DNA of 33,264 bases from a virus, in the IMG/VR virus record IMGVR_UViG_3300025417_000051, positions 1 through 33,264 of that record. One strand, 5' to 3'. Both the position numbers and the translations under genes were made by a program. Of the stretch, positions 1 through 33,264 are shown piece after piece. The notes under the pieces are model-generated. The model was not told where the DNA came from. It did no database searches and saw only the letters and a program-made list of their open reading frames with translations. Numbering within the stretch: the first letter of the stretch is position 1; each line of letters starts with the position of its first letter.

Positions 1-2036
1 GCATCTAAATCATGTACGTTGCGTATTCCAGCACTTTTCATATATTCTATAGCAGATTGTTTTACTTCTTTTACTGGATCCCAACCTTCTGAAACTTCAT
101 TTTCAGCCATACCATCTTTATCAGCAATTGCTAAAGCAGTATTTGCCGCATTGTTACCTTTAGTTGCATTCATTGAATTTGCAGAACCATTGTCTGGTGG
201 ATTTTGTGCACCATCTTCTTCCATTTCGTCTTCAGCAACTTTGTAAGTCATTTGGTCTTCTGATTCTACCTCATCAACCATTTCTTTACCTTGTTCTGGA
301 CCGCATTCGCATTCGTACATACCGCACTCACCGCAGATTTCAGGACCATGCTCGTGGTCATGACTTTCTTCGTCTTCGTAATCATGTGAATCTACGTTTG
401 AATCTTGTCCGCTTAGTCTTTTCATTAATGACATCATACCATCATGGTCATCAATTACTTTAATACCGCCAACTTCATGTGAACCGTTTGGTGTATCTAC
501 CATTGCCTTTTCTTCACCACCAAATACACCTAGACCAGCTTGTTTGATAATGTCTAATAACATATCTGCTTCACCGTCTTGTGCATTTACGCTTACTGAA
601 TCAGGAGCACCTTGTTGACCTTTACTGATACTTACGGTTAAACCTTCACTTAATAGTGAGTTTAATTGTTTATCTAGTGATTCAAAAGCCAATGAATTTT
701 CTAACACTTCGTCATCATGGAAAGTTTGTCCAAATGCTTTGAATGTATCTCCAGGAGTCTCTTTTGCTTTTTTCTGCATGTAAGCAGTTTTATCCATCTC
801 ATCTATTTCAGGAGTACGTGAACCAAAACTTGCCATGTTTTCAACTTCTGGACCTTGACCCATTTCACCAACCGCGGTGCGACCTAAGATAGGCATTTGG
901 CCATAACATTCATCTAAACCTTCTTTGTAACCTTCGTGATAGCAACTGCACTCATCTAAATCTTCGTATGGGCAGTTATAGCTTTGTTTACTCAATGCAT
1001 GTGCTTTACCATGATGATGTGCAGCCTTTAATCTGTGATCCATACTTTCTTTAATCATTTTCTTTTTGCAATCAGCTACCATTTTCTTTAATTCTGTGTG
1101 GTCACAATCAGGGTGCATTTTGCAAATTTCTGCTACAGTTTTACCATCTTTACACATTTTTTTGATGTGTGCCATCGATGGCATTTTCTTTTTGTCAGTA
1201 CTTTCTAAGAATGTATCACTACGTCCACCGTTACTCATTGGGCTTGATTGTGCAAAGTTAGTTGGTGCTTCACCTTCTTTAACTTTACCCCAGCCACTCT
1301 TAGCACGAATAGCAAATGCTAATTCTTTCATTTTTGTAAATGCAGGTGAACCTTTCTTATGTGGACCACTAGCTTTTAATTTATTATATTGTGACATTAA
1401 TTCTGATTTGGTTTTGCCATCAAACATACCCTTTTTCTCAGGATTTAATTTAATACCACCTTCAATTTTTTCGTCTAATTCAGCTTCTTGCATAGCGCCA
1501 ACTTGAGTACTGCTTGGTGTTGCACTTGATGAAGCACCTGGCTTTTGCATTGATAATGTACCATCTTTAGCCGCTTTAACTACTGCTGGATCAGTTGTAG
1601 TGATAGCTGATGCTTGTGGATTTGAAGGATCTTTAATTAAGAAATTTTGACCTGATTGTTGTTTAGGAGCGGGAATAGGTTGAACTGCTAATCCTGCTTC
1701 AGCAATCATGTTTTGTTCGTCAACTGTTTCAATCCAATCTTTTAGACTGTGCTTGATTGTTTTCTTTTTGTCATGCTTAGGTAATTTAACATCTTTACCA
1801 TGTTGAACGCCAAACGCAGAGAAGTCATATTTTTTAACTTCACCTGTTTCGTCAGCATCTTTCTTAGGACGACCACGACCACGTTGGGTATCTTGTTTAA
1901 CTTTGTTACCTTCTTCGTTTTCATCATCCTTACGACCATAACCACCTGGTTCAGCAGTATGAATCTTACCTGTTTTAGTAGCAGTAACACCTTCGTTTAA
2001 CTGGTCTAATGATTGTAATAAATTTTTAAAATCCAT
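1..2036 (-). CDS. Large acidic Cys/His-rich candidate internal head protein (C-terminus outside window)
   Basis: I read this frame by hand from the ATG at 2036. It stays open to the left edge, giving about 678 codons with no stop. A good ribosome binding site (AAGGAAAAA) lies 5 nt before the ATG. I do not recognise a named family. The N-terminus MDFKNLLQSLDQLNEG looks like a T4 capsid-targeting peptide ending in a gp21-type site (LNE/G). Further LxE/IxE sites follow, for example MIAE/AG near residue 115. The protein is highly charged and low in complexity, with three Cys/His clusters: around residues 300-325, around 355-380 (CPYEDLDECSCYHEGYKEG) and around 560-575 (ICGECGMYECECG). These could bind metal. 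It is the last visible gene of the gp18-gp19-gp4-gp16 block. I infer a scaffold-core or internal virion role; a tail-associated protein is possible. Confidence 0.75.
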   Translation of the reverse strand, partial: MDFKNLLQSLDQLNEGVTATKTGKIHTAEPGGYGRKDDENEEGNKVKQDTQRGRGRPKKDADETGEVKKYDFSAFGVQHGKDVKLPKHDKKKTIKHSLKDWIETVDEQNMIAEAGLAVQPIPAPKQQSGQNFLIKDPSNPQASAITTTDPAVVKAAKDGTLSMQKPGASSSATPSSTQVGAMQEAELDEKIEGGIKLNPEKKGMFDGKTKSELMSQYNKLKASGPHKKGSPAFTKMKELAFAIRAKSGWGKVKEGEAPTNFAQSSPMSNGGRSDTFLESTDKKKMPSMAHIKKMCKDGKTVAEICKMHPDCDHTELKKMVADCKKKMIKESMDHRLKAAHHHGKAHALSKQSYNCPYEDLDECSCYHEGYKEGLDECYGQMPILGRTAVGEMGQGPEVENMASFGSRTPEIDEMDKTAYMQKKAKETPGDTFKAFGQTFHDDEVLENSLAFESLDKQLNSLLSEGLTVSISKGQQGAPDSVSVNAQDGEADMLLDIIKQAGLGVFGGEEKAMVDTPNGSHEVGGIKVIDDHDGMMSLMKRLSGQDSNVDSHDYEDEESHDHEHGPEICGECGMYECECGPEQGKEMVDEVESEDQMTYKVAEDEMEEDGAQNPPDNGSANSMNATKGNNAANTALAIADKDGMAENEVSEGWDPVKEVKQSAIEYMKSAGIRNVHDLD

Positions 2037-2054
2037 TTTGTTTTTCCTTAATAA

Positions 2055-2678
2055 TTAAACCATTGCGCCAGTTTTTGGCTTGGGTGGTCTTGTAATTTTT
2101 GTCATCGGGCTCTTGTCTCCCGCTCTTTTATCGTCTAGATATGGCTTGAACGGATCAAACGCATCTGGAGTTTCTTTGCCCGCATATGGAGTGTTAATCT
2201 TAGAACCTTTACTTTGGTCTTTGATTGAACTTAAATATGAATCACCATATGCTTTACTTGCTTCTTTAGCATCTGGTTGTTCTTCTAATTCAGTATGATC
2301 TAATAATGGACTATGACTCATTTCATTTTCATATCCCATTTGCTCACTATCAATGCTATCGTCAAAATCAGTACCAACTACACGCACCATGTTAACATTG
2401 TAACCTAATAATTGTGCAATTTGCTGAATCATTGGCTCATTAGCTGGATATCTAAATTCAGCTTTAATGATTGTAATAGCTTCGTTTTCTAAATTTGGGA
2501 ATCCATATGGACTCTTTTGAATAGGAGTACGTACCGGATCGCTAATCTTGACTGGATCAAACTTGTTTAGATTGTACTTAAACATATCTATAAAGTTATT
2601 GTCAATTTCGCCGGCAATTTTGATAGTGTAATTGTATGTATGAACACTTTCTACTATATATTGTTTTAGGCTTTTCAT
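2055..2678 (-). CDS. Candidate internal head protein with T4-like capsid-targeting N-terminus (207 aa)
   Basis: The family is not recognised. The first residues, MKSLKQYIVES, are strikingly like the leader of T4 internal proteins I-III (MKTYQEFIAE/A), including the (I)xE cleavage site of the gp21 prohead protease. The rest is soluble: a mixed alpha/beta N-terminal half (residues 15-110) and an acidic then Pro/Lys-rich C-terminal half (residues 115-207) with no membrane segment. A late-promoter box GATAAATA lies 20 nt upstream, overlapping the 3' end of the gp16-like gene. The gene is therefore probably transcribed late, on its own and by readthrough. The context (gp4 and gp16 upstream, another protein with a leader-like N-terminus downstream) supports head packaging, but function is inference. 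Confidence 0.75.
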   Translation of the reverse strand: MKSLKQYIVESVHTYNYTIKIAGEIDNNFIDMFKYNLNKFDPVKISDPVRTPIQKSPYGFPNLENEAITIIKAEFRYPANEPMIQQIAQLLGYNVNMVRVVGTDFDDSIDSEQMGYENEMSHSPLLDHTELEEQPDAKEASKAYGDSYLSSIKDQSKGSKINTPYAGKETPDAFDPFKPYLDDKRAGDKSPMTKITRPPKPKTGAMV

Positions 2679-2697
2679 TTTTTATTCCTGTATTAAT

Positions 2698-2705
2698 TAT
2701 TTATC
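2698..2705 (-). promoter_or_regulatory. Late-promoter box GATAAATA upstream of 207-aa gene
   Basis: The minus strand reads GATAAATA, one base from the T4 late box TATAAATA, and ends 19 nt before the ATG at 2678. The spacing leaves room for a start site and ribosome binding site. Confidence 0.6.
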
Positions 2706-3186
2706 ATTTTTCGTTTGTTTTGCTGGAGAGAATTTTTAGTAGTTCGTTGCGGTCTAATGTTTTACCATCACCTAATGGAGTACTTTCAATTTCTTCAGTT
2801 TTACTAGCCATTTTTTGATCCAATTGCGCTTTCTTCAATTGCAACTCAATCATTTTTAATTTTTTGTTTATTTTTGCTGTTTTAGCTGTGATAGCATGTC
2901 CAAGCATAGTTCCTGCACTATTAAAGATTTCACTTGCAAATCTACTATCAACTTGCATTCCTAAATCCATTAAATCTTTATAACTGCTTGTTGCTAGTCC
3001 TGCTAGTTCATCCATTTCCCCATCAGCCATATCTAGACCGCGTACTTGTGGTAATGCGTTTTCAATTTTTTCTATGTTGTCTAATGCATCAGCGATAACA
3101 TATTCTGCGTTATCAGGAATAGGTGCGCTAAGAGTTTCAATCTCACTTTGCGGTAATTCAAAAAGTTCTTCTAGTTTTTTATTCAT
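2704..3186 (-). CDS. gp16: Small terminase subunit, gp16-like
   Basis: At 160 aa this is close in length to T4 gp16 (164 aa). It has the same plan: an acidic N-terminal segment (residues 1-50, with LEELFELP), a long central helical hairpin (about residues 60-130: SYKDLMDLGMQVDSRFASEI then KINKKLKMIELQLKKAQLDQK) and a polar tail. In T4 the small terminase forms rings that regulate gp17 and recognise DNA for packaging. The large subunit is not in this window. The gene follows gp4 with a 12-nt gap. An AATAAATA octamer sits 5 nt before the ATG. Assignment rests on length, helical pattern and position rather than a catalytic motif, so another coiled-coil structural protein remains possible. Confidence 0.55.
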   Translation of the reverse strand: MNKKLEELFELPQSEIETLSAPIPDNAEYVIADALDNIEKIENALPQVRGLDMADGEMDELAGLATSSYKDLMDLGMQVDSRFASEIFNSAGTMLGHAITAKTAKINKKLKMIELQLKKAQLDQKMASKTEEIESTPLGDGKTLDRNELLKILSSKTNEK

Positions 3187-3191
3187 GAAAG

Positions 3192-3199
3192 TATTTATT
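3192..3199 (-). promoter_or_regulatory. Late-box-like AATAAATA directly before gp16-like gene
   Basis: AATAAATA ends 5 nt before the ATG at 3186 and overlaps the stop of gp4. It is weaker than other boxes and could be chance in AT-rich DNA. Confidence 0.3.
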
Positions 3200-3636
3200 T
3201 ACTTTCGTGAACCATTTCTAAAAAGGTCATCTTCGGTGATTACTCTGAAGGTATACCCTTGAGTTTTACAGTAAGCCATTGCGGCTTGCCACTTTGCATG
3301 ATTAATTGCAACAACAATTTTATCTCTAGCACTTGCCGCACGACTTTCAATTAAACTTTGTTTTTTAGGTTTTATCTCAACAACTTCAGCAATTGATTTA
3401 CCGTACTTGTTTTGATATACTACAAAAAAGTCAGGTATATATTTGTGTATTTTTCCATCTAATGGACTACGATAGGGTATTGCTAATGCTTCACTGGCCC
3501 AATGAGTTACATTATTGTGTGTATCGCAAAATGTCATGAATGTTAATTCCCAACCACTGCGATATTTAGGCTTATGCTGACCTACGTACTTGTGTGGGTT
3601 TTTTGGAGTAAATATACCTTGTGCATAATTTGCCAT
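3199..3636 (-). CDS. gp4: Head completion protein gp4, PD-(D/E)XK nuclease-like
   Basis: This 145-aa protein aligns by eye with T4 gp4 (gp50/65), which is needed to finish DNA-filled heads before tail attachment. Shared landmarks are the N-terminal pattern (F/W)xPKNxxKYxG, the YRSxWE motif (residues 25-30), the WxSExxxIPY block and the terminal (F)RxxTEDxL block near residues 131-138. A nuclease-like core is visible: E30, D69 in KYIPDF, and E87-x-K89 in EIKPKK. In related PD-(D/E)XK folds these residues bind metal. The ATG lies 2 nt after the stop of the upstream 119-aa gene, so the two are translationally coupled. Length and motifs look intact. Confidence 0.88.
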   Translation of the reverse strand: MANYAQGIFTPKNPHKYVGQHKPKYRSGWELTFMTFCDTHNNVTHWASEALAIPYRSPLDGKIHKYIPDFFVVYQNKYGKSIAEVVEIKPKKQSLIESRAASARDKIVVAINHAKWQAAMAYCKTQGYTFRVITEDDLFRNGSRK

Positions 3637-3638
3637 GA

Positions 3639-3998
3639 TTAAAGCACTATGTTACGTGCCACCGGTTGATTTGATTTTGGTATAATAGCTATACCATATA
3701 ATGATGTTTTACTTTTAAAACTATTCAAATAATATGCAAGTATTTGATTTAATTCCATTTTTGTTTTACCTTTTATTTGGTCTAACAAATCAAGCACAGA
3801 TATACCTGTATCTTGTGCTATTCTGAATAAAACAGCAGTAAAATTATTTGCAATAGTTTTTGTAGCACACACGCCTGTAAAATAACTATGTACAATATCA
3901 TATTGATTTGCCGGTACAACCAAATCAAAGGAATAAAAAGAATCAAAGATTCTAATTGTTTGATCTAAATTACTTCTAGTGTCTAATATTTGAGCCAT
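3639..3998 (-). CDS. Conserved-looking small protein between tube initiator and gp4 (119 aa)
   Basis: Not recognised. The sequence reads as a compact helical globular domain (MAQILDTRSNLDQTIRIFDS, then IANNFTAVLFRIAQDTGISV, then KTKMELNQILAYYLNSFKSK) with no signal peptide, membrane segment or catalytic motif. It lies between the gp54/gp48-like gene, whose stop is 14 nt upstream, and gp4, which starts 2 nt after its stop. This location suggests a tail or head-completion accessory protein. A CATAAATA octamer ends 4 nt before the ATG, which may be a late promoter making a nearly leaderless transcript. No good Shine-Dalgarno sequence is visible. The function is unknown. Confidence 0.75.
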   Translation of the reverse strand: MAQILDTRSNLDQTIRIFDSFYSFDLVVPANQYDIVHSYFTGVCATKTIANNFTAVLFRIAQDTGISVLDLLDQIKGKTKMELNQILAYYLNSFKSKTSLYGIAIIPKSNQPVARNIVL

Positions 3999-4002
3999 AA
4001 TG

Positions 4003-4010
4003 TATTTATG
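4003..4010 (-). promoter_or_regulatory. Late-box-like CATAAATA directly before the 119-aa gene
   Basis: CATAAATA ends 4 nt before the ATG at 3998. If T4 spacing holds, transcription would begin at or near the start codon, giving a leaderless message. Confidence 0.35.
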
Positions 4011-4012
4011 TA

Positions 4013-5251
4013 TTAATTAGGCCCGGTATTAGAAACACCTGCATATGGATTGGCAGTTATTTGTTGTGGGCTTCCCGGTGCATTAGGAGGCGTACCTGCA
4101 TTACCATTTGGTGTTGCCCCAAATATCGGAGTAACAACATTTATATTTCTATTTGGTGTTTGTTGCACAGCATTAATAATACCAGAGGTAACTTCGCTGG
4201 CTGCAAGTTGTGTTAAATTTTGATTTTTAAATGTATTGTATGTTGTGCCTGCGGCTTGTACTGCGCCCAACAAATTACCATTGGCTAAATTACTAACCAC
4301 ACCATTAGCACCGTCTACTAAACCACCTTGACCTAATATAGTTGCTTGGCTTCCTGGCTTTGATATAGGGCTTGGTGTCAAATCATAATTAGTTTCTAAA
4401 CCAAATCCAGTAACAATATTACTAGGACTAGCACCACTTATAGCACCGTTGTTATATACTACTGTTTCATAATCTAATGTCATTTGATTTTCCATAATAC
4501 CTGTATTTTCAGCGTAACTATAAGTGTCGTGACTGAAATTAGTGATAATTGGATTTATTAATGTGTATGCTACAAAATTATGTTGGTTGAAACCAAAGAT
4601 TGTAATGTTCTTAAAAAACGGTACTTTTTGTGCACCTGTACTACTAGGAACATTGGTATCTCCTATATAACCCCAAGTAGCATTTCCTGCTATACTAGGA
4701 TCATACTGATTTCTACTGTTATACGTTGCCCCTGTGCTTGATGCCGCAGTACCTCCTTGACCAGCAACACCGCCTTGATTTGGATTTGTTCCTCCACGAG
4801 CACCGGCAAATACAACTTGTGCATTGTTACCGTCTGCATAGTAGTAATTATAATACGCTGTCCATAAACTTCTTATGATACCACCTGCAGTTGGACTGCC
4901 TGCCGCTGTTCCGTTATCATCATGAAACGTTATGGTAATTGGATCATATTTAATTTTAGTTTGTACAATTCTTTTACGATTGTATTGATTTAGTGTAGAT
5001 GTTTCAAAATTAAATTTAGGTAATTGTGCAGTTTTGACATCTAATCCAAAGTTTGCACCAGTGTTTACGTTTTGATTATACGCAGTTGTGTTTATGTCAA
5101 AATAGACATGAAATAGATATTTAAACTTAGGTGCATATTGATATGCATTAGTTCTAAACGTTTTACTTGCGTGAGTGTAATCACGTAGGTAATCGCTGCC
5201 GAAAAATGTGCCGGCAGCGCCTTGTAGTAAATTTTGAATAAATCCAGACAT
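4013..5251 (-). CDS. Baseplate tail-tube initiator/cap, gp54/gp48-like
   Basis: This 412-aa protein carries a tail-tube-type fold signature in its first 110 residues: KFKYLFHVYFDINT followed by a VKTAQLPKFNFET strand, then RKRIVQTKIKYDPITITFHDD. This order (F-x-V-x-F strand, Q-x-P 'tube' strand, then ITITFHDD) is typical of gp19-like tube proteins and of T4 gp54 and gp48, which start tube growth on the baseplate. A Gly/Asn/Ser-rich insertion (about residues 125-195) and a Gly/Pro-rich C-terminal extension (about 290-412) make it longer than T4 gp54 (320 aa). It follows gp19 by 23 nt with a Shine-Dalgarno AAAGGAA and no promoter box, so it is probably co-transcribed with gp19. gp48 versus gp54 cannot be decided here. 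Confidence 0.7.
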   Translation of the reverse strand: MSGFIQNLLQGAAGTFFGSDYLRDYTHASKTFRTNAYQYAPKFKYLFHVYFDINTTAYNQNVNTGANFGLDVKTAQLPKFNFETSTLNQYNRKRIVQTKIKYDPITITFHDDNGTAAGSPTAGGIIRSLWTAYYNYYYADGNNAQVVFAGARGGTNPNQGGVAGQGGTAASSTGATYNSRNQYDPSIAGNATWGYIGDTNVPSSTGAQKVPFFKNITIFGFNQHNFVAYTLINPIITNFSHDTYSYAENTGIMENQMTLDYETVVYNNGAISGASPSNIVTGFGLETNYDLTPSPISKPGSQATILGQGGLVDGANGVVSNLANGNLLGAVQAAGTTYNTFKNQNLTQLAASEVTSGIINAVQQTPNRNINVVTPIFGATPNGNAGTPPNAPGSPQQITANPYAGVSNTGPN

Positions 5252-5274
5252 GGATTAATTCCTTTAATTACGCA

Positions 5275-5907
5275 TTAAACTGATGCACCAATACCAGTAG
5301 CCAATGATCCAAGTGTTCTACCAACTGTTGCACCAACACCAGAACCAATTGGTGACTGAATTGCGTTATCAAAGCGTAGTGTCAATGAAATTGTAACTAC
5401 TTCGTTAGTACCGTAATTTAATGTATTGTAGTTTGCTGTTTGTACAAAGCATCCATATAGTTCCCATGTTTCTAAAACTATTGGAGCACTTGTTCCGTTA
5501 CCACCATCTAAAACTTCAATATTTGTTTCAAATTTATAGTCTTGACCAGTTGCCGCACTTGCTTGTTCAACAAAGTCCATTTGTTTCTGAATTTGTTGAC
5601 CAATCAATGCAGATACTGAGCCTGATGCATCGTCACGAATATTGATAGTCATTGTTTGCCATTGTGCTTTACCAGCCAAATACATTGTTGAGTTGTAAAT
5701 TGGAAGTGTAATTTCTTGGAACTGAATTTGTGGTCTTGAGCAATCAATAACCTGTTTTGTTAAGTTTACTGTACTTCCACCTGTACCAAAATTCAAAAAG
5801 TTAACTCTGAATCTGAACTGTAATTTTGGCATTAGTAAGCCCTGATTGCCACTGGCGTTATCAGATGCTACTGTCATGTTGTACAATGATTGTGAGGCTG
5901 TTGCCAT
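5275..5907 (-). CDS. gp19: Tail tube protein gp19
   Basis: This 210-aa protein follows the sheath gene, as gp19 follows gp18 in T4 (gp19 163 aa). It has the tube-fold pattern: LQFRFRVNFLNFG (residues 29-41), CSRPQIQFQEITLPIYNST (about 71-89), then the TMTINIRDDASG strand. The second half has paired strands with a conserved W-E-L-Y-G-C turn, where tube subunits usually carry an (E)LxGCF-type motif. The C-terminal tail is Gly/Ala-rich. It has its own late-promoter box GATAAATA 22 nt upstream and a strong ribosome binding site AGGAG. A perfect hairpin separates it from gp18. This arrangement allows tube to be made independently of sheath. The extra length relative to T4 lies in the N-terminus and the Gly-rich tail. 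Confidence 0.85.
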   Translation of the reverse strand: MATASQSLYNMTVASDNASGNQGLLMPKLQFRFRVNFLNFGTGGSTVNLTKQVIDCSRPQIQFQEITLPIYNSTMYLAGKAQWQTMTINIRDDASGSVSALIGQQIQKQMDFVEQASAATGQDYKFETNIEVLDGGNGTSAPIVLETWELYGCFVQTANYNTLNYGTNEVVTISLTLRFDNAIQSPIGSGVGATVGRTLGSLATGIGASV

Positions 5908-5928
5908 TTTTGTTTCTCCTGTTAATCT

Positions 5929-5936
5929 TATTTATC
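5929..5936 (-). promoter_or_regulatory. Late-promoter box of gp19
   Basis: GATAAATA lies 21 nt before the gp19 ATG, with AGGAG between. It allows tube-protein transcription independent of the sheath gene. Confidence 0.65.
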
Positions 5937-5943
5937 TAAAGTA

Positions 5944-5963
5944 GATAGCCCTTTCGGGCTATC
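5944..5963 (-). promoter_or_regulatory. Perfect 8-bp hairpin between gp18 and gp19
   Basis: On the minus strand GATAGCCC-GAAA-GGGCTATC forms a stem with a GNRA tetraloop right after the gp18 stop. It lacks a U-tract, so it is more likely an mRNA 3'-end stabiliser or processing signal than a full terminator. Confidence 0.6.
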
Positions 5964-5964
5964 A

Positions 5965-8900
5965 TTAAGCACCATTAGATGATGATATTGCTCCGGTATT
6001 TAACACTCTAACTGGAATGTAGATGAATTCTGCTGCCTTAACTGGCTCGATTGCAACGTCAATCCATAATTCATTTCTATCAATTCTAGCTGGAGTATTG
6101 TTACTTTCGTCACAAACTACCAAATAATCGTATATACCGCGTTTAGCAACTAAATCAATAAGCAATGTTTGAACAACACCTGAAATTTGATTGCGTGTTA
6201 ATGCATCGTTAGGCTCAAATACGAATGGTCTTGCCGCTATTGTTAATTGTCTACGTAAGTAAGCAATTAGTCGTGCAACATTTGTTCTATCTAACGCACT
6301 ATTAGATGCATAGCTTGTTTTGTTACCAAAGTTCAATAGACCAACACCAGTAAAGAATACTAATGGATTGATGTAATTGATATACAATGTGTCACGAATA
6401 CCAAGGTTAGTTTTGATCGTAATAAATTGACCAGTTGTTCTATCTAGATAACCAATGTTTGTTGCATTATCAATAATACCACGACGTGTACCTGCTGCCG
6501 CAAACCAAGGATAAGCAATAGTATCATTGCGTAAGAATGTACGAATCATCATGTGACTTGGTGGAACAGCAACTAAGTTACCTGTCAAATCAGTTGTTAA
6601 ACCACTTGGATAGAATAGACCTAAATAAGTGTCACGTGTAACGCAACCTTGCTCGTCTGTTCTTGGAGCACCTGCGGCATTTGTAGCCCATGCTTGAATT
6701 GCAGTAGCACTAGCCGGAAGTCCCATTGGTGTGTCACCTAAAATGTATCCTGTGTCACCACGGTCTGCATTTAATACAACCATGTTAGGTTGTAGTTCTT
6801 CATAGTAAGGACATGCAATTAAATTAAAATAGTTGTCTTCATCACGAATATCTGTGTTAGTATCAACAACACTACTCAATGATTTAACTACCATTTCACG
6901 TTGAGCAAATCTACCCATGTAAGGAGCACCATTAGTTTGATTACCACTTGCTGTTACCCATGTATAACTGAACTCTGGTAAGTTACCAACTGTTGTAGGA
7001 GCACTTGGATTATAAGGATTAGCATTAGGATAATTTGCACTTGTAAAATAATTTGTTCTAAATTGTTTTACATTATATCCTGAACGGCGCGTATTCCATA
7101 AAATCATACCATTTGGATATAGTGAAGGATCCGGAGCATCTAAGTCAATATAGTTACTAGTTAGCAAACTTTGAATTGTTGGGATAGGATCGTTAACTGG
7201 ATCAATAGCACCAGAACTTCCCCAACGTGCATCTTCAAATATAATACCAGTACTGCTTGTATCTGCTGTATTATTAATCAATACCCATGTATTTGAACCA
7301 TTGACTAATTGATAACGATATATCAACGGATATAATTCTAATGCATCAATGCCAGTATCAATCCAAATATCACCGTATTGTAATGATGTACCATCACTTT
7401 GTACTGTTGGTTGACTTGCACTCATGATAGGACCATTTGGATCAGTATTGTTACTACCAGTGTGTGCTGGGAAACCAGATGTGTCATAAGCTAAATTGTT
7501 ATAACCATTCCATTGACCATTGTAGTTAACCATTAAATCAACTTGGTCATTAACACTATAGAACCAGTTAGTGTAATCAGCTGGTAATGTAGCTGGAGCA
7601 CCGTTATTTGATGCATATGTAAATGATACCCAATTACTTAACTGAGTTGCATATATTTGCGGAATTGCATTTCCAGAAACATATGTTACTGCTTGAATTC
7701 CACCGCTGATTACGCTAACAACTTTAAGTACTAAATCATTAGCTGGAGTAGTACCACCTAAACTTGTACCTGCAATTGTTACCGTGTCGCCTGCGGCATA
7801 ACCTGTACCTGCAGTTACTATACAGTTATTAGCTATTATGTACTCACCGTATTGAGGTGATACTCTGAAGGTAGCACCTGTACCACTACCTGTAGTACTA
7901 GTTGGTGAAACTGTAAATATTTGAGCATATGAAGGTCCATATTTTACTCCACTAGTTTCATCTGCAACAATACCAATCTGTGCTAATACACCACTATGTT
8001 TACCTTCATTTGAACCAGATATTATGGCATCATATAAAAGAATCTCACCACCTGCGGTGTGTGTTAATTGAATAGCGCCGTCTGTAGTAACACTTGCTGT
8101 TGTATAGGGTGCTCCTGCAGCCGCCCATGAAGTAACAAAATCACTAGGACTCATGCCATTTGAAATAGACATATTGTAATAAGTAGACAAACTTGTAGAA
8201 CCCGGGATACTTACCCTGATACCCATAATAGTTGGACTATCTAGAATACCACTTAATGTCCAATTTGTTGTTGTACCAGTAATTACTGTAGGTCCAGTAG
8301 CTATGCGATTCCATAAATACACTGGCCCTTGATTGTAACCACCATCAAATCCATATTGTGCATAAACTGTACCAGCTGGAATAGCTTGACCACCTGTTGC
8401 ATCTAATAAAGAATCTACAGTCCAATCAGCAGTTGCCGTTAATACTGATAATGCTTTCCAACTTTGTGTCACACCATTATATTGAGATACAACTGGATTT
8501 AAACCAGTTGTTGATGTGGCCACTTGAATCCATACTGATCCAGTTGGAGCAGGTTGTGCTTGACTTTTAGACCATAATGGCATTTGAGCAGATGTACCGT
8601 ATGCTACTGATGGTTGAAAATAATATGCAGGAGTAACAATAGAACCAAACAATGCTGTTAATAACTCTGTTGTACCAGTAACTATTTCTAGAAACGGACG
8701 TTGTCCTGGTAATTCTGGTTGTGCTGAAAAAATATTTAATTTTCCAGATATTACCGATGCACTAATATAAGTATAACCTAAATTATTAATTGCTGTAGCT
8801 AATCCTGCTACAGTATTGTTAGGACTTCCTGGAACGGCTACTGTAAAGTTAAAAAAGCCATTCATGTTAAATTCAATAGTGTCACCTGCAACTAATGTTG

Positions 8901-9600
8901 GGTTGGAATTTGTACTTTGAATAGTTGGCCAATCATTAGCCCAGTCACTAGATCCTACAACTGCCCATGTATTATTAGAAGTTTTGTAAAAATATTGACC
9001 ATATTGGTTAGGTGCACTTGATGGAATTTCAATTGCATTTACTGCATAGTCACCTATGTTACCAATACTTTGTAACGGAACTTCTCCGCTTAATTGATCT
9101 GCTTGATATATTACAATAGGATTCATTAAAGAGAATGTTCCCGTTGTAGCATCAAATTCATTAATACCCCATGTACTATTGATAGTATCTAACCAATATG
9201 TGCCGGCTGCCGGAGCGCCAATTGGACGACTTGTTGAACCTACTAAACTTGCTAAATCAATATCAGCACGAATAACATAACAACGATTGGAAACACCTAA
9301 TGCGCTGTAAGCCGCTAATAGACCATATTCATTTAATTCATATCCTTGAATCGGTGTACCATTAGTTGTTGTGTAGAAAAATGGAGTACCATAATTTTGC
9401 ACTAAGTCTTGTTGACTTGTAGCCAAATATAATTGACCCGCATTTGCTAATGTAGTACCAGGAGCTACGCCTGTACCTGATGGATTAGATTTGTTTTGTG
9501 CTGTTGCAATAATTACTAGTGGAACAGAGCCGGTTGAGGCTGGTAAATATTGACTCTGGTCAATGATATCTACTTCTACGCCTGGTGATGATAATGCCAT
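5965..9600 (-). CDS. gp18: Contractile tail sheath protein gp18, greatly enlarged
   Basis: The N-terminus (MALSSPGVEVDIIDQSQYLP) and the C-terminal ~330 residues are those of T4-family sheaths: LNADRGDTGYILGDTPMGLP, then LRNDTIAYPWFAAAGTRRG, INPLVFFTGVGLLNFGNKT, NVARLIAYLRRQLTIAARPF and a final ELWIDVAIEPVKAAEFIYIP strand used for subunit handshaking. At 1211 aa it is nearly twice T4 gp18 (659 aa). The extra mass is inserted at roughly residues 130-830, is rich in Thr/Ser/Gly/Asn and holds several related small modules (GTYWLDT, GSVWIQV, GDIWIDT). These probably decorate the outer surface. A late box AATAAATA lies about 55 nt upstream, and the ribosome binding site AAGGAAAAA precedes the ATG. 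A terminator for the upstream transcript lies just before that box. Confidence 0.93.
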   Translation of the reverse strand: MALSSPGVEVDIIDQSQYLPASTGSVPLVIIATAQNKSNPSGTGVAPGTTLANAGQLYLATSQQDLVQNYGTPFFYTTTNGTPIQGYELNEYGLLAAYSALGVSNRCYVIRADIDLASLVGSTSRPIGAPAAGTYWLDTINSTWGINEFDATTGTFSLMNPIVIYQADQLSGEVPLQSIGNIGDYAVNAIEIPSSAPNQYGQYFYKTSNNTWAVVGSSDWANDWPTIQSTNSNPTLVAGDTIEFNMNGFFNFTVAVPGSPNNTVAGLATAINNLGYTYISASVISGKLNIFSAQPELPGQRPFLEIVTGTTELLTALFGSIVTPAYYFQPSVAYGTSAQMPLWSKSQAQPAPTGSVWIQVATSTTGLNPVVSQYNGVTQSWKALSVLTATADWTVDSLLDATGGQAIPAGTVYAQYGFDGGYNQGPVYLWNRIATGPTVITGTTTNWTLSGILDSPTIMGIRVSIPGSTSLSTYYNMSISNGMSPSDFVTSWAAAGAPYTTASVTTDGAIQLTHTAGGEILLYDAIISGSNEGKHSGVLAQIGIVADETSGVKYGPSYAQIFTVSPTSTTGSGTGATFRVSPQYGEYIIANNCIVTAGTGYAAGDTVTIAGTSLGGTTPANDLVLKVVSVISGGIQAVTYVSGNAIPQIYATQLSNWVSFTYASNNGAPATLPADYTNWFYSVNDQVDLMVNYNGQWNGYNNLAYDTSGFPAHTGSNNTDPNGPIMSASQPTVQSDGTSLQYGDIWIDTGIDALELYPLIYRYQLVNGSNTWVLINNTADTSSTGIIFEDARWGSSGAIDPVNDPIPTIQSLLTSNYIDLDAPDPSLYPNGMILWNTRRSGYNVKQFRTNYFTSANYPNANPYNPSAPTTVGNLPEFSYTWVTASGNQTNGAPYMGRFAQREMVVKSLSSVVDTNTDIRDEDNYFNLIACPYYEELQPNMVVLNADRGDTGYILGDTPMGLPASATAIQAWATNAAGAPRTDEQGCVTRDTYLGLFYPSGLTTDLTGNLVAVPPSHMMIRTFLRNDTIAYPWFAAAGTRRGIIDNATNIGYLDRTTGQFITIKTNLGIRDTLYINYINPLVFFTGVGLLNFGNKTSYASNSALDRTNVARLIAYLRRQLTIAARPFVFEPNDALTRNQISGVVQTLLIDLVAKRGIYDYLVVCDESNNTPARIDRNELWIDVAIEPVKAAEFIYIPVRVLNTGAISSSNGA

Positions 9601-9654
9601 TTTATTTTTCCTTTTATGTAAGATTATGAGGTTTACAACCTGAATGCATACTAT

Positions 9655-9662
9655 TATTTATT
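9655..9662 (-). promoter_or_regulatory. Late-promoter box of gp18
   Basis: AATAAATA lies about 54 nt before the sheath ATG and directly follows the terminator T-tract of the upstream unit. Confidence 0.5.
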
Positions 9663-9703
9663 AAAAAAAATAAAAAACACGGTATTACCGTACCTTCGAA
9701 GGT
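9661..9703 (-). terminator. Intrinsic terminator of the dNMP kinase transcript
   Basis: On the minus strand a 12-bp palindrome ACCTTCGAAGGT (9692-9703) is followed by hairpin ACGGT-AAT-ACCGT (9679-9691) and then a long T-rich run (9663-9677). The order suits rho-independent termination just before the gp18 promoter. Confidence 0.7.
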
Positions 9704-9708
9704 CAAGT

Positions 9709-9716
9709 TATAAATA
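9709..9716 (+). promoter_or_regulatory. Exact TATAAATA box of the HNH-like gene
   Basis: The perfect T4 late consensus TATAAATA ends 4 nt before the ATG at 9721. No Shine-Dalgarno is present in the gap. Confidence 0.6.
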
Positions 9717-9720
9717 ACTG

Positions 9721-10065
9721 ATGAGACCTATATGTAAAACCTGCAACAAAAACATGTGTGCTATTAATTATAAGCGCAACGGTATAACACATTACAGAAG
9801 TATATGTGATGAATGCGGCAGAAAGAAAAATAAATTAAAGCCTAGAAAATCTAGTTGGGCTACTAATGGTTACAAGAAAAAAACCACATGTGATTTATGT
9901 GGCTTTAAAAGTTTATACCCTAGTCAAATAACCGTGTTTCATATCGATGGTAGATTAGAAAACACATTGCAAACTAATTTACGCAGTATATGTTTAAACT
10001 GCGTAGAAGTAGTTAAGAAAAAAGAAGTTAATTGGAAACGGGGAGACCTTGAGATTGGCTATTGA
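9721..10065 (+). CDS. Small zinc-ribbon/HNH-like protein
   Basis: This 114-aa protein has cysteine pairs at C5/C8, C29/C32, C57/C60 and C91/C94. The block CDLCGFKSLYPSQ...FHIDGRLENTLQTNLRSICLNC (residues 57-94) has the layout of an HNH fold: metal-binding CxxC pairs around H74, D76, N81 and N86. The classic DH dipeptide is replaced by HID, so nuclease activity is uncertain. It is the only plus-strand gene between the sheath gene and gp14, and it converges on the dNMP kinase gene with a 38-bp 3' overlap. A perfect TATAAATA late box ends 4 nt before the ATG, with no Shine-Dalgarno. It may be a DNA-binding or nuclease accessory protein. A free-standing homing nuclease is less likely given the small size and missing motif residues. 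Confidence 0.7.
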   Translation: MRPICKTCNKNMCAINYKRNGITHYRSICDECGRKKNKLKPRKSSWATNGYKKKTTCDLCGFKSLYPSQITVFHIDGRLENTLQTNLRSICLNCVEVVKKKEVNWKRGDLEIGY

Positions 10066-10687
10066 TAATACTTTGTATAGTATTATGTAAGTCATCAATG
10101 GTTCCGTTATTGTCTACATAATAGTCGTAGTTAATACCAATGCTTGAATATTCACTGGCATGTACTTTGTGTTCGTCAAGTACGTGCTTACTTGTGGCCC
10201 AATATATATTTCTATCTGGTCCTTTATTAAATTGAACTGCCGCATCGTACCACTCAGGATTTTCTCCTCGTATTACTCTGATAGTTATTCCACCCGTGTT
10301 TTTAATAGCATTGACTTCATTGATAAATCTACAGTCGGTGATTACAACATCATCTTTGGCGTTTAACAATTTATGTTCTAAACTAGCTACCCAAATGTCT
10401 TCATGAAAGCCTTTACGGCAAACTTCAGTACCCCAATATTGTAATACCCATCTAGGAGTGATTGTCATGTCCAAACGGTTACTCCACCATTCGTCTTTTT
10501 GTTCTCTCCACTCTCTGCTTGTTTTTGTTGTGCCTTCTAGCATCTCACGGTCCCATCCAAAGACATTTGCTACTGCATCTTTGAGACTTGCCGCAAAACT
10601 AATACGCTTAAAGCCATGATATGTTGTAAGATAGTCAGCAATCGTATCTTTGCCACTACCGATAAGTCCAGTAATACCTATAATCAT
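10028..10687 (-). CDS. gp1: Deoxynucleoside monophosphate kinase (T4 gp1-like)
   Basis: This 219-aa P-loop kinase starts MIIGITGLIGSGKDTIADYL. The Walker A motif is G7-L-I-G-S-G-K-D-T15, and the Asp after the Lys is typical of phage dNMP kinases. Other family landmarks are FAASLKDAVANVFGWDREML (about residues 31-50), the W-x-L-Q-x-W-G-T-E block (residues 79-87) and VITDCRFINEVNAI (about 114-127). These enzymes phosphorylate dNMPs for phage DNA synthesis in the cytoplasm. A sigma70-type promoter with a perfect TATAAT and a GGGGGT ribosome binding site precede it, which fits early expression, unlike its late structural neighbours. Transcription probably stops at the hairpin/T-tract at 9661-9702, antisense to most of the HNH-like gene. 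Confidence 0.9.
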   Translation of the reverse strand: MIIGITGLIGSGKDTIADYLTTYHGFKRISFAASLKDAVANVFGWDREMLEGTTKTSREWREQKDEWWSNRLDMTITPRWVLQYWGTEVCRKGFHEDIWVASLEHKLLNAKDDVVITDCRFINEVNAIKNTGGITIRVIRGENPEWYDAAVQFNKGPDRNIYWATSKHVLDEHKVHASEYSSIGINYDYYVDNNGTIDDLHNTIQSIINSQSQGLPVSN

Positions 10688-10707
10688 AAAACACCCCCGT
10701 AGTACTT

Positions 10708-10736
10708 ATTATATTACAAAGATGTTGCAATGAAAA
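10708..10736 (-). promoter_or_regulatory. Sigma70-type promoter of dNMP kinase
   Basis: Minus strand: TTTTCA, 17-nt spacer, perfect TATAAT, followed by a GGGGGT ribosome binding site before the ATG at 10687. The -35 matches the consensus at four of six positions. Confidence 0.6.
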
Positions 10737-10746
10737 TACTTTTAGG

Positions 10747-11544
10747 TTAACCTTGTATCCAAGTTAATGGTTGTGAATAATCAACATAACGTTTCAATTC
10801 ATCGAGTAAGAATTCTACAGCGGCTTTACCTTCAGCCTTCATTGCCGCACCATTCAAACTTGTACCGCCACCTGGACCTGCAATTGTACCAAACTTCTCA
10901 CGTGCTTCACCAATAATCAATTTAAGTTGCGCTAAAATAAAGTCACCAATCCACACGCCTGAGCCAGGGTCTTGTAACAATACTTCTTCTGGTTTTTGTA
11001 CATCGGCCCAAATTAAAATTTGTTCGCCAGAACCTTTAAAGTCACGAACAACACGCAACACTTTGGTTACTGGATTCCATGTATAAGTTACATATCCTCC
11101 GAACATACGTGCTGCCAATTTAACATATCCTGCATAAAAATCGTATGTTGCCATACCACCTGCATAGTTATAATTCAATAGGTATGTGTTTAGAATAGCA
11201 CTACTGAAAGGGTCAAATGATGTTGCCCCTGGACCTGTTTCTAAACCAATCGTTCTACGAAAAATATTTCTAATATTAATAAACTCTTGTGGTAATGTGT
11301 AGGTGTCCACATTTTTTTCCACCGTCATTAATGTGTATGATTCTTCTGTAGCGTTTTGTGCTTTTTGACGATATACTTTAATAGCATAATTATATGCGGC
11401 TTCATAGTGTTCTGGATCCAACTCTAAGTCTATAATACCTTGACCTAAACGATATGATACATTATTGAATAATGCTTGTTTTAACTCGTCTAGTGTTAGA
11501 CCAGTAGGCGTTGAAAGAGGGTTAGCTGTTGGGTATGTTGACAT
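10747..11544 (-). CDS. gp13: Neck protein gp13-like
   Basis: This 265-aa protein (T4 gp13 is 309 aa) has the gp13 arrangement. It opens with an N-terminal helical segment LDELKQALFNNVSYRLGQGI followed by LDPEHYEAAYNYAIKVYRQ, then VDTYTLPQEFINIRNIFRRT, a middle section with paired YxF strands, and a C-terminal helix AAVEFLLDELKRYVDYSQPL. In T4, gp13 and gp14 form the neck that closes the filled head and joins it to the tail. A late box GATAAATAC lies 19 nt upstream, with ribosome binding site CAGGAAAC. Here gp13 is on the minus strand while gp14 and gp15 are on the plus strand 2 kb away, unlike the contiguous 13-14-15 order of T4. Confidence 0.78.
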   Translation of the reverse strand: MSTYPTANPLSTPTGLTLDELKQALFNNVSYRLGQGIIDLELDPEHYEAAYNYAIKVYRQKAQNATEESYTLMTVEKNVDTYTLPQEFINIRNIFRRTIGLETGPGATSFDPFSSAILNTYLLNYNYAGGMATYDFYAGYVKLAARMFGGYVTYTWNPVTKVLRVVRDFKGSGEQILIWADVQKPEEVLLQDPGSGVWIGDFILAQLKLIIGEAREKFGTIAGPGGGTSLNGAAMKAEGKAAVEFLLDELKRYVDYSQPLTWIQG

Positions 11545-11562
11545 ATATGTTTCCTGATATTG

Positions 11563-11570
11563 TATTTATC
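11563..11570 (-). promoter_or_regulatory. Late-promoter box of gp13
   Basis: GATAAATAC ends 18 nt before the gp13 ATG, with CAGGAAAC between. Confidence 0.65.
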
Positions 11571-11585
11571 AAGAAACATATTGAT

Positions 11586-11999
11586 TTATAAATCGCCGTC
11601 TTTACGATTTTCACTATAAAATGCATCAAATGAACCGCCGGGATAACGGCTTTCAAGTTTGCGTACATTCTCAGCAATAACTTCATTAGGGTCAAGATTT
11701 AATGCACGACAAGCATTAATCCAATACCACATGATATCACCCAATTCACGTTTCATATGAAATACATTTTCATCAGTAAGAGGTTTACCTTGAAAAAAGA
11801 TTTTTTTGGGCACTTCTATAAATTCACCGCTCTCAGCCGCTAATCCAAGACATGCAGTTAACAATAGCGGTACATTGATATCAGGACCACCATCATTACC
11901 ATCAACTTCATCTAGTCGATTCATGAAAGTAGTTAACTCATTGCTAGGCTGACTGGTTACTGCTTTTACAAATTCACTATACTTATTCAAATCTATCAT
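11586..11999 (-). CDS. MazG-like nucleotide pyrophosphohydrolase
   Basis: This 137-aa all-alpha protein has the MazG-type metal-binding pattern: A-A-E56-S-G-E59-F-x-E62 in the first helix pair and R-E85-L-G-D88-I-M-W-Y-W in the next. The ExxE...ExxD arrangement binds Mg2+ in enzymes that cleave (d)NTPs or ppGpp-like nucleotides to monophosphates. In aquatic phages such proteins are thought to tune the host nucleotide or alarmone pool. The start codon overlaps the stop of the 60-aa gene (ATGA), so it is translationally coupled in the early-type operon headed by the 380-aa gene. Length is typical for single-domain MazG-like proteins. The substrate cannot be inferred. Confidence 0.85.
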   Translation of the reverse strand: MIDLNKYSEFVKAVTSQPSNELTTFMNRLDEVDGNDGGPDINVPLLLTACLGLAAESGEFIEVPKKIFFQGKPLTDENVFHMKRELGDIMWYWINACRALNLDPNEVIAENVRKLESRYPGGSFDAFYSENRKDGDL

Positions 12000-12178
12000 T
12001 CTAATTCCCTAAACATTTGTTTTCTACTTTCCTCACCTATTGTTGCATCAAACAATTCTTTAGTACGTTGCAACATAGCACAGGCAAGCATTAATAATTC
12101 GTCCCTATCGTCAGTTAATGATATTGAATTATCAATCAATATCATCATTTCTGCCATTCGTTTTTGTATATCTGTCAT
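11996..12178 (-). CDS. Small conserved-looking helical protein (60 aa)
   Basis: A 60-residue protein (MTDIQKRMAEMMILIDNSIS...) with no recognised family. It reads as two amphipathic helices (about residues 3-20 and 25-48) with no membrane segment or cysteine pair. It overlaps the upstream gene's stop by one base (TAATG) and the downstream MazG-like start by four (ATGA). Such tight coupling on both sides is good evidence that it is translated. It may be an accessory to the MazG-like enzyme or to the 380-aa protein, but nothing in the sequence proves this. Confidence 0.7.
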   Translation of the reverse strand: MTDIQKRMAEMMILIDNSISLTDDRDELLMLACAMLQRTKELFDATIGEESRKQMFRELE

Positions 12179-13320
12179 TAGAATGCTTTCAAAATAATCA
12201 TGTTCTCGTTAAAACGACCATTGGGTACTGCACCAACTGCCTTAATTGATTTAAAATACTTACGTGCCGCAGGTTTGCTTCCCATAACTTCTTTGATTTG
12301 CTCACCGGGCTTACGTAGTGTTTTCATTTCACTATTTGTAGTATCAAATCCAATCAATGTGTTGCCCTTTACTTGGAATTCTTTTGTATACTCGTCAGCG
12401 ATATAGTGATGCAACTTACGCTTTGCAGTATCATATACCCATGCCTCAGTTGCATGATGCAACTTAGTTGGATGGATACTTGTTAAGTCTAATTCTGCAT
12501 CCTTAAATGCTTTTAAGTATTTTAACTTAGCAACAATCTTTTCAACAGGTATTGCTTTACGTTTGCGAGGTGCTTTATTGGCTTTCTTAATACTAACATA
12601 ACTATTTAGGTCACTTAGTACTTGTTCAATAAACTTAAGCATATTACGCAATTGAATTTTACCTAAGTTACCATAGGCACCTTTCAACTCACTATCTATG
12701 GTTTCTGTTAATTCTTCATATTGCTTTTGTTTTTGTTTCCAAACGTCAACGATAAGTGAAATATGTTGAGGCATTACATTATAACCTGCAACGATGTCAA
12801 CTACTTTTGATGTTGTTTTACCTGTTGTAAAATATTCGTCAAACATGCCTTCAAGTTCACCGGCAGCCTCGCTAGCCTTCTCACGCATGATTTCTTGAAT
12901 GTTAGGACGATTGGATACTACTACTTCTTTTTCTACAACTTCAGGCTTGTTGATAACTGACAACAATCGTGAAATATCATTTTGAAGTACTGTATTTTCA
13001 TGTTCATTTAACTGCAATCCACGTAATGTCATACGTGCTAACCAACATGTGGTCATTGAAAATTCTTTGTCCTCTATCTTACGAATAAATTTGGCATCGG
13101 CTACACGTTCATTGTGGTCTAGGTATTGAGCCAATAGTTCTTTTGCATCTTTTTTACCATAGAAACGATTGTACCAGGTAAATCCTTGTGTAAGTGCAAC
13201 GTTTCTTTCTCCCCCTTCAAGCTGGATAGGAAAGAAGGGTTCATCTCCCATGTATTTTGTATCCGCATCTTTTGGGTTAAGTGCTTTGACAAAATGGTCA
13301 TCTGTTTGTTTGCGAGCCAT
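12178..13320 (-). CDS. Uncharacterised 380-aa protein, first gene of a sigma70-driven operon
   Basis: The family is not recognised. The protein is soluble and mixed in charge, with long helical stretches: about residues 135-170 (IQEIMREKASEAAGELEGMF) and 190-245. A basic segment near residues 247-262 (KKANKAPRKRKAIPVEKIVA) could bind nucleic acid. The C-terminal part (about 285-380) looks like a beta-rich domain with a regular KLHHATEAWVYD/KLHHYIADEYT pair. It is preceded by an excellent sigma70 promoter and a TGGAG ribosome binding site, and it heads a coupled operon with the 60-aa and MazG-like genes. Early or middle expression and a nucleic-acid-related role are inferences. Confidence 0.85.
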   Translation of the reverse strand: MARKQTDDHFVKALNPKDADTKYMGDEPFFPIQLEGGERNVALTQGFTWYNRFYGKKDAKELLAQYLDHNERVADAKFIRKIEDKEFSMTTCWLARMTLRGLQLNEHENTVLQNDISRLLSVINKPEVVEKEVVVSNRPNIQEIMREKASEAAGELEGMFDEYFTTGKTTSKVVDIVAGYNVMPQHISLIVDVWKQKQKQYEELTETIDSELKGAYGNLGKIQLRNMLKFIEQVLSDLNSYVSIKKANKAPRKRKAIPVEKIVAKLKYLKAFKDAELDLTSIHPTKLHHATEAWVYDTAKRKLHHYIADEYTKEFQVKGNTLIGFDTTNSEMKTLRKPGEQIKEVMGSKPAARKYFKSIKAVGAVPNGRFNENMIILKAF

Positions 13321-13350
13321 AAATTACTCCAAAATAGTCATTGAATACGT

Positions 13351-13379
13351 ATTGTAACATAGCTTTTATCTATTGTCAA
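13351..13379 (-). promoter_or_regulatory. Strong sigma70 promoter of the 380-aa gene operon
   Basis: Minus strand: consensus TTGACA (13374-13379), 17-nt spacer, TACAAT (13351-13356). This near-ideal host-type promoter implies early transcription of the 380-aa, 60-aa and MazG-like genes. Confidence 0.85.
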
Positions 13380-13402
13380 GTTTTTGGTACAAAGGTATTA
13401 GC

Positions 13403-13410
13403 GATAAATA
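13403..13410 (+). promoter_or_regulatory. Late-promoter box of gp14-gp15-Nudix operon
   Basis: GATAAATA on the plus strand lies 19 nt before the gp14 ATG, back to back with the minus-strand sigma70 promoter. Confidence 0.65.
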
Positions 13411-13429
13411 GATAATAAAGTGAGTAAAT

Positions 13430-15130
13430 ATGCCTAAACTATCGCTTTGGCGCCCGAATAAAACGAATGATTATAACTTTTTTGATAGAACTATATCAGA
13501 AATGTTTACCGTCGGGGCCACAGACCTATACGTACATAAATATTTAGGGCCAACTAATCAGGGCCCTTCAACAGATTATACACAGCCTGATTATGCCGTG
13601 CAAAGTCCTACAAATATTCAAGATTTATTATTCTTAGAAAACAGGGATAGAGCATATGATACAAACATTTATAGATTACGTGGTCATTATACCGTACAAA
13701 ATTTAGATTTTGATTTAAGTCAATTTGGATTATTTTTAAACAATGACATTATATTCGTTACTGTTCATTATAATGATATGATTGGTTTAGTAGGAAGAAA
13801 ATTAATGGTAGGTGATGTTATTGAATTACCTCACTTAATAGATTATAATCCATTGGACGAAACAATACAATATGCGTTGAAAAGATTTATGCAGGTTACT
13901 GATGCTAACTATGCAAGTGAAGGCTTTAGTCCAACATGGTTCCCGCATTTATGGCGTATTAAATTAGAACCATTAACTGATAGTGAAGAATTTAGTCAGA
14001 TATTAAGTCAGCCTAATAACTTAGACACTTATCTTGGTGTGTGGGATAATACAAAAACATATCCCGCCGGATATGTAATCACATATGGTGATAAAAATTA
14101 TGTCTCAACTCAGGCTGTGCCGGCTGGCGTTAGTCCACCTGATCCTAATTATTGGCAATTGGATACAAATAGTGACTTGAAAGATGTCCTTGCAACATAT
14201 AATAAAAATATCAAAATCAATGATGCGGCACTTGCAGAGGCAGAACGTCTTGTACCCGCATCTGGGTATGATGCAACTAATTTATTCATTGTTCCAACAT
14301 ACGGTGAATATGAAAGTAATAATGTACCTTCTAATAAAATTAATCAGCCGGCTCCACCGACAGCAGTAGTTGTCCCTAACACTGGTTCTATACAAATTGT
14401 TACACCGCCTGGATATGCAGATGCTCCTGTAGTTAGAATTTCTAAATCAACGTTAAAAAAATTACAAGATAGTAGTCCAAGTAACTTTGAAAAGTTAGAT
14501 TTTTTTAATACGTTAAACATAGAAAAGGTAACACTAGACCCGGTTAAATCTGAAAGCGGTAATGGATCTGGTTTTGTAAGTGGACCACAGATATTATTAG
14601 TGTCATCAATGGGCACAATAAAAGGCCCATATGGTACAGCAGATAATACCTATGCAACTGCTGACCAAAATCCAGAAGCACCTAATTTTACTGGAACAGA
14701 ACCATATGGTCCAAATACAATGGATTATCGTGCAGATTGCGACCCTTCATTTGCATACATAGCACGTAGTACTCCTCGTACCTTTGGTTACTCAACAGGT
14801 TATATGACCGGAGACGGTACTTCTCCAAACGGAATACCAACTGGTGCAGGTATAAGTTTCCCGCAAAACCCGCAAGTAGGAGATTATTTCTTACGTATTG
14901 ACTATTTACCTCAGTTGCTATATCGTTGGGACGGTAGAGTATGGGTTCGCATATCAGCCAATGTACGAACACAAACAGGGTTTGCTGATAGTGCTAACCA
15001 ATCACAATTGTCAGGATTTATCAACAATTCAAACGTTACTGTTCTTTCAAATGGCACTACAATACCGCAATCACAACCACTTTCAAGTATATTAACACTA
15101 TCACCAGATGTGATACCACCGGGAACTTAA
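13430..15130 (+). CDS. gp14: Neck protein gp14, enlarged with inserted domains
   Basis: Residues 1-195 match the T4 gp14 plan: DLYVHKY near the start (compare CYYVPREY in T4), a long GHYTVQNLDFDLSQFGLFLN strand region, GRKLMVGDVIELPHL then IDYNPLDETIQYALKRFMQV, and WRIKLEPL. At 566 aa it is over twice T4 gp14 (256 aa). Residues about 203-246 (WDNTKTYPAGYVITYGDKNY...YWQLD) resemble small aromatic carbohydrate-binding modules of the CBM5/12 type. The C-terminal part contains a module (GDYFLRID...LLYRWDGRVWVRI, about 483-510) also seen in gp18. A late box GATAAATA lies 19 nt upstream, and the gene is followed after 3 nt by gp15. Confidence 0.85.
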   Translation: MPKLSLWRPNKTNDYNFFDRTISEMFTVGATDLYVHKYLGPTNQGPSTDYTQPDYAVQSPTNIQDLLFLENRDRAYDTNIYRLRGHYTVQNLDFDLSQFGLFLNNDIIFVTVHYNDMIGLVGRKLMVGDVIELPHLIDYNPLDETIQYALKRFMQVTDANYASEGFSPTWFPHLWRIKLEPLTDSEEFSQILSQPNNLDTYLGVWDNTKTYPAGYVITYGDKNYVSTQAVPAGVSPPDPNYWQLDTNSDLKDVLATYNKNIKINDAALAEAERLVPASGYDATNLFIVPTYGEYESNNVPSNKINQPAPPTAVVVPNTGSIQIVTPPGYADAPVVRISKSTLKKLQDSSPSNFEKLDFFNTLNIEKVTLDPVKSESGNGSGFVSGPQILLVSSMGTIKGPYGTADNTYATADQNPEAPNFTGTEPYGPNTMDYRADCDPSFAYIARSTPRTFGYSTGYMTGDGTSPNGIPTGAGISFPQNPQVGDYFLRIDYLPQLLYRWDGRVWVRISANVRTQTGFADSANQSQLSGFINNSNVTVLSNGTTIPQSQPLSSILTLSPDVIPPGT

Positions 15131-15133
15131 TAC

Positions 15134-16504
15134 ATGGCACAATTTTTTTATGACAATCAAATACGCAGATTTTTAATTCAATTTGCAAAAATATTTAGTA
15201 ACTGGTATGTAACTAAAGGTAATGATCCAGCAGGTAATCCAATATTAGTTCGTGTACCTATCATGTACGGTGATAGCAGTAGACAAGCGGCTACTATTAT
15301 TGCTAACAATAGCGCAAGTAATTTACCAAGTGCACCTTTAATAACATACTATATAAGTGGTTTAGAGTACAATCAAAAATGGACTCAAGATCCTACTTAT
15401 GTAGATAATATACAAGTACGTCAACGTAGTTATAACCCAGAAACTCAACAATATGAACCTGTACAGGGTCAAGCATTTACTATAGAACGATTAATGCCTG
15501 TACCTTATACATTACGAATTAGTGTAGATTTTTGGACTACTAATTATAATCAGAAACTAGAAATTATTGAGCAGTTAGGAACATTATTCAATCCGGCATT
15601 AGAAATACAAAGTACTGATAACTTTGTTGATTGGACGAGTTTAAGTGCGGTGTTTCAAGATGGGCTAACTTTTACTAGTCGTAGTATACCAGTAGGTAGT
15701 GGTAATCCAATTGATGTCATGACATGGAAATTTTACATGCCCATATGGTTAAGTACAGCAAGTAAACTGAAGAAGATGGGTGTTATTGAAAAAATTATTG
15801 CAAGTATTTTTGCCGGTAATGCATTATCTGATATACAAGATAATGATTTATTATTAGGCACACGACAAAAAATTACCCCATATGGTTATAAGTTATTGTT
15901 ATTGGGAAATCAATTACAGATATTACCTGCAGATGAAGCATTTTATCCAAGCAATGTTGATTTAGATTTGCCTCCAAGTCCTGCAACAGATATTTATTGG
16001 ACCAGTGTATTAAATGTATACGGTGCTATAAGTCCTGGGATCAGTCAAATTTGGCTACAAAACCCTTATATAGACCATGACATTGTTGGTACTATTGTTC
16101 CAAACCCAACTGACGATAGATTTTTAATATACAATATTGACCCTGATACGTTACCACAAAATACATTAGATCCCGTTAACGGTGTTATAAATCCACAAGT
16201 GACAGGTCCAAATGCTGGTTTGCCGGGACCTGTCAACGGTGTTCGATATTTAATCGTTGAAAATATCGGTAATCCAGGAGATAGTACAGTATCTTGGGGA
16301 AATCTTGTAGCAAATGCCAATGATATTATTGAATTTGATAGTGGCACTATGCAATGGTTTGTAGCATTTGATAGTCAAAATGATACATCTGTGCAATATG
16401 TAACCAATTTATCTACACAAATTCAATATAGATATGTTGATGGAATTTGGATGAAATCATATGAAGGTTGGTACGACCAAGGTGATTATTCTATAGTGAT
16501 TTAA
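15134..16504 (+). CDS. gp15: Tail completion/sheath terminator gp15, enlarged
   Basis: The start MAQFFYDNQIRRFLIQFAKI parallels T4 gp15 (GYFYNSSFRRYATLMGDLFS), followed by the VRVPIMYGDSSRQ strand, the PxPYTLRISVDFWTTNYNQ block, IVEQILPYFxP-like IIEQLGTLFNPALE, and a final WKFYMPIWL strand. T4 gp15 (272 aa) forms a hexamer capping tail tube and sheath and binding the neck. This protein has 456 residues. The extra C-terminal ~220 residues contain beta-rich modules (YLIVENIGNPGDST, then IEFDSGTMQWFVAFDS, then IQYRYVDGIWMKSYEGW). The gene lies 3 nt after gp14, so the neck and tail-completion proteins are co-translated. No separate promoter was seen. Confidence 0.87.
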   Translation: MAQFFYDNQIRRFLIQFAKIFSNWYVTKGNDPAGNPILVRVPIMYGDSSRQAATIIANNSASNLPSAPLITYYISGLEYNQKWTQDPTYVDNIQVRQRSYNPETQQYEPVQGQAFTIERLMPVPYTLRISVDFWTTNYNQKLEIIEQLGTLFNPALEIQSTDNFVDWTSLSAVFQDGLTFTSRSIPVGSGNPIDVMTWKFYMPIWLSTASKLKKMGVIEKIIASIFAGNALSDIQDNDLLLGTRQKITPYGYKLLLLGNQLQILPADEAFYPSNVDLDLPPSPATDIYWTSVLNVYGAISPGISQIWLQNPYIDHDIVGTIVPNPTDDRFLIYNIDPDTLPQNTLDPVNGVINPQVTGPNAGLPGPVNGVRYLIVENIGNPGDSTVSWGNLVANANDIIEFDSGTMQWFVAFDSQNDTSVQYVTNLSTQIQYRYVDGIWMKSYEGWYDQGDYSIVI

Positions 16505-16522
16505 TTTTTGATAAATTACTAT

Positions 16523-16939
16523 ATGAGTAACACATCCGCAGGCGTTTTCTTTTACAGCAAAAATACCAATCGTTATCTTTATATGCTTAGAACTGATTCC
16601 AAGAATCCAGGCAATTGGGGTATTCCAGGTGGAAAAATAGAAGACAATGAAACATTACTTGAAGGCATTATAAGAGAATGTGAGGAAGAAGTTGGATATT
16701 TTCCACAAGATGGAAAATTAATCCCAATACAAAAATTTATTAACAACAGTTTTACATATCATACATTTTTCTGTGAAGTAGAAAATGAATTTGTTCCTAT
16801 ACTCAATGAAGAACATTGTGGCTACGCTTGGGTAGGGGAAAGTCAATATCCCAAACCATTACATCCCGGACTATTTAGTACTGTTAATTTTGATGTTGTA
16901 CAAGAAAAACTAAACACACTAACAAAAAAGACTGCCTAA
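16523..16939 (+). CDS. Nudix hydrolase
   Basis: A complete Nudix box GX5EX7REUXEEXGU is visible at residues 37-59 (GKIEDNE ... RECEEEVGY), counted from the ATG at 16523. The preceding GNWGIPGG turn is typical. I prefer ATG 16523 over the in-frame TTG at 16508 because the protein then starts directly at the first strand (MSNTSAGVFFYSK). The protein is 138 aa, normal for a single-domain Nudix enzyme cleaving nucleoside diphosphate-linked substrates (oxidised dNTPs, Ap4A, NAD or mRNA caps). It follows gp15 closely on the plus strand and ends inside a perfect terminator. The substrate is unknown. Its position in a structural operon implies late expression. Confidence 0.9.
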   Translation: MSNTSAGVFFYSKNTNRYLYMLRTDSKNPGNWGIPGGKIEDNETLLEGIIRECEEEVGYFPQDGKLIPIQKFINNSFTYHTFFCEVENEFVPILNEEHCGYAWVGESQYPKPLHPGLFSTVNFDVVQEKLNTLTKKTA

Positions 16940-16951
16940 GCAGTCTTTTTT
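16924..16951. terminator. Bidirectional intrinsic terminator
   Basis: A perfect 12-bp inverted repeat AAAAAAGACTGC / GCAGTCTTTTTT with a CTAA loop. The loop contains the Nudix stop codon, and the last bases border the coiled-coil gene. T-tracts on both strands make it work for both convergent genes. Confidence 0.92.
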
Positions 16952-17264
16952 ATTTTAACAATTTACTAACTGTATCAAATCCCATTGAGCCTAATACAAC
17001 ACCTGCTCCCATAATCATCCAGCGCCATTTCTCTAAAGCAGAAACTTTGCTGGCTAATTTATCATGAGCCTGCATGTCTTCGTCACGCATGGTTTTCAAC
17101 ATGTTCCTTGTTTCCTCAGCATTATTTTCTATAGTCTGGTGCATAGCCCTCAAATCCTCTTTAATCTCACCGAATTTATCTTCGATGTTTTTAACTTGAA
17201 CTTGAAGTACTGCTATATCAGTCTCAGCTTGTACTTTTAATGCTCTGGAACTATTAACTGCCAT
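16950..17264 (-). CDS. Coiled-coil protein with C-terminal membrane anchor (XhlA-like layout)
   Basis: The ATG at 17264, one base after the upstream stop, is the best start; a GTG three codons earlier is possible. The 104-residue protein has a long charged coiled coil (about residues 12-78: VQVKNIEDKFGEIKEDLRAM, then EETRNMLKTMRDEDMQAHDK) followed by one hydrophobic helix (WRWMIMGAGVVLGSMGFD) and a short basic tail. This layout matches XhlA-type haemolysin/lysis-accessory proteins and some phage tail-anchor proteins. The family assignment is by layout only. It may assist lysis or sit in the inner membrane during tail docking. The gene ends within the bidirectional terminator it shares with the Nudix gene. 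Confidence 0.7.
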   Translation of the reverse strand: MAVNSSRALKVQAETDIAVLQVQVKNIEDKFGEIKEDLRAMHQTIENNAEETRNMLKTMRDEDMQAHDKLASKVSALEKWRWMIMGAGVVLGSMGFDTVSKLLK

Positions 17265-17265
17265 T

Positions 17266-18528
17266 TTATGCACTCGCTATCTGTACTAATGGATAAGGCA
17301 TTGCGTTAGCTACGTTTGCATCTGCTTCACTATTAAATGTAGCATAAGCAGGAGCTGAATTGTTGATATTTGCTGTACCTGTTGCAACTACACCTGAGTT
17401 AGCAGTAAACAACTCAACAGTATGGTCAGATAAACTCTGAACAGCTTGAGTAGTACTATTAGCGTATGTAGCAATAATGTGCATTGTATTTGGTGTTAAT
17501 GCTGTGTTAGCAAGATTTGCCAAATAACATTGTGCTGTTAAGCCAGTTACTGTACCTGTTACTAGATATTTTTGTTTGCCTTTTTGACGAACAATATAAC
17601 CTGCTTCTGGTAGTGCACCTAATATTGGGTCTCCAAAACCATTGTAGCCTGCCGCATTAACTGCTGAGTTAGTAGCCAATAATGCTTGTTGTTGAATAGC
17701 ATTAGCAGTTACGCTTGAGTTTGATGTCAATGCTACGTTTGGACCGCCAATTGTAGTTGATACTGTAAATGCAGCCGCATTAGGAACAGCATTAATAAAG
17801 TATGTACTACCTGCAGTTAATCCACCGAATGAAGTGTCAAATACAACAGGAGTACCTGTTTGTAGAGTTTGTGCATTACCTGAAGTACCGATAACATTAC
17901 CAGTAGCACTTGAGTTAGCAACTGCAACTGTTCGGTTACCTATATTGTTTGATACTGTACCTAATAGGTTTACACTATAATTGCCTGGAGTACCTTGATA
18001 TGCATAAAGATGTGTACCATTTGCTACGGCAGCAAAATTAGTACCTAAACCAACAACTAATGGACTATTATTACTTGCAAAAATTGTACCAGCTACGTTA
18101 GCACCAATAGCAATATTAGCTAAAACTTGTTTACCAACGATAGCTGTGTTACCACCAACTACGCTATATGTGTTAGCATTAGTTGTTGGGAAGCCTGGAC
18201 CACCATTTGGATTGTTGAAATATGCATCAACTACAGCAACAGATGCACTTACTGTTTGACCTGATGTGTTTGTTAATGTTGGATATACACGAGGCTGTAC
18301 GCTTAAGTTTGTTGAAGATACATTGAATGTCGTACTAGTTAATACTTGATTAATGTAATATGTCGTATTAGCTGTCAATCCACCTACAGTAGATGCTGTT
18401 ACGAACGGCATACCTGCAATGATACCTAATGTGTTTAAATTTTGTGATACTGTTACAACACCTGTTGTAGCTGTACCAGTGATTGTTAAGACTGCTTGAG
18501 CCTTAGCGATTTTTAGAGGACGTCCCAT
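17266..18528 (-). CDS. Beta-rich repeat-containing candidate virion protein (420 aa)
   Basis: The protein is rich in Thr/Asn/Ala/Gly/Val with no charged helices, as in phage fibre or decoration proteins. Two copies of a ~40-residue module are visible: GLTANTTYYINQVLTSTTFN (about residues 48-70) and GGLTAGSTYFINAVPNAAAF (about 237-259). Each begins with an aGtpV-like strand and ends in F-x-V-S. A conserved-looking unit RQKGKQKYLVTG lies near residue 315. A late box GATAAATAC lies 84 nt upstream. The leader between them holds a 24-codon upstream ORF that overlaps this start in another frame. The gene lies downstream of the tail fibre and the 95-aa gene, so a tail or head surface role is likely but unproven. 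Confidence 0.75.
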   Translation of the reverse strand: MGRPLKIAKAQAVLTITGTATTGVVTVSQNLNTLGIIAGMPFVTASTVGGLTANTTYYINQVLTSTTFNVSSTNLSVQPRVYPTLTNTSGQTVSASVAVVDAYFNNPNGGPGFPTTNANTYSVVGGNTAIVGKQVLANIAIGANVAGTIFASNNSPLVVGLGTNFAAVANGTHLYAYQGTPGNYSVNLLGTVSNNIGNRTVAVANSSATGNVIGTSGNAQTLQTGTPVVFDTSFGGLTAGSTYFINAVPNAAAFTVSTTIGGPNVALTSNSSVTANAIQQQALLATNSAVNAAGYNGFGDPILGALPEAGYIVRQKGKQKYLVTGTVTGLTAQCYLANLANTALTPNTMHIIATYANSTTQAVQSLSDHTVELFTANSGVVATGTANINNSAPAYATFNSEADANVANAMPYPLVQIASA

Positions 18529-18584
18529 TTGATTTTCCTTTGTAATATTTGTGAGTTCCAGTCACTACGCAGTGGGTACTGCAT
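18513..18584 (-). CDS. Short upstream ORF (23 aa) overlapping the 420-aa gene start
   Basis: In the leader of the 420-aa gene an ATG at 18584 is preceded by a strong ribosome binding site (AGGGAGAA, 4 nt spacing). It opens 23 sense codons (start MQYPLRSDWNSQI) that end at TAA, 16 nt inside the downstream gene in a different frame. A small hairpin (CACT-GCGT-AGTG, extendable by CAGT/ACTG) lies within it. It could act as a leader peptide coupling or attenuating translation of the downstream gene. The downstream ATG has its own AAAGGAAAA. Evidence is positional only. Confidence 0.4.
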   Translation of the reverse strand: MQYPLRSDWNSQILQRKIKWDVL

Positions 18585-18611
18585 AAATTCTCCCTATGAG
18601 AATGTACAAAG

Positions 18612-18619
18612 TATTTATC
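18612..18619 (-). promoter_or_regulatory. Late-promoter box of the 420-aa gene and its upstream ORF
   Basis: GATAAATAC lies 84 nt before the 420-aa gene ATG and 28 nt before the upstream-ORF ATG at 18584. Confidence 0.6.
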
Positions 18620-18647
18620 TATATTACGTAAAAATTGCTGTTTTGGA

Positions 18648-18935
18648 TTATTCTGTACCAGTAACTGCGTGTGGAGCACCAAGTGGTGTCACGCTGAACG
18701 CACCTGCTGTGCCAGCTACGTTGATAAAAGCAATATAATTACCTTGACCTACGATAAAACTGCGCTCAACTGTGTTAGCTGGAATAATTTCGCTAGATGT
18801 AAGATTAGCTACAACACTTGAGTTACCGACTGATACCGCTATTGCCGATGTGGTTGTAGCGATACGAACTTTATCAGTTGTACTTGCTGATGTTAATTGA
18901 CTTGAACCGTTAGCTGTATAAATTGTTGTTGCCAT
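18648..18935 (-). CDS. Small beta-rich candidate virion protein (95 aa)
   Basis: The 95-residue Ser/Thr/Val-rich protein starts MATTIYTANGSSQLTSAST, has no cysteine or membrane helix and reads as a small beta sandwich. A late box GATAAATA lies 18 nt upstream, overlapping the tail-fibre stop, and a ribosome binding site CAGGAAT precedes the ATG. Another promoter box immediately follows the gene (18612-18619). It therefore sits in its own late unit between the tail fibre and the 420-aa protein. In composition it resembles the 129-aa protein at 27326-27715. A decoration or fibre-accessory role is a guess. Confidence 0.72.
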   Translation of the reverse strand: MATTIYTANGSSQLTSASTTDKVRIATTTSAIAVSVGNSSVVANLTSSEIIPANTVERSFIVGQGNYIAFINVAGTAGAFSVTPLGAPHAVTGTE

Positions 18936-18952
18936 TTTTTATTCCTGTATTA

Positions 18953-18960
18953 TATTTATC
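18953..18960 (-). promoter_or_regulatory. Late-promoter box of the 95-aa gene
   Basis: GATAAATA ends 17 nt before the ATG at 18935, with CAGGAAT between. Confidence 0.6.
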
Positions 18961-21900
18961 TTAAAGTCTACCAACTGCAACCTCGATAACACCTACACCT
19001 TCATGATTTTCCAATGCTTTACCAATGACTGTGCCTATTGAGGGATTAAATGCTGGTCTTGCGTATCCATTACCACCGCTGACTAACATATCGCCTTTTT
19101 TGATTGACCCGCGTACTTTACAAGGAACACGTCCTTGTAGTGCAATTGCTACTGCTATACCTGAACAACCTGCATTCATTGCATATGCAGGATCAGTTGA
19201 CACAACACCTGCTACTCTATTAGTGCCATCCTGTGCAACTGTAACTTCTTTATCGCCACCAAACTCTAAAACTGTTCCAGGTTCGTAAACGGCATCGGCT
19301 TCATAATATTCTGCCAAGTCAGCATATGTTGCATTTAATCTTGATCCTGCACTTAATGACCAGTTACCAGTTATAGTGCCTGTTGTTGTGTTTGCACCAG
19401 TTGTTAATGTGTTACCTAAATGTGTAGCACCTGTTCCACCTATATTGGCAGTTGAAGATATATTTCCAGTTACAGATAAACTTGTTAATGTACCTAAACT
19501 TGTAATATTTGGTTGAGCATTTGTGGCTAATGTACCTGTTAACAATGTACCACTTACGTTACCTGCACTTACGTTACCAGTTACAGATAAACTTGTTAAT
19601 GTACCTAAACTTGTAATATTTGGTTGAGCATTTGTGGCTAATGTACCTGTTATTAAACCTGAATTGGCAGTGATATTTACTGCGGTTAATGTACCATTAA
19701 CACCCAAACCTGTCAAAGTACCTAATGAAGTAATATTACCTTGTGCCGCAGTTGTTACAGTACCTGCTGTAGTTGCACTACTTACTGTACCTGTTACGTT
19801 AGCTCCGGCAATATTTGTTAAATTAGCACCAGAACCAGCAAATACAGTAGCTGTTAGCGTTCCTGTGTTTTTATTGTACACAAGACCTAAACTACCGGCC
19901 ATGTTACCTGCATCATTAAATTGAACTTCTGTATTTACACCGGCCGGTGCATAGTTGCTCGAAACATTACCTATATTTAAACCACCGCCTACTACAGCCG
20001 CCCAACCCGCTACAGCGGATGTAAATGTTATAGTTAAAGCATTAGCATTGGTGTAGTTGATTGTAGGGAAATCATATCTGCCCACATATGAATTACCATT
20101 ACCATCAATTGGTTCTACAGTTACATATTGCCTATTGAGATTGTGTACTACTGTCCATGTTGTAGCCGCAGATGCCTGTGTATGTAGATAATACCCACCT
20201 GTTGGATTAGTCCAACTAAGATTACCTGAACCATCAGTTTGTAAAATTTGATTGGCACTACCACCACTGATATACACGTTCCCAACACTATTAAGATTGC
20301 TCTTTCCAGATACTGTTAAACTTGTTAATGTACCTGTGCTAGTAATATTGGGTTGAGCCGCTGTGGTTAGTGTACCACCTAATGTAGTACCACTTACATT
20401 ACCTACAAATGTAGTTGTTATTAATGCACCATTTGCAATATTTGCAGAGAATGTTGCGTTGGAATTTATTCCGTAATTTGCATTAGCAGTACCTGAAATA
20501 AAAGGTAAATAGTATGTTCCACTTGTTACTAGTGATACTGTACTTGTGTCTGCAACATTGGCACGACTTGAATATAAATTTGGTACTTGGGTAGAACTTA
20601 GTACAACCAATGGACTTGTACCATTTGCAATGTTTGATTGAAGTTGGGTATTAGCAATTATTATGCCACCTGCAACTAAATTACCAACAACTGCATTCCC
20701 GGTACCTGTATTTAATGTACCCGCAACATTAATACCAGTTCCTGTTATTGTTAGTGTTGTATTACCAACTGCTGAAATAGATACATTACCATTTGCTGTT
20801 GCAATACGTACATTACTATTTCCGTTAGCTAACGGGCCATATACATTTCCTGTTATATTTCCTGTTGCATTAATAGTACCTGCAACATTAATGCCTGTAC
20901 TTGTAACTACTAATACATTAGGTGTGCCATTAACACCAACCAATACGTTACCTGCACTTGCCGGAATAGATACATTACTAGTACCATTGGCAAATATACC
21001 AATGAAGTTACCACTAGTTGTGTTACCAGTTACTGCTAAGTTTGTCAATGTACCAAGTGTAATAATGTTAGGTTGATTATTTGTTGTTAATGTACCGGTT
21101 AGTAATGTAGCACTTAAATTACCTGTTGCTACATTAAATGACAGGTTTGCATTTGCACCTTGTGATAAATTACCTGATGTAGCGTTTACAAATATAGGAT
21201 AATATGTGCCAGTAGTTTGCAATGTTGTTGTGCTTGTATCGCTTATACCAGCACGTGCTACATATAAATTTCCAACCTGTGTAGTACTTGTTACTGTTAA
21301 TGGGCTTGTGCCGGTAGCAATGTTTGAAACTAAAACAGTGCCAGTAATAATACCATTTGCATTTATATTTCCTGTATTTACATTACCAGTTACTGATAAT
21401 GCCCTGCTATTTGCATCGAATGTAAATCCTGCATTACCTGCTAATTGACCACCATAATTATATTGTACGCTGTTCTGCACACCTGAAGCTACACCTGTTC
21501 CACCGCCGCCACTAGTGATAACTGCTGTTGCAAGACCTGTGTTTGCAGTTGCAGTTAATGTAGCACCATTAGCTCCGATTGTTCTGGATACATCCGTGTA
21601 TAAACTTACATTACCGGAAGTTGGGTAATTATTAGATAATGTAATATAAAATGACTTCCCATTTACTACACTATTTGCGTTTGTACCAAGAACACCTGAT
21701 ATTGTTATTTGTTGACCATTAGTGTAAGGTGTAGTGTTGGCTACTGTCATTACGATAGGATTAGCATTAGATAACGCTTGTATAGGTGTATATAGCGTAC
21801 CTTTAGGTGTCCAACTTAAATTACCAAGACCATCTGTTTCTAACACATAGCCAATAGCACCACCGCCCATGTATATGTTACCAACATTACCTAATTGAAG

Positions 21901-22218
21901 TTTTCCTCCATCAAGTTGTACATTTTGTCCTGTGTAATTTTCCCATGTATTTGTACTTGATACATAGGTAAGAATTTGTCCGTTAGTTAGATTACCAAGA
22001 TTAAAGTTTGCACCGTTAGCACCGTCAATCTGACTGAAACTGATGTTACTGTAACTTGTTAATACTTCAATGTTTTCACTAGCAATGGTGTTTCCAGTGC
22101 GCCCAATGAACAGTCTATTTTCATCGGAAGCGAAACCAAATTCTGCATTATCTAGTTGAGGTAGGTCAACAAGATTACCGGATCTTGTTTGAATTTTGCT
22201 GATTTGTACTATGGCCAT
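18961..22218 (-). CDS. Long repeat-rich tail fibre with C-terminal chaperone/protease-like domain
   Basis: The N-terminus (MAIVQISKIQTRSGNLVDLP, then AEFGFASDENRLFIGR) is the attachment domain common to tail fibres of aquatic T4-like phages. Residues about 100-965 are glycine/asparagine/threonine-rich beta repeats. A GTLxTxAQPNITSLGTLTSL unit occurs about five times, and a ~95-residue module (NIATGTSPLTV...; NIANGTSPLVV...) occurs at about 295-400 and again at 525-630. The last ~115 residues (YADLAEYYEADAVYEPGTVL ... NRVAGVVSTDPAYAMN) resemble the Peptidase_G2-type domain of phage appendages that trimerises and self-cleaves; this is tentative. A late box and an unusual start-site hairpin control it. 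It is the likely receptor-recognition protein. Confidence 0.88.
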   Translation of the reverse strand: MAIVQISKIQTRSGNLVDLPQLDNAEFGFASDENRLFIGRTGNTIASENIEVLTSYSNISFSQIDGANGANFNLGNLTNGQILTYVSSTNTWENYTGQNVQLDGGKLQLGNVGNIYMGGGAIGYVLETDGLGNLSWTPKGTLYTPIQALSNANPIVMTVANTTPYTNGQQITISGVLGTNANSVVNGKSFYITLSNNYPTSGNVSLYTDVSRTIGANGATLTATANTGLATAVITSGGGGTGVASGVQNSVQYNYGGQLAGNAGFTFDANSRALSVTGNVNTGNINANGIITGTVLVSNIATGTSPLTVTSTTQVGNLYVARAGISDTSTTTLQTTGTYYPIFVNATSGNLSQGANANLSFNVATGNLSATLLTGTLTTNNQPNIITLGTLTNLAVTGNTTSGNFIGIFANGTSNVSIPASAGNVLVGVNGTPNVLVVTSTGINVAGTINATGNITGNVYGPLANGNSNVRIATANGNVSISAVGNTTLTITGTGINVAGTLNTGTGNAVVGNLVAGGIIIANTQLQSNIANGTSPLVVLSSTQVPNLYSSRANVADTSTVSLVTSGTYYLPFISGTANANYGINSNATFSANIANGALITTTFVGNVSGTTLGGTLTTAAQPNITSTGTLTSLTVSGKSNLNSVGNVYISGGSANQILQTDGSGNLSWTNPTGGYYLHTQASAATTWTVVHNLNRQYVTVEPIDGNGNSYVGRYDFPTINYTNANALTITFTSAVAGWAAVVGGGLNIGNVSSNYAPAGVNTEVQFNDAGNMAGSLGLVYNKNTGTLTATVFAGSGANLTNIAGANVTGTVSSATTAGTVTTAAQGNITSLGTLTGLGVNGTLTAVNITANSGLITGTLATNAQPNITSLGTLTSLSVTGNVSAGNVSGTLLTGTLATNAQPNITSLGTLTSLSVTGNISSTANIGGTGATHLGNTLTTGANTTTGTITGNWSLSAGSRLNATYADLAEYYEADAVYEPGTVLEFGGDKEVTVAQDGTNRVAGVVSTDPAYAMNAGCSGIAVAIALQGRVPCKVRGSIKKGDMLVSGGNGYARPAFNPSIGTVIGKALENHEGVGVIEVAVGRL
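19466..19541 (-). repeat. 76-bp exact direct repeat in tail fibre gene, copy 1
   Basis: Identical to 19577-19652 at every base read. The period is 111 bp (37 codons), encoding the GTLATNAQPNITSLGTLTSL unit. Confidence 0.9.
19577..19652 (-). repeat. 76-bp exact direct repeat in tail fibre gene, copy 2
   Basis: Second copy of the repeat at 19466-19541. Identity at DNA level in otherwise diverged repeats points to recent duplication or gene conversion. Confidence 0.9.
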
Positions 22219-22243
22219 AAGTGTAATTTCTTCTGTTACACTT
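22219..22243 (-). promoter_or_regulatory. Start-site hairpin with ribosome binding site in its loop (tail fibre gene)
   Basis: Minus strand AAGTGTAA-CAGAAGAAA-TTACACTT forms a perfect 8-bp stem ending at the base before the tail-fibre ATG. The loop carries the only Shine-Dalgarno-like sequence (AGAAGAAA). It lies at the 5' end of the transcript predicted from the late box at 22243-22250. Confidence 0.6.
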
Positions 22244-22250
22244 ATTTATC
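22243..22250 (-). promoter_or_regulatory. Late-promoter box of the tail fibre gene
   Basis: GATAAATA lies 24 nt before the ATG at 22218. Confidence 0.6.
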
Positions 22251-22268
22251 ATAAAGTCACACTAAACT

Positions 22269-22952
22269 TTATACAAATTGTAGATAGTACTGTTCTACTC
22301 GTTTAAACCATAAATTAGTGTAACTATCAAATTCATCACCTTCAATAATGAATTCTTGGTACAATCCACTAGGATCGCACATGAAAATTACGCCTTTACG
22401 TATGTTTGTCCCATGCACTTCGTTGTGTGCGTTTGCATATGCTGCCAATTGAACAAAGTAATCATCAATCCATTCACGTTTTTTTGGTTTATTTGTTTGC
22501 TTATGGTCCATAATAGCTTCACTGCCATTATGAATACCACATAAATCCGTTGTTCCAGCATAGATTTGTGGATAATATAATGCAACTTCGGTGCCCCAAA
22601 ATTCATTACAATTTACAAGACCTTGTTTGATGATACTGTTTGCCATCATATGACTTTGAACGCTGTAGGGATTACTGCCCGGATCTCCGGTTTCACCCGT
22701 CTTTATATAGTTTTCAAGCCATTTATGCATACGTGTGCCACGACCTGCGGCTTCAGTTGTTATCTCTTGCGCTTTTTGAAAGCCAACACGCTTACGCCAA
22801 TTGTTTAATGCTTGTTTACTTTCTTCACTTTTAGTAGCATCTAGTATAGTTGTTACGCTTGGGAGTTTTTCACCGTCTGGTGTAAGATATCTACGCTTCC
22901 CATCTACTTCAACACGTTGCATGGGCTCATAATTATATTTGTTTGTTATCAT
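22269..22952 (-). CDS. RecB/Cas4-like PD-(D/E)XK exonuclease
   Basis: The 227-residue protein has the ordered motifs of RecB-family nucleases: GRGTRMHKWLE with H76, E122 in TEVAL, D136 in YAGTTDLCG, D149-H-K151 in AIMDHKQT, and Q168-L-A-A-Y172 after WIDDYFV. The His-Asp-(D/E)xK-QxxxY series is the classic RecB nuclease signature, with metal bound by D136 and D149. In phages these enzymes process DNA ends in recombination-dependent replication or degrade host DNA. The gene starts 6 nt after the stop of a glycosyltransferase-like gene and has no clear Shine-Dalgarno, so translation may depend on upstream coupling. All catalytic residues are present. Confidence 0.85.
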   Translation of the reverse strand: MITNKYNYEPMQRVEVDGKRRYLTPDGEKLPSVTTILDATKSEESKQALNNWRKRVGFQKAQEITTEAAGRGTRMHKWLENYIKTGETGDPGSNPYSVQSHMMANSIIKQGLVNCNEFWGTEVALYYPQIYAGTTDLCGIHNGSEAIMDHKQTNKPKKREWIDDYFVQLAAYANAHNEVHGTNIRKGVIFMCDPSGLYQEFIIEGDEFDSYTNLWFKRVEQYYLQFV

Positions 22953-22958
22953 AGTTTA

Positions 22959-23804
22959 TTATTTTTTAATAGTTGGGTAAAATTTATTTTTAAGCCCTAC
23001 TTTATTATATAGCCAATCATTTATATAATCAAGAGCAGATGGATAAATGTTATTTAATAAATCTCTGTGTATGCCATATACTTTAAAATTGGCACTATAT
23101 ATTCCATATAGTTTACTGGATAAACTATCGATATCTTTTTCCCACAAACTTGTTCCGATTGATTTTGATTTATAATTTACAAGTTGTTCTTTTATCAAAT
23201 AAGAATAAAATATAAATTCACTAGTATTAAATCCAATTTGGTTTTCATTAATAGTCTCAAAAAAAATATGCTTTAGAGAATCCATGGTGGTAGAATTTCT
23301 TATAAGACTTGCATCAATCACAAACGGAGTAAATGGTGCTAGTGTTTCTTTAATAGGATCAACATTAAATAATTTTGCGTAATGATTATTGGTATCACTA
23401 AATCCCGTAGCAGCCTCTTCTGACAGCACACCTGAACCTATAATATACTCAAACTCGTCTAGTTTAGTGGGTTTTACAAAGAAATTTTTACTATCTAATA
23501 ACACATAATTTTCTAAACATTTATAATATGCTAAGTGTGCAATTATAAATTTATGCCATTGTTGTGTTACCCAACCTGACAACAACTCATAATCTTTAAC
23601 ATCATTTGGTATGATAGCTGGATAAATTAATAATGTATGGTTTTTATAATAAGGGGCTAACCATTTGTACCAAAAATCAATATCAGGTTTATGTTCATTA
23701 ACTACAATCACGTGAACACAAGGTTCCACAAATTGTCCAATACTTTCTGCTTGTAATAGCATTTGTTGAAAATCTCTGTTACACACAATGGTAGCTAAAA
23801 ACAT
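22959..23804 (-). CDS. Glycosyltransferase-like protein, paralogue A
   Basis: This 281-aa protein begins MFLATIVCNRDFQQMLLQAE followed by VEPCVHVIVVNEHKPD, the beginning of a GT-A-like nucleotide-sugar fold. It resembles families annotated as DUF6492 (glycosyltransferase-like), an assignment from memory that needs checking. The centre has VLLDSKNFFVKPTKL (about residues 101-115), where GT-A enzymes carry DxD; only one Asp remains. It ends in YPSALDYINDWL...KNKFYPTIKK. It is a clear tandem paralogue of the next gene, sharing about ten conserved blocks. It follows that gene by about 10 nt with AAAGGTTC before the ATG. It may modify sugars on the host surface or virion. Confidence 0.75.
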   Translation of the reverse strand: MFLATIVCNRDFQQMLLQAESIGQFVEPCVHVIVVNEHKPDIDFWYKWLAPYYKNHTLLIYPAIIPNDVKDYELLSGWVTQQWHKFIIAHLAYYKCLENYVLLDSKNFFVKPTKLDEFEYIIGSGVLSEEAATGFSDTNNHYAKLFNVDPIKETLAPFTPFVIDASLIRNSTTMDSLKHIFFETINENQIGFNTSEFIFYSYLIKEQLVNYKSKSIGTSLWEKDIDSLSSKLYGIYSANFKVYGIHRDLLNNIYPSALDYINDWLYNKVGLKNKFYPTIKK

Positions 23805-23814
23805 TTTTGAACCT

Positions 23815-24615
23815 TTATTTAATATAGGGATAAACTTTATTGTTTAGCTGTACATGATTAGATAACCAATCATTTATAAAATTTATTCCAGTGGGATATA
23901 ATCTATGCAATATTTTTTTATCTAAACTATATACTTTAACATCATCTTCTCGTTGACATAACTTAAACTCTAACATGTTTATATCAGAATCTTTTATAGT
24001 TTTACTTATTTCTTTAGTATGTTTAAAATCATTAATTTCCTGAACATCTACCAAATATGTATAAAATAAAAATTCGTTCATTGGCAATGTCATATCTTTA
24101 AATAATACATCAGATAACCAATCAACATTAATCATTGACATATATTTTTGGTGTAACACAAAAGGAAATTTAGGTGCAATCGATTTACCTACAGGTGCTA
24201 CATTGAAATAATTTGCATAGTACTCATTTGTGAGTTTATATTTTTGAGTAATATCAACTAATTTTCCAGAACCAATTGTATTTTCAAAATCACTTAATTT
24301 AGTTGGTTTAATAAAAAAGTTATTGGTATGTAGCAACAAACAATCATCATCAATCTTACTAGCAATATTTACCAATAACTTTTGTATTTTTCTGCTATCA
24401 TATGCATTTTTATTTTTCAGCACAATAGAAGGTACCACAAGTAATTCATGATTTTTGTAGTAAGGACTCAACCATCTATAGTAAAAATTAACATCAGGCT
24501 CATCTTCATTAACAATGATAACGTGAGTGCAAGGCTCAAAAAACTTTTGAATGCTTTCTGCCTGTAATAACAATTGTGAAAATTCGTTATAACAAGTAAC
24601 TGTTGCTAGGTACAT
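23815..24615 (-). CDS. Glycosyltransferase-like protein, paralogue B
   Basis: I place the start at the ATG at 24615 (MYLATVTCYNEFSQLLLQAE), one base after the IscA-like stop. The longer reading from 24687 would overlap that gene by 71 bp and lacks similarity to the paralogue. The 266 residues match paralogue A block by block: EPCTHVIIVNEDEPDVNFYY, LSPYYKNHELLVVPSI, NNFFIKPTKLSDFE...IGSG, FNEFLFYTYL-like MNEFLFYTYLV, and LYPTGINFINDWL. The DxD-like position reads LLLHTNNFF, so even the single Asp of paralogue A is lost. One copy may be catalytic and the other structural, or both may use another metal site. Its function is inferred only from fold-like similarity. Confidence 0.75.
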   Translation of the reverse strand: MYLATVTCYNEFSQLLLQAESIQKFFEPCTHVIIVNEDEPDVNFYYRWLSPYYKNHELLVVPSIVLKNKNAYDSRKIQKLLVNIASKIDDDCLLLHTNNFFIKPTKLSDFENTIGSGKLVDITQKYKLTNEYYANYFNVAPVGKSIAPKFPFVLHQKYMSMINVDWLSDVLFKDMTLPMNEFLFYTYLVDVQEINDFKHTKEISKTIKDSDINMLEFKLCQREDDVKVYSLDKKILHRLYPTGINFINDWLSNHVQLNNKVYPYIK

Positions 24616-24616
24616 C

Positions 24617-24937
24617 TTAAACTCTAAAACTTTCTCCGCAACCACAACGGTCACGTTCATTTGGATTTTGAAATTCAAAGCCTTCATTTAGACCATTTCT
24701 CACATAGTCTACAGTCATGCCTTGCAAGTAAGCGCAACTTTTTGGGTCTACAAATAACGCACAGCCATTACAATCAAGTTTAATATCATGTTCTTGTGGA
24801 TCGTCAACATATTCCAATACATAGGCTAAACCAGAACAACCTGTGGTTTTGACACCTATGCGAATGCCTAAACCCTTGCCACGTTTGGCTAGTGTTTGTT
24901 TGATTTTGTTAATTGATTTTTCTGTTAGAGTTATCAT
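24617..24937 (-). CDS. A-type Fe-S cluster carrier (IscA/ErpA/HesB-like)
   Basis: The 106-residue protein has the A-type signature: KTTGCSGLAYVLEYVD with C34, and the C-terminal pair RCGCGESF with C98 and C100. These three cysteines bind the cluster in IscA, ErpA and SufA. The length (105-110 aa) is typical and no domain is missing. In cells these proteins carry Fe-S clusters to apo-enzymes. In a phage the protein probably supports host or phage Fe-S enzymes during infection; the client is unknown. An exact TATAAATA box ends 5 nt before the ATG, and no Shine-Dalgarno is seen. Downstream genes (glycosyltransferase-like B and A, nuclease) follow with gaps of 1 to 10 nt. Confidence 0.9.
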   Translation of the reverse strand: MITLTEKSINKIKQTLAKRGKGLGIRIGVKTTGCSGLAYVLEYVDDPQEHDIKLDCNGCALFVDPKSCAYLQGMTVDYVRNGLNEGFEFQNPNERDRCGCGESFRV

Positions 24938-24942
24938 TCATA

Positions 24943-24950
24943 TATTTATA
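24943..24950 (-). promoter_or_regulatory. Exact TATAAATA box of the IscA-like gene
   Basis: TATAAATA ends 5 nt before the ATG at 24937 and lies at the stop of the truncated SGNH-like gene. No Shine-Dalgarno is visible. Confidence 0.55.
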
Positions 24951-24951
24951 A

Positions 24952-25200
24952 TCATAAACCCCAACGATTTTTAATTATGTCGTAATAATGATTTGCCAAA
25001 TATACTTGACCTTCTGGTCGTTGTTTTATTGCCTCATCTATTTGAATTCTTATACCACCATTGCTACATCCTTGGCGTGCATAGTTTTCTAGATTCCAAC
25101 CTAATTTATTTGCTAAAACTTCACTCCAACTTGTGCCTGCATATTGTGGTTTATTACTAGGTGCACTAAAACTACAACCACAAACTATAAGTTTCTTCAT
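24952..25200 (-). CDS. Truncated SGNH-hydrolase-like N-terminal fragment
   Basis: The 82 residues MKKLIVCGCSFSAPSNKPQY...SWSEVLANKLGWNLENYARQGCSNGGIR match the opening of phage SGNH/GDSL-like hydrolases: a GCSFS block I, with the nucleophile Ser after Cys, and a block II Gly in ARQGCSNGG. Full proteins of this type are about 200-300 aa and add a block III Asn and a block V Asp-x-x-His. Here the frame ends after NHYYDIIKNRWGL, and the IscA-like promoter and gene follow within 15 nt. The rest appears to have been lost, perhaps when the IscA-like gene was inserted. It could be a non-catalytic remnant or a small functional protein. Confidence 0.6.
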   Translation of the reverse strand: MKKLIVCGCSFSAPSNKPQYAGTSWSEVLANKLGWNLENYARQGCSNGGIRIQIDEAIKQRPEGQVYLANHYYDIIKNRWGL

Positions 25201-25202
25201 AT

Positions 25203-25538
25203 TTATTTCATTGCACGTTGAGCCATTTGGTGTACTACTTTTTTATCGTCCTCTGGAGCTGGAGGAGGTTCAGTGGTATTGTCAGTTTCAGACTGACCTT
25301 TGAAAATAATTTTGCCATCTTGAATGTTTGTAATAACATTACTTAGTGGTGGGGTTTTTATCATGACAAACAAATCAGAAGGATCTAAATTAATACCATT
25401 TAATTGTAGGTATTCTAAAAATTCTTCTGTTGTCCAATCTGTCTTGCCAGTACCGTTGTCAATATCGCTTTTTAGCTTATTGGCAAGTGCTGTAAGTTTG
25501 ACAGTCTCTGGGGGACTATCAAGTTCAAAGAGTAACAT
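25203..25538 (-). CDS. Uncharacterised 111-aa acidic protein
   Basis: The ATG at 25538 (MLLFELDSPPETVKLTALAN) directly follows the stop of the 236-aa gene by one base, so I prefer it over the upstream start at 25559, which would overlap by 20 bp. The N-terminal half forms a small alpha/beta domain ending in LFVMIKTPPLSNVITNIQDG, followed by an acidic Pro-rich linker (TEPPPAPEDD) and a short basic tail. No family is recognised. Coupling to the 236-aa protein suggests they act together, perhaps in capsid assembly. Confidence 0.7.
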   Translation of the reverse strand: MLLFELDSPPETVKLTALANKLKSDIDNGTGKTDWTTEEFLEYLQLNGINLDPSDLFVMIKTPPLSNVITNIQDGKIIFKGQSETDNTTEPPPAPEDDKKVVHQMAQRAMK

Positions 25539-25539
25539 A

Positions 25540-26250
25540 TTATCTCTTTGCTCTACCAACTCCGCCAGTTGGTTCTTCTTCTGGTTCTTCTGGAAAATTC
25601 AATTCAGGTTCTTCTACAGGTTCTTGTTCTGGTTGTTCAACTTCTTCTTCACCTGCTAATTCACCATCGTCAAATGCCTCTTCTTCACCTGCGCCAAATG
25701 CTCCTGCATCCATTGCTTGACCAGTGATACCATTTAATGCTGATTGTAAACCTGATTTAGTTTCTGTTACTGATGCTTGAAGGGCTGTTAATGCTTCGCT
25801 TACTTGACTGTTGAACTGTTCGGCTTCATTTGCACCAATTTCACTTTGAATACCTGTTGTTAATGCAGGTAATTCTTTAACTAACATGTCACTAACTTCC
25901 TCTAACATTTTTTGTACGCTGTCAACTAAATCTTGTGCAGCCAATACAACTTGTGACTTTTCAACTTCTTCATTTTCAACAACAATACGTGGTTGAGGAC
26001 GATTACGCAATTCATTATAGTGATGAACCAATGATTGCTCCATGAACACTAACTTCATGTATGAAGGAGATGTTTGTTCTTGGTAAAAGTTAACTGATTG
26101 TTTTGATTCTTTAATTAAACCGCGAACTTTATTAAGCATACTTTTTGTAGATGCCATTGGCATTTTTGCTACATTGAAAGGCATCTCATAGTGTTCTTTA
26201 AGTGCTTTTGTTGCACTATTTTTGTTGTTGTCAAGGTCGTGTAGTTTCAT
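25540..26250 (-). CDS. Acidic helical candidate scaffold/structural protein (236 aa)
   Basis: No named family is recognised. Residues 1-175 are predominantly helical with coiled-coil character (KSMLNKVRGLIKESKQSVNF, then QVVLAAQDLVDSVQKMLEEV). Residues about 186-230 are extremely acidic (repeated Glu/Asp with EEEVEQPEQEPVEEPE), ending in a short basic GGVGRAKR. Acidic helical proteins of this size are common as prohead core or scaffold components in T4-like phages, but this is inference from composition. A late box GATAAATAC lies about 28 nt upstream and a TGGAAT ribosome binding site precedes the ATG. The 111-aa gene follows after one base. Confidence 0.72.
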   Translation of the reverse strand: MKLHDLDNNKNSATKALKEHYEMPFNVAKMPMASTKSMLNKVRGLIKESKQSVNFYQEQTSPSYMKLVFMEQSLVHHYNELRNRPQPRIVVENEEVEKSQVVLAAQDLVDSVQKMLEEVSDMLVKELPALTTGIQSEIGANEAEQFNSQVSEALTALQASVTETKSGLQSALNGITGQAMDAGAFGAGEEEAFDDGELAGEEEVEQPEQEPVEEPELNFPEEPEEEPTGGVGRAKR

Positions 26251-26278
26251 AATTTTTATTCCAAAGAAATATATAAAG

Positions 26279-26286
26279 TATTTATC
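26279..26286 (-). promoter_or_regulatory. Late-promoter box of the 236-aa acidic protein gene
   Basis: GATAAATAC ends 28 nt before the ATG at 26250, with TGGAAT between. Confidence 0.6.
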
Positions 26287-26301
26287 AATAGTTATTAGAT
26301 A

Positions 26302-26811
26302 TTAAGGTTTTGCATTGAATCGGCTGGCTTGCCAAATTTTAGATTCGTACACATAATTTTCCAATTCTTTATTAATTCTACTACGAATTATCTTTTCCTC
26401 ACCTAATTTAGCCAAATATATCAATTTGTTATCAACATCTTTAGTTTTATTTGTTAAATTTTGATGTATTGCTATACTTGATTCAACACGTGTTAACTGA
26501 ATATCTAAATCTTGTATTCTTTTGGAATCCATAATTCTATTGCGTTTGTCGTAAGTACACCAAGTAACAGCATGTTTTAATAGATAAAAATAATTATTGC
26601 TTTCTGCTAAATCGTTACGTGTTACTAAATATCTACCATCAATTTTTTTAATGATATATTTGTTGTACAAACTATATGATCCATCGCTATTTTGAAGTAC
26701 TGAAAGGTCAGCTAATTTTTCAATTTCGGCAGGAGTAATTGTTCTCTCCAACTTGCTCATTATCTGTTCGGGAGAGAATTTTACTTTTTTACCGTTTTTC
26801 TTTTTAGCCAT
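26302..26811 (-). CDS. Basic helical protein of unknown function (169 aa)
   Basis: Lys/Arg-rich N-terminus (MAKKKNGKKVKFSPEQIMSK), a central beta pair (GSYSLYNKYIIKKIDGRYLV) and a C-terminal charged helical half (about residues 95-155) of coiled-coil type. There is no catalytic motif, cysteine pair or membrane segment. The start overlaps the end of the 152-aa gene by 8 bp, showing translational coupling. It is followed by a late box and the acidic 236-aa protein. The basic head suggests nucleic-acid or acidic-partner binding, which is only inference. Confidence 0.75.
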   Translation of the reverse strand: MAKKKNGKKVKFSPEQIMSKLERTITPAEIEKLADLSVLQNSDGSYSLYNKYIIKKIDGRYLVTRNDLAESNNYFYLLKHAVTWCTYDKRNRIMDSKRIQDLDIQLTRVESSIAIHQNLTNKTKDVDNKLIYLAKLGEEKIIRSRINKELENYVYESKIWQASRFNAKP

Positions 26812-27262
26812 CGCTTAATACCTCAAAATATATATTTTTTAACTCATCACTTGTATCTAAATATGCCGGGACTTTATCCCACATTGAATTAGTTTTAATC
26901 ATAGGTACTTGACTACAATCTTTGTACAATGCTCCTAATTCATTTATACCATCATAAAACACACTACTATGATGCACAGAAAATACAAATGACCAACAAG
27001 GATATGTGTTATCTTCTTCTTGGTCAAACAAAAATCCAAATTGTATAAACTCATCAAATCTAATATTTGATTTTACAGGGTTACCTAATACGTCAGGTTG
27101 ACTGCGTAATGATATTGCCTGTACAATTGTGTCAAAATTACATTGTGTGTTACGTTTTTGTATCCACTCTTGCAATAAATCTTCACGTTCAGGCTTACCC
27201 CTATTACGAATATTCGTAACAGTAATATCAAATAGTGTATAGCATTTAATTCGTTGATCCAT
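26804..27262 (-). CDS. Conserved-looking 152-aa protein of unknown function
   Basis: The protein starts MDQRIKCYTLFDITVTNIRN and contains FDEFIQFGFLFDQEEDNTYPCWSF-like aromatic strands, so it is a compact alpha/beta domain. I have an impression that proteins with this opening recur in T4-like phages, but I cannot name a function. It follows the strong terminator at 27281-27307. The octamer GTTAAATA, one change from the late box, ends 4 nt before its ATG. It overlaps the 169-aa gene by 8 bp, so the two form a coupled pair. Confidence 0.78.
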   Translation of the reverse strand: MDQRIKCYTLFDITVTNIRNRGKPEREDLLQEWIQKRNTQCNFDTIVQAISLRSQPDVLGNPVKSNIRFDEFIQFGFLFDQEEDNTYPCWSFVFSVHHSSVFYDGINELGALYKDCSQVPMIKTNSMWDKVPAYLDTSDELKNIYFEVLSDG

Positions 27263-27266
27263 ACAG

Positions 27267-27274
27267 TATTTAAC
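27267..27274 (-). promoter_or_regulatory. Possible degenerate late box of the 152-aa gene
   Basis: GTTAAATA ends 4 nt before the ATG at 27262. It differs from the family at one core base, but a terminator just upstream suggests a new start is needed here. Confidence 0.3.
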
Positions 27275-27280
27275 AGAGGT

Positions 27281-27307
27281 AAAAAAACCCTAGAAAATCT
27301 AGGGTTT
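27281..27307 (-). terminator. Intrinsic terminator after the 129-aa gene
   Basis: Minus strand AAACCCTAGA-TTT-TCTAGGGTTT with a run of seven T, 19 bp after the stop of the 129-aa gene. A perfect 10-bp stem. Confidence 0.9.
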
Positions 27308-27325
27308 CTTTATAACAAACTAAGA

Positions 27326-27715
27326 TTAGTTTGTGAATGTAGCTGTGTTTGATACTGCTGTAGTATTAGCAACACCACCTGCTGTCAATTCAGCATTGAT
27401 AGCTGTTTGTAATGTTGTGCTTGTCCATGCGCCGTATGGATATACAGCCATTGACAATGTATCAGGACCTGCAGTTGTGAACTCATATAAGTAAACTGTA
27501 GCTAACTGTTGTGTAGCTTGGATGATTAAGTTTACTTGTGTACCTGACAATGCACTTGAACCACTTGCTGTAACTGTGAAAAATTGTAGCTTTGGACCTT
27601 GTGGTTGTACTGTTGAACCTGAACTAACTGCGTTTGCACCGCTGTTTGTATATGCTGCCGCATCTAAATGTAATACTGGTAGTAAGTCACCATTAACTCT
27701 TGTAAATTGTGCCAT
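27326..27715 (-). CDS. Small beta-rich candidate virion protein in its own transcription unit (129 aa)
   Basis: The 129-residue protein (MAQFTRVNGDLLPVLHLDAA...) is rich in Thr/Ala/Val/Ser, with almost no charge after residue 20, no cysteine and no membrane helix. It looks like a phage surface or decoration protein. It is flanked by a late promoter (CATAAATA), a 5' leader with a GAAGC/GCTTC hairpin, a strong ribosome binding site (AAGGAATG) and a clear intrinsic terminator. Such an isolated, well-equipped unit implies high late expression. The head versus tail location is unknown. Confidence 0.75.
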   Translation of the reverse strand: MAQFTRVNGDLLPVLHLDAAAYTNSGANAVSSGSTVQPQGPKLQFFTVTASGSSALSGTQVNLIIQATQQLATVYLYEFTTAGPDTLSMAVYPYGAWTSTTLQTAINAELTAGGVANTTAVSNTATFTN

Positions 27716-27737
27716 TTTGACATTCCTTAAATATGTT

Positions 27738-27752
27738 GAAGCCTACTGCTTC
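27738..27752 (-). promoter_or_regulatory. Leader hairpin of the 129-aa gene
   Basis: GAAGC-AGTAG-GCTTC in the 5' leader, just downstream of the late box and upstream of AAGGAATG. It is likely near the 5' end of the mRNA, where it could protect it from decay. Confidence 0.5.
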
Positions 27753-27759
27753 ATATATT

Positions 27760-27767
27760 TATTTATG
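27760..27767 (-). promoter_or_regulatory. Late-promoter box of the 129-aa gene
   Basis: CATAAATA (with an overlapping AATAAATA at 27756-27763) lies about 44 nt before the ATG at 27715. Confidence 0.6.
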
Positions 27768-27794
27768 CCAATTGAAAAAAAATGTTGGTTTTGG

Positions 27795-29042
27795 TTATCT
27801 ACTGCCAAAGTTTTGACGGCTAAAGCCCATTCTGTCTACATATTTGTATCCGTTAGCAACAAAGCCTTCTTGTCCTTTAGTACCATCATCTAATGAACCC
27901 TGTACTGGGCTGGCTTCTGCGGCTTTGTTTAGTTGATTTAATATCTCAGTTTTTAACTGATACACAGCAATCCATATATGCATCAATGCATCTACGCCGG
28001 CTTTGTTTGCAGGAATATGTCCTGGATATTCTTTTCCTGTTTTCTTGTCAGTATAACCTGTTAATAGTTTTTGTTTCATTGGACCTGTTAATGGTCTTGA
28101 CTCAATGAAGTCATAAAAACCCTGTGTTAAATTATTCAAGTTACCATCACGTATTTTCTTATTAAAATAAACACCAATTAAGTTGTTTGCAAATGTGCTA
28201 GGATTAATTCCCAAGTAACTTGTGTCTAACAGTTTATCTAATGCAGGGCCATACTTGGCCAATTCTGATTTAAGATGTGCTATTTCAGCTTTAGGAACTT
28301 GAATCTTAGGTGTTTGTGGCATTTTGCTAGGTAATATAGCAACATCAGAATTATTCTTTAATCCACCTAACTCACCATTTAATGATACTGCTAAATCGGT
28401 AGCATGTACTTTTTCCCCTGCGGCTGTCATTTGTGTTGCTTTTTCTGCGGCATCAGCTTGAATATACTGATGTACTGCAATACCTGCAGTTTTTCCTGCT
28501 AACTCATGCCCAATTTCACTATTTGCTTGTACTGTGTATGTAATGCCGTTTGGATTGGCTTTGAAAATGTATAAACCATTTTGGTCTTTTAATGGCTGAC
28601 TAAACAATAAGTCACCCCAATAATATCCCTTTGTGCCTTTACTTGACTTTTCTAAGCCAGGCCATATTGTTGGAATAATAGATGCCAACCCACTACGCTC
28701 GACACCACGTGCTTTATCGTATTCAATAAATTGTTCAGGGCTATAAATTGCACGACCTGAACCATCAGGCTTATTAAACATATGCTTGTCGCTGATACTA
28801 AACTTACCATTAGTACCATGACCAAATATCAATGCAGGATATCCGTCCCACTTAATAGTAGCAGTTTGTGGCTTTTTAATAGTAGCCTCTACGGATTTTA
28901 ATGCATCTTGTACACCTGCAGTGCCTTGCAAGTATACGCTGTCTTCTAAGTGAGGGGCATGTCCGCCTGTAAAGGCTTCATTGATAACTGATAGGCTATC
29001 AATCTTAGCTTTAAGAATTGCTAATGATTCTGATAGATTCAT
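27795..29042 (-). CDS. Ligase/nucleotidyltransferase-like protein with capsid-targeting N-terminus
   Basis: I place the start at ATG 29042 (MNLSESLAILKAKIDSL), one base after the upstream stop. A longer start at 29096 would overlap that gene by 53 bp. Residues 17-23 (LSVINEA) form a gp21-type site INE/A, so the first 22 residues look like a capsid-targeting peptide. The motif TIKWDGYPALIFG (K-W-D-G, about residues 63-75) matches motif I (KxDG) of ATP-dependent DNA/RNA ligases and capping enzymes, where Lys takes AMP or GMP. A following GKFSISDKHMF and a YYWGDLLFS block sit where motifs Ia and III are expected. Motifs IV and V are not clear, so activity is uncertain. The C-terminal ~170 residues form a helical domain. 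Confidence 0.72.
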   Translation of the reverse strand: MNLSESLAILKAKIDSLSVINEAFTGGHAPHLEDSVYLQGTAGVQDALKSVEATIKKPQTATIKWDGYPALIFGHGTNGKFSISDKHMFNKPDGSGRAIYSPEQFIEYDKARGVERSGLASIIPTIWPGLEKSSKGTKGYYWGDLLFSQPLKDQNGLYIFKANPNGITYTVQANSEIGHELAGKTAGIAVHQYIQADAAEKATQMTAAGEKVHATDLAVSLNGELGGLKNNSDVAILPSKMPQTPKIQVPKAEIAHLKSELAKYGPALDKLLDTSYLGINPSTFANNLIGVYFNKKIRDGNLNNLTQGFYDFIESRPLTGPMKQKLLTGYTDKKTGKEYPGHIPANKAGVDALMHIWIAVYQLKTEILNQLNKAAEASPVQGSLDDGTKGQEGFVANGYKYVDRMGFSRQNFGSR

Positions 29043-29043
29043 G

Positions 29044-30684
29044 TTATGCCGCCGTTTTTTTAGTTCTAGTTTTCTTAGGCTTTGCAGTTTTAGCAAAATC
29101 TATTTTACTATCTAAATCTTTTGCCTTGTTAGGATTTGTAGCACTTGATGTATGACGTACGCCAGTACCTGTAGGCGTTGATGTTCCACCTGTGCTAGAT
29201 TTCTTCTGACCCATTGTGTCTAATTGTCTTGCCATATTACCAAATGCACTAGGTGCTTCTGGTTCTTGCTCTGGTTCTTGTTTAGCGGGTGCAGAACTAA
29301 CTCCTAAACTCTTTTCAATATACTTTAATATACGTTGCTTACCCTTTTTATCTAATTTAGATAACAATGGCAATGCTTGTTTATATGCAGTTTGTTGTTT
29401 TGCAGGTGTAGCAGTTGCAGTTGGTTCTGTTGTGGGTGCGCTGGTTCCAGCAGACGCTGTTGGTTGAGCCACAGCAGATGTACTAACTGGTTCTGTTGAT
29501 GTTGTTTGTTCTGGTTCAGCTTTACCTAATCCCTGTTGGACGCCAGCCTTGATTGCATCCAATGCACTTTGTGGTTGTGCAGTAGCATTTGCTGGTTCTT
29601 TTCCATTGCCTTGACTATAACTTGTTGCAAATGCTAACTCAGCCATTTTACTCAACGGTGCTTTAATGTTTGGATAACTCTTTTGTACCTCGTCAGCTAA
29701 CGCTTTCATTTGCGATAATGCTTGTGGATCACTTACTTTACCGCCCATGTATTGCTTAAACATATTTTGCAAATATTGACTGATAGTTTGTTTTGCTGGT
29801 TGTTCCCCGGCTTCAACTATAGATTCAAACAATGCATCAAGTTTATAGAATTTACTTTCTTTCATTGATGCTTGAATATTTTGTGTGGCAGCTTGTTGCA
29901 ATCTCATGCGTTTTTGTGCGGGTGTTTCTGCTTGCGGTGCAACTGGCTTAGGAGTCATGGTTGCTTGTGCATTTTGTGCGGCGACTCCTTGTTTTTTCTG
30001 TCTGATATTAGCTGATTGTTTTTGTACCTGGTCTGCTGGTAGTTTACTGAACGGTGCCATTTGACCTTGTGCATTTTGTGTAGCAACACCTTGTTTTTTC
30101 TGTCTAATATTAGTTGACTGCACTTGTGCTTGATTTGTAGGTAATTTACTAAATGGCGCCATTTGACTTTGTGCAGTTTGTGCCGCGGCGTTTTGTTTTT
30201 GTTGTCTTTTGTTAGCTATTTGTGTTTGTGTTTGGTTAGCTGGTAATTTACTAAACGGAACAGCTTCTTTATCTATATTTTGTTGTGCGGCTTTTTGTAA
30301 TCTAATGCGTTTTTGTTCTGGTGTTTCTGGTTCAGCTTGTGCTGGTTGTGCGTTAGTATTAGCGTTAGGCTGTGTTGCATTAGGACTAGCATTGTTTTGA
30401 TTAGCCTGCGGACTAGTGTTAGCAGGGGTAGTTGATTGTGCGGGTTGTGTACCTGCTTTGGGATCTACCAGTCCACTTTTAATTGCGCTATTTAAGTTTG
30501 TATTTGCTCTACCAATAAAATCTGCTATAAATTTTTGTTTAGCCATTTTATCTTTAATAGATAATTGGCCCTCAGGATTACCTGTAATTCTGTTGCCAAT
30601 TTGTTTAACGGCGGCAGAACCATAGTCACCTAGTACATGACTTAAGTTGACTTCATCAACTTGTTTAAATTCGTTTAGTTTCAC
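29044..30684 (-). CDS. Gln/Ala/Pro-rich repeat protein, candidate internal virion protein (546 aa)
   Basis: The start is GTG at 30684, supported by GAGGAAAA upstream, inside the end of the 84-aa gene. The N-terminal domain (MKLNEFKQVDEVNLSHVLGD, residues 1-75) is globular. Residues about 75-140 are Asn/Gln/Pro-rich linker. Three 34-residue repeats beginning PFSKLP occupy 143-244, bounded by paired TPxQKRxRLQxAAxQNI segments. Residues about 280-360 form a helical domain (KFYKLDALFESIVEAGEQPA, containing an IVE/A gp21-like site), followed by a Thr/Pro-rich spacer and a basic Lys-rich tail (KPKKTRTKKTAA). Low complexity with a basic tail suits a DNA-associated internal head protein, like T4 internal proteins. 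It is coupled to the ligase-like gene. Function is inferred. Confidence 0.75.
   Translation of the reverse strand: MKLNEFKQVDEVNLSHVLGDYGSAAVKQIGNRITGNPEGQLSIKDKMAKQKFIADFIGRANTNLNSAIKSGLVDPKAGTQPAQSTTPANTSPQANQNNASPNATQPNANTNAQPAQAEPETPEQKRIRLQKAAQQNIDKEAVPFSKLPANQTQTQIANKRQQKQNAAAQTAQSQMAPFSKLPTNQAQVQSTNIRQKKQGVATQNAQGQMAPFSKLPADQVQKQSANIRQKKQGVAAQNAQATMTPKPVAPQAETPAQKRMRLQQAATQNIQASMKESKFYKLDALFESIVEAGEQPAKQTISQYLQNMFKQYMGGKVSDPQALSQMKALADEVQKSYPNIKAPLSKMAELAFATSYSQGNGKEPANATAQPQSALDAIKAGVQQGLGKAEPEQTTSTEPVSTSAVAQPTASAGTSAPTTEPTATATPAKQQTAYKQALPLLSKLDKKGKQRILKYIEKSLGVSSAPAKQEPEQEPEAPSAFGNMARQLDTMGQKKSSTGGTSTPTGTGVRHTSSATNPNKAKDLDSKIDFAKTAKPKKTRTKKTAA
29953..30258 (-). repeat. Three tandem 102-bp (34-aa) repeats in the 546-aa protein
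   Basis: Units begin PFSKLPANQT, PFSKLPTNQA and PFSKLPADQV and each ends in Q-x-M or T-M. Copies 2 and 3 are nearest to each other (shared NIRQKKQGVA). Confidence 0.85.
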
Positions 30685-30919
30685 GATTTTTCCTCAATGA
30701 TTTGGAAAACTTAGTTTGATCCTTGCTTTTAATTGCACCTAAAAGTTTTCTTTCAAGCATTTGAGCCTCTTCTTCGGTATAATGTTTATTAATTAACTCA
30801 ACTAAGTTAATTGCACTAGTAATTATACTGTGGGCTCTACTCTCAATAACATGTGATGTATCACGGTTATTTCCAAGTTCTTCCAGTTCCTGCAATAGTG
30901 AGCGGGTTTGTCTTTGCAT
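30665..30919 (-). CDS. Small helical protein of unknown function (84 aa)
   Basis: The 84-residue protein (MQRQTRSLLQELEELGNNRD...) is helical and strongly basic at its C-terminus (SLRKNRETKRI). It has a late box CATAAATAC 22 nt upstream and an AGGAAAT ribosome binding site. Its last 20 bp overlap the start of the 546-aa gene and contain that gene's Shine-Dalgarno, so it leads a three-gene late unit with the repeat protein and the ligase-like protein. No domain is recognised. Confidence 0.75.
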   Translation of the reverse strand: MQRQTRSLLQELEELGNNRDTSHVIESRAHSIITSAINLVELINKHYTEEEAQMLERKLLGAIKSKDQTKFSKSLRKNRETKRI

Positions 30920-30940
30920 TTTATTTAGATTTCCTAATAG

Positions 30941-30948
30941 TATTTATG
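30941..30948 (-). promoter_or_regulatory. Late-promoter box of the 84-aa / repeat-protein / ligase-like unit
   Basis: CATAAATAC ends 21 nt before the ATG at 30919, with AGGAAAT between. It separates the late unit from the helicase-primase genes. Confidence 0.6.
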
Positions 30949-30964
30949 CTAGGACCCACATTAT

Positions 30965-32419
30965 CTATTTCTTTAATGAATTGAGTAACGATTTTAATTT
31001 TGAACCCTGTACATCTGCTACAATGTGTTTAGTGACTGGTTCCAGTATTTCACCTGTCGCTTGGTTAATGATAGGTTGCGTTGCAACTAATGTCGCTTGA
31101 GGTTTAATTATGTTCATTAGTTCATTTGGACTAGGTTGTTGATTTGGACGATAATTACTTTCATCTTCACCAGGATCAGTAATACGCATTGTTTCAATGT
31201 TGTACTCTAAGTCAATCTTTTGTCCAACACCTGTTGAACTACGACTTTTCATACATTGAATTTGATATTTACCACGTTCACGCATACTACGACTTGTAAA
31301 GATACCAAACACATTATCCGCAGTATTAATCTTACTGATACCACCTGCAATATGACTATGGTCAAATTCGATTTCTTCAACTGCACTACGATTCAACTGA
31401 CTTGCAGTTACCATGAGAATTCCAAGTTCTTTTGATAAATTACGCAATTCTTCACTAACGTATTTGTCTTTGATAAACTGGTCGTTAGGATTAACTTTAA
31501 CACTTACAGGCATAACCAAATCTAAGTAATCAACCATAACAAAATCAATTTTGATACCAGTTTGAATCTGCACTTCTTTTAGATAGCTACGAATATCATT
31601 TACAGTACTTTGCGCAGGTAATCCTTTCACTCTATATGAGCCTGATTTTTTACCTGCCATTTTAACTTTTAATTCAGTTACTTCAATATCTTTGCGAATA
31701 TCACGGGTACTCATGCTAGTTAACATAGCATCTGTTCTAAGACTAGTTAATTCTTCACTCAATTCTAAACTGATATAAACACCACTAAGTCCCTTTTGTA
31801 ACCAATTCAACGCAATATTCATCATAACCAATGATTTACCTGAACCACTACCACCTGCAAAGATATTCAATTCTCCACGACTGAAACCACCATATAGTAG
31901 TTTATCCATTTGTGGCCAGCCTGTGCTGACTTGTCCACCTGCATTAAAATACTTGTTGATACGTGTTTTAGGGTCTGCAAAATAATCTGTACCCATGTCT
32001 TTTTGTAGACTGATTTGTACAGCATCTTTAATCATTTTCTCAATAGGGCCATAATCACCACGTTTATCCAACATGTCAGCCGCTTTAAGAATCGCACGTT
32101 CTAATTCTTGTCGTTTAGTGAATTGTTCAAAGTTATCTAGGAACCACTCAAAATGTCCTTCGTTTAGATTTTCAATGGGCTGAATATCAATACCCGTCAG
32201 TGCCTTAATCTGTGCAGGGTCTGGTAATACTTTATATTTGTCTGTGTGTTCTTTGAACATTTCCGCTACTGGACGCAATGACTTATCAAAGTTTTCACTA
32301 TTCATAATGTTCATGACCCGAGTATATAACTCAGCATTTGTCAACATCATGGACAAGAAAAACTGTTGCGTTGCAGTATTATATTCTATTTGTTCTTTAG
32401 AATCCGTTTTGTTTGCCAA
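30965..32419 (-). CDS. gp41: Replicative DnaB-family helicase, gp41-like
   Basis: The 484-residue protein has Walker A GGSGSGKS at 189-196, Walker B with D297 in VMVDYLD, and DnaB-type motifs MVTASQLNRSAVEE and a SKINTADNVFGIF block, plus an arginine-finger-like region MRERGKYQIQCMKSRSSTG. The N-terminal 150 residues are the DnaB-N/primase-contact helical domain. As a ring hexamer it unwinds DNA 5'-3' at the fork and recruits primase. The start is TTG at 32419, chosen because a strong ribosome binding site (AGAGGAAAA) lies 5-7 nt before it inside the primase gene. The 23-bp overlap with primase shows coupling of the two replisome partners. Confidence 0.93.
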   Translation of the reverse strand: MANKTDSKEQIEYNTATQQFFLSMMLTNAELYTRVMNIMNSENFDKSLRPVAEMFKEHTDKYKVLPDPAQIKALTGIDIQPIENLNEGHFEWFLDNFEQFTKRQELERAILKAADMLDKRGDYGPIEKMIKDAVQISLQKDMGTDYFADPKTRINKYFNAGGQVSTGWPQMDKLLYGGFSRGELNIFAGGSGSGKSLVMMNIALNWLQKGLSGVYISLELSEELTSLRTDAMLTSMSTRDIRKDIEVTELKVKMAGKKSGSYRVKGLPAQSTVNDIRSYLKEVQIQTGIKIDFVMVDYLDLVMPVSVKVNPNDQFIKDKYVSEELRNLSKELGILMVTASQLNRSAVEEIEFDHSHIAGGISKINTADNVFGIFTSRSMRERGKYQIQCMKSRSSTGVGQKIDLEYNIETMRITDPGEDESNYRPNQQPSPNELMNIIKPQATLVATQPIINQATGEILEPVTKHIVADVQGSKLKSLLNSLKK

Positions 32420-33264
32420 TTTTTTTCCTCTGTATTTCTATCTTGATTTTACTACTTGTTGCACTCTGAAGTATACTAAGTAGGGTACTTAGTTTTCCAT
32501 ACTTTACTACAGCATCATTTACATCTTTTACATCACTTTCCCAATTGGGAATACTAACTTGATATCCCAATTCTAGTGCCCTGTCACAACTTTCAAGTCC
32601 TGTTTTGTCTCTATCGGGAACAAAAATAATTCGTTTGTTCAATTGACTTAATAACAATGCTTGGTCATCGTTAATTGTGTTGTGTGTTAACGCACATGCA
32701 TTCAAACTTAATGCGTCAAAAATACCTTCTACCAGTAAACATACTTCCCATTCAGGTTTTTGAAAATCATAACCAAAAACGTAACCAGGCTGTTGTTCAT
32801 TAATATATTTAGGTATCTTGTTGTCTAAAAATCTGCTTGTGTGACCTACAATTTTGTTTTTGTAAGTATAGGGAATAATGATACGATTACTCATTCTTCC
32901 TGATTCATTGGGAGTAACCATGAAAGGATAATCATTACTATCTATTCCCCTAGCAGTTAGATAATCTACGTACACTTTATGATTTGGGTTATTACTATCT
33001 AACAACTCACCATCAGGTAATGTGTGGTCATTGAATTTAATTTTTACACGTTTTGCCTTAGGCTGTAGTAAGTCTAGTAAGTCTTTATGCTGTAGGCTTT
33101 CCAAACTCCAACGTTGAATTTGGCTATCATCAATACCGCACCATGTTAGCAGATTACGTGTCTTTGCGCTAATCTGACGCCCTAATACAAAATTACATTT
33201 GTATCCGCAATTGAAACAATGCATAGACCAGTTATTGCCATCAAACTTAACTCCGCCACGCATT
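32397..33264 (-). CDS. gp61: DNA primase, gp61-like (N-terminus outside window)
   Basis: At least 288 residues are visible and the frame is open to the right edge. The first residues (WSMHCFNCGYKCNF) hold the second half of a zinc-binding domain; the first CxxC pair is expected beyond the edge. The Toprim fold follows: LLVEGIFDALSLNA with the catalytic Glu and FVPDRDKTGLESCDRALELG with the DxD pair for metal binding. The protein makes RNA primers for lagging-strand synthesis and works with the helicase encoded immediately downstream. T4 gp61 is 342 aa, so about 50 residues are missing. The visible ATG at the edge is probably internal. Confidence 0.9.
   Translation of the reverse strand, partial: MRGGVKFDGNNWSMHCFNCGYKCNFVLGRQISAKTRNLLTWCGIDDSQIQRWSLESLQHKDLLDLLQPKAKRVKIKFNDHTLPDGELLDSNNPNHKVYVDYLTARGIDSNDYPFMVTPNESGRMSNRIIIPYTYKNKIVGHTSRFLDNKIPKYINEQQPGYVFGYDFQKPEWEVCLLVEGIFDALSLNACALTHNTINDDQALLLSQLNKRIIFVPDRDKTGLESCDRALELGYQVSIPNWESDVKDVNDAVVKYGKLSTLLSILQSATSSKIKIEIQRKKIGKQNGF

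What the first reader, a model, noticed from the sequence alone, without database searches (positions are those of the whole stretch)
27795..29042. Ligase-like enzyme that appears to be packaged in the phage head
The protein combines two signals not expected together: an N-terminal peptide ending LSVINE/A, which fits T4 capsid targeting and gp21 cleavage, and a KWDG motif (TIKWDGYPALIFG) like the nucleotidyl-lysine site of ATP-dependent ligases and capping enzymes. Seen: both motifs and the tight coupling to another candidate internal protein. Known: T4 ejects the ADP-ribosyltransferase Alt from its head, so packaging of an enzyme has precedent. Inferred: a ligase or nucleotidyltransferase is injected with the DNA, perhaps to seal or modify ends or RNA before phage gene expression. 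Motifs IV and V are unclear, so it could also be a divergent nucleotidyltransferase with a new substrate or an inactive structural form.
Basis: partly seen in the sequence, partly recalled or inferred. Interest (0 to 1): 0.87.

Follow-up and report, generated by a model that had tools for sequence, protein, structure and literature searches.

The report
Ligase-like phage enzyme with head-targeting leader
A gene shared by hundreds of ocean and freshwater T4-like phages, so far labelled 'unknown function', looks like a highly divergent DNA/RNA-ligase-type enzyme, and in this phage it also carries the kind of removable tag that T4 uses to load proteins into the virus head, so it may be injected into the host with the viral DNA.

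Summary
In detail: window 27795-29042 (minus strand) encodes a 415-aa protein with LSVINE|A near its N-terminus and KWDG at residues 64-67. It is Pfam DUF6267 (E 1e-36), a phage family of unknown function found in Kyanoviridae and other T4-like phages, usually downstream of the gp41 helicase. The 'unclear' motifs IV and V exist: EGFV (392-395) and KYVDR (400-404), with K64, D144, E392 and K400 invariant. AlphaFold models of the window protein (pLDDT 91) and of a compact relative (92) each retrieve only nucleotidyltransferases in the 50 rows listed by VIA, best the Naegleria RNA ligase (Z 7.7 and 8.0). No sequence-level match to a ligase family was found.

The leader is real at family level: 27 of 32 non-redundant leaders carry [LI]xE before the conserved core (6.5 by shuffling); 13 copy the T4 IPIII targeting peptide. 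In three cyanophages with virion proteomics, the cytidylyltransferase bears such a leader and is in virions; their leaderless DUF6267 proteins were not detected.

Best reading: a divergent ligase-like nucleotidyltransferase, probably packaged in this phage. Activity and packaging are inferred, not shown. All ten Kyanoviridae tested lack canonical ligases, so DUF6267 may be their missing ligase.

The parts
27795..29042 (-). DUF6267 (PF19782) protein, 415 aa; predicted ligase-type nucleotidyltransferase
28977..29042 (-). N-terminal leader, residues 1-22 (MNLSESLAILKAKIDSLSVINE), predicted capsid-targeting propeptide cut after E22 by the gp21 protease
   Evidence: residues 15-26 disordered in the model; gp21 (PF03420) found in two ~200-kb relatives
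28842..28853 (-). motif I, KWDG, residues 64-67; K64 is the predicted nucleotidyl-lysine
   Evidence: invariant; motif survey
28611..28616 (-). motif III-like GD, residues 143-144 (YYWGDLLF)
   Evidence: D144 invariant
27915..28292 (-). helical insert, residues about 251-376, between motifs III and IV; shorter in the compact subfamily
   Evidence: secondary structure of the models
27858..27869 (-). motif IV, EGFV, residues 392-395
   Evidence: E392 and G393 invariant
27831..27845 (-). motif V, KYVDR, residues 400-404
   Evidence: K400 and R404 invariant; fold alignments to Naegleria RNA ligase end 13 residues past motif V in both proteins
29044..30684 (-). upstream partner, 546 aa, Ala/Gln/Pro-rich, ends 1 base before the DUF6267 start; in relative L047 the upstream gene is fused in frame to DUF6267
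30665..30919 (-). 84-aa protein, matches phrog_11854 (head and packaging, virion structural protein)
30965..32419 (-). gp41-type DnaB-like replicative helicase; conserved upstream landmark of the family
   Evidence: same order

Best explanation
The gene encodes a divergent covalent (lysyl-) nucleotidyltransferase, most likely an ATP-using polynucleotide ligase closest in fold to nick-sealing RNA ligases. It would load AMP on K64, with E392 and K400 completing the pocket. In this phage it is made as a precursor whose 22-residue leader docks it on the prohead core. The gp21 protease then cuts after E22, and the mature enzyme (from A23) stays in the head and enters the cell with the DNA, where it would seal nicks or repair RNA before phage genes are expressed. 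Shown here by computation: family, invariant motifs, predicted fold, and the leader pattern across the family. Inferred: adenylylation, ligation, substrate, cleavage, packaging and injection.
For: Family: PF19782 at E 1e-36. Motifs: K64, D66, G67, D144, E392, G393, K400 and R404 are invariant in 62 diverse members, and 105 of 107 members fit strict patterns for I, IV and V. Fold: the window model (pLDDT 91.4, pTM 0.87) and a compact-subfamily model from a separate alignment (92.4, 0.88) give only nucleotidyltransferases in the 50 VIA rows shown: Naegleria RNA ligase Z 7.7-8.0, T4 Rnl1, T4 Rnl2, TbREL1, Trl1, archaeal RNA ligases and DNA ligases. Leader: 27 of 32 versus 6.5 expected. 13 relatives match the T4 IPII/IPIII peptide (MKTYQEFIAE) at positions 4, 7, 8 and 10, the positions that genetics showed matter for targeting and cutting in IPIII (PMC9026906). 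The leader tracks virion content: in three cyanophage genomes only a handful of ORFs bear it, and the cytidylyltransferase that bears it in each is in virions (PMC9146016, PMC10665884, PMC9602691). gp21 is present in ~200-kb relatives.
Against: No profile-level sequence match to T4 Rnl2 (hhalign probability 0.1%), to Pfam ligase families or to PDB ligase sequences. Foldseek E-values are not significant (best 0.34 and 0.08), and VIA Z near 8 is within the range the tool reports for models without clear matches. No OB fold or motif VI after motif V. DUF6267 was not detected in the three available cyanophage virion proteomes, though those members lack the leader. The window leader is longer (22 aa) than the 10-residue IPIII peptide and does not match its positions. 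No virion data exist for the window clade.
Confidence: 0.5

Rival explanations
1. DUF6267 is primarily a replication and repair ligase acting in the infected cell, replacing T4 gp30 in phages without it; the leader in some clades is secondary or not a targeting signal.
For: The gene sits in the replication cluster, after the gp41 helicase and before the primase, in many phages. All 10 Kyanoviridae tested lack PF01068, PF01653 and PF09414 but all have DUF6267. T4 has canonical ligases and no DUF6267. A 2010 review says g30 homologues are not found in cyanomyoviruses and leaves open unrecognised distant homologues (PMC2984593). Leaderless members are not seen in virions.
Against: Four DUF6267 phages also have a canonical DNA ligase, so distribution is not complementary. 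No OB domain. The same review thinks it more probable that host ligase substitutes. Does not explain the conserved [LI]xE leaders.
Confidence: 0.3
2. It is a nucleotidyltransferase of this fold with another job: RNA capping, RNA 5'-adenylation, or modification of a protein or small molecule, possibly working with the neighbouring NMNAT/cytidylyltransferase-like enzyme.
For: Motifs I, IV and V are shared by ligases and capping enzymes. DUF6267 is fused to a CTP_transf_like domain in S-PM2 and lies next to that gene in many phages. It lacks ligase-typical accessory domains.
Against: Closest folds are RNA ligases, with capping enzymes hardly present in the lists (one at Foldseek rank 2).
Confidence: 0.22
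3. The N-terminal extension is an ordinary, variable N-terminus and the protein is never packaged.
For: Leaders are absent in many cyanophages and in the compact subfamily. Five of 32 non-redundant leaders lack the motif. No DUF6267 protein has been found in a virion in the data I could read.
Against: Leader statistics, position-by-position match of 13 leaders to T4 IPIII, and the same leader on virion-confirmed partner proteins.
Confidence: 0.25
4. It is a catalytically dead, structural internal head protein.
For: Packaging signature; a low-complexity partner gene adjacent.
Against: Catalytic-type residues are invariant over a family with about 25% identity, which a structural role would not need.
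Confidence: 0.05

Closest known systems
DUF6267 / PF19782, phrog_455, T4-GC 71 of cyanophages (e.g. P-HM2 PHM2_162, S-PM2d138; also Syn9 gp183)
   Same: Full-length family match, same gene neighbourhood after gp41 helicase, same invariant motifs
   Different: Window clade has a 22-aa leader and about 25% identity to cyanophage members; the T4-GC 71 members seen are leaderless
Naegleria gruberi RNA ligase (PDB 5COT and 6VT series)
   Same: Best fold match to two models; KxDG and later Glu and Lys motifs in the same order; alignments end 13 residues after motif V in both
   Different: No sequence-level similarity; from general knowledge the Naegleria enzyme has an N-terminal OB domain, whereas DUF6267 has a helical insert between motifs III and IV
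T4 RNA ligases Rnl1 and Rnl2
   Same: Nucleotidyltransferase fold neighbours (VIA Z 5.4-7.2 and 5.0-6.7); ligase motif order
   Different: hhalign finds no match to Rnl2; different accessory domains; no head-targeting leader known on the T4 ligases
T4 internal proteins IPII/IPIII and Alt (capsid targeting sequence plus gp21 cleavage)
   Same: Short N-terminal peptide ending L/I-x-E; 13 DUF6267 relatives share the IPIII layout
   Different: The mature protein is an unrelated, ligase-like enzyme; packaging not yet observed
Cyanophage virion cytidylyltransferase / NMNAT-like protein (T4-GC190)
   Same: Adjacent gene in many phages, same leader type, detected in virions; a domain of this kind is fused to DUF6267 in S-PM2
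   Different: CTP_transf_like (HxGH-type) family, not the ligase fold

Membership tests
DUF6267 (PF19782) | Full-length match above Pfam gathering score | tested here: met
   127.6 bits versus cut-off 27, residues 28-413 on profile 3-373 of 376
Covalent nucleotidyltransferase superfamily (ligases and capping enzymes) | Motif I KxDG lysine, invariant | tested here: met
   K64, D66, G67 invariant in 62 sequences; K, D and G of motif I also invariant in the compact subfamily
Covalent nucleotidyltransferase superfamily (ligases and capping enzymes) | Motifs IV (EGxV) and V (Lys) in order after motif I | tested here: met
   E392, G393, K400 invariant; 105 of 107 members fit all three patterns
Covalent nucleotidyltransferase superfamily (ligases and capping enzymes) | Nucleotidyltransferase core fold | tested here: inconclusive
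   All 50 listed VIA rows are nucleotidyltransferases for both models, but Z is 7.7-8.0 and Foldseek E is not significant
Covalent nucleotidyltransferase superfamily (ligases and capping enzymes) | Lysine-NMP adduct and strand joining | not testable with these tools
   Needs purified protein
ATP-dependent DNA ligase (PF01068) | Profile match, and OB domain with motif VI after motif V | tested here: not met
   No PF01068 hit; the protein ends 15 residues after K400, so no OB domain can follow motif V
RNA ligase PF09414 / T4 Rnl2 family | Sequence-profile similarity | tested here: not met
   No Pfam hit; hhalign probability 0.1%, also none for the trimmed core and the compact subfamily
T4-type internal head protein (CTS plus gp21 processing) | N-terminal peptide ending L/I-x-E | tested here: met
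   I20-N21-E22|A23 in the window; 27 of 32 non-redundant leaders versus 6.5 by shuffling
T4-type internal head protein (CTS plus gp21 processing) | IPIII-like residues at positions 4, 7, 8, 10 of the CTS | tested here: not met
   Window leader is longer and differs; 13 relatives do match
T4-type internal head protein (CTS plus gp21 processing) | gp21 prohead protease encoded by the phage | tested here: inconclusive
   Window is a 33-kb fragment; PF03420 found in the contigs of relatives L036 and L044
T4-type internal head protein (CTS plus gp21 processing) | Presence in virions, processed N-terminus | not testable with these tools
   No virion data for the window clade; leaderless cyanophage members not detected in three proteomes

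The most novel reading that the evidence does not exclude
DUF6267 is an unrecognised polynucleotide ligase family that is the sole ligase of the T4-like cyanophages (the 'missing' gp30) and, in relatives such as the window phage, has been turned into a head-packaged, injected ligase by adding a T4-type capsid-targeting leader.
Probability: 0.3. Interest if true: 0.88.

Novelty: new variant of a known kind. Interest (0 to 1): 0.72.

Why it matters
If right, a gene carried by hundreds of T4-like cyanophages moves from 'unknown' to a predicted ligase-type enzyme with named catalytic residues, which makes an open question directly testable: how these phages join DNA or RNA ends without any recognisable ligase. 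It would also be a ligase-like enzyme delivered in the phage head, alongside a virion-borne NMNAT-like enzyme, pointing to an injected repair or counter-defence kit. The leader rule may help find other packaged proteins in T4-like phages.

Tried and rejected
Sequence routes to ligases failed: Pfam, NCBIfam, PADLOC, phmmer/hmmsearch against PDB, and hhalign of the whole family, of the trimmed core and of the compact subfamily against T4 Rnl2 relatives. Literature searches for DUF6267, for Syn9 gp183 and for a packaged ligase gave nothing usable. No close relative of the window region among isolated phages by megablast; no plasmid copies. Cellular origin rejected: only 33 loci in about 85,000 genomes, scattered over unrelated draft genomes, as expected for binned phage contigs. 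Active-site geometry could not be measured because model coordinates are not released to the script box. I considered that the leader could be a start-codon artefact; its in-frame ATG and the conserved [LI]xE just before the core in dozens of relatives argue against that.

Full report
OBSERVATION. The gene lies on the minus strand at 27795-29042 and encodes 415 aa. The upstream 546-aa gene ends one base before its ATG. The window is a 33,264-base virus record, T4-like by its helicase, tail sheath, tail tubes and head-closure protein.

WHAT FAMILY. The protein is a full-length member of Pfam DUF6267 (E 9.9e-37) and hits phrog_455. Relatives occur in 464 phage records when a cyanophage member is the query: mostly cyanophages, with Pelagibacter, Methylophilales, Stenotrophomonas, Vibrio and Pseudoalteromonas phages. 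In P-HM2 and S-PM2 it is annotated T4-GC 71. In many of these phages it sits a few genes after the gp41 helicase, often just before a cytidylyltransferase-like gene. It is essentially a phage gene: only 33 loci in about 85,000 species genomes, in unrelated drafts. I found no paper on it.

ENZYME SIGNATURE. In 62 diverse members K64, D66, G67, D144, E392, G393, K400 and R404 are invariant; 105 of 107 members fit strict patterns for motifs I, IV and V, and the two exceptions miss one strict pattern each. Between motifs III and IV lies a helical insert (about 251-376), which is shorter in a compact subfamily of about 300 aa found in Syn9- and P-RSM1-type phages.

FOLD. AlphaFold2 with the 62-sequence alignment gave pLDDT 91.4, pTM 0.87. 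Foldseek against PDB gave no significant E-value; the top hit was an archaeal ATP-dependent RNA ligase at E 0.34. Re-alignment by VIA listed 50 entries, all covalent nucleotidyltransferases: Naegleria RNA ligase (Z 7.7, rmsd 4.1, 184 aligned), T4 Rnl2, TbREL1, DNA ligases, Trl1, T4 Rnl1. A second model, from the compact subfamily with a separate alignment (pLDDT 92.4), behaved the same: Foldseek top E 0.08 to a bacterial NAD+ ligase, VIA top Z 8.0 to the Naegleria enzyme, all 50 listed rows nucleotidyltransferases although carbonic anhydrases were common among the Foldseek candidates. The Naegleria alignments end at about residue 339, 13 after K326 (a residue mutated in entry 6VT3, which I take as motif V); in the window they end at 413, 13 after K400, and in the compact model at 299, 13 after K286. 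Each line alone is below certainty; together with the invariant residues they make a ligase-type core likely. Membership in a specific ligase family is not supported: no Pfam hit, hhalign to Rnl2 0.1%, and no room for an OB domain after motif V.

LEADER. Aligned members fall into leader-bearing (53 of 62) and leaderless (9 of 62) types; the leaderless ones start right at the conserved core, as in MSKNTHLEHLED. Among 32 non-redundant leaders 27 have [LI]xE within the last 12 residues before the core; shuffles give 6.5 +/- 2.2, maximum 17 in 10,000. Thirteen leaders, e.g. MKKFRQYITE|S and MKSYNQYLAE|A, have the layout of T4 IPII/IPIII (MKTYQEFIAE|A, read from AF158101): aromatic or Leu at 4 and 7, Ile/Leu at 8, Glu at 10. 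Genetics on IPIII placed targeting mainly at residues 4 and 7 and processing at 8 and 10 (PMC9026906). The window leader is a longer variant ending INE|A. The model is disordered at residues 15-26, the cut region. The prohead protease gp21 (PF03420) is encoded in two relatives' contigs of about 200 kb. In relative L047 the upstream gene and DUF6267 form one reading frame with LVE|D at the junction.

VIRION DATA. In three cyanophages with published virion proteomics, a genome-wide scan finds very few ORFs with an IPIII-type leader. In each genome one of them is the cytidylyltransferase/NMNAT-like protein, and it was detected in virions: S-SZBM1_140 MRFRQFIIE|A (PMC9146016), S-CREM2 gp154 MKNFSSFLTE|A (PMC10665884), S-SCSM1_91 MKSFLQFLKE|A (PMC9602691). 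The cluster T4-GC190 was also found in S-SM1 virions (PMC3037559). The DUF6267 proteins of the same three phages were not listed: S-SZBM1_141, leaderless, S-CREM2 gp87 and S-SCSM1_257, both of the compact type. This fits 'leader means packaged, no leader means not packaged', but it is no direct proof for the window clade. S-SZBM1 also has two small leader-bearing ORFs whose virion status I did not resolve, and S-SCSM1 and S-CREM2 each have one loose match that I did not follow.

WHAT IT MIGHT DO. All ten Kyanoviridae-type phages tested (Syn9, S-SZBM1, S-CREM2, S-SCSM1, S-PM2, P-HM2, Melnitz-3, HTVC008M, P-RSM6, S-WAM1) lack PF01068, PF01653 and PF09414 ligases but carry DUF6267; T4 has canonical ligases and no DUF6267. 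A 2010 review already noted that g30 ligase homologues are not found in cyanomyoviruses and left open unrecognised distant homologues, though its authors favoured host ligase (PMC2984593). Four other DUF6267 phages have both, so the pattern is suggestive only. S-PM2 fuses DUF6267 to a cytidylyltransferase-like domain, which argues for a shared pathway with that kind of virion protein, perhaps nucleotide or NAD+ chemistry at the start of infection; this last step is speculation.

VERDICT. Nucleotidyltransferase core: likely (about 0.85). Ligase rather than another transfer: moderately likely (about 0.6). Packaged and cut by gp21 in the window phage: moderately likely (about 0.65). The combined statement gets 0.5, allowing for overlap with the rivals. 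These are my estimates, not computed values.

Noticed in passing
window 2055-2678 (-): A 207-aa protein with no PHROG match starts MKSLKQYIVE|S, a strict T4 IPIII-type leader, near the head-closure and tail-tube genes: another candidate packaged protein.
   Followed up: partly
window 5965-9600, 5275-5907 and 4013-5251 (-): Tail sheath of 1211 aa (phrog_10581 is 915 positions long), followed by two tail-tube-like proteins in tandem.
   Followed up: no
L047:2957-5149: Upstream gene and DUF6267 are fused in one open frame with an LVE|D site at the junction, like a cleavable precursor.
   Followed up: partly
L154:3992-5764 (S-PM2d138): Natural fusion of DUF6267 with a CTP_transf_like domain.
   Followed up: partly
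L086:50-1006, 976-2211 and 3302-6043: Neighbouring genes (upstream gene, DUF6267, and a 913-aa cytidylyltransferase-like protein with DUF192 and weak HNH matches); the first two start with clear leader-like peptides.
   Followed up: partly
window 25540-26250 (-): 236-aa acidic protein matches phrog_14154, virion structural protein.
   Followed up: no
window 24617-24937 (-): 106-aa protein that looks like an IscA/ErpA-type iron-sulphur protein by its CGCG motif (phrog_17776, unknown function).
   Followed up: no
S-CREM2 record OR473000: The published virion table lists a CRISPR-Cas9-like nuclease and a SAM hydrolase among virion-associated proteins (PMC10665884).
   Followed up: no
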